Shown: piece after piece, positions 1 to 51,400 of the stretch
Position numbering within the stretch: the first letter of the stretch is position 1
Layout of the letters: the number at the start of each line of letters is the position of its first letter
DNA from: Bacteroidales bacterium
Lineage (GTDB): Bacteria > Bacteroidota > Bacteroidia > Bacteroidales > VadinHA17
NCBI GenBank assembly: GCA_021157415.1
Contig: JAGGWN010000019.1
Location: 1 to 51,400 of the forward strand
Length of the DNA: 51,400 nucleotides
Direction: 5' to 3'
The notes under the pieces: generated by a model
Told to the model about the DNA's origin: nothing
Seen by the model: the letters and a program-made list of their open reading frames with translations, nothing else
The model's database searches: none
Program-made: the position numbers and the translations under genes

Positions 1-1001
1 GGCAGGAAAACCTTTCTGTTCACACTTTCCGTGATCTGACCGGAAACAAACCTGTAACCCCTCATAGCAGTAACAGCTACTAAAGGCACCACCCCGGCCA
101 TCACCCGGGTCAATCCGAGAGAGCCTCCCAGGCCTTTCCACCACACATAACTGTGGGCAGCAAAATAAGCCAGGAAAGGGATTACAACAAACCAGGTTTC
201 CTTCAATGCCCGCTCGCGCTTTTCACGGGATAAAATATCGAGTGCCAGCGAGTAAACACCCAATATCCAGAAAAACAGCAAAGGTATTCCGAAAATACGG
301 GGAGCACTGCCTATAAAATGCCCCAACGTCCCGTGGCCATATATATCCGCTGCCCCGGTATAAGGCATTTCATGGATAACCCATAAAGGATCGTGGTAAT
401 ATGGCCAGCCCATCAAGCTGAACAAAACAAATCCCCCAAACAGAAAGGGGATACTTTTGTATTGCCGGTATCCTGTCAGTGCAGCCAGTATCACGAAAAC
501 GATTACAAAGCCCTCGGTGCGGGCAAACGGCAGGAAGGAGATTATCAGAGCCGCTGCCGTATATTTTTCCCGGTAAATATAATAAACGGAGAAGATCAGT
601 ACCAGGCTGAATGTGATCTCGGTAACGGCAGAAAAGAAAAGGATAAAGTAAACCGGGGCGAGTATCACGAAAAACACTGCCAGCCAGGCATCCTTCCCGG
701 CTTCTTCCCGTACAGTACGATAGGTTAGAAAAGCCGTTAACAACCCGGCAATCACATTATAAATACGTGTACCATTGAATCCGACCCATGAAAAAGGGCT
801 GCTGAGAATGGTAAAGACCGGCTTACCCCAATGGTCCAGAAACAGATGGGGATATCTCAGAGCATATCGTGATATGCGATAATGTGCAATACTATCCCCT
901 CCTCCGTAAAACCCTCCGGATAATAATATCAGTGTGCCAATGACAACAAACAGAATCAGCAATACCCCGATCATCCATTTTTCCTGTCTTTTTATTGGCA
1001 T
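1..1001 (-). CDS. Partial multi-pass membrane protein, probable GT-C type glycosyltransferase
   Basis: This minus-strand frame runs open for 333 codons from an ATG at 999-1001 to the left edge, so the C-terminus is missing. An in-frame TAA lies two codons upstream of the ATG, fixing this as the longest possible start. The product opens with a hydrophobic helix at residues 8-28 and continues with several membrane segments separated by short loops. An early acidic loop (GGGDSIAHYR) and the motif FARTEGF near residue 140 resemble dolichyl-phosphate-mannose mannosyltransferase-like (PMT_2/GT39/GT83) enzymes, which move sugars from lipid carriers on the outer face of the inner membrane. It follows the UpxY antiterminator by 73 bases, as expected for an early gene of a polysaccharide operon. 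The exact sugar and acceptor cannot be read from the sequence. Confidence 0.6.
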   Translation of the reverse strand, partial: MPIKRQEKWMIGVLLILFVVIGTLILLSGGFYGGGDSIAHYRISRYALRYPHLFLDHWGKPVFTILSSPFSWVGFNGTRIYNVIAGLLTAFLTYRTVREEAGKDAWLAVFFVILAPVYFILFFSAVTEITFSLVLIFSVYYIYREKYTAAALIISFLPFARTEGFVIVFVILAALTGYRQYKSIPFLFGGFVLFSLMGWPYYHDPLWVIHEMPYTGAADIYGHGTLGHFIGSAPRIFGIPLLFFWILGVYSLALDILSREKRERALKETWFVVIPFLAYFAAHSYVWWKGLGGSLGLTRVMAGVVPLVAVTAMRGYRFVSGQITESVNRKVFL

Positions 1002-1074
1002 GATTTATTTTTTATCAACCGATAATGTCAGCCAGCCATCCTTCCCGTTTCAGGCGACTTCTCTCTCCCTTTTT

Positions 1075-1620
1075 TCAGGCAATGGTATTGATAGGATTCA
1101 GAAAACCCTTTCGGATTTCCACAAACACCGAATGATTCAATCCGTCGATAATGATCCGTACCTTTCTTTTCGTTCCGATTTCCACCAGTCTGCCAAAAAC
1201 CCCTTTCAACGGACCCCCTATTACTTCTACCTCATCGCCCACCTTCAGTCTCTGTTCCTGCTCCTCTGAAATGAATTCACCCGACTTCTCATATATGCGG
1301 ATAGCCGCCATATGTTTCTCCGGAATAGGAACCGGCACTCCCTCGAAACGTACAAACTTCACCACTCCTTCCGTCTGTAAGACTTTCAGATAAACAGAGT
1401 AATCCGCAACATTTATAAAAACGAAGACATAAGACCGGAAAAGGGGTTCCATGACCCATTTTTTCCGGTCACTCCAGATTTTAAGTTTTTTTTCTACCGG
1501 CAGATAAGCCGTTATCCCGTCCTCTGTCAGAAGGTCATACACCTTTTTCTCATGTCTTGAGCGGACATAGAGGGCATACCACAACTCTTTATTGATTATC
1601 TTTCCTGTCTCAGATCCCAT
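1075..1620 (-). CDS. UpxY family transcription antiterminator (NusG paralogue)
   Basis: The 181-residue protein has an N-terminal NusG (NGN) domain at about residues 10-110, starting with the typical WYALYVRSRHEKKV, and a C-terminal KOW segment at about 125-165 (KVGDEVEVIGGPLKGVFGR). Known UpxY proteins bind RNA polymerase early in capsule operons and let it read through long polysaccharide gene clusters in Bacteroides. Here it sits 48 bases after the MBOAT stop and immediately upstream of a membrane glycosyltransferase on the same strand, which suggests that the operon it controls continues past the left edge. A perfect -7 box candidate lies 30 bases upstream of its ATG. No partner UpxZ is visible in the window. 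Confidence 0.88.
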   Translation of the reverse strand: MGSETGKIINKELWYALYVRSRHEKKVYDLLTEDGITAYLPVEKKLKIWSDRKKWVMEPLFRSYVFVFINVADYSVYLKVLQTEGVVKFVRFEGVPVPIPEKHMAAIRIYEKSGEFISEEQEQRLKVGDEVEVIGGPLKGVFGRLVEIGTKRKVRIIIDGLNHSVFVEIRKGFLNPINTIA

Positions 1621-1650
1621 TTGCCGCTAGATTTTTTACAAAATGAATAT

Positions 1651-1658
1651 CAAAAATA
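1651..1658 (-). promoter_or_regulatory. Candidate Bacteroidota -7 box for the UpxY gene
   Basis: The minus strand reads TATTTTTG, a match to TAnnTTTG, 30 bases before the UpxY ATG and just after the MBOAT stop. No well-spaced TTG -33 box was found and the sequence is AT-rich, so this is a weak call. Confidence 0.3.
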
Positions 1659-1668
1659 ATCAAAACCA

Positions 1669-3186
1669 TCAAAACTGAAAATAAATAAAAGGCTGGAAAC
1701 CCACACTTTTCAACTGAATGATCAGGAAAATAATAACCAGAGTCACCAGAAACTTCACAATCAACGGCATACGGATAAATACTCCGCGAACATTTTCCTG
1801 CCACTGCGCCGGAAGCCAATGGATCACAAGAGCGGCCAGGATGAGCAGAAAAACATTCCACCGGGTAAATACCACCTGCAAGACCCCTGTAAAATGCAGC
1901 TGGTGTGTGATCTGAAAAATCATCGCATGCGCAAGTTCCATATTCTCTGAACGGAAAAAAATCCACAGAAAGACCACAAAATGAAAAGTCAGTATGGAAA
2001 AAAGCATCTTCTTCCACCGCCCTGCATCGTGATTCACCTTTTCCGGGATCCCGAGCATTTTCTCAACCACCAGACCGGCGCCATGGAACCCTCCCCAGAT
2101 CAGAAACCGGTAGTTGGCTCCGTGCCATACCCCCCCCAGGATCATCGTCACCAACACATTCACATACATCCTCGGTTTTCCTTTCCGGTTTCCTCCCATG
2201 GGAATATAAAGATAATCGCGCAGCCAGGAAGAAAGGGAAATATGCCATCGCCGCCAGAATCCGGTCAGTGTCACAGCCTTGTAAGGAGCGTAAAAATTCA
2301 ACGGGATATGAAAACCAAAAAGCAGGGCCACCCCAATGGCAATGTCGGTATACCCGGAAAAATCACAATAAATCTGCACGGCATAACCATATGCCGCCAT
2401 AATATTTTCAAAACCACTAAAAGCCGCAGGATGACTGAATACCCGGTCCACAAAGTTTACGGCAATAAAGTCGGCGATTACTATTTTTTTTATCAGGCCG
2501 GTAAGGATCAAAAAGAGGGCATGACCAAACTGTTGCCTTGTCAGGTTGTATTTCCTGACCAATTGGGGAATAAACTGTGCCGCACGTACGATGGGGCCGG
2601 CTACCAACTGCGGGAAAAAAGTAACATAAAAAGCAAAATCCGTGAATCGTTTTACCGGATTTACCTGCTTCCGGTAAATATCCACCGTATAACTGATCGT
2701 CTGGAAAGTATAAAAAGAGATCCCTACCGGTAAAAAAATGGAAGACACATCAAACCACGTGTGAAACCATGTATTGCTGAAGACGGCCAGATAATCACGG
2801 GGAACAATATGCAACCCTGTAAGCCGGTTCAGGATATCCACAAAGAAAAACGTATATTTGAAATAAGCCAGCAGGCTGAGGTTGATGAGAAGACTGAAGG
2901 CAATCCATCCTTTCTTTTTCCATTTCTCCCGGGTGTTATGGATACGCTGGCCTGCCAGATAATCCACCGTCACCGAAATCAGCAGAAGTACGAAAAAAAG
3001 ACCTCCGGCTTTGTAATAAAAAAAGAGGCTCACCAGAAAAAGATAAAAATGGCGCAGGGATAAACGTCTGTAAACAATGGAATAAAACACCAGCACCACA
3101 ACGAGGAAGACCCAGAAATACATCTGTGTGAACAACAACGGGTTGTCTGAAGAATAGGACCATATGGTTTGCAGGCTACCGGTCAT
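1669..3186 (-). CDS. MBOAT family membrane O-acyltransferase (AlgI/DltB-like)
   Basis: The polytopic protein of about 505 residues carries the MBOAT signature: RRWHISLS near residue 315 and the second conserved histidine in GGVWHGANYRF near residue 355. The family takes an acyl group, usually acetyl, from the cytoplasmic side and passes it across the inner membrane to an extracytoplasmic acceptor such as alginate, teichoic acid or another polysaccharide. The ATG at 3184-3186 is preceded directly by a GTG that would add one residue. The start lies inside the 3' end of the SGNH gene (11-14 base overlap), so the two are translationally coupled, the usual pairing of a membrane acyltransferase with a periplasmic SGNH partner. 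The UpxY gene follows. The acceptor is likely a surface polysaccharide (inference). Confidence 0.9.
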   Translation of the reverse strand: MTGSLQTIWSYSSDNPLLFTQMYFWVFLVVVLVFYSIVYRRLSLRHFYLFLVSLFFYYKAGGLFFVLLLISVTVDYLAGQRIHNTREKWKKKGWIAFSLLINLSLLAYFKYTFFFVDILNRLTGLHIVPRDYLAVFSNTWFHTWFDVSSIFLPVGISFYTFQTISYTVDIYRKQVNPVKRFTDFAFYVTFFPQLVAGPIVRAAQFIPQLVRKYNLTRQQFGHALFLILTGLIKKIVIADFIAVNFVDRVFSHPAAFSGFENIMAAYGYAVQIYCDFSGYTDIAIGVALLFGFHIPLNFYAPYKAVTLTGFWRRWHISLSSWLRDYLYIPMGGNRKGKPRMYVNVLVTMILGGVWHGANYRFLIWGGFHGAGLVVEKMLGIPEKVNHDAGRWKKMLFSILTFHFVVFLWIFFRSENMELAHAMIFQITHQLHFTGVLQVVFTRWNVFLLILAALVIHWLPAQWQENVRGVFIRMPLIVKFLVTLVIIFLIIQLKSVGFQPFIYFQF

Positions 3187-4615
3187 CACGAAATTCTTTG
3201 TAATCCTTCATCAGGGAGACAACAAAAAAAGACCCCAGCAACTGTGCTCCCTGATAGCTGAGATGTGCATAATCAGGCCTGGCCAGCGAAGGCTGATGTC
3301 CGGCCCAGCGTACAATGGCATTTTCCCCTCCCATCGCCTTGTAAGCATCCCAGAAAGCATATCCTTCGGCCAGGGCTCCTGTTCTTTGTACATCCCGGAT
3401 CATTTGTATTCTTTCATCCGTATCTTTCCCGTTCCCGGCCATATCCGTCACGCCTACCACCACCACAAAGACCTCCGGAAAGTTTTGTTTGAGATACTTC
3501 AGTTGCCGGTTGAAGGTCTTTCGATAATGGCTGACATCCTTTTTCTCCCCGGCAGCCACATTGAGGCCGAACTGCAAAACAATCATCCTGACATTTAACT
3601 CCCGGCACATTTCCTGCAGTAGCGGAAGATCACAACCTGAAAAAGACATCAGTTGCCGTCCCCGCAGCGGTATATTATCCACACTAACCCCCACAGAATC
3701 ATGCATTACGATCCCTTCCACCGCCACCGGTTGATGAAAACCAAAAAGAAAATCAATTTTTCGAAAGGATTGGTCAACGGCATATTGACAATAGACAAGC
3801 TTTTTGGCACGTCTGATCGTGTCCTCTTCAATCTTTTTACCGCCGGCATGCACCGATATTTTTCCCTCGTTCCCCGCAGGAAACAACCACAAGCCTATCC
3901 GGTTATATTTTTTGGCGCCGGCCGGTGCAAAAGGTTGCAGGGTCACACGGCAACGTCCGGTTACGGAGATATCCCGACGTGGATCAAATACAGAGGCTCC
4001 GCCAAAAATACCATAGGGAAATTCCATCAGATTGGCAGCTCTTTTCTCCGACACCGGGATCCACGAGCCGGATGTCTCAATACGCAGGGTAGAAGTGTAT
4101 GGCACGGTCATGACCGGCAGAAACAACCCGGGTCCTCCACCCCCAAAACGTTTTTGCAGGCTATCACGCACTACTGAGGTGATCCGGTCGCCTTCGATTT
4201 GCGAATCCCCGTAATAGAGAATATGCATACCCTCTTTCCGGGAATGAAGAGAATCCAGCATACGGAACAAGCGGGAAAGCACAAGGCGCGCCGTGTCATT
4301 CATTTCCAGCCGCGGGACCCTTATTCTCAATGAATCAGTGAAAGAAAGCGGAGCAACCGGCTTCTTTACCACGACACTGTCGTGGATGAACGGAAGGGTG
4401 TCCTGATGCACCGTATCAGGTAAGGCAACCCGCGCAACCTTCATATCAACAGACCCGGGTTCCTTTAAAAACCTTTCCTTCCTGTTCATCTCAGGCATAG
4501 GTTTCTTAATATGCATGGAAAACAGGGAGATTCCCTCACGGGGTAGCAAGAGTAATGTTCCCTGAACGACAATCAGGACAGCGGCAAGAAACAACGCACT
4601 TTTCAGGGGCTTCAT
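3176..4615 (-). CDS. Membrane-anchored SGNH/GDSL hydrolase partner of the MBOAT acyltransferase
   Basis: The 479-residue protein has an N-terminal hydrophobic anchor at about residues 6-24 and a long linker before the SGNH domain. Block I is YYGDSQIEGDR with the nucleophile Ser138, block III is LQFGLN, and block V is DYAHLSYQG with Asp448 and His451. The Gly-Asp-Ser-Gln variant is typical of Bacteroidota SGNH proteins encoded beside MBOAT genes. By analogy with AlgJ/AlgX and PatB it probably acts in the periplasm as an O-acetyltransferase or acetylesterase on a polysaccharide; which of the two cannot be decided. Its stop codon overlaps the MBOAT start, and it is the first gene of the pair. 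Confidence 0.8.
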   Translation of the reverse strand: MKPLKSALFLAAVLIVVQGTLLLLPREGISLFSMHIKKPMPEMNRKERFLKEPGSVDMKVARVALPDTVHQDTLPFIHDSVVVKKPVAPLSFTDSLRIRVPRLEMNDTARLVLSRLFRMLDSLHSRKEGMHILYYGDSQIEGDRITSVVRDSLQKRFGGGGPGLFLPVMTVPYTSTLRIETSGSWIPVSEKRAANLMEFPYGIFGGASVFDPRRDISVTGRCRVTLQPFAPAGAKKYNRIGLWLFPAGNEGKISVHAGGKKIEEDTIRRAKKLVYCQYAVDQSFRKIDFLFGFHQPVAVEGIVMHDSVGVSVDNIPLRGRQLMSFSGCDLPLLQEMCRELNVRMIVLQFGLNVAAGEKKDVSHYRKTFNRQLKYLKQNFPEVFVVVVGVTDMAGNGKDTDERIQMIRDVQRTGALAEGYAFWDAYKAMGGENAIVRWAGHQPSLARPDYAHLSYQGAQLLGSFFVVSLMKDYKEFRDDR

Positions 4616-4674
4616 GTCAAAAGCAGTATCTTCAAGAGAAACATTCAGTAACCCTAACCCATAACGGGGCCAGC

Positions 4675-4690
4675 GTATCTCCGGAGATAC
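4675..4690. repeat. Perfect 16-base palindrome between two genes
   Basis: GTATCTCCGGAGATAC is a perfect 8+8 palindrome in the 100-base gap between the transglycosylase stop and the SGNH start. It could be the stem of a weak terminator for the upstream genes, or an operator for the SGNH-MBOAT pair. No T-run follows it on the minus strand, so neither role is established. Confidence 0.4.
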
Positions 4691-4715
4691 CGCCTGTATC
4701 TTCCGGGCCTTCTTT

Positions 4716-6275
4716 CTAGCTTTTCCTTCTGATCTTCAAATGCTGACCCGGACGTATTTTACTCCGTCTGGAGAGATTGTTCAATCTGAGAATATCGTTT
4801 TCCGTAACCCCATCATACTTCCGGGCAATTTCCCATATCGTATCCCCCGGTCTCACCCTGTAATATTCATAATGTTCATCCAGAGGCTGACCCTGTTCCA
4901 CTACCGCCGGCTGTACGGCAGAGTTTCCGGACAGTCGTTGTTTCTCGGCAAAAGAATAATGATTAAACTTCTTGTAATAGGAAACCTTTGACTTCGGCAC
5001 ATAGACCGTCAGCCGCTGCCCTACGCGGATCATATTATGCCTGATATGATTCCAGTATCTGAGGTTCGAAACCCTCACATGAAACCATTCTGAGATAAAC
5101 CCCAGGTTGTCCCCCTGTTTGACCGTATAATAAATCTTTACCCGACCCTTCGGCGGTGGCGGATTGTAACGCGTATATTGCGGGGCCAGTGTCTTCCGGG
5201 AAGGATCAAAAAAGATCGAATCCTTATAGGAAAAAATGGAGTCCTGGTAGTCAATAAACCTGCCCGTGTATGGCAGTGGCAGCACCAGGGTAAAAGGACG
5301 GATACTTCCGGGGATGATGTCCCTCCGGTACTGTGGGTTCATGTCGCGCAATTCCTGCAATGGGATATTCAGTACGTCCGATACCTGCCGCAGATGGAGA
5401 TCTTCCTGCACAATCAGAGTATCCCGCATTACAGGGATGTTGATCGTGACAGGTTTCAGCCCATAGTCCCAGTAATAATTCATGGTATAAACCGCAGCGA
5501 TATATGCCGGAACATACCCCCTGGTCTCCCGTGGCAGACGGTAATAGATTTTCCAGTAATCTTTCACCCCGCCCGAGCGGCGTATCGCTTTGTTCACATT
5601 CCCTGGTCCGCAATTATAAGCTGCAATAACCAGTATCCAGTCATGGTACAGATTATACAAATCTTTCAGGAAACTGGTTGCCGCATAAGTAGAACGGATA
5701 GGATCCCTGCGTTCATCCACCAGAGAATTAATGGTCAGACCATACATTCGTCCCGTACCGTACATAAACTGCCACAGGCCGACAGCTCCCGCCCGCGACC
5801 GTGCCCTGGGGTTCAGGGCCGATTCGATGACAGCCATATATTTCAGTTCGACGGGCAAATCCTGCTGATCAAAGATCTGTTCGATCAGCGGAAAATAGTA
5901 GTCCGCCATCCCAAGCATCACCTCCATCTTGTCTTTTTTCTTTTCCGTATACACACTGATATAATTCCGCACAATATGATTGTAAGGCAAAGGCACGACG
6001 CTGGGAATTTTGCTCAGCCTTGTAATATACACACTGTCCGGATAGCTGGCAGGGATACTGTCCGACTCAAAGGACTCCTGCACCAAAGAAGTATCCTGTA
6101 TCAATGACTGTCTTACATAAAATAAGTTCAGCAAGCTATCCAGGTTGTCCATAAATTCTATGGCAGGCGGCCCCACCCCTCCGGCCAGACTGTCTTTCTC
6201 CGGTTCATCCGCAACCCCATACCCGGGGATCAACAGAAACACACACAATGCTGCTATTGAAAATCTCTTTATCAT
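4716..6275 (-). CDS. MltD-like lytic transglycosylase with two LysM domains
   Basis: The 519-residue protein has a signal peptide (about residues 1-22), a family 1 lytic transglycosylase (SLT) domain at about 125-250 and two C-terminal LysM domains at about 385-430 and 470-516. The catalytic Glu151 lies in AVIESALNPRARS, followed by GAVGLWQFMYGTGRMYGL and the late AYNCGPGNVNKA motif. Such enzymes cut the glycan strands of peptidoglycan in the periplasm, and LysM domains hold them on the wall. The gene follows the DUF5683 gene by 19 bases, in the parA-parB-DUF5683-transglycosylase order common in Bacteroidota, linking chromosome segregation genes with wall remodelling genes by position only. 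Confidence 0.93.
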   Translation of the reverse strand: MIKRFSIAALCVFLLIPGYGVADEPEKDSLAGGVGPPAIEFMDNLDSLLNLFYVRQSLIQDTSLVQESFESDSIPASYPDSVYITRLSKIPSVVPLPYNHIVRNYISVYTEKKKDKMEVMLGMADYYFPLIEQIFDQQDLPVELKYMAVIESALNPRARSRAGAVGLWQFMYGTGRMYGLTINSLVDERRDPIRSTYAATSFLKDLYNLYHDWILVIAAYNCGPGNVNKAIRRSGGVKDYWKIYYRLPRETRGYVPAYIAAVYTMNYYWDYGLKPVTINIPVMRDTLIVQEDLHLRQVSDVLNIPLQELRDMNPQYRRDIIPGSIRPFTLVLPLPYTGRFIDYQDSIFSYKDSIFFDPSRKTLAPQYTRYNPPPPKGRVKIYYTVKQGDNLGFISEWFHVRVSNLRYWNHIRHNMIRVGQRLTVYVPKSKVSYYKKFNHYSFAEKQRLSGNSAVQPAVVEQGQPLDEHYEYYRVRPGDTIWEIARKYDGVTENDILRLNNLSRRSKIRPGQHLKIRRKS

Positions 6276-6294
6276 TTTTCTCGTTTTTTCATCA

Positions 6295-6963
6295 TTAGAA
6301 AGTAAAACTGCAGGTAAGTCCTGCTGCGGTTCCTGTTCCGTCAGGTCGTATCGCCGGCAATACCCGCATGCTCAGATCCGGTGTAATGTCGAAATCGAAC
6401 AACTGGGCATCCACTATCGCATCAAGGATGGTCAGGAGATACCATCCCGTCAAACCGATAACGGACAAGTCCCTGTATCTTTTATAATAATCCATTCCGT
6501 TTTGCAACTGTGTTACAATCCAGTCCTTGTATTCTTTTTTATAGGTTTCGGGATACAAAACATCATCATAGAGGGAAGGGTCTATGGACGAGCTGATCAG
6601 CTTGTAATAGCTGGTTGTCCCGGGATTTTTGTCCGTAAAATCAAGGTAAGCGTCCCGGTAAATGGTATAATGGGTCCCGTTGAAATAAACAAAATAGCCC
6701 AGGGTGGCAAAACCGGCATAAACAAGAGGAACTTTCCAGTATTTCCGGTTATAGATCTGTCCCAAACCGGGAAATACGGCAGCATAAAGTGCTGCTTTCC
6801 TGGGCGAATGGTATAGGGTATCCACTATTTTGCCCCGGTTGACAGAGGCAAAGGCAGTATCCTGTGCCTGTCCCGAACAAAGAGTACTCATACACAAAAA
6901 AATGCCGGTGCCTGCAACGATATAGTTTCTTAAACGTATTTTCAATTCCTGATCTGTCTGCAA
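6295..6963 (-). CDS. DUF5683 domain protein, probable envelope protein
   Basis: The product of about 222 residues has a hydrophobic N-terminal signal segment ending near CSGQAQD, then the DUF5683 core with a conserved stretch near residue 60 (AVFPGLGQIYNRKYWK) and a further hydrophobic segment. Its function is unknown; position between parB and an LysM transglycosylase is widely conserved in Bacteroidota. No ATG begins the frame in the right place. The listed start is a TTG at 6961-6963; a second TTG at 6943-6945, followed by KIRLRNYIVAG, would give a more ordinary signal peptide and a longer leader after the -7 box at 6982-6989. The start is therefore uncertain by six codons. Confidence 0.8.
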   Translation of the reverse strand: MQTDQELKIRLRNYIVAGTGIFLCMSTLCSGQAQDTAFASVNRGKIVDTLYHSPRKAALYAAVFPGLGQIYNRKYWKVPLVYAGFATLGYFVYFNGTHYTIYRDAYLDFTDKNPGTTSYYKLISSSIDPSLYDDVLYPETYKKEYKDWIVTQLQNGMDYYKRYRDLSVIGLTGWYLLTILDAIVDAQLFDFDITPDLSMRVLPAIRPDGTGTAAGLTCSFTF

Positions 6964-6981
6964 ATATCAATCTTCACAACA

Positions 6982-6989
6982 CAAAGATA
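6982..6989 (-). promoter_or_regulatory. -7 promoter box upstream of the DUF5683-transglycosylase pair
   Basis: The minus strand reads TATCTTTG, a perfect TAnnTTTG match, in the 60-base gap between parB and the DUF5683 gene. No TTG at the standard -33 spacing was found. It suggests that DUF5683 and the transglycosylase can be transcribed apart from parAB. Confidence 0.5.
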
Positions 6990-7023
6990 AGGAATTTATT
7001 GCACGTACGGGGAAAATAAAGGA

Positions 7024-7902
7024 TTATGCTTTCAGTCTGTCAAAAAGTTCCATGATCCTTTCCAGGTCTTCGGGAGTTTCAAAAGGGATTACGATCTTCC
7101 CTTTTCCCTTGTCATTCACGCGTACCTGGATATCGGAGGAAAAGAAGCCGGAGAGTTGTTTCTGAAGATTTTGATATGCTTCGTTCAGTTGTTGTTTTTT
7201 CCGGATCTTATCTTCCGGTTTAACTTTCCGGGACACCAATTTACGTACCAGTTCCTCGGCTTGTCGCACCGACAGCTCCTCCCGGATAATCTGATAGTAC
7301 AATTCGATTTGTTCTTCTGGGTTTTCCACACTGATCAGGGAACGGGCATGCCCCATGGAGATCTTTCTTTCACGTATTCCAAGCTGTATCTCCGCCGGCA
7401 GGCGCAACAACCGCAAATAGTTGGCTACCGTAGAACGTTTTTTCCCCACCCGTTCCGAAAGATTTTCCTGGGTAAGGTTACATTCTTCGATCAGGCGATG
7501 ATAGGAAATAGCGATCTCAATGGAATCCAGGTCTTCCCGCTGGATATTTTCTACCAGGGCCAGTTCTAACATCGCCTGGTCATCAGCCATCCGTATATAA
7601 GCTGGGATGGTTGTAAGTCCTGCTATGGTGGCCGCTTTCAGTCGTCTCTCCCCGGAGATAAGCTGATAGGTCCCGTCTTCCATTTCCCGGAGCGATATAG
7701 GCTGGATGATCCCCAATTCCCGGATGGAAGAAGCCAGTTCCTGCAGTGCCTCCTCGTCAAAATTCGACCGGGGCTGGAAAGGATTGACAGAGATCTTTTC
7801 GATATCCACTTCCGTGATCCGCTCAAGTTTTTCAAGTTTTTCCCTGTCCGCATCATCTATCAGGGCCCCCAGACCCCTTCCCAAAGCATTCTTCCGTGCC
7901 AT
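7024..7902 (-). CDS. parB: Chromosome partitioning protein ParB (ParB/RepB/Spo0J family)
   Basis: The 292-residue protein begins with the typical ARKNALGRGLGALI. The ParB nuclease-like CTPase domain spans about residues 35-125, with the conserved GERRLKAA box (residues about 84-91), then a helix-turn-helix DNA-binding region at about 140-200 (TQENLSERVGKKRSTVANYL) and a C-terminal dimerisation segment. ParB loads on parS sites and spreads as a CTP-dependent clamp, feeding ParA and SMC. It starts 11 bases after parA, so the two form one operon. No canonical parS was recognised nearby, so the centromere is presumably elsewhere. Confidence 0.96.
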   Translation of the reverse strand: MARKNALGRGLGALIDDADREKLEKLERITEVDIEKISVNPFQPRSNFDEEALQELASSIRELGIIQPISLREMEDGTYQLISGERRLKAATIAGLTTIPAYIRMADDQAMLELALVENIQREDLDSIEIAISYHRLIEECNLTQENLSERVGKKRSTVANYLRLLRLPAEIQLGIRERKISMGHARSLISVENPEEQIELYYQIIREELSVRQAEELVRKLVSRKVKPEDKIRKKQQLNEAYQNLQKQLSGFFSSDIQVRVNDKGKGKIVIPFETPEDLERIMELFDRLKA

Positions 7903-7913
7903 AATTTTCTTCT

Positions 7914-8714
7914 TTAGCGGATAATTTTTTCAGCGTTTTTGATCCGGGTCTTATCATTTTTCTGCAACAATTCCCGGGCCAGGTTAAGGTAATTGACAGC
8001 CCCTCTGGAATTGGCATCATACAACAAGGCCGGTTTGCCAAAGCTGGGGGCTTCACTTAATTTTATATTGCGTTGGATGACGGTTTCAAACACCATCTGC
8101 TGAAAATGGCGACGTACCTCATCTACCACCTGGTTGGAGAGTCTTAGTCTGGAATCATACATGGTCAACAAAAAACCTTCTATCTCCAGCTCCGGGTTCA
8201 GCCTGCTCTGAATGATTTTGATGGTATTCAATAATTTCCCCAGCCCTTCCAGGGCAAAATACTCACATTGCACGGGGATGATCACCGAGTCGGCAGCTGT
8301 CAGCGCATTCACGGTCAATAATCCCAGCGAAGGAGAACAATCCACCAGGATAAAATCGTACTGATCCCTGACCTTCTCCAACACCTGTTTCAATATCTGT
8401 TCCCGGTTGGGCATATTCAGCATCTCTATCTCCGCCCCAACCAGATCTATGGTACTGGGAATCAGATCCAGTCCTTCAATTTCCGAAGTAAGCACCACCT
8501 CTTCAGGATGTTTATCATCCACGAGACAATCATAAACACTCGCTTTTACGTTTCTCACATCAAAACCGATTCCCGAAGTGGCATTGGCCTGCGGGTCGGT
8601 GTCTGCCAACAACACCTTGTATTCCAAAGCCGCCAGACTGGCTGCCAGATTTATTGCCGTAGTCGTCTTACCGACTCCCCCCTTCTGATTGGCAAGAGAG
8701 ATGATTTTCCCCAT
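7914..8714 (-). CDS. parA: Chromosome partitioning ATPase ParA (Soj)
   Basis: The 266-residue protein opens with MGKIISLANQKGGVGKTTTA, the deviant Walker A of the MinD/ParA family at residues 10-18. The A' motif is at about residues 35-45 (VLLADTDPQANAT) and Walker B at about 120-126 (FILVDCSPSLG). ParA binds the nucleoid in its ATP-bound dimer form and is released by ParB, moving origins apart. It lacks the extra N-terminal helix-turn-helix of plasmid type Ia ParA, in line with a chromosomal Soj type. It is the first gene of parAB, with a -7 box 38 bases upstream of its ATG. Confidence 0.96.
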   Translation of the reverse strand: MGKIISLANQKGGVGKTTTAINLAASLAALEYKVLLADTDPQANATSGIGFDVRNVKASVYDCLVDDKHPEEVVLTSEIEGLDLIPSTIDLVGAEIEMLNMPNREQILKQVLEKVRDQYDFILVDCSPSLGLLTVNALTAADSVIIPVQCEYFALEGLGKLLNTIKIIQSRLNPELEIEGFLLTMYDSRLRLSNQVVDEVRRHFQQMVFETVIQRNIKLSEAPSFGKPALLYDANSRGAVNYLNLARELLQKNDKTRIKNAEKIIR

Positions 8715-8752
8715 ATGCTCTTTGCTTTCTTTGCTATTTTTTTAATAAAGGT

Positions 8753-8760
8753 CAAATTTA
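8753..8760 (-). promoter_or_regulatory. -7 promoter box for parAB
   Basis: The minus strand reads TAAATTTG, a perfect TAnnTTTG match, 38 bases upstream of the parA ATG, which allows a leader of about 30 bases. No clear TTG is found 17-21 bases further upstream. Confidence 0.5.
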
Positions 8761-8904
8761 CTACTTTCGCCTTTTTCTATTGGCAGCCATGAATCGTAAT
8801 TGTAAACAATTTTTCTTCAGTTATTAACATTTTATTAACATATTATCACTATGTATGCTGTTACTCAACAGATTAGTATTTTTCATCCCCGACTGCCAGC
8901 CCCA

Positions 8905-9012
8905 AAGAATCTCCCCGCCGCAAGCATACAGGATCTCATCATGGAGGGGTTACGAATATTTTTGCTTCCAGCGGTGGAGAATTCAACCCTCCCCTGTGTC
9001 CGTCCTCTGACG
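8905..9012. repeat. Dispersed intergenic repeat, family B copy 1
   Basis: This stretch in the 329-base gap between parA and the lipid kinase gene matches 16002-16100 over its whole length with scattered changes. Shared blocks include a gaatctccc-type start, a GC-rich stem around cgccgcaagc, tcatcatggag and cccctgtgtccgtc. Its ends form an imperfect inverted repeat (8908-8926 against 8964-8984). It has no convincing reading frame. It could be a degenerate miniature transposable element or a REP-like element. The rest of the gap holds the parA -7 box and nothing else recognised. Confidence 0.6.
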
Positions 9013-9043
9013 GATTATACGCTTTTTAGCAGAATAAAATTAT

Positions 9044-9997
9044 ATGACGGATAAAACGGACATCTGGTACATCATCATTAACCCGAATGCAGGCAAACGC
9101 AGGGGATCCAAAGACTGGCATCTGATTGCCCGTCTGCTGGGAGAGGCAGGGATCAGTTTTGAACCGATATTCACGGAGCATAAACACCATGCCATTGATC
9201 TGACCCGCAAGGCCATTGCCCGGGGCTGGCACAAGTTTGTGGTAGTAGGAGGCGACGGTACCATGAACGAGGTGGTGAACGGTATCATGGAACAAGAGGA
9301 TATGGAACCCTCTGAGATCACCCTCGGCATGATCAGCATAGGCACAGGTAACGACTGGGCCCGCATGTTCGGCATCCCTTCCGATTATGCGGGGGCTGTG
9401 GAAACCCTGGCCCGTAAAAGGACTTTCCTTCAGGATGCAGGTATTGTCCGGTATTACCAGCAGGGTCTGTGTTACAAACGTTATTTCATCAACATTGCCG
9501 GCCTGGGCTTTGATGCCATAGTGGTTCAAAAAGCCAACCTCAAAAAAGACAAAGGGAAAAGCGGTATCATGGTCTATATGCGGACACTCCTCACCGCGCT
9601 GACCTCTTACCGCCATACACGCACTACCCTCAACATCGACGGACGGGAGTTCTCGGACGATGTGTTCACTATTTCCATAGGTATCGGAAAATACTCCGGC
9701 GGTGGGATCATGCAAACCCCTGATGCCATCGCCGACGACGGTTATTTTGATGTCACGATCATCCGCAAAATCGGCAAGATGGATATCATCCGTCATTTCA
9801 GGATGCTTTTTAACGGACGTCTCCCGGAACACCCGAAAGTTACCACTTGTCGTGCCCGAAAGATTCTTATTGACAGTGTGCCGGAGATCCATCTCGAGGT
9901 CGACGGAGAATCGCTGGGCCATTCACCCATAGAAATAGAAATATTGAAAAAAAGAATCCGTGTAGTTGCCGGAGAGGATTTTCTGTCTGAGGATTAA
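9044..9997 (+). CDS. Diacylglycerol/lipid kinase family protein (DagK/YegS-like)
   Basis: The 317-residue protein has the lipid kinase catalytic domain at its N-terminus: INPNAGKRRGS near residue 12, the ATP-binding glycine motif VVVGGDGTMNEVVNG at about 65-80 and SIGTGNDWARMFGIP at about 98-112. A C-terminal beta-rich domain follows, ending near residue 315. The family phosphorylates diacylglycerol or related lipids using ATP at the inner membrane face. A second member lies at 34591-35484 and is clearly divergent. The stop codon interlocks with that of the HAD-cyclase gene on the other strand (shared TTAA at 9994-9997), so the two are convergent with no terminator between them. The lipid substrate is not predictable. 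Confidence 0.9.
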   Translation: MTDKTDIWYIIINPNAGKRRGSKDWHLIARLLGEAGISFEPIFTEHKHHAIDLTRKAIARGWHKFVVVGGDGTMNEVVNGIMEQEDMEPSEITLGMISIGTGNDWARMFGIPSDYAGAVETLARKRTFLQDAGIVRYYQQGLCYKRYFINIAGLGFDAIVVQKANLKKDKGKSGIMVYMRTLLTALTSYRHTRTTLNIDGREFSDDVFTISIGIGKYSGGGIMQTPDAIADDGYFDVTIIRKIGKMDIIRHFRMLFNGRLPEHPKVTTCRARKILIDSVPEIHLEVDGESLGHSPIEIEILKKRIRVVAGEDFLSED

Positions 9998-11559
9998 TGC
10001 ACCGGGATAAACTTCACCTCAAACAGACTGGGCCATTTTTTCCCGGTCACGAAAATGCGCTTTCCCACCGGGTCCCAGGCAATACCATTCAACACATCCG
10101 TATCACTGCGGTACTCCCGACGGGGCAGAAGGCCCCGGAGATGAATACGGGCCAGAACCTTCCCGCAGGAGGGATCAATCTGAACTATATCATCGGTTTG
10201 ATACACATTGGCGTAGATCGTATGATCAATATATTCCAGCTCATTTAACTGGTCAACAGGTCCCCGTTCGTCAAAAACCTCTATTTTTTTCAGAACCGTA
10301 AAATATTTAGGCTCGATAAAATACAAATTATGACTGCCGTCGCTCATGATCAGGTTGTTGCCGTCGGTGGTCAACCCCCATCCCTGAGTATTGTAACGGA
10401 TTTTGTTTTTCAGGGTAAAACTGGCTTTATCATAGACAAAGCCGATGCGGGAGGTCCATGTAAGCTGGTAGATCAGATCGCCCAGGATACAGATCCCCTC
10501 CCCGAAAAGATCCGGAGACAGATTCAGTGACTCAATTACCTTGCCGGTTTTCAAATCCCATTTCCGGAGAGAAGAGAACCCTCTGAGTCCGGTTCCTTCA
10601 TACATATAACCGTCTCCATAGACAAGCCCCTGGGTATAGGCATTTCTGTCATGCGGATATACTTTCACCACCTGATAGGTAAACTCCTTCGGAATAAAAT
10701 CGGAGGTAAGGGTGATATGAATGCTTTTATGGCGCGGTTTTTTCCCTTTGAAATATACGACGGCACGCAGGGAATGCACTCCTACCGTCGCATTTTTCGT
10801 TTCCCAGATTCCCTTTATATGATAATGATGCCAGGATGCCAGCCGGGAATCATCCACAAGGATCACGACCGAATCGGGCACCAAGCTGCTGTCACCGGCC
10901 ATCAGCTCAAACTCTACGGGATGCCCCGTTTGAAAGGTAAATACTTCTTTAGGACGCAGGAAAGTGATTTTCTTTTTGGGACGTTCCGCAGCAACCTCCA
11001 TTTTCCCGGCTATTTTTTCCTTAATATTCCCGGAGGCCCCCCGGCCTTTGCAACCTACCGAGATAAACGGTATGGCGGCCAGGCCCGTGAACAAAAAAAA
11101 GGATAGCAAGATACGTGCTGTCCTTCTGCCAAACAAACCTGCAAGAAATCTTTTCCTGCTTCTTTTTTCAAACATCCTGTTCATCCTCTCAATTTCATCA
11201 GGGACAAGTATCTCCCATACTTTGCTCCATCCCGGAAATCCCCCGAGGTTTTTATCATCTATATAAATATCCGCATCTATTTTTCGGCTGACGGTTTCTT
11301 CATCAAACACCTCCTCCGGATAATTCTTATTGACAGCATAAAACTCAATTCCGTTTTTACGGCAGAATTCCACAGCTTCGTCCAACTCCCTGCCGGTTCT
11401 GAAAGTCCACAGAATCAGACTGGCACCCCTTTCCTGAAGGGCTTTAAGGGTTTCAAAAGCAAACAGCTTCACTTTCCCGATAGCAGGATATTCATGCTCC
11501 ACAATCGTCCCGTCGAAGTCCACCGCTATTTTCACGTTCATCAGATCAGGTTGTATCAT
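9994..11559 (-). CDS. Fusion of a HAD-like hydrolase with a lipoprotein-type glutaminyl-peptide cyclotransferase
   Basis: One uninterrupted frame encodes two normally separate proteins. Residues 1-125 are a HAD domain like the small Bacteroides BT0820 group: AVDFDGTIVEHEYP with Asp14 and Asp16, and IYIDDKN near residue 100. Residues about 149-168 form a single hydrophobic helix ending IPFISVGC (Cys170), like a signal-anchor or lipoprotein signal. Residues about 280-521 match the beta-propeller glutaminyl cyclase family (Glu_cyclase_2), with YTQGLVYGDGYMYEGTG and NELEYIDHTIYANVYQTD; these convert N-terminal Gln to pyroglutamate outside the cytoplasm. The ATG at 11557-11559 is chosen because GGAGGG lies 4 bases upstream; an upstream ATG at 11586 exists. 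Met codons near residues 126 and 129 could start a separate lipoprotein, so the fusion may instead be two in-frame products. Confidence 0.8.
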   Translation of the reverse strand: MIQPDLMNVKIAVDFDGTIVEHEYPAIGKVKLFAFETLKALQERGASLILWTFRTGRELDEAVEFCRKNGIEFYAVNKNYPEEVFDEETVSRKIDADIYIDDKNLGGFPGWSKVWEILVPDEIERMNRMFEKRSRKRFLAGLFGRRTARILLSFFLFTGLAAIPFISVGCKGRGASGNIKEKIAGKMEVAAERPKKKITFLRPKEVFTFQTGHPVEFELMAGDSSLVPDSVVILVDDSRLASWHHYHIKGIWETKNATVGVHSLRAVVYFKGKKPRHKSIHITLTSDFIPKEFTYQVVKVYPHDRNAYTQGLVYGDGYMYEGTGLRGFSSLRKWDLKTGKVIESLNLSPDLFGEGICILGDLIYQLTWTSRIGFVYDKASFTLKNKIRYNTQGWGLTTDGNNLIMSDGSHNLYFIEPKYFTVLKKIEVFDERGPVDQLNELEYIDHTIYANVYQTDDIVQIDPSCGKVLARIHLRGLLPRREYRSDTDVLNGIAWDPVGKRIFVTGKKWPSLFEVKFIPVH

Positions 11560-11655
11560 GATTCCCTCCAATTCTTGCCAGGTCATTAACAGATTCCCGC
11601 TACCGGTTTTCTTTCAATGAACGGGGTAAAATTAGTGAAAATTGATGAATTCCAT

Positions 11656-11663
11656 TACTTTTG
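11656..11663 (+). promoter_or_regulatory. -7 promoter box for pssA-purS
   Basis: TACTTTTG matches TAnnTTTG 39 bases before the pssA ATG. A well-placed -33 TTG was not found. Confidence 0.45.
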
Positions 11664-11702
11664 CCGGAGATAAGAGTTCTATCCGATAATTTTTTTTAGT
11701 CC

Positions 11703-12434
11703 ATGAAGCGACATATCCCCAATACGATTACCCTGATGAATCTGTTGTCGGGTTTTTTTTCCATCGTCCTGGTTTTCACAGGCCATGTTACAGGAGCGGT
11801 ATATCTGCTCCTCATCGCTGCTGTTTTTGATTTCCTGGACGGCTTTTCAGCCCGTCTGCTGCATGCCTGGTCTCCTTTGGGCAAACAACTGGACTCGCTC
11901 TCAGATATGGTCAGTTTCGGAGTGGCTCCCGCAGCCATTCTTTTACAGCAGATCAGCTCGGTCACAGGTACATCCGACCTGGCCGAAACGTTTCCGGAAC
12001 TTTCTTTCTGGCTATTACTCTCACCGCTTTTTCTGGTGGCTGGAGCAGGACTGCGTCTGGCCCGCTTTAACATTGATCCGGAACAGGAAACTCATTTTGT
12101 CGGACTTCCCACGCCGGCCATGGCCCTTTTTATCATCTCCATCCCTTTGGTGCGAGAGGACGGCCTCGCCGGATGGCATCCCGCCTTTCTTGAAAATCCA
12201 TGGGTCCTGGCAGGAATCTCTTTCCTGTTCGGATATCTGATGATTTGCAAACTTCCTCTTTTTTCCCTGAAATTTAAGGATAAGTCCCCAGCAGCAATCA
12301 TCCCGGCCATCGTTTTTGCCGGACTTTCCGTAATCCTTTTTTCCCTGTTTTTTCTTAAAGGCCTCTTTCTTATTATAATTTTATATATTTTTATAGCACT
12401 GATTCTTTTTATCATTCAACCGGTAAAAAAATAA
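11703..12434 (+). CDS. pssA: CDP-diacylglycerol--serine O-phosphatidyltransferase
   Basis: The 243-residue membrane protein shows the CDP-alcohol phosphotransferase signature DGx2ARx8Gx3Dx3D at about residues 46-70, with DFLDGFSARLL and GKQLDSLSDMVSFG. Its N-terminus RHIPNTITLMNLLSGF is typical of bacterial PssA. Six or more hydrophobic segments follow. It makes phosphatidylserine from CDP-diacylglycerol and serine, the first committed step to phosphatidylethanolamine, in the inner membrane. A -7 box is 39 bases upstream. purS follows 11 bases downstream. No phosphatidylserine decarboxylase gene is in the window. Confidence 0.93.
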   Translation: MKRHIPNTITLMNLLSGFFSIVLVFTGHVTGAVYLLLIAAVFDFLDGFSARLLHAWSPLGKQLDSLSDMVSFGVAPAAILLQQISSVTGTSDLAETFPELSFWLLLSPLFLVAGAGLRLARFNIDPEQETHFVGLPTPAMALFIISIPLVREDGLAGWHPAFLENPWVLAGISFLFGYLMICKLPLFSLKFKDKSPAAIIPAIVFAGLSVILFSLFFLKGLFLIIILYIFIALILFIIQPVKK

Positions 12435-12445
12435 ATGCACAGATC

Positions 12446-12709
12446 ATGAAATTCATAGCGGAAATAGATATTATGCCTTTGAAGTCCTTGTTGGACCCGC
12501 AGGGGAAAGCGGTCAGCCAGAGTTTGAAAAAGATCGGTTTCCATGAGATATCCCATGTCCGTATCGGGAAACATATCACCCTGGAAATTGAGTCCGACTC
12601 AAAAGAAAAAGCCATGGAACGCCTCAATGAATCATGCCATAAGATCCTCACCAACCCGATCATTGAAGGCTATAGCTACACCCTGCACGAAAAAAAAGAA
12701 GACCACTGA
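12446..12709 (+). CDS. purS: PurS-like small subunit of phosphoribosylformylglycinamidine synthase
   Basis: The 87-residue protein has the PurS fold signature: a short first strand, then MPLKSLLDPQGKAVSQSLKK at residues 10-29, where the LLDPQG-AV stretch is diagnostic, and a later strand around VRIGKHITLEIE. In purine synthesis PurS bridges PurQ and PurL in organisms with a split enzyme. Here neither purQ nor purL is adjacent; the gene is placed directly after pssA, an arrangement seen in other Bacteroidota. Many Bacteroidota carry a single large PurL that does not need PurS, so its partner is uncertain. Confidence 0.85.
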   Translation: MKFIAEIDIMPLKSLLDPQGKAVSQSLKKIGFHEISHVRIGKHITLEIESDSKEKAMERLNESCHKILTNPIIEGYSYTLHEKKEDH

Positions 12710-12777
12710 TAAATCTCCTGAATATTTATGATAAAAGCGTCGCAGGAAACGAAACTTTTATAAGAAAATGGGATGGA

Positions 12778-12903
12778 TCACTCAGCGTCGGTTTGAGCTC
12801 CCGCATTTTTTTCGAATACCCGTATGGCCCATGCTGACAGGTAATATGACAGAACGAGCACAAGAGGCCACAATAAGAATTTTAATATTTCAACCGTGTA
12901 CAT
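12778..12903 (-). CDS. 41-residue single-pass membrane protein at the end of the cytochrome bd operon (CydX-like by position)
   Basis: On the minus strand, 18 bases after the cydB stop, an ATG at 12901-12903 opens a frame of 41 codons closed by TGA at 12778-12780. The product starts MYTVEILKFLLWPLVLVL, has one hydrophobic helix at about residues 8-29 and a polar, acidic-ended tail. In Proteobacteria the similarly placed 30-40 residue CydX/CydS subunits sit beside CydA and stabilise the haems. Sequence identity to CydX is not evident, so the assignment rests on size, topology and operon position. The frame shows no internal stops and an intact start, and it is convergent with purS (68-base gap). 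It is easily missed because of its length. Confidence 0.65.
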   Translation of the reverse strand: MYTVEILKFLLWPLVLVLSYYLSAWAIRVFEKNAGAQTDAE

Positions 12904-12921
12904 AATGATCGTATTTAAATG

Positions 12922-14061
12922 TTAATATATATGGGTTTCTCCTGCTGCAGCAGACACCTCTTCCCGTGTGATTTTCTTTACATTGATGGCTTTCCAGGCA
13001 TACCAGACATAAGCCAGCACGAAGGGAACCAGGATAGAAACCCAGGCCATAACCTTCAGGGTAAACAGACTGGAAGAAGCATTTTCAATGGACAGAGATG
13101 ACTGCAGGTCATAAGAAGAAGGATAGAAAGCGGTATGATTAAATCCCACCGTCAATAACAGGGCAAACACCGTCAGGACAGACCCGATACCCGTATGCCA
13201 GATAGCATTGTCGGATTTTCTGAACAGGGCCAGGAACAACCCCCACAGTACCAGCACCACACCCACCAGCAGGATCACCAGCACCACGGGCATCTGCAGC
13301 AGATTATGGAGATATTTGTAAGGTTCTATGAACACCTCTTTCGTCTCTGCATTATAAGCATATCCCCTGGCCACGACCATCCATATTACAAACGTCAAGA
13401 AGAATACGAGGAAAGCAATGGCATTCCCCGTCAGTTTTTTTCTGGCCCGCACATTCAGATTATCATCGTCAATGGTATTCATCAGATACAACAGCCCCAG
13501 CACCCGTGCCAGAAACAGTACCGCCAGTCCCAATGATACATTGATGGGGTTGGCAACCGCTTCCAGTCCTCTCCAGGGAGACATCCATATCACATGGTTC
13601 ATCTCATCCAGTTTGAAGGATGATCCCGTAAAGAATGTGGCTACCGCTGTCCCTATCAGCAACGGACCCAACAGCCCGTTCACAAACAGAAACACCTCAT
13701 AGGTTTTGGCACCCAGGAAATTCTTGGGTTTGGAACGGAATTCATAGGACACCGCCTGAATGATAAAACTAAATAGGATCGTCATCCAAACCCAATAGGC
13801 ACCGCCGAAACTGGTGGCATAAAACAATGGGAAGGAGGCAAACATAGCTCCTCCGAACGTCACCAGGGTAGTAAAAGTAAACTCCCACTTCCGGCCAAGT
13901 GCATTCACAACCATGGTTTTCTCCGTATCCTCTTGTCCGAGACCCAGGATAAATGTCTGTCCTCCCTGAACAAACATCAGGAAAACCAGTAAACTGGCAA
14001 GCAAAGAACCGATTACCCACCAGTAGTGTTGCAGAAATATGTATGAAACTGATGCTGTCAT
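12922..14061 (-). CDS. cydB: Cytochrome bd ubiquinol oxidase subunit II
   Basis: The protein of about 379 residues is polytopic and begins TASVSYIFLQHYWWVIGSLL, the usual Bacteroidota CydB start. The ATG at 14059-14061 lies one base after the cydA stop, and a longer in-frame start at 14088 would overlap cydA by 26 bases and add nine non-family residues, so the shorter start is preferred. CydB has no haem ligands of its own but forms the heterodimer with CydA that oxidises quinol and reduces oxygen to water in the inner membrane. Repeated WMSPWRGLEAVANP and HNLLQMP segments fit the family. It is the third gene of DUF4492-cydA-cydB-small ORF. Confidence 0.94.
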   Translation of the reverse strand: MTASVSYIFLQHYWWVIGSLLASLLVFLMFVQGGQTFILGLGQEDTEKTMVVNALGRKWEFTFTTLVTFGGAMFASFPLFYATSFGGAYWVWMTILFSFIIQAVSYEFRSKPKNFLGAKTYEVFLFVNGLLGPLLIGTAVATFFTGSSFKLDEMNHVIWMSPWRGLEAVANPINVSLGLAVLFLARVLGLLYLMNTIDDDNLNVRARKKLTGNAIAFLVFFLTFVIWMVVARGYAYNAETKEVFIEPYKYLHNLLQMPVVLVILLVGVVLVLWGLFLALFRKSDNAIWHTGIGSVLTVFALLLTVGFNHTAFYPSSYDLQSSLSIENASSSLFTLKVMAWVSILVPFVLAYVWYAWKAINVKKITREEVSAAAGETHIY

Positions 14062-14062
14062 T

Positions 14063-15625
14063 TTATTGTCCCCCATCTTTGGGTCCAAGTTTGATTTGCT
14101 TGAACATAATTTTTATTTCGGCAATAGCCAGGATAGTAAAGGTAAGGGTAAACAACCAGAAGGTGACCTGCACTGTGATGGCGCTGATATTTGAAACAGC
14201 TGTCACATTGGGCATCAGATCCTGGACCACCCACGGCTGCCGTCCCACTTCTGCCGTGATCCATCCAAGTTCGGTAGCCACATAAGCCAGGGGTGCCGTC
14301 CATACCAGTACCCACAGGAACCATTTTTTACCGGCAATCCGGTCTTTTACCCCCCAGATCAATGCCAACAATAATACCAGCAGGAAGAAAAAGCCCAGAA
14401 GCACCATCAGGTGAAATGAATAGAAAGTCATGACTATATTAGGCAAGAGTTTTGCCGGATTTTCTCCTTTATAATAACCGTATCCGAAATAGGCAAAATA
14501 ATCTTTTATCCATTGCGGATCTTCAAATTTGGCACGTAGCTCTTTGTACTTGCCCGGGTCGGTATCCCGCGCTTCTTTCATTTCCTTCAGCGTCATGATC
14601 GCTACGTAGCCCCTTTCTTCTTTTTCCGCAAGGGACAGGATGTTGTGTTCTTTATTCCCGTTGATAAGGTCTTTTATGCCGGGAACAAAAGTATTTGCAT
14701 CATGGCTGGACAGATAAGACAACATCCCGGGGACCTCTATCCTCACAGGAAAAGAATATTTCCCCGGATTGTTCTCATCCAGGCTTCCCGTAATTCCAAA
14801 AGCTATGAGGGGGGCATGGTCCTGTCCTTCGTACAAAGCCTCCATGGAGGCAAATTTCATCGGCTGGGTCTTAAATACCTGCTGCGCCGAACCATCCCCG
14901 GTGTAAATGGTCAGAAGAATGCCGATCAGTCCGAACACCGAGCCTACCACGATGCTGCGTTTGGCAAAAAGGATGTCTCTGTTTTTCAGCAAAAACCAGG
15001 CACTGATGGCCAGCACAACAAGCGAAGCCAGTACATAAGCCTGGCTGACGGTGTGCAGGAATTTGTTGATAGCCGTCGGCGAGAGGGCCACATCAAAGAA
15101 ATTAACCATTTCATTGCGGGCCGTATCGGGGTTGAAATGCATCCCCGTGGGATTCTGCATCCAGGCATTGGCAATCAGTATCCATAAGGCAGACAGGTTG
15201 GAACCGAGGGCTGTGAGCCAGGTAGATGCCAGGTGAAACTTCTTGCTCACCTTTTCCCACCCGAAGAACATCACCGCAATGAAGGTCGACTCCATGAAAA
15301 AAGCAAGAATACCTTCGATAGCCAACGGAGCCCCGAAAATATCCCCGACAAACCAGGAATATTTGGACCAGTTGGTCCCAAATTCAAATTCAAGAATGAT
15401 GCCCGTAGCCACACCTATGGCAAAGTTGATCCCAAAAATGGTCATCCAGAATTTTGTGATCTTTTTCCAGGCTTTATTCCCCGTTTTCACATAAATCGTT
15501 TCCATGATCGCCACAATGACTGACAATCCTAAGGTCAAAGGAACAAACAGCCAATGATACAGGGCTGTCAGCGCAAACTGACCCCTCGACCAGTCAACAA
15601 GAGAGATGTCAAAGTTTTGAAACAT
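14063..15625 (-). CDS. cydA: Cytochrome bd ubiquinol oxidase subunit I
   Basis: The 520-residue protein has the family start DWSRGQFALTALYHWLFVPL with His24, the equivalent of the E. coli haem b595 ligand His19. Glu104 and Glu112 correspond to the conserved Glu99 and Glu107, and His191 (FLHTVSQAY) to His186, the haem b558 ligand. The GWITAEVGRQPW motif near residue 460 is also conserved. A quinol-binding Q-loop segment lies between about residues 260 and 390. CydA holds the haems and the quinol site and gives high-affinity oxygen reduction, often under microaerobic conditions. The gene is 7 bases after DUF4492 and 1 base before cydB. Confidence 0.97.
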   Translation of the reverse strand: MFQNFDISLVDWSRGQFALTALYHWLFVPLTLGLSVIVAIMETIYVKTGNKAWKKITKFWMTIFGINFAIGVATGIILEFEFGTNWSKYSWFVGDIFGAPLAIEGILAFFMESTFIAVMFFGWEKVSKKFHLASTWLTALGSNLSALWILIANAWMQNPTGMHFNPDTARNEMVNFFDVALSPTAINKFLHTVSQAYVLASLVVLAISAWFLLKNRDILFAKRSIVVGSVFGLIGILLTIYTGDGSAQQVFKTQPMKFASMEALYEGQDHAPLIAFGITGSLDENNPGKYSFPVRIEVPGMLSYLSSHDANTFVPGIKDLINGNKEHNILSLAEKEERGYVAIMTLKEMKEARDTDPGKYKELRAKFEDPQWIKDYFAYFGYGYYKGENPAKLLPNIVMTFYSFHLMVLLGFFFLLVLLLALIWGVKDRIAGKKWFLWVLVWTAPLAYVATELGWITAEVGRQPWVVQDLMPNVTAVSNISAITVQVTFWLFTLTFTILAIAEIKIMFKQIKLGPKDGGQ

Positions 15626-15632
15626 ATTGAAA

Positions 15633-15848
15633 TTATTTGATTTGGGTTAATGACTCAATCACATAATTACTCCTCTCCCGATCCGATGAAAAATTCTTCT
15701 TAAGAAGATCGGGGAAAAAGAAAAGCTTCAGTATGGCAAACATGAAAAAAAACTTAATTAGGATAATCACCCATAATTTCCGCCCTACGGTCATACTCCG
15801 GAAACCATTATAATAAAAACGAAATACCTTAATCAGAAAATTCCTCAT
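15633..15848 (-). CDS. DUF4492 small membrane protein of the bd oxidase operon
   Basis: The 71-residue protein has the DUF4492 pattern: an amphipathic start RFYYNGFRSMTVGRKLW (residues 10-26), one membrane helix at about 26-46 ending KLFFFPDLL, and a polar C-terminus. DUF4492 genes lie directly upstream of cydA in many Bacteroidota, and their role is unknown; an assembly or stabilising role for the bd oxidase is a reasonable inference. It begins 24 bases after a perfect -7 box and ends 7 bases before cydA, making it the first gene of the operon. Confidence 0.88.
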   Translation of the reverse strand: MRNFLIKVFRFYYNGFRSMTVGRKLWVIILIKFFFMFAILKLFFFPDLLKKNFSSDRERSNYVIESLTQIK

Positions 15849-15871
15849 ATCCCTGGGAACCTTAGCTATTC

Positions 15872-15879
15872 CAAAAGTA
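15872..15879 (-). promoter_or_regulatory. -7 promoter box for the cytochrome bd operon
   Basis: The minus strand reads TACTTTTG, a TAnnTTTG match, ending 23 bases before the DUF4492 ATG. The region upstream is AT-rich but lacks a TTG at 17-21 base spacing. Confidence 0.5.
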
Positions 15880-15916
15880 TAAAATTAAATTCAATATTTA
15901 TAAGGTTTCATATATA

Positions 15917-15988
15917 TTAACCCAATGCAGCCTTCGGCTTATGCGCAATAGAGCCATTTACAATAACTCTATTGCGCATTTGGGTTAA
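15917..15988. repeat. Intergenic palindrome, family A copy 1
   Basis: The inner stem ATGCGCAATAGAG (15941-15953) pairs perfectly with 15967-15979. The outer arms TTAACCCAAT (15917-15926) and TTTGGGTTAA (15979-15988) pair in 9 of 10 positions. The left arm alone contains an inserted mini-hairpin (AGCC-TTC-GGCT, 15929-15939). The core matches two other intergenic palindromes at 16831-16881 and 22492-22542. It lies upstream of the bd operon promoter in a gap of 341 bases that is filled by repeats. Confidence 0.8.
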
Positions 15989-16001
15989 TAAGCAAAGTAA
16001 T

Positions 16002-16100
16002 GAATCTCCCGCTGCAAGCTGACGGGGTATCATCATGGAGCGGTTCATAATATGTTCGCCGCTGGCAGCGGGGAATGCACCTCTCCCCTGTATCCGTCCA
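16002..16100. repeat. Dispersed intergenic repeat, family B copy 2
   Basis: This is homologous to 8905-9012: gaatctccc, gctgcaagc, a near-identical atcatcatggag block, a gcagcgggga stem and cccctgtatccgtc appear in the same order. The GC-rich stems can fold (cccgctgcaagc with gctggcagcggg). There is no reading frame. It directly follows palindrome A1 and precedes the 19-base tandem repeat. Confidence 0.6.
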
Positions 16101-16104
16101 CTAT

Positions 16105-16165
16105 AGGACTTGTCCGCCTTTTGAGGACTTGTCCGCCTTTTGAGGACTTGTCCGCCTTTTGGCGG
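16105..16165. repeat. Three perfect 19-base tandem repeats ending in a hairpin
   Basis: The unit AGGACTTGTCCGCCTTTTG occurs three times without change at 16105-16123, 16124-16142 and 16143-16161. Each unit contains the palindrome GGACTTGTCC. Bases GCGG after the third unit complete CCGCCTTTTGGCGG (16152-16165), a stem-loop found only at the end of the array. It lies 24 bases downstream of the T9SS cargo gene stop and may act as its 3' end. Confidence 0.85.
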
Positions 16166-16189
16166 ATAAGACCTGAAATTTTTCAACCC

Positions 16190-16750
16190 TTACCGGATCA
16201 CATGCAGAAACCCCTTCCGGACAAAGCCTTTTTCTCCGGTGATAAGATAATAATAAACACCGGGCGAGACATAAACACCTGCCGGCGTTTTTCCATCCCA
16301 TACCAGTGTTTTTCCGGCGGTTTTAAATACCGTTACCCCGCTCCGTGTAAACACCGTTATGGTATAAACTTCCTGTCCGTTCGAACGGACGATAAAAAGA
16401 TCATTGATATTGTCATTGTTGGGCGTAAATACATTGGGGACACGCAATAAATCATGAATGCTGATGATCTGAGAGGAAGTATCAGAGGCAAGTGTAACAG
16501 GATCCTTCACCACCAGGGTCACCCGGTAATCCCCTTCCTGCACAAAATGATGCTCCACAATCCTTCCCGTATCCACCTGAGAATCCCCGAAATCCCAGAT
16601 ATATAACACACCGGTTCCGTTATCTGTGGCCATGCAACGTATGGAAAAAGTCTTCACAAGATTGGTATCTACGACAAATGAAGCTTCTACCTGGGCCTGC
16701 AAAGATACCGGCAGAAAAAGAAACAACCATATCCCGAACCTGATTTTCAT
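16190..16750 (-). CDS. Small secreted PKD-domain protein with T9SS type B (gliding-associated) C-terminal domain
   Basis: The 186-residue protein has a signal peptide (MKIRFGIWLFLFLPVSLQAQ), a PKD-like domain at about residues 30-100 (GVLYIWDFGDSQVDTGR, with the WDFGDG-type motif) and a C-terminal type B sorting domain at about 105-186. The latter begins VPNVFTPNNDNINDLF and ends in the GVYYYLITGEKGFVRKG pattern of gliding-motility C-terminal (CHU_C/PF13585) domains. Such domains send proteins through the type IX secretion system to the cell surface. The protein is very short for this class, with one PKD and no catalytic domain, so it may be a surface adhesin or a remnant of a larger one. PorQ at 44892 shows that T9SS genes are present. 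Confidence 0.85.
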   Translation of the reverse strand: MKIRFGIWLFLFLPVSLQAQVEASFVVDTNLVKTFSIRCMATDNGTGVLYIWDFGDSQVDTGRIVEHHFVQEGDYRVTLVVKDPVTLASDTSSQIISIHDLLRVPNVFTPNNDNINDLFIVRSNGQEVYTITVFTRSGVTVFKTAGKTLVWDGKTPAGVYVSPGVYYYLITGEKGFVRKGFLHVIR

Positions 16751-16830
16751 CGCCCGAATTTAAAAATTTTCTCGGTCTATACAGGAAAAACCCTGTTTTT
16801 TTTCATCATTATAGATTATAGAATGATTAT

Positions 16831-16881
16831 CCCACTTTGCGCCATAGAAAGCCTTTTGGTTTTTCTATGGCGCAATTCGGG
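16831..16881. repeat. Intergenic palindrome, family A copy 2
   Basis: TTGCGCCATAGAAA (16837-16850) pairs perfectly with 16862-16875 around a loop of 11 bases, with outer CCC/GGG at 16831-16833 and 16879-16881. Compared with copies 1 and 3, the stem has C instead of A on the left and G instead of T on the right, a compensatory change. It lies between the M14 peptidase stop and the T9SS cargo gene and could end the peptidase transcript, although no T-run follows on the minus strand. Confidence 0.85.
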
Positions 16882-16940
16882 TTTAAGAAAAAAAGCAGAC
16901 AACCTGATCCGGCTGCCTGCTTTCGTATGGGAATATCCCT

Positions 16941-18701
16941 TTACATATCTATTGTTTTTATCAGGGTCCCTGCTTTACGCGAGGTAAATTTGATCTGTAC
17001 TTTTCCTTTTCCTTTGATAAGAAATTGATAATCCGTTTTACCAAAACCAGGTACCTGCAGAAACTGAACCTCCGGTTTATAATCCTTATAGTTCACCCTG
17101 TCGGTATAGATATCCGTCAGTTTTCCTCCGGCCACCACCCGGATGTTTTTTCCCGAGACGGTCAGCATATCCTTAGGATACACCTTATTAGCAACGCTCT
17201 GATAACTTATAGACGGGATTGCCTTATTATTGGATAAACGAACCCTGAGCCGGTAGAGATTTTTCCCTATTTTCTCCTTTTTCAGAACCTGCATTTTTAT
17301 CTCCGGAGTCTGTCCTGCAGTAAACATAACAGCGGAGGCTGCACGGTGTACCAGGTCTTCCAGCATAAAAGGATGGGGCAGGCGGGTGCTCATCTTCACC
17401 CAACCACCAATCTCAATATCCCCGTAAACCGGATGATGAAAAGGCTTCCATGGCTTATATAACATGCCCATGGCAAGAAAATCATTGAATTTCAGCCGTT
17501 CGCGATCTCTCTCATTTCCTGAACCCGACAATATAAAATTACCTGTTCTTTTGGGCTGTTCCTCCTTCATCTCCCGGTACGTCTCCTTTTTGGTAGGAAA
17601 CAGCTCGCCCACAAAAGAATAGCTCCCGATAATATTATCGGTAAAATCCGTAAAATCCCCATAGGTGGGATACAGGTCTTTCCAGCTAATCATGTACTTA
17701 TATCCAGGAAGAATCTTTTCCCCGTTTTTTCCGAGGTAGTCATACACAGGAATATCGGCAGGATTCATACGTTCGTTTTTAGTACTGGGTCCGCGCAGAA
17801 TCATCCCCCCGTTATTATGGAAGGCCCACACCACCAAGATGTTCGGATGGTTTACCATAAATCCGGCAATGGCTTTCATCCCGTGGCCCGAAAAAGGATA
17901 ATCCCCGGCGCCCCGCTGCACATAGGGAGGAGCCCAGTTAAACCCCCAGTTTCTGTTAGGATCCACATACCCCTCGGCATCTTCATTCACACGACCGTCG
18001 CCGTCATTGTCAATGCCTTCCTGTCCCAGTATCGTCCACTCCCCTTTCTCACCAGGCTTTACACGGACCATCAACCGCGGATCTTCCGGGTCTGTTTTGT
18101 ACTTCCCGTTTGGGTCTTTTTTCCGCATTTGGCAAATATTGCCGTCTCCATCCAGATCGTCCGGGAAATCTTCATTGATCCGACCGTCGTGATCATCATC
18201 CTTGGGACGGCGCAGCCCCCGATTCGAATGCATGGTGTTGGCATCGGCAAAGAAATGGTAACGACCATCAACATTTACCACCGGGATAACATAATAGGCA
18301 TTCTTATCCAACAGCCTGGTGATCTTCTCATTCTTCCCATAGTTACTTAACATAATATCAATAAAGTAGAGACAAACTTCCCCGGCCTGTATCTCGTTCC
18401 CATGAATATTCCCGTCCACATACACACCCGGTTTCTCCAATGGCTTTCCCGTTTTAGGATTGTTAATGGTGATCTCCCATATCTCCCTGTTCTCTTCACT
18501 TTTTCCGATCAGATTCAGTTGTGTCAGATCCGGGTAGGTTTTATGAATGAGCTTCAGGGCTTCAACCACCTGTTCGTAAGTATAATAATGGTCAAACCGC
18601 AATGGGACGGTCATAGGTTTCGTTTCGTCCTGCGCCTGCAGTGATATCCCCGGGAATAAGAGCATTCCTGTCATAAATATGCTTATGATTATTCTTTTCA
18701 T
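16941..18701 (-). CDS. Secreted M14 family zinc carboxypeptidase
   Basis: The 586-residue protein has a signal peptide (about residues 1-23) and an M14 catalytic domain. Zinc ligands are His100 and Glu103 in DGNIHGNEIQAGE and His295 in VWAFHNNGG; Arg250 (DPNRNWGF) fits the substrate carboxylate contact, and Glu366 (SFVGELFP) is the probable general base. Between the first and third ligands lie three Asp/Gly-rich loops (residues about 167-178, 181-188 and 230-240) of the DxDxDG calcium-binding type. A C-terminal beta-rich region from about 440 has no clear match. It cuts C-terminal residues from peptides outside the cytoplasm. It overlaps the upstream M14-like gene by 4 bases (ATGA), so the two are co-translated. 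Confidence 0.92.
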   Translation of the reverse strand: MKRIIISIFMTGMLLFPGISLQAQDETKPMTVPLRFDHYYTYEQVVEALKLIHKTYPDLTQLNLIGKSEENREIWEITINNPKTGKPLEKPGVYVDGNIHGNEIQAGEVCLYFIDIMLSNYGKNEKITRLLDKNAYYVIPVVNVDGRYHFFADANTMHSNRGLRRPKDDDHDGRINEDFPDDLDGDGNICQMRKKDPNGKYKTDPEDPRLMVRVKPGEKGEWTILGQEGIDNDGDGRVNEDAEGYVDPNRNWGFNWAPPYVQRGAGDYPFSGHGMKAIAGFMVNHPNILVVWAFHNNGGMILRGPSTKNERMNPADIPVYDYLGKNGEKILPGYKYMISWKDLYPTYGDFTDFTDNIIGSYSFVGELFPTKKETYREMKEEQPKRTGNFILSGSGNERDRERLKFNDFLAMGMLYKPWKPFHHPVYGDIEIGGWVKMSTRLPHPFMLEDLVHRAASAVMFTAGQTPEIKMQVLKKEKIGKNLYRLRVRLSNNKAIPSISYQSVANKVYPKDMLTVSGKNIRVVAGGKLTDIYTDRVNYKDYKPEVQFLQVPGFGKTDYQFLIKGKGKVQIKFTSRKAGTLIKTIDM

Positions 18702-20722
18702 AATACACCTCCTATCTTGATTTGTTTCCGGTCGCCCCAGGCATTGGGGGACTCCAGGGTTACGTCCAGGATGGTGGACTTATCCGCCCGGATCAGCCAG
18801 GAAAGTTTTTTCACCGCTTTTCCTCCCAGCGACTGCACCGGTGTCCAGTCCCTGCCCTCCAGAAAATCCACCTGGCCTTTTAGCTGCACCACGGCAGGTG
18901 GCACATGGCGGTTCTTTTTCCCCATAGCGGTCGGAAAAGGCAGATACCCCTTGTTTTCAATCCATATATTCAATTCATAAACGCCCCCTCCCTTGGGTGT
19001 GACTCGAGTATCCGATATCCCCAGCCGGGCCAGCTTGCCGGTAAGGGTAAAGATCCAGGGCACCTGCGCCGAAAGCAGGGAGTCGATCATCCGGGGCGGT
19101 GGTGTGTTATCGGCATAAGGCACAGCCCCTCCGATTTCCACGTCGCCAAATATAGGATGTTTTACCGGCTGCCAGTTTACAAAACCTTTTCCTTCCAGAT
19201 ATTTATCACTGAAAACCACCAGGGCCTGCATTTTAGGATCGCCCTGGCCCGTCTCTTTTTTCCTGGGCATCTGTTTGAGCATCGTCACTATTTTTTCCGG
19301 AGTAAGCTGTCCTGCCCTGACCATCCCTTTGATCTGTTCCGCACCGAACTGCGCTGGCGCTCCTGCTTCCTTCAGAAAAACGGTTAATGTATCATTGTCG
19401 AGCGCCAGAAAATCATCCTTACTCATCTTCCCGATTTGTTCGGCAGTCAGGCCGCTTTTTTTCTTTTTTTTCTTTTCCGGTTTCGGAAGGGTCCAGAAAT
19501 CCATACTAAAAGTCGGCACTCCTACATGATAATAAGACCAAAGCTCCACCGAACCGTCTTTGGCCGGTGCCGGATCCAGACGCTCTTTGTTCATTCCCTT
19601 TTCCTTAAGATAATCTTTATACCGGTCTGAAAGCTCCTTGTAGTATTTTAAATCCTCATCCAAAGGATTGACGATGGCACCCAGTCCCAGAAAACCGGCT
19701 ATATCACTTTCCGTGATCTCCATTCCCGAAGGGACCATGGGCTGCACCAATTCTATCAGTTCTTTCATTGTATATGTTTTATCAGGATCGGCGCCGATCA
19801 TCTTAGCCATATCTTTCGGTACCTTAATGCGGTTCATATCTACCGACCCTTTCCTGCCCTTTTTCGGCGGGACCAGACAGAAATTGGTCGATCCGTACAC
19901 CATGGTCATAGCAATTTCTGGATGCTCACTGACAAATTTCATCAGGGCATAGGCTTCACCGGACGATCCCGGCCACAACCCTCCTGCGGCAGTATGCGCC
20001 CTGAACAAATGTGGAAAATTGATTCCTACATCTGTACCTCCGGGACCATCCTCATTGTATAGCCCGTCGCCATCATCATCCAGTCCTTCGGTATACAATT
20101 TATACATTCCTTTCTCCCCTTTTACGGGATCGGCCTTCCGTAACAGACGTTGATCCCCATCCACAGGCAACCATACACCTGCCGGATCTTTTACGCGCAT
20201 CTGTGTAATGATCCCGTCGCCATTGAGATCGTTAAATCCATCTTCATCTACCTGATCATCCATGTCGTCATTGTGCGGTTTTCCGTTCCGTTGATCCCGG
20301 TATAAGGGTTTTTGAAAAAAATGCATCTCCGCATCCGGATTAAGCCCGGCAATGATATACCAGTTAAGATCTTTCAAGGTTTCCTGATGGTCCAGAATAT
20401 AACCGGCCAGGTACAAGACAGCCAGGTCACTAAGGGGAACATCTCCCTCCGGATTGGCAACGACCAGCACGGCAGGATTCTTTTTCCCTGCCTTAAGATC
20501 CTTTCCTATCTCAAGCATTTGCAGGCTCCTTCCACCGGGAGTCTTTGCCATGGTTATGACTTTGGCCCGTTCAGTGTTTTCTCTTGCCATATCCAGGATA
20601 CGGCTGTTAATTTCATCCGGAGTAAGGTATTTCTTTATCGCGGGTTGTCCCCGGACAATCATGCCGGGAAATACCAACAGGCATAATAGCCCCCACCGGC
20701 TTAACGTAAAAAAATATTTCAT
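18698..20722 (-). CDS. Secreted M14-like protein with the zinc site lost (probable pseudoenzyme)
   Basis: The 674-residue protein has a signal peptide (about residues 1-25) and aligns with the downstream M14 peptidase through the same layout, including the Asp/Gly-rich loops (DDMDDQVDEDGFNDLNGDG, DDDGDGLYNEDG) and the following SGEAYALMKFVSEHPEI. Where the active enzyme has GNIHGNE it has ANPEGDV, so the zinc ligands His and Glu are replaced by Glu and Val. The third ligand region reads MVYGSTNF instead of WAFHNNGG, and no equivalent of the catalytic Glu is seen near YHVGVPTFSMDFW. The frame is intact, so this looks like a conserved non-catalytic paralogue, perhaps a substrate binder or partner, not a decaying gene. 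A KKKKKKSG run sits near residue 420. Confidence 0.8.
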   Translation of the reverse strand: MKYFFTLSRWGLLCLLVFPGMIVRGQPAIKKYLTPDEINSRILDMARENTERAKVITMAKTPGGRSLQMLEIGKDLKAGKKNPAVLVVANPEGDVPLSDLAVLYLAGYILDHQETLKDLNWYIIAGLNPDAEMHFFQKPLYRDQRNGKPHNDDMDDQVDEDGFNDLNGDGIITQMRVKDPAGVWLPVDGDQRLLRKADPVKGEKGMYKLYTEGLDDDGDGLYNEDGPGGTDVGINFPHLFRAHTAAGGLWPGSSGEAYALMKFVSEHPEIAMTMVYGSTNFCLVPPKKGRKGSVDMNRIKVPKDMAKMIGADPDKTYTMKELIELVQPMVPSGMEITESDIAGFLGLGAIVNPLDEDLKYYKELSDRYKDYLKEKGMNKERLDPAPAKDGSVELWSYYHVGVPTFSMDFWTLPKPEKKKKKKSGLTAEQIGKMSKDDFLALDNDTLTVFLKEAGAPAQFGAEQIKGMVRAGQLTPEKIVTMLKQMPRKKETGQGDPKMQALVVFSDKYLEGKGFVNWQPVKHPIFGDVEIGGAVPYADNTPPPRMIDSLLSAQVPWIFTLTGKLARLGISDTRVTPKGGGVYELNIWIENKGYLPFPTAMGKKNRHVPPAVVQLKGQVDFLEGRDWTPVQSLGGKAVKKLSWLIRADKSTILDVTLESPNAWGDRKQIKIGGVL

Positions 20723-20849
20723 CTGTCTATAAATTTTTATTTATCTGATAATCACTATCTGCACAATGTTTTATGATGTATTATTGAAATTAACGCCGCC
20801 GAAATGGGGTGCGACAAATAAAGCGTTTATTATGTTTTATTTCAACGCT

Positions 20850-21029
20850 TTATCCTTGTCTATTCTCCTTAGAAATTATCGCAGTAATAATTAAACCTAA
20901 TCCTAATCCCGCCAGGATGCATCCAACAAAAATGAGCGCAGACGTTTTTAGAAAAAAGAATCCAACTCCAATTCCAATGAGTATACCACCACCAGTAGCC
21001 CATGTGCTCTTATCTTCCTATTTATTCAT
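20850..21029 (-). pseudogene. Small two-helix membrane protein gene interrupted by TAG at codon 4
   Basis: The minus strand has ATG at 21027-21029, then AAT AAA, then TAG at codon 4, and an open frame of 55 further codons to TAA at 20850-20852. The translation after the stop is strongly protein-like: EDKSTWATGGGILIGIGVGF, then LKTSALIFVGC and GLGLGLIITAIISKENRQG, two glycine-rich membrane helices of the kind found in small Bacteroidota membrane proteins. No other start codon follows the TAG. Either this is a nonsense mutation, a base error, or the TAG is read through. The 127 bases between it and the M14-like start show nothing recognisable. Confidence 0.6.
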
Positions 21030-21091
21030 TTTATTTCCCTTCTTATTAATTTGTATTAATTCGAAAAACAATATAATTACTTTTTTATTTT

Positions 21092-21199
21092 TCAATATTT
21101 ATTGCATAATATTAGGTCATTTTGTTCTACTGTTATCGTAACATATCCCTTTTTGTGTCCTTTTTCGATATACCTGTGAGCATCAGCAATCTGCTCCAT
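21092..21199 (-). pseudogene. C-terminal remnant of an MDR-type zinc-dependent alcohol dehydrogenase
   Basis: The minus-strand frame from 21199 to the TGA at 21092-21094 encodes [20 protein letters not shown] followed by TITVE and a short tail. The first 25 residues match the C-terminal end of medium-chain NAD(P)-dependent dehydrogenases of the quinone reductase type, where (L)[23 protein letters not shown] is the family's closing motif. The rest of the roughly 310-residue enzyme is absent; 21200-21389 holds nothing recognisable. It is a deletion remnant. Confidence 0.65.
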
Positions 21200-21389
21200 A
21201 CCCCCTGTTTAGAAGTATCACACCCATCATAATCAATTGTTTGGTATGAATTTTAATCCCCCGCTACACGGATCTCTCCGGCTCTGAATATTAACCACTA
21301 ATCAAAGATATAAATACCTAATGCTTCAAACAAATATTTTTTAGAAAATTCATTTATGGTCATATCCATGGCGTTTCCCGGAATTTTAT

Positions 21390-21760
21390 CTAAGATTTAT
21401 ATGTTACCAACTGAATAAGGGATGGATTTGCATACACTTTTTTTAACCATTTCCTGAACCTCCCCTTTTGATTTCTTTTCAAGTAAAAGAAAACAGGAGA
21501 TAAAAGGATCACATAGATAAATATATTTGCAAGAAACCATAAATGGCCGGGGGTGGGACATATATCAGTTCCTGATTGTAATATTTTTGCCATGCGAAGA
21601 TGTGGAGGGAAACAATGAAGAAAATTCCGAACAGGAGGGACAGTAAAATCCTCCTTGCCCTCTCCAGTAACAATGGGTTCAGGTTCCTTTTTCGGATCGC
21701 AAAACAAACCCCCATTCCGGATACAAAAAATAACAGAGGGATTTTCCATAGTTCCTGAAT
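21390..21760 (-). pseudogene. Frameshifted fragment of an acyltransferase 3 family membrane protein
   Basis: Two adjacent minus-strand frames together give one family-like sequence. The first (21760 to about 21555) reads WKIPLLFFVSGMGVCFAIRK, then ERARRILLSLLFGIFFIV and WQKYYNQELIYVP. The second continues GHLWFLANIFIYVILLSPVF to the stop at 21390. The frame changes in the C-rich run cccaccccc near 21553, where one extra C or two fewer would restore it. The piece covers only the middle of the acyltransferase 3 (OafA/MdoC-like) domain: the N-terminus is cut by a TAA at 21761 and the C-terminal helices are missing. Such proteins O-acylate surface glycans. This copy is not functional. Confidence 0.7.
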
Positions 21761-21962
21761 TTAGGACTGATGCAAAGGTTTCGCTTTGGACATCACCTTT
21801 ACAATGGAGGACTTCATTTTTGACAGGGTCTGTTGTAAAAATGCATAACGCTCCCTGTCATATTGTCACTAACCCCCCTGCCATTCTGACCATTATATTG
21901 TATCTTACAACTTTGGTATTTAATTTGAAAAAGGGTATTACGGAAACAAAAAATAACTAAAG

Positions 21963-21970
21963 AAAGGAGG
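21963..21970 (+). promoter_or_regulatory. Strong Shine-Dalgarno site of the hsp20 gene
   Basis: AAAGGAGG lies 8 bases before the ATG at 21979. Most genes in this window lack a clear Shine-Dalgarno, as is usual in Bacteroidota, so this near-perfect site stands out and suits a gene needing fast translation. The preceding 200 bases (21761-21962) show only imperfect -7 boxes, such as CAACTTTG at 21908-21915. Confidence 0.7.
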
Positions 21971-21978
21971 GTTAAGCT

Positions 21979-22413
21979 ATGTTACCGAAACTGAGAAGAA
22001 CTGAAACGTGGCCAAGCTTTGTGGATGAATTCTTCAACACAGATTTCTGGCCAAGTCTAATGGATGCCAACACGAGGTACAGTGTACCGGCTGTAAATAT
22101 TCTGGAAGATGACAAGGAATACAGGATTGAAGTAGTGGCTCCGGGTATTGACAAAAAGGACGTGAAGATAAACCTTGAGGATGATGTGCTGACCATTTCA
22201 TCCGAAAGAGAAGAAAGTAACGAAGAAAAAGACAAACACTACATGCGTAGGGAATTCAACTATACTGCATTTAGTCGTTCCTTCGTCGTGCCCGAAGAAG
22301 TAAATGCCGAAAAGATCGCGGCAGAACACAAAAATGGTATCCTGACACTGCATCTTCCGAAAAAAGAAGAAGTAGTTAAAAAGACCAACAAACGTGAAAT
22401 CAAGGTCGTCTAA
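21979..22413 (+). CDS. Hsp20 family small heat shock protein
   Basis: The 144-residue protein has the alpha-crystallin domain at about residues 35-130 (VNILEDDKEYRIEVVAPGID, then KKDVKINLEDDVLTIS) and the conserved late motif HKNGILTLHLPKK at about 114-126. A short acidic and aromatic N-terminal arm precedes it. Small heat shock proteins form oligomers that hold unfolding proteins without ATP in the cytoplasm. The gene stands alone on the plus strand, with a strong Shine-Dalgarno site and its own terminator, flanked on one side by broken genes. Heat-shock regulation is likely for the family, but no CIRCE-type operator was seen. Confidence 0.95.
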   Translation: MLPKLRRTETWPSFVDEFFNTDFWPSLMDANTRYSVPAVNILEDDKEYRIEVVAPGIDKKDVKINLEDDVLTISSEREESNEEKDKHYMRREFNYTAFSRSFVVPEEVNAEKIAAEHKNGILTLHLPKKEEVVKKTNKREIKVV

Positions 22414-22459
22414 CGACCGCGACAAAAGGGTGCCTGCCCTTTACAAAAAAACAGGCACA

Positions 22460-22489
22460 AACCATCCCAATTCGGGATGGTTTTTTTTT
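22460..22489 (+). terminator. Rho-independent terminator of hsp20
   Basis: The stem AACCATCCC (22460-22468) pairs perfectly with GGGATGGTT (22474-22482) around a 5-base loop, and nine T residues follow or overlap the stem end. It is 47 bases downstream of the hsp20 stop. Confidence 0.9.
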
Positions 22490-22491
22490 AT

Positions 22492-22542
22492 CCCGGTTTG
22501 CGCAATAGAAAGCGTTTTGGGTTTTCTATTGCGCAAACTGGG
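22492..22542. repeat. Intergenic palindrome, family A copy 3
   Basis: The 20-base arm 22492-22511 (core GCGCAATAGAAA) pairs with 22523-22542 in 19 of 20 positions, the odd one being a G-T wobble, with an 11-base loop. It is the best-preserved of three copies (15917-15988, 16831-16881). It starts 3 bases after the hsp20 terminator T-run, so it is not that gene's terminator. The rest of the 349-base gap to the SRPBCC gene holds a short piece resembling family B (cagcggggaattc near 22665) and an AT-rich palindrome. Confidence 0.85.
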
Positions 22543-22728
22543 TTTATGAGCTGTGTCGTCTCCCTGTCTGACGAACAGATTATGGAAGACACCAATTCCT
22601 CAATAACGAAATTCTTTGGTTACTCCTCCCCACAACTATCTCTTACAGGTTTGACCTCTCTGCGAAGCAGCGGGGAATTCTATGGATTAAAAAACCTTTC
22701 ACGAATATCAGTATTATAAAATATACAT

Positions 22729-22772
22729 ATTTAAATAAATATTTATATATGTATTTAAATATTTATTTAAAT
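22729..22772. repeat. AT-rich 17-base inverted repeat overlapping a stop codon
   Basis: ATTTAAATAAATATTTA (22729-22745) is perfectly complementary to 22756-22772 with a 10-base spacer. The right arm contains the stop codon (22763-22765) of the minus-strand SRPBCC gene, so that mRNA would end in a long A-U hairpin. It may protect or end the transcript. Confidence 0.7.
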
Positions 22773-23194
22773 GATTTTGGGATCCCCTTTTCAAAGTCAA
22801 AGGTCTCGATATGACCAACCAACATATCCAGGAACTGCTTCAGGGGTTTTTCAGCCACCGCACGAATAAAAACATTCAGATCTGCCTGCAACACCAGTTT
22901 GAGTACACTCCCTCCCTGTGTATTTTCCACGATATGGATGAACAAATAGAATTTTATACCGGCACTGCTGTCTCCGGAGATCTTTAAAAATTCATGTGGT
23001 TTTTTTTCTTCCATTGTCAGGCCTACCCTGCCGATACCTGTCACTTCAAAACTGCAGCTATCATCATGTGCCATCCAGTTATCCACTTCCTCTTCCGGAA
23101 GAAGGTCTTCAAAATGGGTGAAGTCCGACAGAAAATCGTATACCGTCTTTACAGGATAAGCAAGCTGTGCTGATCTGCTTTCATATTGTTGCAT
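22763..23194 (-). CDS. SRPBCC (START-like) family protein
   Basis: The 143-residue protein has the helix-grip pattern: it opens YESRSAQLAYPVKTVYDFLSD, where a strand is followed by the first helix with the conserved V-x-DFL, then alternating strands, and it ends with a long helix (EKPLKQFLDMLVGHIETF). Proteins of this fold bind hydrophobic ligands or act as coenzyme Q-binding or cyclase-like factors. No ligand can be predicted. It lies 6 bases downstream of pyrE and is co-transcribed with it, an arrangement seen in other Bacteroidota. The stop lies in an AT-rich palindrome. Confidence 0.75.
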   Translation of the reverse strand: MQQYESRSAQLAYPVKTVYDFLSDFTHFEDLLPEEEVDNWMAHDDSCSFEVTGIGRVGLTMEEKKPHEFLKISGDSSAGIKFYLFIHIVENTQGGSVLKLVLQADLNVFIRAVAEKPLKQFLDMLVGHIETFDFEKGIPKSFK

Positions 23195-23200
23195 GGGCTA

Positions 23201-23830
23201 TTACTTTCTCCAGTTTCCCGGATCGGTTCTCCACTGTATTAAGGTCTCCAGCTGGTCTTCTTTCACATATCCCGAATCCACAGCCACACTGATCAGATGA
23301 TGATAGTCGGTCAGGGTAAACAGCGGGCATTTTTCTTCACGGAATTTTTTTTCTGCCAGGGGAAAGTTATAGGTAAAGATAGCGCCCATCCCCAATACAG
23401 GCATTCCTGAATCCCTTAGTGATGTTACAGCATTCAGGCTGCTTCTCCCGGTAGAGATAAGGTCTTCAACCACCACAGTCTTTCTGCCTTTTACCACTTC
23501 TCCTTCAATCAGGTTCTCCAGACCATGCTCTTTGGGCCGGGAACGTACATATACAAAAGGAAGACCCATACGGTCGGCCACCAGGGCCCCGATTCCTATA
23601 GCTCCCGTGGCCACTCCGGCAATACATGCCACCTCCGGATAATGCTCCCGGATCCCCGAAACAAAAGCATCCCGTACGAATGAACGTATTTCGGGATAAG
23701 ACAATGTTTTCCTGTTGTCACAGTAAATCGGAGACTTCCAACCCGAAGCCCAGGTGAAAGGGGTTGCAGGATCTAATTTTATTGCTTTAATTTGCAATAG
23801 ATATTCGGTCAGTTGTTTTTCTATAGTCAT
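23201..23830 (-). CDS. pyrE: Orotate phosphoribosyltransferase
   Basis: The 209-residue protein has the PRPP-binding motif TVVVEDLISTGRSS at about residues 116-129 and the OPRTase features FTWASGWKSPIYCDNR at about 21-36 and RSRPKEHG at about 94-101. It joins orotate to PRPP to give orotidine monophosphate, the fifth step of pyrimidine synthesis, in the cytoplasm. The N-terminus matches family starts, so the ATG at 23828-23830 looks right, yet a perfect -7 box (23835-23842) ends only 4 bases upstream, which points to a leaderless mRNA. Its ATG overlaps the possible first ATG of the divergent NUDIX gene. Confidence 0.95.
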   Translation of the reverse strand: MTIEKQLTEYLLQIKAIKLDPATPFTWASGWKSPIYCDNRKTLSYPEIRSFVRDAFVSGIREHYPEVACIAGVATGAIGIGALVADRMGLPFVYVRSRPKEHGLENLIEGEVVKGRKTVVVEDLISTGRSSLNAVTSLRDSGMPVLGMGAIFTYNFPLAEKKFREEKCPLFTLTDYHHLISVAVDSGYVKEDQLETLIQWRTDPGNWRK

Positions 23831-24461
23831 GGCACAAATGTATAAAGTTTTTTTTGAGAACAGAATTGTTTATCTGACCGACGATTTTGCCAAGGCGTTT
23901 AAGCTCAACTATGGCCTTTTTTACAAATTCTATGACTTGCAGGAGCTTAAGCAACTGATCCTGCTCTTCAGGTATCTCAATAAAATCAAAAAACTTTTTA
24001 TTTTCCACAAAGATGTCGAATATCTTTTTTTAACGTTTTCATCCTTGTTCAAGGTCGTTGAGGCTGCCGGTGGTGTCGTAAGAAGTGAAACCGGGAAAGT
24101 CCTGGTCATTAACCGCCGGGACAAATGGGATCTGCCCAAAGGAAAAATTGATGACGGAGAAACCCCTGAACAGACAGCCGTCCGGGAGATAAGCGAAGAA
24201 TGCGGCCTGCAGAACCTTCAACTTAACGATCTGATCACCACCACCTACCACATCTATCTGCTCAACGGGGAACCCATTCTTAAAAAAGTATATTGGTACG
24301 ATGTCGCTTACAGGGGAGACGAAAACAAGATAAAACCCCAGACCGAGGAAGAGATCAGCGAAGTGTTGTGGTTGATGCCCGACGATACAACGATCCTCCT
24401 GGGAAACACATATCTTTCCATCATTGATGTGTTCAGAAAATCGAAACTCCTTCCGTTCTGA
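23829..24461 (+). CDS. NUDIX hydrolase
   Basis: The product of about 210 residues has a perfect NUDIX box at about residues 105-127 (GKIDDGETPEQTAVREISEE followed by CG), with the REISEE metal-binding helix. NUDIX enzymes cut nucleoside diphosphates linked to another group. An extra N-terminal region of about 75 residues (MYKVFFENRIVYLTDDFAKA) is shared by a Bacteroidota subgroup and has no known role. ATG codons at 23829 and 23838 are both possible; the second gives the usual MYKVFF start and avoids overlapping the pyrE start codon. Its 3' end overlaps the thioredoxin-like gene on the other strand by 29 bases. The substrate is not predictable. Confidence 0.9.
   Translation: MAQMYKVFFENRIVYLTDDFAKAFKLNYGLFYKFYDLQELKQLILLFRYLNKIKKLFIFHKDVEYLFLTFSSLFKVVEAAGGVVRSETGKVLVINRRDKWDLPKGKIDDGETPEQTAVREISEECGLQNLQLNDLITTTYHIYLLNGEPILKKVYWYDVAYRGDENKIKPQTEEEISEVLWLMPDDTTILLGNTYLSIIDVFRKSKLLPF
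23835..23842 (-). promoter_or_regulatory. -7 promoter box of pyrE directly at the start codon
   Basis: The minus strand reads TACATTTG, a perfect TAnnTTTG, with only 4 bases before the pyrE ATG. TCTG 18 bases further upstream is a one-mismatch -33. With initiation about 5-7 bases after the box, transcription would begin at or within the start codon. Confidence 0.5.
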
Positions 24462-25884
24462 CCTTCTTTAACAGTCTCCTGAATCTGCTCTCAAAATCTT
24501 CGGTAGGAGCGGGAGCCGGAGACAATACCAGTTTTCCCTCCGGATCAATGAGATAATAGGTGGGATAGACCCTGACATTGTATTTCCCAGGCAGGTTGCA
24601 GGTATCTCCGCAAATCAGAAAAGTCCATCCATATCCTTTCTCCCGTACAAACGACTTCAATATCTCCGGATGATCTTCCAGGGCTACCGTCACGATTTGC
24701 AGTTGGTTCCCGTATCTCTCCTGCAATTTCACCAGCAAGGGAAACTCTCTCAATGAGCTGTAACTCAATCTGCTCGAAAAATTCAGGTACACGTACTTCC
24801 CTTGCATCCCTGTAAGAGAGATCTTTTGGCCTTCAAGGTCCGGCAGGATAAAATCCGGAGCACGGGTACCTGCCTGCAGCCAGGTAAATTTTCTCTTTAT
24901 ATCCATAGCCATTTGTTTGATCTCCGGATTCCCGTCCAACGCAATAAACCGTTCCAGCAGGACCATAAGTTTATCATGTGAGAAAGTGTTGTGATACCAG
25001 GCATCATAAATCCCCTTTAAAGCTACCATATCCACAAAATCCTCATAATCCAGCGCCAGATCCGACTTAATAATTCCAATCAGACTGTCATAGCCGGTGG
25101 TTTCCAGGGCAGCAATCAGACGATTTTTGTATTTATGGTGGAGCAGATAATTGAAATAACGATTAAATATCTGGTTAAAAAGCTCCATATAGGCCGGATT
25201 ATGAAACAATACTCTTTCCCCAAAATCCCTGTATTCATCCAGCACAGTAGCTCTTTCCGGCAGGTTCATTACGGTCAGCATAGCCATACGGGCATTCAGA
25301 TAATCTATAAAAAAGGGATTGTCAACATCGGCAAAAGTGTCTCTTACTGATTGAATAAAACGGTTCAGGGTCGTGTCTCTTTTATCCACAAAAACTTTAC
25401 GTGCATGCCGGTAAAAATAAGGGGAATATATCTTTTCAAGCGCTGCAATCTGTCGGTTCAGATTCTTTTCCCCGGCCTGGATGACCCCCAACTGCAGGGT
25501 TACCGGCCGAAAATAAGGATTCAAAACATCCTTCATGGTCTTATCCTTGCGGGGGGGAAGCATGATCTTGTAGGTCTTCCCGGGCTCTGCATAAAACCAG
25601 GCTTCATAAATTCCCGGACGGACAAAAATCTTGGCCGTTTCATCCAGTGTAAATGACCCCTCGAAAGTTCCGTCTTCTTTTACTTTTACCGTCAACAGCG
25701 TATCTTCACGGTAGGTGATCAAATCATGCCAGGTGAGAAAATTCAGGGTCGTGCCTGCATAGGAAGCAGCACTGTCACAGACTATTACCACCTTCCCGGC
25801 CATGCTTGTTCCAGGAAATAACCCCGTAATAAACAACGAAAGTACTCCTATTTCCATGACACGCATAACGGCCGGTTTTTTCAA
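24433..25884 (-). CDS. Exported thioredoxin-fold (TlpA/AhpC-TSA-like) protein lacking the CxxC pair
   Basis: The 483-residue protein has a signal peptide (cleavage near residue 29), an N-terminal beta domain at about 30-130, a helical middle and a C-terminal thioredoxin-like domain from about 340 (RAPDFILPDLEGQKISLTGM). The usual NFWATWCxPCRxE active site is replaced by NFSSRLSYSSLRE, so both cysteines are serines (Ser374 and Ser377). The cis-proline region (VYPTYYLIDPEGK) is kept. Two other cysteines lie in ICGDTC near residue 425-429. It therefore probably lacks ordinary disulphide reductase activity. The listed start is TTG at 25882-25884, overlapping the coaD stop; ATG at 25864-25866 is the alternative. 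It is coupled to coaD. Confidence 0.82.
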   Translation of the reverse strand: MKKPAVMRVMEIGVLSLFITGLFPGTSMAGKVVIVCDSAASYAGTTLNFLTWHDLITYREDTLLTVKVKEDGTFEGSFTLDETAKIFVRPGIYEAWFYAEPGKTYKIMLPPRKDKTMKDVLNPYFRPVTLQLGVIQAGEKNLNRQIAALEKIYSPYFYRHARKVFVDKRDTTLNRFIQSVRDTFADVDNPFFIDYLNARMAMLTVMNLPERATVLDEYRDFGERVLFHNPAYMELFNQIFNRYFNYLLHHKYKNRLIAALETTGYDSLIGIIKSDLALDYEDFVDMVALKGIYDAWYHNTFSHDKLMVLLERFIALDGNPEIKQMAMDIKRKFTWLQAGTRAPDFILPDLEGQKISLTGMQGKYVYLNFSSRLSYSSLREFPLLVKLQERYGNQLQIVTVALEDHPEILKSFVREKGYGWTFLICGDTCNLPGKYNVRVYPTYYLIDPEGKLVLSPAPAPTEDFESRFRRLLKKVRTEGVSIF

Positions 25885-26354
25885 GGTCTCACCTCCGTCA
25901 GGTCTATGGCTTCCGGCAGAAATTTCCGGGCATCACCTCCGTATTTTATAACCTCCCGCACAATGGTGGAGTTGATAAAGGTGTGCTCCGGCAGGGTAAG
26001 CAGAAAGACCACTTCTATGTCCTTCTCCATGGCATGGTTCACCTGGGCAATGGCCCGTTCATATTCAAAATCGGCGGCCGTTCGCAAGCCCCTTAACAGG
26101 AACCGTGCATTTTTTTTCATACAATAATCCACGGTCAGGCTGTTATAGGAGTCCACCTCAATCCGTGGTTCATCTTTAAACACTTTTTTTATCCATTTCA
26201 AACGGGTTTCCAGGGGAAAATAGTCCGCTTTCTCTGTGTTTGTTCCTATGGCAACAATGATCTTATCAAACAAGCGAAGTCCGCGGCGGACAATGGATTC
26301 ATGACCGATGGTAAAAGGATCGAAAGATCCGGGAAAAACAGCTATCTTTTCCAT
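25881..26354 (-). CDS. coaD: Phosphopantetheine adenylyltransferase
   Basis: The 157-residue protein begins KIAVFPGSFDPFTIGHESIV, with the nucleotidyltransferase HxGH-type motif (T-I-G-H) at residues 15-18, and has LLRGLRTAADFEYERAIAQV at about 87-106 and the late motif FINSTIVREV. It transfers AMP from ATP to 4'-phosphopantetheine, giving dephospho-CoA, the fourth step of coenzyme A synthesis. Its length is normal. It ends in an overlap with the thioredoxin-like gene and starts 137 bases after lon on the same strand. That 137-base gap shows no clear promoter or terminator. Confidence 0.96.
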   Translation of the reverse strand: MEKIAVFPGSFDPFTIGHESIVRRGLRLFDKIIVAIGTNTEKADYFPLETRLKWIKKVFKDEPRIEVDSYNSLTVDYCMKKNARFLLRGLRTAADFEYERAIAQVNHAMEKDIEVVFLLTLPEHTFINSTIVREVIKYGGDARKFLPEAIDLTEVRP

Positions 26355-26491
26355 GACTCAGGTCTTAAACAACAGGATGAAGGTAGGAAAATTCCTTTTC
26401 AGGAACAAAAATTTATCCGGAACGCTATTCCTAAATAACTGAAAGATTGGGTAAGTTGAAAAAACGGTGCGGGGGAAGATCAGACAAGTGG

Positions 26492-28981
26492 TTACAAGTC
26501 AGAGGCTGTTTCCTGCAGCAAGGCATATTCTATGACTTCACGTATTGTATCAACATAGCGGAATTTCAATCCTTTCAGATAGATTTCCCTAATCTGGTCC
26601 ACATCTTTTTTATTTTCTTTGGACAAGATGATCTCCCTGATGCTGGCCCGTTTTGCTGCCAGGATCTTTTCCTTGATCCCGCCCACGGGTAACACTTTAC
26701 CCCGGAGGGTGATCTCCCCGGTCATGGCGATGCCTTTCCGCACTTTCCTGCGTGTCATGGCTGAGGCCAGCGAGGTCACCATGGCAATGCCGGCCGAAGG
26801 TCCGTCTTTGGGAATGGCTCCCTCCGGTACGTGGATGTGTACATCCCATATTTCGCTCAAGTTCTCTTTGATATCCAGTAGGTTACTATGAGCTTTAAGA
26901 TATTCAAGGGCGATGACTGCCGATTCTTTCATCACATCGCCCAGGTTTCCGGTGAGAGTCAGTTTGCCTTTCCCTTTGCTCAGACTGGTTTCAATAAACA
27001 GGATCACTCCCCCCACCGGTGTCCAGGCCAGGCCAGTGACCACTCCGGGGATATCGTTTCCCTGATATACATCCCTGAAAAATTGCGGCGGACCCAGGTA
27101 CTCCTGTATATCTTCGTGGGTCAGGCTTCTGGATACGTCCTCTCCAAAAGCCATTTTCTTGGCTACCCGGCGAATGATTTTGGCAATATTCTTCTCCAGG
27201 TTACGCACCCCGGATTCACGCGTATAATTGACAATGACCTCTTCCAGCACTTTTTTGGGAAAGAATAGGTTTTTACGTTTCAACCCGTGGGCTTCCAGTT
27301 GTTTGGGTACCAGATGGCGGCGTGCAATTTCTACCTTTTCTTCAACGATATAACCGCTGATTTCTATCATCTCCATACGGTCCCGCAGGGCCGGGCTGAT
27401 TGTGCTGGTCGAGTTGGCTGTCGCTATAAAAAGCACCCTCGACAGGTCATATTCCAGCTCCAGGTAATTGTCGTAAAACGAATTGTTCTGCTCAGGGTCC
27501 AGCACTTCCAGCAAGGCAAAGGACGGATCACCCTTGAAGTCGGAACCTATCTTATCGATCTCATCAAGGATAAACACAGGATTGGAGGATTTGGCTTTCT
27601 TGATATTCTGGATGATGCGGCCGGGCATAGCTCCGATATAGGTTTTCCGGTGCCCCCGTATCTCCGCTTCGTCGTGCAAGCCGCCCAATGACATACGCAC
27701 AAACTTACGGCCTAAAGCACGGGCAATGGATTTCCCCAGGGAGGTCTTCCCGACGCCGGGAGGACCATACAGGCACAGGATGGGCGATTTCATATCCCCT
27801 TTCAGTTTGAGCACAGCCAAATGTTCCAGGATACGTTCCTTGACCTTTTCCAACCCGTAATGATCCTTGTTCAATATCTTCTCGGCCCTTTTCAGGTCAA
27901 AGTTGTCCTTTGTATATTCTTCCCACGGCAGGTCCAGCAAGGTCTGCAGATAGTTCATCTGCACCGAGTACTCTCCCACGGCAGGGTTCATACGCTGAAG
28001 CTTATCCAGTTCTTTGTTAAAAACTTTCCGTACCTCTTTGCTCCACTTCTTTTTGGCGGCCCGTTGACGTAGCTCTTCCAGCTCTTGTTCCATGGGGCTT
28101 CCCCCCAGCTCATCCTGAATGGTCTTCATCTGTTGATGAAGAAGATATTCCCGTTGTTGCTGGTCCAGGTCCAGCTTCACCTTGGTCTGTATATCATTCT
28201 TCAGCTCCAGCATCTGCACTTCGCTGGTAAGAAACTCAAGTAACAGGATGGCCCGTTGCTTCAGGTCGCCGATATCCAGAAGTCTCTGTTTGTCAGGATT
28301 CTTAACATTGGCATTGGCACTGATGAAATTAATCAGGAACTTCGGACTTTCAATATTCTTGACCGCAAAAGAAGCTTCCTGCGAAATATTGGAAGAAAGG
28401 CTGATAATCTTCAGAGAGAGCTCCTTCAGAGACTGTACAATGGCTTCAAATTCCGGATCGTTTTCTTCGGGATAAGTATCACTAAGCTTACGGGCCTTGA
28501 CCATAAAATAAGGCTCGGAGGAGACCAGTGACTCAACCGTAAAACGGGACTTCCCCTGGATGATTACGGTGGTTCCGCCGTCGGGCATCTCCAGGATCTT
28601 CAGGATCAGAGCTACCGTGCCGATGGTACTCATATCTTCAAAAGAAGGATCATCCACAGAAGGATCCTTTTGGGAAAGGGTGCCTATGATACGGTCTTTT
28701 TTATAATAATCCCGCACCAGCTGCAGGCTTTTATCTCGTCCCACACTGATCGGCAGCACTACTCCGGGGAAAAGGACGGTATTGCGCAAAGGCAATACAG
28801 GCAAAGGATCCGGTAGTTTAAGATCCGGATCTTCGATCTCTTCTTCATCCGAAATCAATTGAATGATCCCTCCCTCTTCCTCCTCCAGTGAAGGAGAAAT
28901 AAAAAGATCGCCTAGCCCGTTATTTTTGTTCTGTTTCAATATCTGTCCTCCAGCTTGGTTATCATTCCCTGCTATAAGCAT
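26492..28981 (-). CDS. lon: ATP-dependent Lon protease
   Basis: The 829-residue protein has the Lon N-terminal substrate domain (about 60-255), an AAA+ module with Walker [10 protein letters not shown] at about 406-414 and Walker [12 protein letters not shown], and the C-terminal protease with the Ser729-Lys772 dyad ([11 protein letters not shown] and [10 protein letters not shown]). It degrades misfolded and regulatory proteins in the cytoplasm. An acidic N-terminal extension of about 55 residues (SLEEEEGG and DEEEIEDPD) precedes the domain. The ATG at 28981 lies one base after a perfect -7 box, so it may not be the true start; a TTG at 28937-28939 with GGAGGA 6 bases upstream is a strong alternative that would remove 14 residues. 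Confidence 0.97.
28937..28951 (-). promoter_or_regulatory. Shine-Dalgarno and TTG alternative start of lon
   Basis: The minus strand has GGAGGA (28951-28946), a 6-base spacer and then TTG (28939-28937) in frame with lon at codon 15, continuing [10 protein letters not shown]. Together with the upstream -7 box this gives a leader of normal length, unlike the ATG at 28981. Confidence 0.5.
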
Positions 28982-28982
28982 A

Positions 28983-28990
28983 CAAAGATA
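28983..28990 (-). promoter_or_regulatory. -7 promoter box of lon
   Basis: The minus strand reads TATCTTTG, a perfect TAnnTTTG, and ends one base before the upstream lon ATG. No TTG at -33 was found. Transcription would start near 28976, inside the first codons of the longer reading frame. Confidence 0.5.
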
Positions 28991-29027
28991 ATGAAATTAT
29001 CTACCTGCTATTACCCGGAATCCCAGC

Positions 29028-29062
29028 AAAAAGAAGCCGCCTGTTCACAGACGGCTTCTTTT
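29028..29062 (-). terminator. Rho-independent terminator of rpmE2
   Basis: AAAAGAAGCCG (29029-29039) pairs perfectly with 29052-29062, and read on the minus strand the stem is followed by a T-run. It is 21 bases downstream of the rpmE2 stop and separates that gene from the lon promoter. Confidence 0.88.
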
Positions 29063-29082
29063 CAATACAAAGCTTGTATGAT

Positions 29083-29346
29083 TTATTTCTTTTTATGAAT
29101 ATGATTTTTATATCTGTTCATATACTTATCGACGCGACCTGCCGTGTCCACCAGTTTCATCTTACCGGTATAAAAAGGATGAGAGGTACTGGATATCTCC
29201 AGTTTGATCAACGGATATTCCTTGCCGTCATCCATTTTTATGGTTTCTTTGGAAGGAGCTGTGGAACGGGTTATAAAGGTATAACCGTTAGACATATCCT
29301 TGAAGACCACCAGCCTGTAATTCTTTGGATGTATTCCCTCTTTCAT
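29083..29346 (-). CDS. rpmE2: 50S ribosomal protein L31 type B
   Basis: The 87-residue protein begins [20 protein letters not shown] and has [20 protein letters not shown] at about residues 51-70, the L31 type B signature, then a basic tail. It lacks the CxxC zinc ribbon cysteines of type A L31, so it does not need zinc. L31 bridges the ribosomal subunits. The gene is single, with the clearest promoter of the window 34 bases upstream and its own terminator. Confidence 0.97.
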
Positions 29347-29379
29347 TTTCTTGTGTCTTAGTTCATTTTTTCAGGGTTG

Positions 29380-29410
29380 CAAAGATACATATACTTTTTT
29401 TAAATACAAA
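29380..29410 (-). promoter_or_regulatory. Complete Bacteroidota promoter of rpmE2
   Basis: On the minus strand TTTG (29410-29407) is followed after exactly 19 bases by TATCTTTG (29387-29380). This fits the Bacteroidota sigma-ABfr consensus TTTG-N19-TAnnTTTG without a mismatch. The gene's ATG is 33 bases downstream. Confidence 0.85.
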
Positions 29411-29438
29411 TGCAATTTTCAGGAAATATTTCAGTTCT

Positions 29439-30911
29439 TTACTGCAACTCAAACCATTGCCGGATAAATTCTTTTTTTTCTCCCCTGTCATTTTTGTGAG
29501 TAAATTCGTTGGTACGTTTATCATACGTATAGTCTTTCTCCCATTCGCCGGCATGGGTTACGATCTCTCTGACAGCCTGCACAAAGAATGAGACCTCTTC
29601 GTCATGCATGGTGGGATGAAGACTCAGTCGCACAAAACCCGGTTTTTCGGAAAGGTCTCCGGCATCGATTTTACGTGTGATCCGGTGTGATTCTTCTTTG
29701 GTTATACCCAGCAGAATATGGCCGTAGGTACCTGCACAGGCACATCCGCCCCGCACCTGGATGCCAAAGCGGTCGCTAAGCAGTCGGACAATAAGATTAT
29801 AATGGACCTTTTCATGATAAAAGGAAACCGCACCTATTCTCTCTTCCTCCTCTGCGGCCAGCACATGGATTCCCGGTATCTCTCTCAACCCGTGCATGGC
29901 CATAGGGACGATTTCTTTTTCTCTTTTTCCAATCCAATCCGTACCCATTTGTTCTTTCAGCCGTATGGCCAGGGCCGACCGGAAAGCCTCCATAAAACCG
30001 GGAGTGCCACCGTCCTCACGCATTTCAATATCATCCATATATTTATATTCTCCCCAGGGATTGGTCCAGTCAACCGTGCCTCCGCCCGGCACATCCGGAG
30101 CAATATTATGGTACATAGCCGAATCGAAGATCAGCACACCGGAAGCACCGGGGCCCCCCAGAAATTTATGGGGAGAAAAATAAATGGCATCCAGTTTTTC
30201 CAGCGGATCTGCCGGATGCATGTCCATATCCACATACGGTGCCGAGGCGGCAAAATCCACAAAAGCATACCCCCCGTGTTCATGCATGATCCGTGCCAGC
30301 TCGTAATAGGGAGGCTGCACCCCGGTGATATTGGAACAAGCTGAGAAGGCTCCTATTTTCAAATCATGGTTCTGATATTTCTTCAGTTGCCTGACCAACT
30401 CTTCCGGATCCACCATATTGTTTTTATCCGGCTGAAGTACCACTACCTCTGCGTTGGTCTCCAGCCACGAAGTATGGTTGGAATGATGTTCCATATGGGT
30501 AACAAAAACCACGGGTCTTCTTCCTTTCCAGATACATTCTCCCCGTGCCAATCTCCCGCAGCCTTTCAGTCCCAGCAGGCGTTGCAGCTTAACCACCCCG
30601 GCCGTCATGCCAAACCCCGGCGTCAGGATCACATCTCCGGACGCCGCATGTACATGCTCTTTGATGATTTTATGCGCATAATGATAAGCATAAGTCATCA
30701 AAGTACCCGTCTCGCTCGTCTCGGTATGCGTATTGGCAATATAGGGACCAAATGTTCCGGCGATCCTGTCCTCTACAGGCCGGTACAGCCGGCCGCCGGC
30801 AATCCAGTCAAAGTAGCGCAGTTTTTGCCGGCCGTAAGGAGTTTCATACTCATAATCATTCCCGATAATATTCTTTTTAAAACGCTTAAAATGTTTTTCC
30901 GTATCTCTCAT
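29439..30911 (-). CDS. Class V aminotransferase, cysteine desulfurase-like
   Basis: The 490-residue PLP enzyme shows the fold type I class V pattern: an N-terminal FDWIAGGRLYRPVEDRI, THMEHHSNHTSWLE near residue 138, the PLP-binding Asp219 (YAFVDFAASAP) and the Schiff-base Lys249 in YFSPHKFLGGPG. A cysteine-rich stretch RGGCACAGTYG lies where cysteine desulfurases carry the catalytic cysteine loop. It may remove sulphur or selenium from cysteine or selenocysteine, but no iron-sulphur scaffold gene is nearby, so the role is open. It is 19 bases downstream of the Bax inhibitor-1 gene, forming an operon with it. It is about 80 residues longer than a standard desulfurase. Confidence 0.85.
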   Translation of the reverse strand: MRDTEKHFKRFKKNIIGNDYEYETPYGRQKLRYFDWIAGGRLYRPVEDRIAGTFGPYIANTHTETSETGTLMTYAYHYAHKIIKEHVHAASGDVILTPGFGMTAGVVKLQRLLGLKGCGRLARGECIWKGRRPVVFVTHMEHHSNHTSWLETNAEVVVLQPDKNNMVDPEELVRQLKKYQNHDLKIGAFSACSNITGVQPPYYELARIMHEHGGYAFVDFAASAPYVDMDMHPADPLEKLDAIYFSPHKFLGGPGASGVLIFDSAMYHNIAPDVPGGGTVDWTNPWGEYKYMDDIEMREDGGTPGFMEAFRSALAIRLKEQMGTDWIGKREKEIVPMAMHGLREIPGIHVLAAEEEERIGAVSFYHEKVHYNLIVRLLSDRFGIQVRGGCACAGTYGHILLGITKEESHRITRKIDAGDLSEKPGFVRLSLHPTMHDEEVSFFVQAVREIVTHAGEWEKDYTYDKRTNEFTHKNDRGEKKEFIRQWFELQ

Positions 30912-30930
30912 TATAAATCTGTAAATTACG

Positions 30931-31680
30931 TCACTCGCGGTTGGCAGCTAGTTTTACCAGTAACCTGAGTATCTCGATATAAAGCCACACCAGGGTTACC
31001 ATCAGCCCGAATCCGGCATACCATTCCATGAATTTCGGAGCCCCCGTTCCTGACATCTGCTCAACAAAAGCAAAATCCAGGATCAGATTGAGGGCTGCGA
31101 TAACCACCACAAACAAACTGATCCCTATGGATAAGGTGCTGGTACCGTAGAGAAAGGAGACCCTTGCCCCGAACATGCTGGCAATCCATCCTCCGAGATA
31201 AACAAGCATGATACCGCCGGTGGCCGCTGCAATGCCCATCACAAATCGCTGTGTCGGTCTGATAATCCGCGAACGATATAAAAATAACATCGTAAAGAAA
31301 GTCCCGAAGGTAAGTGCTACAGCCTGCAAAACGATACCGGGATATTGCGCTTCGAAAATAGCAGACAGACCTCCCAGCGCCAGGCCTTCCATCACAGCAT
31401 ACAAGGGGGCTGTGTAAGGAGACCATTCCGCTTTGAAGGTGGTAACAAGGGCCAGAATAAAACCAATGATAAAACCGGCGGCCATATAACCATAGGCTCC
31501 GGGCATGCCTGCCATAACCTGCTTCCAGACATAGGCGGCAGATAACAAAAGCAGTAAAAACAATAAAATGGTTTTGTTGATGGTGCCTCCTATGGTCATC
31601 ACATCACTTCCGGCATGACCTGCAGCCCGTGTGAAATACTTTTCACTCAACACAGGGTTTCCTGTCCCTCTTCTTTCCAT
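30931..31680 (-). CDS. Bax inhibitor-1/YccA family membrane protein
   Basis: The 249-residue protein has a short polar N-terminus (RRGTGNPVLSEKYF), then seven hydrophobic segments between about residues 34 and 240, and belongs to the Bax inhibitor-1-like group by its ALVTTFKAEWSPYTAPLYAV and EGLALGGLSAIFE segments. Bacterial members are proposed calcium or proton leak channels of the inner membrane; E. coli YccA also modulates the FtsH protease. The gene has its own -7 box and is followed by the aminotransferase gene in one operon. The partnership with that enzyme is unexplained. Confidence 0.9.
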   Translation of the reverse strand: MERRGTGNPVLSEKYFTRAAGHAGSDVMTIGGTINKTILLFLLLLLSAAYVWKQVMAGMPGAYGYMAAGFIIGFILALVTTFKAEWSPYTAPLYAVMEGLALGGLSAIFEAQYPGIVLQAVALTFGTFFTMLFLYRSRIIRPTQRFVMGIAAATGGIMLVYLGGWIASMFGARVSFLYGTSTLSIGISLFVVVIAALNLILDFAFVEQMSGTGAPKFMEWYAGFGLMVTLVWLYIEILRLLVKLAANRE

Positions 31681-31706
31681 AATTTTCAGTTTTACTTTTT
31701 GATCTG

Positions 31707-31714
31707 CAAAGATA
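31707..31714 (-). promoter_or_regulatory. -7 promoter box of the Bax inhibitor-1 operon
   Basis: The minus strand reads TATCTTTG, a perfect TAnnTTTG, 26 bases before the ATG. No TTG at -33 spacing was seen. Confidence 0.55.
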
Positions 31715-31766
31715 ATGGTTTAAATCATTCCTGCATGGAATTAAAGCCTGTAAAATGCTATACGGA

Positions 31767-33110
31767 TTATACAAGATTAATAATTCTGTGATCTATCAGC
31801 ACAAATAAAATAACAATCAGAATCGAGTAGGCCAGATAGGATTTTACGGGGATATATACTTTGGGCGAGATCCCCATTTTTAAATAAAGGTAAGTCATCA
31901 GGATTGCTTTCTCAAGGATAAAAACGACAACCGTCGCCAGGGCTATCCCCACCACATTGTAATATTGCACAAGATACAGGCTTAGTAATACATTAAATAC
32001 GATTTCGACAAAAGAGGCAATCATGACGATCCTGGTCTTTTTCAGTCCGATAAGGATTGTCTGGGGGAAGACCAGCCTGGGAATGATCAGTAGAAGGTAG
32101 ATCATGAAAATATCGGCACTTCGTATAAAATAAGGATTGAAAATATGGGGGTACAACCACCTGCTGAAAAGCATGATAACCATAGAGAGGGGAAAGAGGA
32201 CATTCATCAGGCGCATGGACTTATGTCGCAGGACGGCCAGGTTTGCCCCGAATTTAAATTTCTTTCCGAACTCGGGCAGCATGGCATTGCTGAGTCCGTT
32301 GGCCAGAAGAAGGGTTAGCGGAAGCTCTTTGGCTCCATAACGGAAGATGGCAAAAGTGGCCGCATCAAACTTACTGGTCACGATCACCCCGTCAATATAC
32401 TGTGCCGACCCGCTCAGCAACGAACTCAGAATTAACGGCGCTCCCAGGCGAATGTGCTCCCGGATAAAAGGGAATGATATTTTTATTTTCGTATATTTAT
32501 ACAACATAAAGATCAACCATATAAATCTCAGTACGGACACGGTCAGCAAGCCATAGATAGCCCAGATAATCGGATAACCCACCACCACAGGCCCTGCTAC
32601 AATCACAAGCTGGATGGCAAAGGTAATCAGCCCGTAACGAAGAATCATCTCCGGCCTGTTCTTCAGCAGATAAATATATTCAATCAGAATGGGCGGATTG
32701 CTGATCAATAAATACACCAGCATAAGATTGATAAAAGGAACATCCCCCCTGATATGGAAGATGGAAAAATTATGTTTGATGATAAGTCCGAAAATAAAGG
32801 CCATAATACTGAAAAAGGTCAGCAAAAGGAACGCATTGAATATCTCGGGTGATTTTTCTTCATCGTGTTCACCGGAAACATTATAAGTATGATTGCTGTG
32901 ATAGAGGGGCAAAAAAGACTGCACCAGGCCGTTGACCCAAAAAAAGCTGACCATACTGGCGATAAACATAAAAGCTTCAAACAAACCTATATCATGCCTG
33001 GAAAGACCTATCTTGGTAAATATGATACTGATAAACAAAAAGGTACTGAAACGCATCAGCTGGTATAGCTGCAACCCGGAGATGTTATTTAATAACCTCG
33101 GAAATTTCAA
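31767..33110 (-). CDS. Wzx-like polysaccharide flippase (MOP superfamily)
   Basis: The 447-residue protein has about 12 to 14 hydrophobic helices, starting with LYQLMRFSTFLFISIIFTKI, and fits the MOP/MATE oligosaccharide exporter group by the charged first loop and the conserved GSAQYIDGVIVTSKFDAATF segment. Such proteins move lipid-linked sugar units across the inner membrane. The frame starts with TTG at 33108-33110, since an in-frame TAA lies 15 bases upstream and the next ATG is 18 codons further in; the start codon is thus either TTG or a truncated N-terminus. No sugar polymerase or glycosyltransferase is adjacent, so the glycan is unknown. Confidence 0.82.
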   Translation of the reverse strand: MKFPRLLNNISGLQLYQLMRFSTFLFISIIFTKIGLSRHDIGLFEAFMFIASMVSFFWVNGLVQSFLPLYHSNHTYNVSGEHDEEKSPEIFNAFLLLTFFSIMAFIFGLIIKHNFSIFHIRGDVPFINLMLVYLLISNPPILIEYIYLLKNRPEMILRYGLITFAIQLVIVAGPVVVGYPIIWAIYGLLTVSVLRFIWLIFMLYKYTKIKISFPFIREHIRLGAPLILSSLLSGSAQYIDGVIVTSKFDAATFAIFRYGAKELPLTLLLANGLSNAMLPEFGKKFKFGANLAVLRHKSMRLMNVLFPLSMVIMLFSRWLYPHIFNPYFIRSADIFMIYLLLIIPRLVFPQTILIGLKKTRIVMIASFVEIVFNVLLSLYLVQYYNVVGIALATVVVFILEKAILMTYLYLKMGISPKVYIPVKSYLAYSILIVILFVLIDHRIINLV

Positions 33111-33211
33111 TCCTGTAATTTTTTACAAAAATGCATGTTTAAGCAACACAAAACACCGAATTAGCAAAAATATTTTATTCTTTCAATAAAAAATATTCCA
33201 CAAAACTTTCA

Positions 33212-33240
33212 TTTGAGAAATAAAATTATCCTTATCTTTG
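33212..33240 (+). promoter_or_regulatory. Promoter of tRNA-His
   Basis: TTTG (33212-33215) is followed after 17 bases by TATCTTTG (33233-33240), a perfect TAnnTTTG. It lies 45 bases before the tRNA. This is the expected architecture for a strong stable-RNA promoter in Bacteroidota. Confidence 0.8.
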
Positions 33241-33284
33241 CAATCCCGTAAAGAAAAAGGTTCTTTTATTTTTATTTTTATATG

Positions 33285-33358
33285 GTGGATGTAGCTCAGT
33301 TGGTTAGAGCACTGGATTGTGGTTCCAGGGGTCGTGGGTTCGAGCCCCATCTTCCACC
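33285..33358 (+). tRNA. tRNA-His (anticodon GTG)
   Basis: The sequence folds into a 74-base tRNA: acceptor 33285-33291 with 33351-33357, D arm GCTC/GAGC, anticodon stem CTGGA/TCCAG with loop TTGTGGT (33317-33323) and T arm GTGGG/CCCAT with TTCGAGC loop. The anticodon GTG (33319-33321) reads histidine codons. A G at 33284 can serve as the encoded G-1 of tRNA-His, opposite discriminator C at 33358. CCA is not encoded. The sixth acceptor pair is T-T (33290 with 33352), a mismatch; all other stem pairs are formed, counting one G-T. Confidence 0.95.
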
Positions 33359-33489
33359 CATCCCTGAAAGCCGGTTTTCAAAGAAACCGGCTTTTTTTGT
33401 ATTGACTGGCCGGCAAACTTGTTCGCCAGGCCAGGAAAGACAAAAAAACCGCCAGGATGCCGGAGGCAGCCTGCGGCTTTCAGGGATGG
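33358..33489. repeat. Perfect 16-base inverted repeat beginning at the tRNA-His 3' end
   Basis: CCATCCCTGAAAGCCG (33358-33373) recurs as its exact reverse complement at 33474-33489. The left arm starts on the tRNA discriminator base and contains the rising arm of the terminator. The 100 bases between hold further short palindromes (ctggcc with ggccag; gtcccg with cgggac just outside, near 33514-33530). There is no gene in 33399-33598. Confidence 0.75.
33367..33398 (+). terminator. Rho-independent terminator after tRNA-His
   Basis: AAAGCCGGTTT (33367-33377) pairs perfectly with AAACCGGCTTT (33384-33394), followed by further T residues to 33398. It starts 9 bases after the tRNA. Confidence 0.9.
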
Positions 33490-33598
33490 AAGGGACTCCC
33501 CTTAGGGTTCATGAGTCCCGCCTAACGGGACGAACAATCCCATATTAAGGTTCAAGTTGTCCGGAAAAAAATTAACTTTCGTTCGTTTTTCTTATGTT

Positions 33599-34525
33599 AT
33601 GAAACGGAAATTGTTTTTTGTTTATACGGGGATTGTCCTGGCTATGATATTCTGGGCCTTGTCCTTCATCTGGTTTAAAATGGCCAATGAATATTATCCT
33701 CCCATTACCATTATCATGAGCCGGCTGATCCTATCGTCGGTACTGCTTTTTCTCTTCACCAAAGTCACCGGGACGCTTCAGATCCTGCAGAAAAAAGACC
33801 GGTGGGCTATCGTTGTCCTCACCCTGTTCAACCCTTTTCTGTACTTTATCGGCGAAAGCTATGGGCTCACCTATGTATCTTCCACCACCGGGGCTGTAAT
33901 TATCTCCACCATTCCTCTTTTCACCCCTTTCGCCGCCCACTATTTTCTCAAAGAGAAACTTTCCCTGATGAATTACCTGGGTATTTTCTTCTCTTTCGCT
34001 GGCGTGTTGTTGATTCTGTATCATCCCGGAGAATGGCAAGCCTCATGGATAGGTTTATTGTTCCTGCTTTTTGCTGTATTCTGTGCCGTAACCTACACCA
34101 TCCTGCTCAGCAAGCTTTCTTTCCGCTACAATGCTCTCTCGCTCATCACATGGCAGAATACGCTCGGTGCGCTTCTGTTTATTCCGCTATTTCTGTGGAT
34201 AGACCTGCCGGCTCTCCCTTCCGGGATTTGGTCATGGCCCCATTTCAAACCTATTCTCGAACTGGCGGTCTTTGCCTCTTCTTTTTCTTTTGTTTTGTTT
34301 GCCGTAGGTATAAAAATTATCGGGGCAGCCCGCACCAATATTTTCTCCAATATCATCCCTGTGTTCACGGCTGTTTTTGCATTCTTCCTGCTGCAGGAAT
34401 CCCTCTCCCTGCAAAAAGTAGCCGGTATCCTTATCGTTATCGGAGGTTTGTTCCTGGCACAGGTTCGATCGACTTTTTTCAAGCGGGTTATGAACCGCAT
34501 CTCTGGAATACCTTATCAGGAATAG
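33599..34525 (+). CDS. EamA/DMT family transporter
   Basis: The protein of about 308 residues has ten hydrophobic helices in two five-helix EamA repeats (about residues 5-135 and 145-290); the repeat-ending motifs are LSLMNYLGIFFSFAGVLLIL and LSLQKVAGILIVIGGLFLAQ. The family exports or imports small metabolites such as amino acids or nucleotide-related compounds; the substrate is unknown. The frame opens earlier (33557), but ATG 33599 (KRKLFFVYTG) is the family-like start. The gene is convergent with the second lipid kinase; the 65 bases between show no clear terminator. Confidence 0.88.
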   Translation: MKRKLFFVYTGIVLAMIFWALSFIWFKMANEYYPPITIIMSRLILSSVLLFLFTKVTGTLQILQKKDRWAIVVLTLFNPFLYFIGESYGLTYVSSTTGAVIISTIPLFTPFAAHYFLKEKLSLMNYLGIFFSFAGVLLILYHPGEWQASWIGLLFLLFAVFCAVTYTILLSKLSFRYNALSLITWQNTLGALLFIPLFLWIDLPALPSGIWSWPHFKPILELAVFASSFSFVLFAVGIKIIGAARTNIFSNIIPVFTAVFAFFLLQESLSLQKVAGILIVIGGLFLAQVRSTFFKRVMNRISGIPYQE

Positions 34526-34590
34526 ATTAGGGGGTAACGGTTTAGAATTTAGAGCTTAAGGGTTAGAGATTTTTTTAATGCCATCTTCTA

Positions 34591-35484
34591 TTAATCTCTA
34601 GTCATCACTTTCAACTTTCCGGGAATAGAGGTTACGTTAATCTTCCCATTATGAGAATCTCCTTCGCCATCGAAGTGGAGGCTGCCGGGTTCCCCTTTCC
34701 AAACCGTCAGGTTACGGGCGCGGAGGGTCTCCACGTATTTGCTTTTGGTAAATCTTTTGGTGAAAAGACGTACAACCAGTCCGGGAACGGCTGTTGCCGG
34801 AAAAGGCTTCAACAAGCATACATCAATCAGTCCGTCCGAAGTATCTGCGTCAGGAGCGATATAGGCGCCGTTGCCATATTCCGAAGCATTGGCAAAAGTC
34901 AACAGAAAGGCATTCACCACTTTATGTTTTCCGTCATATTCAATGGAATACACATCAGATTTATAGTTTTGTACTACTTTGAGGATTGCTTCCATGTATC
35001 CGATCAGGCCGCGGCGCGAACGCTGGTTAAAATTCCTGGTCACCTCGGCATCAAAACCCACTCCAGCAGTGGTAAAAAAAGGAATCCCGTTGATATGGGC
35101 ATAATCGATCTCCTGCACTTTGGCATTCTTGATCATCTCCAATGCCTTCCTGGGCTGTTTCGGGATACGCAGATGGCCGGCCAGACCGTTGCCGGAGCCC
35201 CTCGGAATAATCCCCAGAATCATTTCCCTGCCCACCAACAACCGGGCCAACAGATTCACGGTGCCGTCACCCCCTACCGCAAACACTACTTTCTCTCCTT
35301 CTTGTTCCTTTTCATCCAGGATCTTCCGTATCTTCTCCTCATCCCCTGTGAAATAAAATTCAGGAATACACTGATTACGTTTGCAAAAACTACGGATTAT
35401 CCTCACGGTACGGTACCAACTCCCGTGACCGGAAACAGGATTGATGAAAAAAGTATATCTCTGCTGTTCTTTTTTCTCTCTCAT
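34591..35484 (-). CDS. Second diacylglycerol/lipid kinase family protein (YegS-like)
   Basis: The protein of about 297 residues has TFFINPVSGHGSW near its start, VVFAVGGDGTVNLLARLLVG at about residues 68-87 and LGIIPRGSGNGLAGHLRIP at about 92-110, the lipid kinase motifs. The C-terminal domain is all-beta. Compared with the kinase at 9044, the motif spacing is similar but the sequences are distant, so the two are old paralogues with probably different lipid substrates. The start is ATG 35482-35484; the longer frame begins with a TTG that lies inside the -7 box at 35500-35507 and cannot be used from that promoter. Confidence 0.9.
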   Translation of the reverse strand: MREKKEQQRYTFFINPVSGHGSWYRTVRIIRSFCKRNQCIPEFYFTGDEEKIRKILDEKEQEGEKVVFAVGGDGTVNLLARLLVGREMILGIIPRGSGNGLAGHLRIPKQPRKALEMIKNAKVQEIDYAHINGIPFFTTAGVGFDAEVTRNFNQRSRRGLIGYMEAILKVVQNYKSDVYSIEYDGKHKVVNAFLLTFANASEYGNGAYIAPDADTSDGLIDVCLLKPFPATAVPGLVVRLFTKRFTKSKYVETLRARNLTVWKGEPGSLHFDGEGDSHNGKINVTSIPGKLKVMTRD

Positions 35485-35499
35485 AAGCCTCCCTCCATG

Positions 35500-35507
35500 C
35501 AAAGATA
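35500..35507 (-). promoter_or_regulatory. -7 promoter box of the second lipid kinase gene
   Basis: The minus strand reads TATCTTTG, a perfect TAnnTTTG, 15 bases before the ATG at 35484. GGAGGGAGG lies between the box and the ATG. No -33 TTG at standard spacing. Confidence 0.5.
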
Positions 35508-35665
35508 ATATTTTTTACAATATCCTCCTGCGGGAGAATTCCTGCGGGATTCTCACAAAAGAAAAATACCTGCAAAAAACATTTTCGCTTTCCCTCGGAA
35601 ATAACACAGGGTATCATGTATTTTATTCATACGATCTGTACCTATAATACCTTAAAAAAAATTTG

Positions 35666-35673
35666 TAGGTTTG
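35666..35673 (+). promoter_or_regulatory. -7 promoter box of the cytochrome b-Rieske-octaheme operon
   Basis: TAGGTTTG matches TAnnTTTG 41 bases before the ATG at 35715. The longer reading frame that opens at 35616 runs through this box, which supports the shorter start. No TTG at -33. Confidence 0.45.
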
Positions 35674-35714
35674 TTGCACAGGAAAAAACCGTGTTATATT
35701 TCAAAACGGAGTTC

Positions 35715-36995
35715 ATGCAAAAAAAACTGACTTTTCTTTTGCACATCCATCCCAAAAGGGTACCCCGGACATCCATACGGTTTACCTACACTTTCGGGCT
35801 GGGAGGAATCACGTTGCTGCTGATCCTTTTGCAGATCTTCACGGGGATCCTGTTGAAGTTTGTGTACATCCCTTCTCCGGCAAAAGCCTACGATTCTATC
35901 CTGTTTCTTCAGAACCAGATCCTTTTTGGCCAATATGTACGTAACATTCATCATCTTGACGGAGAGTTGCTGGTCGTTCTGGCTCTTCTTCACATGCTGC
36001 GTGTCTTTTTTACGGAAGCGTTTCATCCTCCCATACGCAGCGGCAATTGGATCCTTGGCCTCTGTATGTTCCTGCTTATTATGTTCTCTAATTTCACGGG
36101 CTATCTGATGCCCTGGGACCAGTTGTCCTACTGGGCCGTCACGGTGGTCACCAACATGTTTTCCTACATACCGCTTATCGGCCCTCATATCACTGTTTTC
36201 ATCCGCGGGGGCGCGGATGTCACCGGGAACACCCTGATGAATTTCTTCAACTTCCACACAGCTATTATCCCGCTTACGTTCATTATTTTAATGATTTTTC
36301 ATTTTTGGAAAGTCCGTAAAGCCGGGGGGGTAGCTCCTCCCCGCACCAGTCAGGATCACGAGAGAGGTCTTGTTCCTGTTATGCCCGACCTGATTGTTAA
36401 AGAAGTGGCGGTAGGACTGATAGTACTGGCTTTTATCTTCATGCTGGCGATCTTCCTGAATGCCCCTCTGCGCGAGCGTGCCAATCCCGCCTTCAGCCCG
36501 AACCCGGTCAAGGCTCCCTGGTATTTCATCGGAATCCAGGAAATGCTCATGCATTTTCATCCGTTTGTCGGCACCATACTGATTCCTCTTTTCCTTCTTG
36601 GGTTTTTATTTTACCTGCCATGGCTTCATTATCCACAAAACAATGCGGGCATCTGGTTTTCCTCCCTTAAGGGCCGGCACACGGCCATCTTCTCGGGTAT
36701 TGTAGCCTTTATCCTGACACCTGTCCTCATCGTGGCCGATGAATACCTGATCCATTTTAATCTCTGGTTTCCCTCACTCCCTTCTATCCTCTCAGAAGGG
36801 TTGTTTCCTGTCCTGCTATATGGTTTGCTCTTTTACCTGTACCTGTTTTATCTCCGCAGAAAGTACCGCCCCAATGTCAATGAAACCGTGCAGGCGGTGT
36901 TTGCTTTCTTTCTGGTAACCTACACCGTATTATCCCTGACAGGACTTTTTTTCAGAGGTCCCGGCATGATTCTCATGTGGCCCTGGCAGATTTGA
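35715..36995 (+). CDS. Cytochrome b of a bc1/b6f-type quinol-oxidising complex
   Basis: The protein of about 426 residues, starting KKLTFLLHIHPKRVP, is a fused-length cytochrome b with at least eight membrane helices. Haem ligands are His79 and His93 (IHHLDGELLVVLALLH) and His181 and His196 (FHTAIIPLTFIILMIFH). The second pair is 15 residues apart, the b6f-like spacing, against 14 in mitochondrial-type bc1. The Qo region reads KAPWYFIGIQEMLMH, with PWYF at the PEWY position. It oxidises menaquinol at the outer face of the inner membrane. It is followed after 18 bases by a Rieske gene and then an octaheme cytochrome, with no cytochrome c1 or f. The upstream extension to 35616 is rejected because it spans the promoter. 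Confidence 0.92.
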   Translation: MQKKLTFLLHIHPKRVPRTSIRFTYTFGLGGITLLLILLQIFTGILLKFVYIPSPAKAYDSILFLQNQILFGQYVRNIHHLDGELLVVLALLHMLRVFFTEAFHPPIRSGNWILGLCMFLLIMFSNFTGYLMPWDQLSYWAVTVVTNMFSYIPLIGPHITVFIRGGADVTGNTLMNFFNFHTAIIPLTFIILMIFHFWKVRKAGGVAPPRTSQDHERGLVPVMPDLIVKEVAVGLIVLAFIFMLAIFLNAPLRERANPAFSPNPVKAPWYFIGIQEMLMHFHPFVGTILIPLFLLGFLFYLPWLHYPQNNAGIWFSSLKGRHTAIFSGIVAFILTPVLIVADEYLIHFNLWFPSLPSILSEGLFPVLLYGLLFYLYLFYLRRKYRPNVNETVQAVFAFFLVTYTVLSLTGLFFRGPGMILMWPWQI

Positions 36996-37013
36996 TCTTA
37001 ACACCCGTTTCGT

Positions 37014-37565
37014 ATGTCAAAAAAGATGTCCCATATTAAACAAAATCCTCATCCTGAAAAGGATGAATATGATCTTAAAGAAACACCGGACAATTCCCGC
37101 CGCAGCTTTTTCAGAAAAATCTGGGGGTGGATAGCCCTGGCCGCAGGGGTTGAGCTGGCCGGTTTGAGCATTCCTTTCATCGGTTCGGGCAGAAAAAAAC
37201 AAACCAAAAAAGAAACCGGGAAATTTACCGCAATAGCCCAGGTGTCGGATATCCCGGCAGGATCTGTCCTCCCGTACCGGTCAGGACGACTTTATATCTG
37301 TCATCTCAAGGACGGAGGATTCCTCGCGGTATCCATCAAGTGCACTCATCTGGGATGCAGCGTGGAATGGGATGAAAAGAAAAAAGAATTTCTCTGCCCC
37401 TGCCATCATTCCATGTTTTCTCTAAACGGAGAAGTCGTAAATCCTCCGGCTACCCGGGCACTGAATATTTATCCCCTGAAAATCGAGGAAGGAGTCATCA
37501 AGGTTAACCTGGAGCATCCCATCCGGCGGAAACACTACAACAAATCACAGGAGACCTATGCCTGA
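37014..37565 (+). CDS. Rieske 2Fe-2S iron-sulphur protein
   Basis: The 183-residue protein has a short basic N-terminus with SRRSFFRK at residues 28-35, resembling a Tat signal, a membrane anchor at about 37-57 and a Rieske domain from about 70. The cluster ligands are Cys110 and His112 (CTHLGC) and Cys128 and His131 (CPCHHS), with Cys115 and Cys130 able to form the usual disulphide. It takes an electron from quinol at the cytochrome b Qo site and passes it to a periplasmic cytochrome. It starts 18 bases after the cytochrome b gene and its 3' end overlaps the octaheme gene by 8 bases, so the three are tightly coupled. Confidence 0.95.
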   Translation: MSKKMSHIKQNPHPEKDEYDLKETPDNSRRSFFRKIWGWIALAAGVELAGLSIPFIGSGRKKQTKKETGKFTAIAQVSDIPAGSVLPYRSGRLYICHLKDGGFLAVSIKCTHLGCSVEWDEKKKEFLCPCHHSMFSLNGEVVNPPATRALNIYPLKIEEGVIKVNLEHPIRRKHYNKSQETYA

Positions 37566-39915
37566 GAAAAAACAAACACAAGACTACTCCCTCTGGAAAA
37601 GAGCAGGATTCATTGCCACCCTGGTCTTCTTTATCTCTTTTCCCCTGTATCTGGTGCATTTTTATCTTACCGGAAACGGCTCTGTATCCGGTAACACAAA
37701 TGAGACAGCTCATTATGTGGGGGGGGACCAGTGCATCGAATGTCATCCCAATGAATATCACGACTGGCATGGTTCCGATCATGACCGTGCCATGGACTAT
37801 GCTACGGATAAGAGTGTGGAAGGGGACTTTAACAATGCGGTTTTTGTGGACATGAAAGGCGATACCAGCCGTTTTTTCAAAAGAGAAGGGAAGTTTTATG
37901 TACACATCAAAGGACCGGATGGAAAACCCGGCGATTTTCACATCACCCATACGTTTGGTGTCAGACCCCTGCAACAATATCTGGTCCCTTTTGATAGTGG
38001 AAGACTGCAATGTCTTCCCATAGCCTGGGATACCATCACTCATTCCTGGTTCAGCCTGCCGGATTCGATCTATAAGGATGAAAACCTTACACCGGATAAC
38101 TGGCTTTACTGGACCAATAACGGGCAGAACTGGAACGGCATGTGTGCCGACTGTCACAGTACCAACCTGAAAAAAGGATATGACCCTGCAAAACACACCT
38201 ACCATACTACCTGGACAGATATAAACGTCAACTGTGAGGCATGCCACGGGCCCGGTTCTGCACACCTCCAATGGGCCAATCTGCCCGAAATGGACCGTCC
38301 GCAAAACACCAACTACGGTCTCACGGTCAACACCGCCGACCTCGATCCTGTCGAAGAGGTCAGGCAGTGTGCCCGTTGTCATGCCCGGCGTTCGGTAATG
38401 GGTGATTTTACGCCGGATGATTTTCATAGGGATTTGCTGGATTACATGATCCCTCAATTACTTATCGCACCCCACTATTTCCCCGATGGACAAATCCTCG
38501 ATGAAGACTATGTTTACGGATCGTTTACACAAAGCTACATGTACCAGGAACATCTGCGCGTTCGCTGCAGTGACTGCCATAATGTACACAGCCTGAAAAC
38601 CATCCTGCCTATAGATGATAACCAGTTGTGTCTGCAATGTCACCGGTCTGATGTTTACGACACCTACCAGCATACTTATCATAAAAAAACAGGAGAGCCC
38701 GGAAAACCTCTGGTACTGGAACACGGGAAAAAGATGGTACAGGTAGGCGAAGGAGCCAAATGCGTCAACTGCCATATGCCAGGCAGGTATTATATGGGTG
38801 TGGATTTCCGCAGGGATCACAGCCTGCGCATACCCCGTCCCGATCTGTCCATGAAATATGGTACCCCTAACGCCTGTAATCAATGTCATACAGACAAAAC
38901 GCCTGCCTGGGCCGAATCATATATCCGCAAATGGTATGGGAAGAGCCGGCGGCATCATTATGGGGAAGTGCTGGCCCGCGGCAGAGAAAGTGATCCTGCA
39001 GCACAGGACAGTCTGATCCTGATCATCCGGGATATCCTTCATCCGGTTATCGTACGCGCTACGGCGGTCGCCTTATTACAAAACTACCCTAACCAGAAAA
39101 GCTTTAATGCCATCCAACAGGCTTTCAGTGATCCCGAATCCATGATCCGTGAAGCAGCAGTCCGCAGCCTTCCTATTCTTTCACAAGAACAATTCAAAGA
39201 AGCCCTTCTTCCCATGCTGACCGATCCGGTAAAGGCGGTGAGGATACAGGCTGCCTTCCGGCTCTCTTCCCTGCCCCGTCGTCAGATCAACGGAAAATAC
39301 CAGAAAGCTTTTGACCAGGCACTGAAAGAATACCAGAAAAGTATGCGCTATATGGGAGACTTTGCCTCCAGCCGGCACAACCTGGGCATGTTATACGCCA
39401 ACCTGGGACAAACAGCCAATGCCATAACCAATTACGAAGAAGCCATACGTATAGACAATCTCTTTTCCCCGGCCAAGATCAATCTTGCTTTGCTGTACAA
39501 CCAAACCGGACAAAATGACAAAGCCGAGAAAATGCTTCTGGATGTCATTCATCACGAACCCGATTTTGATCAGGGATACTATTATCTCGGACTGCTTATG
39601 GCCGAGAAAAAAAATTATAACAAAGCCCTGAGTTATCTCCTGGAAGCTGCCCGCCGCATGCCTGATTATGTCCGGATCAACTATAATATTGCATTGCTAT
39701 ATCAACAACTGGGGAAGAAAAACGAAGCTGAAAAGTACCTGCTAAAATGTCTGCGGGCCGAGCCGGACAATTTTGATTATCTCTATGCCGCCGCAACTTT
39801 CTACCTGCAATCGGGAGACCGCAACAAAGCCAGACACTTTGCATCCCTGTTGACAGAAAAATATCCGCAAAACCAGGCGGGGAAAAACATTCTGAACATC
39901 CTTAACGGCAAATAA
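37558..39915 (+). CDS. Octaheme cytochrome c with C-terminal HEAT-like and TPR repeats
   Basis: The 785-residue protein has one N-terminal membrane helix (about residues 15-37) that anchors it or acts as a signal. Eight CxxCH haem sites follow at Cys59, 196, 226, 271, 337, 358, 402 and 440, in the spacing of cytochrome c554/nitrite-reductase-like multihaem proteins. Residues about 480-575 are HEAT-like helices and about 590-775 are TPR repeats (SRHNLGMLYANLGQTANAIT and similar units). All haem sites should be periplasmic. As the only c-type cytochrome in the operon it is the natural electron acceptor of the Rieske protein, in place of cytochrome c1, while the repeats suggest docking of a partner. 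No terminal reductase gene lies in the operon. The start overlaps the Rieske gene by 8 bases. Confidence 0.92.
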   Translation: MPEKKQTQDYSLWKRAGFIATLVFFISFPLYLVHFYLTGNGSVSGNTNETAHYVGGDQCIECHPNEYHDWHGSDHDRAMDYATDKSVEGDFNNAVFVDMKGDTSRFFKREGKFYVHIKGPDGKPGDFHITHTFGVRPLQQYLVPFDSGRLQCLPIAWDTITHSWFSLPDSIYKDENLTPDNWLYWTNNGQNWNGMCADCHSTNLKKGYDPAKHTYHTTWTDINVNCEACHGPGSAHLQWANLPEMDRPQNTNYGLTVNTADLDPVEEVRQCARCHARRSVMGDFTPDDFHRDLLDYMIPQLLIAPHYFPDGQILDEDYVYGSFTQSYMYQEHLRVRCSDCHNVHSLKTILPIDDNQLCLQCHRSDVYDTYQHTYHKKTGEPGKPLVLEHGKKMVQVGEGAKCVNCHMPGRYYMGVDFRRDHSLRIPRPDLSMKYGTPNACNQCHTDKTPAWAESYIRKWYGKSRRHHYGEVLARGRESDPAAQDSLILIIRDILHPVIVRATAVALLQNYPNQKSFNAIQQAFSDPESMIREAAVRSLPILSQEQFKEALLPMLTDPVKAVRIQAAFRLSSLPRRQINGKYQKAFDQALKEYQKSMRYMGDFASSRHNLGMLYANLGQTANAITNYEEAIRIDNLFSPAKINLALLYNQTGQNDKAEKMLLDVIHHEPDFDQGYYYLGLLMAEKKNYNKALSYLLEAARRMPDYVRINYNIALLYQQLGKKNEAEKYLLKCLRAEPDNFDYLYAAATFYLQSGDRNKARHFASLLTEKYPQNQAGKNILNILNGK

Positions 39916-39945
39916 CCCTCCACATCTAATGCAAAACTTAACCTT

Positions 39946-40971
39946 ATGGAAAAAACAGAAAGATCCACTATTGGCCTGGATTCTTTAGCCTATATCGTAA
40001 TCATCCTGGCCGGCATCAAAATTTCCGCCTCCATTACAACACCTTTTTTATTGTCCCTGTTTATCGTGATCATTTTCAAGCCTTTTTCCGATTCTCTGAT
40101 AAAAAGAGGGATCCCACGATGGATGGCTTTCTCCATAATTTCAGTCATCGTACTGCTTTTCGGATTCCTGTTGGTTACCATTATATCCATATCGGTTCAG
40201 AATTTTTCGGGAAACCTGTCTTTTTATGATGAAAAACTAAGCCTCTACCGCGATGAAATCATTGCTTTGGCACAAAGATACGGGGTGTCTGACAAATACC
40301 AGCTCACTTCGCTTCTGAATCCTGCCCGGATCATGAGTTTCGTTGCCGGAGCGCTGACCAATTTCAGTGATATTCTCTCCAACAGCGTCCTGATACTGCT
40401 GACCGTAATTTTTATTTTCATAGAAACCAACATCTTCCCCGAGAAAATAAAAGTCATCGCCAAAGATGAAAGTCTGAAGTATTTTCATGAGATAAACCAT
40501 CAGGTAAACAATTACATGATGATCAAAACGATCATATCCGCAGGGACGGGATTTATCATAGGTGCAGCACTGGCACTGATACGTCTGGATTTTGCAATTC
40601 TGTGGGGGCTTATCGCTTTCCTGCTGAATTATATTCCCAACATTGGCTCCCTGATCGCGGCCATACCACCCATTATCTTGGCACTCATCCAATTCGGGCT
40701 CCCCGGAGCTATCGGTGTCACAGGAATCTTCCTGATCGTTAATTTTGTGATAGGCAATTATGTCGAACCGAAAGTTATGGGAAAAGGACTGGGACTCTCT
40801 GTGCTGGTCGTCTTTCTCTCTTTGATATTCTGGGGATGGCTGCTCGGACCGGTAGGCATGTTACTCTCCGTGCCTATTACGCTTGTTTTTAAGATCATCA
40901 TGCAGGCACAACCGCAAAAACGGTGGATTGCCATCTTGCTGGGAGACGGATCGGAAATCCGCAAGTCCTGA
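39946..40971 (+). CDS. AI-2E (PerM/TqsA) family membrane transporter, first of a tandem pair
   Basis: The 341-residue protein has eight hydrophobic segments with the AI-2E layout: an N-terminal pair of helices, a soluble region at about 85-155, and the late motifs LLNYIPNIGSLIAAIPPIIL at about 224-243 and VEPKVMGKGLGLSVLVVFLS at about 271-290. The family includes autoinducer-2 exporters but also sodium/proton antiporters, so the name does not show the substrate. It starts 30 bases after the octaheme gene and might be read from that operon. A terminator follows at 41001. Its neighbour at 41124 is clearly homologous along its whole length. Confidence 0.88.
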   Translation: MEKTERSTIGLDSLAYIVIILAGIKISASITTPFLLSLFIVIIFKPFSDSLIKRGIPRWMAFSIISVIVLLFGFLLVTIISISVQNFSGNLSFYDEKLSLYRDEIIALAQRYGVSDKYQLTSLLNPARIMSFVAGALTNFSDILSNSVLILLTVIFIFIETNIFPEKIKVIAKDESLKYFHEINHQVNNYMMIKTIISAGTGFIIGAALALIRLDFAILWGLIAFLLNYIPNIGSLIAAIPPIILALIQFGLPGAIGVTGIFLIVNFVIGNYVEPKVMGKGLGLSVLVVFLSLIFWGWLLGPVGMLLSVPITLVFKIIMQAQPQKRWIAILLGDGSEIRKS

Positions 40972-41000
40972 GAAAATACCGATAAAGCAATCTTACATGA

Positions 41001-41023
41001 AGATGCACCGGATGCGTCTTTTT
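41001..41023 (+). terminator. Probable terminator after the first AI-2E gene
   Basis: AGATGCA (41001-41007) pairs with 41013-41019 with one G-T pair around a 5-base loop, followed by a run of five T. It is 30 bases after the stop and just before the promoter of the second AI-2E gene. Confidence 0.6.
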
Positions 41024-41053
41024 CCTCTCCCGGAATTTTTTATTTCATCCCGG

Positions 41054-41081
41054 TTGGGTTAACTTTATCCTGATATTTTTG
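41054..41081 (+). promoter_or_regulatory. Promoter of the second AI-2E gene
   Basis: TTG (41054-41056) is followed after 17 bases by TATTTTTG (41074-41081), matching TTG-N17-TAnnTTTG. The ATG at 41124 is 42 bases further on. The longer frame opening at TTG 41079 begins inside this box and is therefore rejected. Confidence 0.65.
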
Positions 41082-41123
41082 AAGATTTACACATGGCAAA
41101 ATAACCTTGAATCCGATAGCCCC

Positions 41124-42182
41124 ATGGAAACAATAAATAAACATAAAACGGCATCCGCCTTATGGATCCTGGCCTCATTGGTCATTATCCTGGCAGGGGC
41201 CAAAGCAGCATCCAACATTATCGTTCCTTTTCTGATGGCCCTGTTCATTGTCATTATTTTCAAACCTTTTGCCAACGCACTTCAGAAAAAAGGGGTTCCC
41301 GGGTGGCTGGCACTGACAATTATCCTGTTATTCATTCTAATTTTTATCGGTCTGCTGATTACGATGCTCACGGTATCGGTCCAGAACTTTTCTGCAAAAA
41401 TTCCTTTTTACAATGATAAGCTCATCGTTTACAGGGACCAGCTCATTCTGTTGCCTAAAAAATTCGGGATACAGATTGATCAGCAACAGCTGAACAATTT
41501 TTTTGACCCCGCCAAGATCATGAGTTTCGTGGGCATTGCCCTGAAGAGTTTCAGTGATATCCTCTCCAACGGTCTGCTGATCTTATTAACAATTGTCTTC
41601 ATCTTTATCGAATCCAATATATTCAATGCCAAACTCAAATTTATCGCCAGAGATGAAAAGAAATTAACGTATATCCAGGAGATAAACGAGCAATTAAATC
41701 ACTACATGCTCATCAAATCCATTACCTCCGCTTCCACAGGGATTATCCTCGGAGGAGCCCTGGCATTGGCAGGTGTTGACTATGCGCTCCTGTGGGGCGT
41801 TGTTGCCTTTATGCTCAATTACATCCCCAGTATCGGCTCACTGATTGCAGCCATCCCCCCCATCATCCTGACACTGGTACAGTTCGGGATACCGGAATCC
41901 ATTGGGGTTACCCTCCTGTATGTGACTGTGAACTTTTTGATCGGCAGTGTCATCGAACCGCGGATCATGGGAAAAGGACTGGGTTTGTCTGTGCTGATCG
42001 TCTTCCTCTCCCTGATTTTTTGGGGATGGATCCTTGGTCCTGTGGGGATGTTCCTTTCGATACCCATTACCCTGGTTATCAAGATTATCTTGCATTCCCA
42101 ACCCGATACACGCTGGATATCTGTCCTCCTCGGCAACGGCCTCGAAGTACGGTCGCTAAAAAAACAACAACATTTAAATTGA
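41124..42182 (+). CDS. AI-2E (PerM/TqsA) family membrane transporter, second of a tandem pair
   Basis: The protein of about 352 residues repeats the layout of its neighbour: ILAGAKAASNIIVPFLMALF near the start, MLNYIPSIGSLIAAIPPIIL late in the chain and a VIEPRIMGKGLGLSVLIVFL end. Conservation runs through the membrane parts and the soluble loop, so this is a tandem duplication with later divergence. The gene has its own TTG-N17-TAnnTTTG promoter and is separated from the first by a terminator, so the copies are transcribed independently. The C-terminus ends in a short basic, glutamine-rich tail (KKQQHLN) absent from the first copy. Confidence 0.88.
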   Translation: METINKHKTASALWILASLVIILAGAKAASNIIVPFLMALFIVIIFKPFANALQKKGVPGWLALTIILLFILIFIGLLITMLTVSVQNFSAKIPFYNDKLIVYRDQLILLPKKFGIQIDQQQLNNFFDPAKIMSFVGIALKSFSDILSNGLLILLTIVFIFIESNIFNAKLKFIARDEKKLTYIQEINEQLNHYMLIKSITSASTGIILGGALALAGVDYALLWGVVAFMLNYIPSIGSLIAAIPPIILTLVQFGIPESIGVTLLYVTVNFLIGSVIEPRIMGKGLGLSVLIVFLSLIFWGWILGPVGMFLSIPITLVIKIILHSQPDTRWISVLLGNGLEVRSLKKQQHLN

Positions 42183-42210
42183 AACTGCAAAATCAAAATA
42201 CGCATCTTTG
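42179..42210 (+). promoter_or_regulatory. Candidate promoter of the ankyrin lipoprotein gene
   Basis: TTG (42179-42181) is followed after 21 bases by CATCTTTG (42203-42210), a one-mismatch -7 box, 19 bases before the ATG. The TTG overlaps the final codons and stop of the AI-2E gene. Confidence 0.45.
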
Positions 42211-42229
42211 TAACCAAAAATAAATAACG

Positions 42230-42868
42230 ATGATCATAAAATCTTATCAGAAATCCCGGCATCCATTATTACTGTTTTGTGTCATCCTGATCCTTGTTGT
42301 AACAAGCAGTTGCAAAAACAAAAAAGAAGAGAAGCAAACCAAAGTGAAAAACACCCCGGCGACCGTTTTGGAAAACAACGCAGATATTGGCGCCATCTTT
42401 CTGGACGCCTCCATGAACGGAGACCTTAACAAAGTAAAACAGATTGTCCGGGGAGGCTTGGACGTGAACACCTCCGGTGATCAGAGACGCACCGCCCTGA
42501 TGCTGGCATCCTACAACGGACATACCGATATCGTCACCTACCTGCTGAAAAAGGGGGCTCAGGTGAATGCCCTCGACGATATGGGGCGATCCGCACTGAT
42601 TTACGCTGCTTCCGGCCCCTTCCCCCAAACCGTGAAAGTATTGCTGGATCATAAGGCTGATCCGGATATCATTGCCAAAGGTGACGGGTGGACCGCCCTG
42701 ATGTATGCCGCTGCCGAAGGCCAACTGGCAGTTGTAAAGATACTGCTGGATCATGGCGCCAACCCATCTGTCAGGGAGAAAGACGGAGACGATGCCGAAT
42801 CTTTCGCCCGGAAAAACGGACATACCGATGTGGCGGAATATTTACATAATTTTGTGCCTGAGAAATAA
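42230..42868 (+). CDS. Ankyrin repeat lipoprotein
   Basis: The 212-residue protein has a lipoprotein signal: a basic start, a hydrophobic core (HPLLLFCVILILVV) and the lipobox TSSC with Cys28. A charged linker (about 29-48) leads to four or five ankyrin repeats at about residues 50-205, for example GDQRRTALMLASYNGHTDIV and GDGWTALMYAAAEGQLAVVK. Ankyrin repeats bind protein partners; such periplasmic proteins are sometimes linked to oxidative stress or catalase function, but nothing here shows the partner. It is convergent with the YdcF gene. Confidence 0.92.
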   Translation: MIIKSYQKSRHPLLLFCVILILVVTSSCKNKKEEKQTKVKNTPATVLENNADIGAIFLDASMNGDLNKVKQIVRGGLDVNTSGDQRRTALMLASYNGHTDIVTYLLKKGAQVNALDDMGRSALIYAASGPFPQTVKVLLDHKADPDIIAKGDGWTALMYAAAEGQLAVVKILLDHGANPSVREKDGDDAESFARKNGHTDVAEYLHNFVPEK

Positions 42869-42917
42869 CATCCTTTTTCCCGCCAATAGTGGTATTACTC
42901 ACAACAGGATTTTTCAT

Positions 42918-43589
42918 TCACCTTGTTTTCCGGGCTTCCGGGGGCAGATGGTCCGTAAAACCCTTTTTCTTCAGTTCCAGAAAAGCCTGCCATACGCTCT
43001 GCGGGATTTCCTGTTCGATCTGAAAGCCTTTGGCAGGATAAGCTTTGATACGGTACAGATCGCCCACTATAATGTGGATAACCTGTGCCATGGGTATTCC
43101 TTTCGTAGGGTAATCCATAAAGGCAATCTGAGGAGAGGTAACAAATATCTCCGCCTTTTTATCCGGCCATTGCTTCAAAAAGGTGGCATAGGTCCGGCGT
43201 TCCATGTAGGGTTTCTGCACCAGGATCAGTTTTTGCGGAATTTTGTGCTTTTCCGCCAGCAGCCGGTAGCTAAACCGCACATTCTCTCCCGTATTGACCG
43301 AGTGCGGTTCCACCAGGATCTTCCCGGCCGGCACTCCGGCCTTCATCGCCCACGCAGCAAACCGTTTTGCTTCCGTCTCTTTCCAGTGTGATGTCAAAGC
43401 CCCTCGTTTGCCTGAAAAAAGTATATACGGGGCCATGCCTTTCCTGTATAGTTCTACGGCCCGTTCCGCCACCCGCAGATCATGACTGCCCAACACCAGG
43501 ATAAGATCCGATTTTTCTAAAGAATGGTTCAGATGGTGATAGTTCCAAATCTTTTGTGCCAGCCTGAGCACCCCGGTGTTTAATTCCAT
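42918..43589 (-). CDS. YdcF/ElyC (DUF218) family protein
   Basis: The protein of about 223 residues has the DUF218 pattern: LILVLGSHDLRVAERAVELY at about residues 29-48, PYILFSGKRGALTSHW at about 55-70 and VNTGENVRFSYRLLAEK at about 98-114, then VQKPYMERRT. Unlike ElyC it has no strong N-terminal membrane helix and looks soluble. E. coli YdcF binds S-adenosylmethionine, while ElyC affects envelope glycan carriers, so the function is unclear. The start is ATG 43587-43589; the frame opens 20 codons earlier without family similarity. It follows the oxidoreductase gene by 63 bases. Confidence 0.87.
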   Translation of the reverse strand: MELNTGVLRLAQKIWNYHHLNHSLEKSDLILVLGSHDLRVAERAVELYRKGMAPYILFSGKRGALTSHWKETEAKRFAAWAMKAGVPAGKILVEPHSVNTGENVRFSYRLLAEKHKIPQKLILVQKPYMERRTYATFLKQWPDKKAEIFVTSPQIAFMDYPTKGIPMAQVIHIIVGDLYRIKAYPAKGFQIEQEIPQSVWQAFLELKKKGFTDHLPPEARKTR

Positions 43590-43652
43590 TTTATTTGTGG
43601 TTTCTTTTATAAATTCAGGCCCTCTGACTTTTCTGCCGAAATCGTTCACCTG

Positions 43653-44681
43653 TCAGGAAAACCCTTTGGTTACCCGCCTGTTCAGACGGGAATTGATCTT
43701 AAGCAGAAAAAGGATGAAGTTAAAAATAAGATTTCTGAAAGGTCCGCTTTTAATCATGAAACGCAGGAAATGATTCTGAATACGGTTGTATCGGATCATT
43801 CTGGCCATGGCCAGCAACGGCTCTTTGTTGCCAAGGATCCTGGTTGCCGCTGCCTCTCCCGACACCAACGCCTGGTATATCCCTTCACCCGTAAGTCCCG
43901 AGGCCAGTCCTGCAGCTTCACCGGTCAGGAACACCGGATCAAAATCCCATCCCCGGTAGTCATAGCTGATCGGAAAACTTTCATAGGTTGCCTTGTCCAG
44001 ATCAAAACCTTGTTTTTCCGCCCATTTGAAAAAACGCTCTTTCATCTTTGCCGGCGATATATACCGGGCATCCCCGCCTGTGCCAATCACAAGATAACGA
44101 TCATGCGGAAAGACCCAGGCATACCACGAGTGAAAATACCTTGAATCCATATGGATTTCAAAACGACCTGCCCCCTCCCAGGGGATCCGGTACTGAAAGG
44201 TAAAAATCTTTTTTTCCACAGGGAATCCGACATAACGACGAACCACGGAAGCTACCCCATCCGCTCCCACAAGATAACGAAACCCTATTTCTTCTCCCTT
44301 TTCGGTAAAGATACGGTCTTTTTCAACCCTGCTCACTCTGCTTCCCGTTCGAATCTCAATACCTTTACTACGTACCTCTTCAGCCATCCATTCCCCCAGT
44401 TTCCTCCGGTCCACCGTATAGAGTACGGGCATTTGAAAACGGGAATAATTCCTGAATAAGGAAGAAACCAGCAAGCTTACATATACTTTCCTTTCCAAAA
44501 GATTTTCCGGCACTTCCAGCATTGCCAGGTCCTTGCGGGTAAGTCCGCCGGCACATACCTTCTCCCCAAACGCTTCTTTTTTTTCCAGTACCAGCACCTC
44601 CAGGCCGTGTCCCGAGAGCTTAGCGGCACAGCGTAACCCGGCCGGACCGGCTCCAACGATTATGACATCATATTTTTCCAT
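43653..44681 (-). CDS. Geranylgeranyl reductase family FAD-dependent oxidoreductase
   Basis: The protein of about 342 residues begins EKYDVIIVGAGPAGLRCAAK, the FAD-binding Rossmann motif GxGxxG, has EKVCAGGLTRKDL near residue 40, as in geranylgeranyl reductases, the YLVGADGVASVVRRYVG motif near 145 and LTGEAAGLASGLTGEGIYQA near 270. These enzymes reduce isoprenoid double bonds, on lipids or quinones, or act as related flavin mono-oxygenases. ATG 44679-44681 is chosen because a -7 box lies within the longer frame upstream. ispH lies 2 kb away, on the opposite strand. No direct evidence for the substrate. Confidence 0.85.
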   Translation of the reverse strand: MEKYDVIIVGAGPAGLRCAAKLSGHGLEVLVLEKKEAFGEKVCAGGLTRKDLAMLEVPENLLERKVYVSLLVSSLFRNYSRFQMPVLYTVDRRKLGEWMAEEVRSKGIEIRTGSRVSRVEKDRIFTEKGEEIGFRYLVGADGVASVVRRYVGFPVEKKIFTFQYRIPWEGAGRFEIHMDSRYFHSWYAWVFPHDRYLVIGTGGDARYISPAKMKERFFKWAEKQGFDLDKATYESFPISYDYRGWDFDPVFLTGEAAGLASGLTGEGIYQALVSGEAAATRILGNKEPLLAMARMIRYNRIQNHFLRFMIKSGPFRNLIFNFILFLLKINSRLNRRVTKGFS

Positions 44682-44700
44682 CAGGATACGGTCAGAAAGG

Positions 44701-44708
44701 CAAATGTA
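44701..44708 (-). promoter_or_regulatory. -7 promoter box of the geranylgeranyl reductase-like gene
   Basis: The minus strand reads TACATTTG, a perfect TAnnTTTG, 19 bases before the ATG at 44681. No -33 TTG found. The remaining intergenic space to porQ (44709-44891) shows no other feature. Confidence 0.5.
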
Positions 44709-44891
44709 AAAAAAATCATCGTGGACGGAAAAAAACACATGGCATCAACAGTAACTCCCACGGCCCGGGGTCTCAAGTTTCGTCCCGTGCAAAGCCAGGG
44801 ATGACTTTCGTACCCCTGGTGCAATTTCCTCTTGCCATAATCTCGGGAAATATATACTTTTAACCTCAATTATACGTTGCTCTCATTACAA

Positions 44892-45980
44892 ATGAAACCA
44901 TTCCGGATGATCAAAAAGATTTTTTCATCCCTGTTGTTTTTGGCTCCGGTATTTTTTTCCGGCAACACCTCCCTCACGGCCCAGACCGGAGGCACCCGCA
45001 CCTATCGTTTTCTGGATCTTCCTTACAGCAGCCGGGAAGCAGCGCTGGGCGGCAAGGTAGCATCCATGCCTGCCGAAGACCTGAATTTCGGCCTTTCCAA
45101 CCCGGCATTACTGGGAGAGAAAACCAATAACATCCTCGTGCTTAACTATGTTAACTATTTTTCCGATATCAATTTCGGGAGCGTCGGATATGCCTTTAAA
45201 ACCCCTTTACCCGGTTACTTCTCCGCAGGACTTCGTTACATCAACTACGGTTCCTTTATTGCTGCCGATGAAACCGGGCAGATTACAGGCCGGTTTGGGG
45301 CTGCCGAATACATTTTCCAGGCTTCCTATGCCCGCACTTTCGACACTCTTTTTACCGTAGGGATCACTCTCAAACCGCTTCTTTCCGTGCTGGAAAGATA
45401 CCAGTCTTTTGGGGTAGCCATGGATATAGGAGCCTCCTGGCACAATCGTGATAACCTGTTTACAGCATCTGTCCTGTTACGGAATATAGGGTTTCAGATC
45501 GATCCCTATGTGAAAGGTCATCACGAACCCATCCCTTTTGAGATCCTGGCCGGCCTTTCACAGAAACTTGCCCATGCACCCTTCCGGTTTGTATTCACCT
45601 TCCAGCAACTCCAAAAACCCGATCTGCTGTATCCTTATCCTGAAGATCCGGAAAACCCCACCACAACCCCCGGCAACGGCACCCCTGAATATACAGGCTT
45701 CGGCCGTTTCACCGAAAATGCTTTTCGCCATACCCTCCTCGGCATAGAATTTCTGCCTTTGAAAAGTTTTACTTTCAGTGTGGGTTATAATTATCAGCGA
45801 AGGAAAGAACTGCAGGTACCTGCCCGTATCGGCATGGTCGGTTTTTCCTGGGGGTTTGAGCTGCGGCTGACCCGTTTCAGCATAAGCTATGGCCGGGCTT
45901 CCTACCATCTGGCCGGAGCATCCAATCATTTTTCCGTATCCCTCAACATGGAGGACCTATTCTCCGGAAAGAAATTATAA
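44892..45980 (+). CDS. porQ: Type IX secretion system protein PorQ
   Basis: The protein of about 362 residues has a signal peptide ending near SLTAQTGG and a beta-barrel-like body with the PorQ start TYRFLDLPYSSREAALGGKV, followed by PAEDLNFGLSNPALLG and VNYFSDINFGSVGYAF. The C-terminus LNMEDLFSGKKL ends as an outer-membrane protein would. PorQ is an outer-membrane component needed for T9SS function, related to PorV/PorP-type barrels. ATG 44892 is chosen over an upstream TTG; an ATG at 44907 (IKKIFSSLLF) is also possible. The order porQ-cmk-ispH is conserved in Bacteroidota. The T9SS type B cargo at 16190 fits its presence. Confidence 0.9.
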   Translation: MKPFRMIKKIFSSLLFLAPVFFSGNTSLTAQTGGTRTYRFLDLPYSSREAALGGKVASMPAEDLNFGLSNPALLGEKTNNILVLNYVNYFSDINFGSVGYAFKTPLPGYFSAGLRYINYGSFIAADETGQITGRFGAAEYIFQASYARTFDTLFTVGITLKPLLSVLERYQSFGVAMDIGASWHNRDNLFTASVLLRNIGFQIDPYVKGHHEPIPFEILAGLSQKLAHAPFRFVFTFQQLQKPDLLYPYPEDPENPTTTPGNGTPEYTGFGRFTENAFRHTLLGIEFLPLKSFTFSVGYNYQRRKELQVPARIGMVGFSWGFELRLTRFSISYGRASYHLAGASNHFSVSLNMEDLFSGKKL

Positions 45981-45985
45981 TTTTG
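45978..45985 (+). promoter_or_regulatory. -7 promoter box of cmk overlapping the porQ stop
   Basis: TAATTTTG matches TAnnTTTG, and its first three bases are the porQ stop codon TAA. The cmk ATG is 32 bases downstream. No -33 TTG was seen. Confidence 0.45.
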
Positions 45986-46017
45986 GTATCTTTACCCCCT
46001 TATTTTACGGTTCAGGT

Positions 46018-46737
46018 ATGACAAGCAAACCTTTGATTATCGCTATCGACGGGTATTCCTCCTGCGGCAAAAGCACCTTTGCCAAAGCCATTGCCCGCTG
46101 GCTTCATTACATTCACATCGACAGCGGAGCAATGTACCGGGCTGTCACACTCTTTGCTCTGCAAAACGGCTTGTATAAAAACGGAAAACTGGATGCCGGA
46201 AAGCTGATATCCCTGTTGCCGGAGATTACCATAGTGTTCAAAAAAAATCCCCGCACAGGCAATACTGAGACCTGGCTCAACGGTAAGAATGTTGAAAAAG
46301 AGATCCGCAGTATTGAGGTCTCCAACCATGTCAGCGAGGTAAGTAAGATACCGGAAGTACGGGAACACCTGGTACGTCTGCAACGAAAACTGGCAGGCCG
46401 CGAGGGTGTCGTGATGGAGGGCCGGGACATAGGAACCATTGTTTTCCCACATGCCGATATTAAGATATTCATGAATGCCTCGCCGCAGGTGAGGGCCATG
46501 CGCAGATACAAGGAGATGCTGGAGAAAAAAGAACACAGCACATATGAAGAGGTTCTGAAGAATGTGATAGAACGGGACCGGATGGACTCGGGACGTGAAG
46601 TAAGTCCACTGCGCCAGGCGAAAGATGCCCTGGTTTTGGACAACTCAAACATGACCGTCGAAGAACAAATGAATTGGATAAAAGGGATTATCCGTAAAAA
46701 ACTGGCAGAACAAAACGACAAAGAAAATGCAAATTGA
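46018..46737 (+). CDS. cmk: Cytidylate kinase
   Basis: The 239-residue enzyme has the P-loop IAIDGYSSCGKSTFAKAIAR at about residues 8-27, the HIDSGAMYRAVT NMP-binding motif at about 36-47, and the late VVMEGRDIGTIVFPHADIKI at about 135-154. It phosphorylates CMP and dCMP with ATP. The insert of about 40 residues in the NMP-binding domain marks bacterial Cmk. The start at ATG 46018 matches family starts; the frame opens 43 codons earlier inside porQ. It overlaps ispH by 11 bases. Confidence 0.95.
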   Translation: MTSKPLIIAIDGYSSCGKSTFAKAIARWLHYIHIDSGAMYRAVTLFALQNGLYKNGKLDAGKLISLLPEITIVFKKNPRTGNTETWLNGKNVEKEIRSIEVSNHVSEVSKIPEVREHLVRLQRKLAGREGVVMEGRDIGTIVFPHADIKIFMNASPQVRAMRRYKEMLEKKEHSTYEEVLKNVIERDRMDSGREVSPLRQAKDALVLDNSNMTVEEQMNWIKGIIRKKLAEQNDKENAN

Positions 46738-47608
46738 ACTGGACAGACGGGCAGGATTTTGTTTTGGCGTGGAAAATGCCATCAAAATTGCCGAAAAAGA
46801 ACTCAGGTCAGGAAACAAAGTGTATTGTCTCGGCCAGATTGTACATAATGAAATGGAGATCAGACGCCTGGAAAAACTGGGTCTCCTCACCGTCAATCAT
46901 GACACCTATAAAAAACTGAAAAACGCACGCATCCTCATCCGCGCCCACGGAGAGCCTCCGGAGACTTACCGCATAGCCCGGGAAAACAATATAAGCCTGA
47001 TCGATGCCACCTGCCCCATCGTTGCCCATCTGCAAAACAAGATCCGCACCTGTTATGACGAGATCATTAAGGAAAAAGGCCAGATTGTCATCTTCGGAAA
47101 ACAAGGCCATGCCGAGGTAATCGGCCTCATCGGACAGACCGGAAATACAGCGGTCGTTATCAACAGTTGGGAAGATCTTGACAAGCTGAACTATCACTAT
47201 CCCATTTACATGTACTCCCAAACTACACGGGATATCCACGAATATGAGCAACTCAAGCAGGAGATCCGGAAAAGGATCCGGGAAACCGGCGACCGGGAAC
47301 CACCTCCTTTCATTTCCTACGATACGATTTGCTCGCAGGTATCCAGCCGCGCCCCCGAACTTGAGCAATTTGCCCGGGATCATGACCTGGTAATCTTTGT
47401 AAGCGGGAAAAACAGCTCTAACGGCAAATTTCTATATGATGTTTGTAAGAGCAAAAACCCCAACACCATCTTTGTAAGTTTACCCCAAGAACTGCAACTG
47501 CCTCTGCCCGGAAGTCCACAAACGATAGGGATCAGCGGGGCAACGTCAACCCCCTCCTGGCTGATGGAAAAAATCAGGGATAAAATCAAAGAGTTTTACC
47601 ATCTTTGA
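46727..47608 (+). CDS. ispH: 4-hydroxy-3-methylbut-2-enyl diphosphate reductase
   Basis: The 293-residue protein has the three iron-sulphur ligands Cys12 (GFCFGV), Cys96 (DATCPIV) and Cys202 (DTICSQVSSR), with substrate-site residues His40, His74 and Glu130 (KQGHAEVIG). It reduces HMBPP to IPP and DMAPP, the last step of the MEP isoprenoid pathway, using a 4Fe-4S cluster in the cytoplasm. Its start overlaps the cmk 3' end by 11 bases, so it is probably translated from the cmk transcript. The isoprenoid link to the reductase at 43653 is only positional. Confidence 0.96.
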   Translation: MQIELDRRAGFCFGVENAIKIAEKELRSGNKVYCLGQIVHNEMEIRRLEKLGLLTVNHDTYKKLKNARILIRAHGEPPETYRIARENNISLIDATCPIVAHLQNKIRTCYDEIIKEKGQIVIFGKQGHAEVIGLIGQTGNTAVVINSWEDLDKLNYHYPIYMYSQTTRDIHEYEQLKQEIRKRIRETGDREPPPFISYDTICSQVSSRAPELEQFARDHDLVIFVSGKNSSNGKFLYDVCKSKNPNTIFVSLPQELQLPLPGSPQTIGISGATSTPSWLMEKIRDKIKEFYHL

Positions 47609-47695
47609 CTATCTTTAGGTTTTTATTTTTTTTCTCGTGCTTTGCTTCGGACATCCGAGGAAATTTCTGAAGAATATAAGAATAAATAAATAAAT

Positions 47696-48676
47696 ATGAG
47701 TAAGATAAAACGAATCGGCGTATTAACTTCCGGAGGAGATGCCCCGGGCATGAATGCAGCCATCCGCGCCGTCACACGAACAGCTATTTATAACGGACTG
47801 GAAGTGATCGGCATCCGCCATGGTTACCAGGGCATGATCAACGGGTATTTCAAGTTGATGAAAACCTTTCATGTGAGTGATATCATCCAGCGCGGCGGCA
47901 CAATCCTGAAAACGGCCCGCTGTGAAGAATTCAAGACAACGGAAGGCCGCAAACAAGCTTACGAATCCCTCAGAGACCGTAACATAGACGGTGTGGTGGT
48001 GATCGGAGGAGACGGTTCGTTCACCGGGGCACGTATCTTCAACGAAGAATACAACATCCCCTTTATTGGGATCCCCGGCACCATAGACAATGATATTTAC
48101 GGCACCGACTATACCATAGGGTACGATACCGCCCTGAATACCGTGATCGAAGCAGTTGATAAGATCCGCGATACGGCCAGCGCCCACAATCGTTTGTTTT
48201 TTATCGAGGTGATGGGCGCCGAAGCGGGTTTTATCGCCGTACGCAGCGGCATCGCCTGCGGCGCCGAAGCGATCATCATCCCTGAAGTAAAAGATCAGGT
48301 CAATAACCTCCATGCTTATCTCGAAGAAGGATACAAACGAAAAAAATCCAGCAACATTATCATTGTGGCCGAAAGAGCTTATCCCGGCGGAGCATTCGGC
48401 GTGGCAGAAGCTGTCAAAAAAGATTTTACGGACTACTCGATGAGAGTCACCGTATTGGGACATATCCAGCGTGGGGGCTCCCCGTCAGCTTTCGACAGGT
48501 TTACAGCCTCACGTCTCGGCTTTGCCGCCGTCGATGCACTGCTGGACGACCAGAAAAGTGCTATGGTAGGATTACAAAACAATGAGATCTCACTCGTGCC
48601 TTTCAGCAAAGCGGTAAAACTGCATAAAGAAGTACGGAAAGATTACCTGGAAATAGCCAATATCCTGTCTGTCTGA
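47696..48676 (+). CDS. pfkA: ATP-dependent 6-phosphofructokinase
   Basis: The 326-residue protein has GVLTSGGDAPGMNAAIRAV at about residues 8-26, GGDGSFTGA at about 104-112 and PGTIDNDIYGTDYTIGYDTA at about 126-145. Gly107 in GGDGS, where pyrophosphate-dependent enzymes have Asp, points to ATP use. It phosphorylates fructose 6-phosphate in glycolysis; length and motifs match the bacterial tetrameric enzyme. It starts 87 bases after ispH, without a perfect -7 box in the gap (CATCTTTG at 47598-47605 is one mismatch off), and is followed by priA. Confidence 0.95.
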   Translation: MSKIKRIGVLTSGGDAPGMNAAIRAVTRTAIYNGLEVIGIRHGYQGMINGYFKLMKTFHVSDIIQRGGTILKTARCEEFKTTEGRKQAYESLRDRNIDGVVVIGGDGSFTGARIFNEEYNIPFIGIPGTIDNDIYGTDYTIGYDTALNTVIEAVDKIRDTASAHNRLFFIEVMGAEAGFIAVRSGIACGAEAIIIPEVKDQVNNLHAYLEEGYKRKKSSNIIIVAERAYPGGAFGVAEAVKKDFTDYSMRVTVLGHIQRGGSPSAFDRFTASRLGFAAVDALLDDQKSAMVGLQNNEISLVPFSKAVKLHKEVRKDYLEIANILSV

Positions 48677-48711
48677 CCGGCCAAGATTTTTATTGTCTTA
48701 TTCCTGTTCGC

Positions 48712-51174
48712 ATGGAACCTGAAACATATGCCGAAGTAATATTACCGCTGCCGGTTTCAGGAACTTTCACTTACCATATCCCTGACTCTCTGAGAGAGAA
48801 AGCTATCCCCGGCGTACGGATTATCGTGCCCTTCGGAGAGAAAAAATCCTATACCGGTGTAATAAGACGGATCGTACCTGAACCTCCCGGAACATTCCTC
48901 CCCAAAGAAATAAACCGTGTGCTGGATGACAAACCCCTGATCCAGGAGTTCCATTTTCAGTTCTGGGAATGGATGTCCGATTATTATTTATGTACCCTGG
49001 GAGAGGTGATGGATGCCGCTTTGCCCGGCGGACTGAAACCGGCCCATCATTTTTCCTATTCCGTGCATTCCGGATTCAAAGAACCGGGAGCCCTTACAGA
49101 TAAAGAAAGGAATATGTTCTTTTATATTCATCAGCATCCCGGTATCACTGATGATGAGTTAGGAAAAGAATTTGGGAAGAGGAATGCCCCGAAACTTATC
49201 AGATCCCTCCTGGAGAAAAACGCCCTAACGGAAAAAAGCCTGATGGTGGATCCTTATAAACCAAGGACCCTGCGTTATATACGTATCTCCCCCGGCCTTA
49301 CGGAACAGGCCCTGCAACAAATGCCGGAGACCCTGAAACAGGCCAAAAGACAATGGGAGATGTTTACTGCCTGTGCTGCAGACTGGTCCCCCGGAGAAAC
49401 ACCTCCCTCCTTTTTGAAGTCCGGGCTGTTGAAAAAACATCCCTACCCGGGCGCCCTGACATCCCTGAAAGAAAAAGGGATTCTGGAAGAATATGAACTG
49501 CCTGTCAGTCGGCTGGAAAGAGGCGAGGAGAAAGCTGCTCACTTGAAACACCTCACTCCTGCACAACAACAGGTTCTGGAAAATATCCTGGAGCTTTTCC
49601 GGGAGAAAAATACCGTCCTGTTACATGGTGTGACCTCCAGTGGAAAAACGGAAATCTACTTCCATCTGATCCGTGAGCAGCTAACTTTGGGAAAACAGGT
49701 GCTATACCTACTGCCGGAGATCGCTATCACCGGTCAGATGATTCACCGTCTGAAAGAAGCTTTCGGCGATCTTGCCGGCATCTATCACTCCCGTTACAGC
49801 GATGCCGAAAGAATAGAAACCTGGCTGAACCTCTCTGGCAATGACGCCAGCAAACCCCTGAAGATCGTGCTGGGCGTGCGCGCCGCCGTTTTCCTGCCCT
49901 TCCGGGAACCCGGGCTGATCATTGTGGATGAAGAACATGAAACCAGCTATAAACAGGACAGCACCTCTCCCCGTTATCATGCCCGCGATGCTGCCGTCAT
50001 GTTGGGACATCTGACCGGCGCAAAGGTCTTGCTCGGATCAGCCACCCCCTCGCTCGAATCTTATTACAACGCCCGTACCGGGAAATACGGTCTCACAGAA
50101 CTTAAAGAACGCTATACCCGCATTGCCATGCCGGAGATACGTGTGGTGGACATGAAGAAAATGTATAAACGCAGAGAGGTACGCGGACATCTTTCCCATG
50201 AACTGCATGAGGCCGTAGAGGAGGCTCTGCAGGAAGGAGAACAGGTGATCCTGTTCCAGAACCGACGGGGTTTTTCACCTTACATCCAATGTGCCGACTG
50301 TGGATGGATTCCCTACTGCAAACACTGTGATGTAGCCCTCACCTACCACAAAAACAGTAACCGTCTGGTCTGTCATTACTGCGGATACAATATCCCCGTA
50401 CCTACCCGGTGTCCTTCCTGCGCATCCACCCATCTGCATACCCGGGGCTTCGGAACTGAGAAAATAGAGGAGGAGATACGGTTGCTTTTCCCGGAGGCAC
50501 ACCCCACCCGTCTCGACCTGGATACAGCCCGCTCACGGAAACAATACCTGTCTATCATTCAGGATTTCGAAGAACAAAAGACCAACATCCTGATAGGTAC
50601 CCAGATGATTACCAAGGGGCTGGATTTCGGGCATGTACGGGTCGTGGGCATCCTGAATGCCGACAACCTGTTGCATTTCCCCGATTTCAGGGCTTGGGAA
50701 CGCAGCTTCCAGCTCATGGCTCAGGTAAGCGGACGGGCCGGACGCAAAGACAAACGGGGACGCGTCTTTATCCAGACCTACGACCCCGGACACCCTGTAA
50801 TCACAGACGTTCTGAAACATGACTATTTTCATATGTACAACACCCAGTTACAGGAACGCAGGCTGTTCCATTACCCTCCTTTCTACCGGCTGATACGTAT
50901 CACCTTGAAACACAGGAATAACGATGCCGTTAACCGGGCGGCAACCGAGCTGACCTCCCTGCTGCGAAAAAACTTCCGTAACAACGTCCTGGGACCGCAA
51001 TATGCCTTCATCCCCCGTGTGCGTAACCGTTACATTAAACAAATCCTCCTGAAACTGGAACGGCATACCGACAAGTCCACTGCCAAGACCATCCTGCAAC
51101 AGTTCGAACAATACCTCCGGGAAACCCCTGCCTACAGAGGCATTCAGTTTATCAATGATGTAGATCCGCTGTAG
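48712..51174 (+). CDS. priA: Primosomal protein N' (replication restart helicase PriA)
   Basis: The 820-residue protein has a 3'-DNA-binding N-terminal domain, then a superfamily 2 helicase core: Walker A LLHGVTSSGKTEIYFH near residue 305, Walker B IIVDEEHETSYKQD near 403 and motif VI region QVSGRAGRKDKRG near 674. Eight cysteines of a zinc-binding insert lie between about residues 525 and 570 (CADCGWIPYCKHC and CHYCG ... CPSC). PriA reloads the replisome at stalled forks. It is slightly longer than E. coli PriA (732 residues). It begins 35 bases after pfkA, probably in the same transcript. Confidence 0.97.
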   Translation: MEPETYAEVILPLPVSGTFTYHIPDSLREKAIPGVRIIVPFGEKKSYTGVIRRIVPEPPGTFLPKEINRVLDDKPLIQEFHFQFWEWMSDYYLCTLGEVMDAALPGGLKPAHHFSYSVHSGFKEPGALTDKERNMFFYIHQHPGITDDELGKEFGKRNAPKLIRSLLEKNALTEKSLMVDPYKPRTLRYIRISPGLTEQALQQMPETLKQAKRQWEMFTACAADWSPGETPPSFLKSGLLKKHPYPGALTSLKEKGILEEYELPVSRLERGEEKAAHLKHLTPAQQQVLENILELFREKNTVLLHGVTSSGKTEIYFHLIREQLTLGKQVLYLLPEIAITGQMIHRLKEAFGDLAGIYHSRYSDAERIETWLNLSGNDASKPLKIVLGVRAAVFLPFREPGLIIVDEEHETSYKQDSTSPRYHARDAAVMLGHLTGAKVLLGSATPSLESYYNARTGKYGLTELKERYTRIAMPEIRVVDMKKMYKRREVRGHLSHELHEAVEEALQEGEQVILFQNRRGFSPYIQCADCGWIPYCKHCDVALTYHKNSNRLVCHYCGYNIPVPTRCPSCASTHLHTRGFGTEKIEEEIRLLFPEAHPTRLDLDTARSRKQYLSIIQDFEEQKTNILIGTQMITKGLDFGHVRVVGILNADNLLHFPDFRAWERSFQLMAQVSGRAGRKDKRGRVFIQTYDPGHPVITDVLKHDYFHMYNTQLQERRLFHYPPFYRLIRITLKHRNNDAVNRAATELTSLLRKNFRNNVLGPQYAFIPRVRNRYIKQILLKLERHTDKSTAKTILQQFEQYLRETPAYRGIQFINDVDPL

Positions 51175-51359
51175 AAGCCCAAATGGCAAACCCTGCATAG
51201 TTAACTCCCAAACATATTGGAAATCATTGAAAATCATTTGAGATTCAGGTATTGGAATTTGAAATTTACTTTAATCCGCCTTCGCGTTCGGCTATGGGCC
51301 CCTACTGTGCCTTTCGTAACCTTTATGGCGAAGCAAGCGCTAAAGCTACAGCGACAGCA

Positions 51360-51400
51360 GGCCTGCCCGGACGACACCGGGCGGACGGGCCTGCCCGGAC
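51360..51400. repeat. GC-rich direct repeat cut by the window edge
   Basis: GGCCTGCCCGGAC occurs at 51360-51372 and again at 51388-51400 with a 28-base period. The intervening gacaccgggcggacg is complementary to part of the unit. The array may go on past the window. The other part of this gap (51175-51359) shows no gene. Confidence 0.6.

Follow-up and report, generated by a model that had tools for sequence, protein, structure and literature searches.

A three-gene operon in Bacteroidales for a putative bc-type complex with an octahaem HEAT-TPR cytochrome c as third subunit

The locus described here raises the question which protein takes up the electrons from a Rieske protein, when cytochrome b and Rieske genes are present and genes for cytochrome c1 or f are not. 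In the window, i.e., the whole stretch of 51,400 nucleotides that was analysed, three genes stand in tight order:

35715..36995, plus strand: cytochrome b gene, 426 aa (open reading frame list, Pfam, alignment)
37014..37565, plus strand: Rieske gene, 183 aa (open reading frame list, Pfam, alignment)
37558..39915, plus strand: octahaem HEAT-TPR cytochrome c gene, 785 aa (open reading frame list, Pfam, predicted structure)

Cytochrome b and Rieske genes are separated by an 18-nt gap, and the Rieske and octahaem genes overlap by 8 nt (ATGCCTGA); the start at 35715 is backed by a GGAG upstream and by relatives which start at the same residue. An earlier note on this DNA had described a cytochrome b with His spacings of 14 and 15 residues, a Rieske protein with all cluster ligands and an octahaem cytochrome c with HEAT and TPR repeats, in this tight order and beside a cytochrome bd in the same genome. 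All of this was borne out: the coordinates of the three reading frames were re-derived with the same result, cydA was located in the same window (14081-15592, minus strand), and the proteins were confirmed by the matches and alignments given below.

The cytochrome b (Pfam Cytochrome_B, 148 bits, above cut-off) comprises in one chain a b6-like four-helix part, a subunit-IV-like part and two further helices; its predicted structure was only moderate (pLDDT 73). The bis-His ligands H79/H93 and H181/H196, with their spacings of 14 and 15, were invariant in an alignment of 14 sequences, which also served to locate the following motif:

36513..36527, plus strand: Qo-site motif APWYF, residues 267-271 of cytochrome b (14-sequence alignment)

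This variant of PEWY, here within KAPWYF, was present in 14 of 14 aligned cytochromes b and occurs also in other cytochromes b of the phylum. The position that would correspond to the haem-cn Cys of b6 (Cys35) is an invariant Gly28 in the same alignment. The nearest model was that of ExtP (NF040969; 251.9 bits, which is below the curated cut-off of 290), and the ExtQ model was matched as well, with 47.2 bits. The Rieske protein (Pfam match of 43.8 bits, above cut-off) has an N-terminus with RR and a helix, the cluster motifs CTHLGC and CPCHHSMF, in which Ser is kept and Phe replaces Tyr, and a recurrent C-terminal tail, ...KSQETYA. The ligands in CTHLGC...CPCHH were kept in 16/16 sequences, with a single Thr-to-Pro change in the motif (CPHLGC, in L084).

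The third protein gave Pfam matches above cut-off to Cytochrome_C554 (52.8 bits), HEAT_2 (41 bits) and TPR_8 (64 bits) and an AF2 model with a pLDDT of 88. Its parts are:

37585..37668, plus strand: N-terminal membrane anchor without lipobox, residues 10-37 (predicted structure, relatives)
37720..38967, plus strand: octahaem domain, residues 55-470 (alignment, profile search)
37837..38055, plus strand: beta-sheet insert between haems 1 and 2, residues 94-166 (predicted structure)
38143..38157, plus strand: haem 2 motif CADCH, candidate active site (alignment with OcwA haem 2)
38959..39267, plus strand: HEAT-repeat region, residues about 468-570 (Pfam, predicted structure)
39292..39906, plus strand: TPR superhelix, residues 579-783 (Pfam, predicted structure, fold search)

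One N-terminal membrane helix is thus followed by a haem domain of periplasmic type. The CxxCH motifs at residues 59, 196, 226, 271, 337, 358, 402 and 440 were all invariant in 49 sequences. Six non-motif His (75, 236, 344, 372, 375 and 421) were invariant for the eight haems, in addition to Trp, Gln and Met in the core; no invariant Cys was present outside the CxxCH motifs in this alignment.

Could the octahaem gene be a mere neighbour, with the acceptor of the cytochrome b-Rieske pair encoded elsewhere? The wider family would allow such a reading, since its members were unlinked to cytochrome b and Rieske genes in 56/73 loci of the GTDB, and 29 of 31 genomes of the phylum were without linkage. 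We regard it as very improbable, in view of the 8-nt overlap with the Rieske gene and of the results of the neighbourhood search for cytochrome b/Rieske pairs followed by CxxCH-rich TPR proteins, which the earlier note had recommended. The order cytochrome b-Rieske-octahaem was found in 17 of the 73 loci and in Aureibacter; carriers include Desulfosarcina and the cultured Aureibacter. The three genes are kept together in no fewer than 18 loci, which belong to three to four bacterial phyla and have different flanks. Its recurrence in the same order in other phyla, down to about 41-43% identity, makes chance unlikely. In a sample of 396 genomes of the phylum, this subfamily of cytochrome b had two occurrences, each followed directly by the octahaem gene. 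At locus L030, the octahaem gene lies about 4.5 kb from the pair, with opposed genes between. Judged from sequence distances, the three subunits co-evolve (r 0.92–0.96; single values 0.959, 0.949 and 0.915).

An acceptor elsewhere in the genome is also made improbable by what the genomes lack. Neither cytochrome c1 (PF02167) nor cytochrome f (PF01333) was found genome-wide in any of the 12 operon-carrying genomes, so that the absence of both, which the earlier note had seen at the locus, holds throughout these genomes, and a homologue elsewhere that accompanies this cytochrome b, which it had named as evidence against its proposal, was found in 0/12. A monohaem cytochrome c (PF00034) was absent from the source genome (G000). 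Two other candidates were discarded there: a cytochrome c oxidase as partner, the sole COX1-family match being a partial gene of 341 aa which was read as NorB-like, and an octahaem paralogue, for which the matches were to TPR only.

The transcription unit possibly extends beyond the octahaem gene, where three further genes follow:

39946..40971, plus strand: AI-2E-type transporter, 30-nt gap after the octahaem gene
41079..42182, plus strand: second AI-2E-type transporter (synteny comparison)
42230..42868, plus strand: ankyrin-repeat lipoprotein gene (neighbourhood comparison of linked loci)

The first transporter is possibly co-transcribed with the octahaem gene; a scan showed no terminator that would clearly part the octahaem gene and the transporters, and promoter matches were at chance level. 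The synteny of this transporter is limited to near relatives. The ankyrin-repeat lipoprotein is a candidate accessory gene, which was found in 8/17 linked loci and directly 3' of the octahaem gene in two of them (L019 and L020).

How a mostly unlinked family came to serve as a subunit may be read from its tree. All 18 linked octahaems fell within one clade of 35 sequences (support 100/99), and linkage required 3 changes on the tree vs 15.1 when shuffled. The objection that the octahaem gene is usually unlinked, which the earlier note had raised against itself, holds for the wider family, but not inside this clade, where 18/35 are linked. Since the family is usually unlinked, its origin was not that of a bc subunit. 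Within the clade, membrane anchoring follows linkage: an N-terminal anchor without lipobox was present in 18/18 linked octahaems, and a lipobox in 16 of the 17 unlinked members. Two genomes deserve mention, G140 and G295, from which the cytochrome b is absent; in one of them the anchor is retained, whereas in the other a lipobox has taken its place. The octahaem of G140 is anchored and no PF00033 cytochrome b was found in that genome; a cytochrome b is therefore not needed for the anchored form to function. The most economical reading is a family of free-standing lipoproteins or secreted proteins, recruited once and twice uncoupled. The HEAT and TPR repeats are present in unlinked relatives too and are thus not a bc-specific adaptation.

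Conserved operon, co-evolution, linkage-tied anchor and lack of c1 and f together support the reading of the three genes as coding for a quinol-oxidising complex of bc type, in which the octahaem protein, as third subunit, would replace cytochrome c1 or f. This part of the variant bc complex proposed earlier stands, with the reservations that the family is mostly unlinked and that replacement by a multihaem cytochrome is not new. Menaquinol would be oxidised at the Qo site of cytochrome b; one electron would pass via the b haems, and the mobile head of the Rieske protein would hand the other straight to the octahaem protein. The latter, derived from a free-standing family related to OcwA and MccA, would have been recruited to the inner membrane as part of the complex. 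Electrons leaving it would reach an acceptor in the periplasm or outer membrane, which would be a further multihaem cytochrome or else a soluble oxidant, reduced at the open haem of the octahaem protein itself. A partner protein is most likely held by the HEAT-TPR tail, a function that would be older than the link to cytochrome b. We consider this proposal as a whole, from Rieske protein to octahaem, acceptor and partner-holding tail, to be fairly probable from the sequences.

The two kinds of acceptor correspond to two finer versions of this explanation. As a relay only, the octahaem protein would pass electrons on to further multihaem cytochromes of the periplasm or outer membrane, for extracellular electron transfer or other reductases, as the complexes of Geobacter and Methanoperedens have been interpreted (PMC2825233, PMC5877670, PMC4683180). 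This appears to come near an even chance: the source genome contains several other multihaem loci (C36, C48, C93), and its CxxCH codons are in excess (330 vs 173 for a control pattern), but a porin-cytochrome conduit gene was not found beside the operon, and the core (eight haems, six His, Trp, Gln, Met) is tightly conserved in free-standing relatives, which suggests a role beyond electron conduction.

That core, which the earlier note had not remarked on, may point to catalysis. When the full model was compared by fold with the PDB, TPR superhelices filled the best 50 rows, which was uninformative for the haem part; the haem domain alone was therefore used in a profile search, which gave OcwA (E 2.9e-25), cytochrome c554 (2e-7) and MccA (2.5e-5, in one stretch). 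On this comparison, the haem core comes closest to that of OcwA and is built like MccA, and a beta-sheet insert at the same place is common to both (PMC6703420). The CADCH haem aligns with haem 2 of OcwA, which is an open site (PMC6703420), and is predicted to be open as well. With such a core and a probable open site, the octahaem protein could be more than a relay, namely a terminal reductase that receives its electrons straight from the Rieske protein. Nitrite, hydroxylamine, NO or a similar soluble oxidant of high potential would then be reduced at its haem 2; this we put forward tentatively. OcwA, with haems 2 and 5 open, reduces nitrite and hydroxylamine, although it is also an electron-transfer surface cytochrome and its nitrite turnover is slow (PMC6703420). 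The likeness to MccA (eight haems, beta insert, active site at haem 2), the deficit of invariant His, the existence of free-standing members, which would suit an enzyme, and an operon without another acceptor gene agree with this; the open coordination is, however, deduced by alignment, nitrite or nitrate genes were not recognised beside linked loci, and the C93 locus already holds a HAO-like octahaem with its own Rieske/cytochrome b. The furthest-reaching version, rather unlikely as a whole, would be a self-contained, energy-conserving terminal reductase, in which a Q-cycle core and Rieske protein feed an OcwA/MccA-like octahaem reductase with a partner-binding TPR arm, derived from a free-standing lipoprotein or secreted reductase by exchange of the export signal for an anchor, and reversed where cytochrome b and Rieske were lost.

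Since bc complexes are, as is generally known, reversible in principle, the octahaem protein could also oxidise a periplasmic donor and send electrons uphill to quinone. OcwA oxidises hydroxylamine besides reducing nitrite (PMC6703420), but genes of an oxidation pathway were not recognised nearby, and this direction seems very improbable.

For the octahaem protein as third subunit, the results mean that a distinct type is added to those known from Rieske/cytochrome b complexes. Within one phylum the output module is exchanged between octahaem-TPR, HAO-like octahaem, 11-haem c and fused multihaem c; three of these types occur in one genome. The source genome has two further multihaem-c Rieske/cytochrome b complexes, and the multihaem c is of another kind in each. 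G140 and G295 provide a natural experiment on the gain and loss of the acceptor of a bc complex, and the cultured carrier Aureibacter tunicatorum makes the subunit idea testable. Should the octahaem be catalytic, substrate reduction would be coupled to the Q-cycle.

A multihaem cytochrome c instead of c1 or f is the rule in this phylum, hence not new, and precedents exist in the ext cluster of Geobacter, in Kuenenia, Methanoperedens and Caldithrix (PMC2825233, PMC5877670, PMC12954380, PMC4683180, PMC5317091); no description of the octahaem-TPR/cytochrome b-Rieske combination was found in the literature searched. The ext cluster comprises ExtO (Rieske), ExtP (cytochrome b), ExtQ and the multihaem ExtKL, M, N and S (PMC2825233, PMC5877670). 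Rieske protein and multihaem c beside cytochrome b, without c1 or f, are common to both; ExtP and ExtQ, separate there, are fused here with two more helices, and the multihaem partners there belong to other families (12, 10, 5 and 4 haems), for which no HEAT-TPR part is described (PMC5877670). The complexes of Kuenenia (Kuste4569-4574 and Kustd1480-1485; PMC12954380) likewise have a b6f-like core with hexa- or octahaem c instead of cytochrome f, and the Rieske Ser is kept, with Phe for Tyr in Kustd1480; separate b6 and subunit IV, haem cn and NAD(P) oxidoreductase subunits are present there and none of them here. As in Methanoperedens (PMC4683180) and Caldithrix (PMC5317091), a multihaem c adjoins Rieske and cytochrome b, and direct electron transfer was proposed for these; their multihaem families are different, the cluster of Methanoperedens, unlike our operon, includes a cytochrome of c1/f type (PMC4683180), and the HAO-like octahaem type of Caldithrix occurs in the source genome at C93, outside the three-gene operon. 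With OcwA of Thermincola potens (PDB 6i5b, PMC6703420) and MccA (PDB 4rkm), the octahaem protein shares haem core, distal-His pattern and beta insert, and its eight haems have their counterparts in haems 1-4 and 6-9 of OcwA (haem 4 being assigned indirectly), which also holds for MccA. Unlike both, it has a membrane anchor and linkage to cytochrome b-Rieske, and HEAT-TPR repeats replace the three-helix bundle after the haem domain, so that a relation to the OcwA/MccA branch is stated for the haem core only. The sulfite reductase MccA has an atypical haem-2 binding motif and copper ligands; here, haem 2 has an ordinary CADCH. Compared with b6f and bc1 complexes, the core of cytochrome b and Rieske protein is shared, with 14/15 His spacing as in b6, whereas cytochrome f and c1 are missing, PWY stands for PEWY, nine helices lie in one chain, and Gly takes the position of the haem-cn Cys of b6f.

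The gene layout proposed in the earlier note was confirmed by ORF coordinates and Pfam matches:

35715-36995, cytochrome b, 426 aa
37014-37565, Rieske protein, 183 aa
37558-39915, eight-haem HEAT-TPR cytochrome c (octahaem protein), 785 aa

The first two genes are separated by an 18-nt gap, and the Rieske and octahaem genes overlap by 8 nt (ATGCCTGA). Cytochrome_B, Rieske, Cytochrome_C554, HEAT_2 and TPR models matched the three proteins above the Pfam cut-off. The histidine spacings of 14 and 15 in cytochrome b and the eight CxxCH motifs, as claimed before, were verified and are invariant among relatives; the Rieske cluster ligands are also present and are retained in all 16 aligned sequences, with a single Thr-to-Pro change inside the first motif at locus L084. 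The sole Rfam match in the window is a tRNA gene at 33285-33358 (RF00005, 64 bits). An ankyrin-repeat lipoprotein gene (42230-42868) follows the operon region; it is conserved in eight loci where cytochrome b-Rieske genes adjoin the octahaem gene ("linked" loci), and lies directly 3' of the latter in L019 and L020.

Cytochrome b and/or Rieske genes of the window type were found upstream of an octahaem relative in 17 of 73 GTDB loci, including L028, which was counted on Rieske alone since its contig ends there; about nine of the other 56 start within ~1.3 kb of a contig end and may belong to either class. In a sample of 396 genomes of the phylum, the octahaem protein occurred in 31, and the cytochrome b subfamily (E below 1e-100) in only two, directly upstream of the octahaem gene both times. 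Thus "usually unlinked", which the earlier note had named as refuting its proposal, holds for the family at large. One clade of 35 rows (100/99 in the better tree) contains all 18 linked proteins (17 GTDB loci and Aureibacter) and is roughly half linked, half unlinked. On the octahaem tree the linkage label changes three times (shuffled mean, 15.1), and the identity distances of the three proteins are correlated (0.92-0.96, 13 triples). The history needing fewest events has a single gain of linkage and two losses; separate gains may have occurred instead. Carriers of the triple include Bacteroidota, Ignavibacteriota, MAGs labelled Chlorobiota, and Desulfosarcina (complete genomes); the cultured Aureibacter tunicatorum has it on plasmid pAT1, with routine annotation.

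N-termini within the clade were judged by eye, without a signal-peptide predictor. In all 18 linked octahaem proteins, the chain starts with a short basic stretch and a single hydrophobic helix; the typical sequence is WKxxGFIATLV...SFPLYL, and Cys is absent ahead of the first haem. A lipobox Cys is present in 16 of the 17 unlinked members. This pattern fits a subunit kept at the inner membrane beside cytochrome b, and a switch to lipoprotein export once cytochrome b was lost. The sole unlinked member with an anchor, from genome G140, which lacks a PF00033 cytochrome b, shows that an anchored octahaem protein can exist without one; its sister G295, also without cytochrome b, has a lipobox.

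In the structural model of the octahaem protein (pLDDT 88, pTM 0.85), a single N-terminal helix (residues 10-37) precedes the haem domain (residues 55-470, with a beta insert at 94-166), which is followed by HEAT repeats and then by a TPR superhelix. A profile search with the haem domain against solved structures yielded OcwA as best match (E 2.9e-25), followed by multihaem cytochrome cf (6qvm), 6r2q (a chain labelled cystathionine beta-synthase, but CxxCH-rich in the aligned stretches), cytochrome c554 and MccA. Six haems of OcwA are bis-His, one is His-Met (haem 9) and two are open (2 and 5); OcwA and MccA can be superposed at OcwA haems 1-4 and 6-9, and they alone in the NrfA family have the beta-sheet insert (PMC6703420). 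The window haems align with OcwA haems 1, 2, 3 and 6-9; haem 4, outside the aligned stretches, was taken as OcwA haem 4. Six histidines outside the motifs (75, 236, 344, 372, 375, 421) do not vary across 49 sequences, and wherever they align with OcwA it too has His; this leaves two of the eight haems with no invariant distal His. Judged from their positions, the two would be haem 2 (open) and haem 8 (His-Met, as OcwA haem 9), an assignment that is not unique, because H372 aligns with the His pair above OcwA haem 5.

Arylsulfatase genes, sometimes together with a HAD hydrolase, often adjoin members of the wider octahaem-TPR family, as in the order arylsulfatase-HAD-octahaem on S. meliloti pSymA. 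They were present at 12 of 73 GTDB loci, 6 of 6 plasmid loci inspected and 0 of 22 control cytochrome b loci, with sulfatase-rich genomes as a confounder:

L148, 6057-11274, octahaem with arylsulfatase
L084, 3273-10301, octahaem with arylsulfatase
L026, L030, L034, L044 and L145-L150, octahaem with arylsulfatase

In a plasmid collection, 158 records matched the octahaem-TPR protein, 142 across at least 80% of its length; carriers were mostly Rhizobium and Sinorhizobium megaplasmids, and annotations mostly TPR or cytochrome c3 family proteins.

Nine long membrane helices were predicted for cytochrome b with moderate confidence, i.e., those of b6 and subunit IV plus two; its Qo motif is APWYF. 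In b6, a Cys binds haem cn; in the alignment, window-type cytochromes b have an invariant Gly instead. The Rieske protein keeps the Ser and has Phe in place of the potential-raising Tyr. Its potential is not readable from this residue: published mutants without the Tyr lose ~65 mV, yet in Kuenenia a natural Rieske protein that has Phe shows a high potential (PMC12954380). The tail KSQ.TYA at its extreme C-terminus (about 37530-37562), possibly a docking tail, is shared by linked relatives in several phyla.

Most likely, menaquinol would be oxidised at the Qo site; one electron would be recycled via the b haems and the other passed from Rieske to the octahaem protein, which would then act as relay or as reductase. 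The potential of sulfite is about -116 mV. Despite the likeness to MccA, sulfite is an unlikely acceptor, because a Q-cycle pays only with an acceptor well above menaquinone.

The absence of cytochromes c1 and f, noted previously for the window, extended to whole genomes: PF02167 and PF01333 had no match in 12 of 12 operon-carrying genomes searched, and positive controls responded (c1 in Caulobacter, f in Synechococcus). The window's own genome (3.3 Mb) had no match to PF00034 (monohaem cytochrome c). Its sole COX1-family match is a partial gene of 341 aa (L119, 6256-7281, contig C18), lacking the first 130 profile positions, whose sequence resembles the C-terminal portion of a nitric oxide reductase of NorB type. 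Cytochrome bd is encoded within the window, and a protein of the octahaem tetrathionate-reductase family on contig C36. Two further Rieske/cytochrome b loci were found:

Contig C93, L116, 5618-8679, with HAO-like octahaem protein; 444-aa probable outer-membrane protein upstream
Contig C48, L117, 3899-7212, cytochrome b fused to an ExtM-like 11-haem cytochrome c

Thus, this genome encodes three such complexes, each with a different multihaem output. A multihaem cytochrome c was close to cytochrome b in 18 of 18 other cytochrome b loci inspected in the phylum.

Rieske/cytochrome b with multihaem cytochromes c has been described from Geobacter (PMC2825233, PMC5877670), Kuenenia (PMC12954380), Methanoperedens (PMC4683180) and Caldithrix (PMC5317091); the last of these papers also cites Dibrova (2013) for early bc complexes with multihaem acceptors. 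No paper on an octahaem-HEAT-TPR partner was found in the open-access literature searched. The pairing as such is therefore already known.
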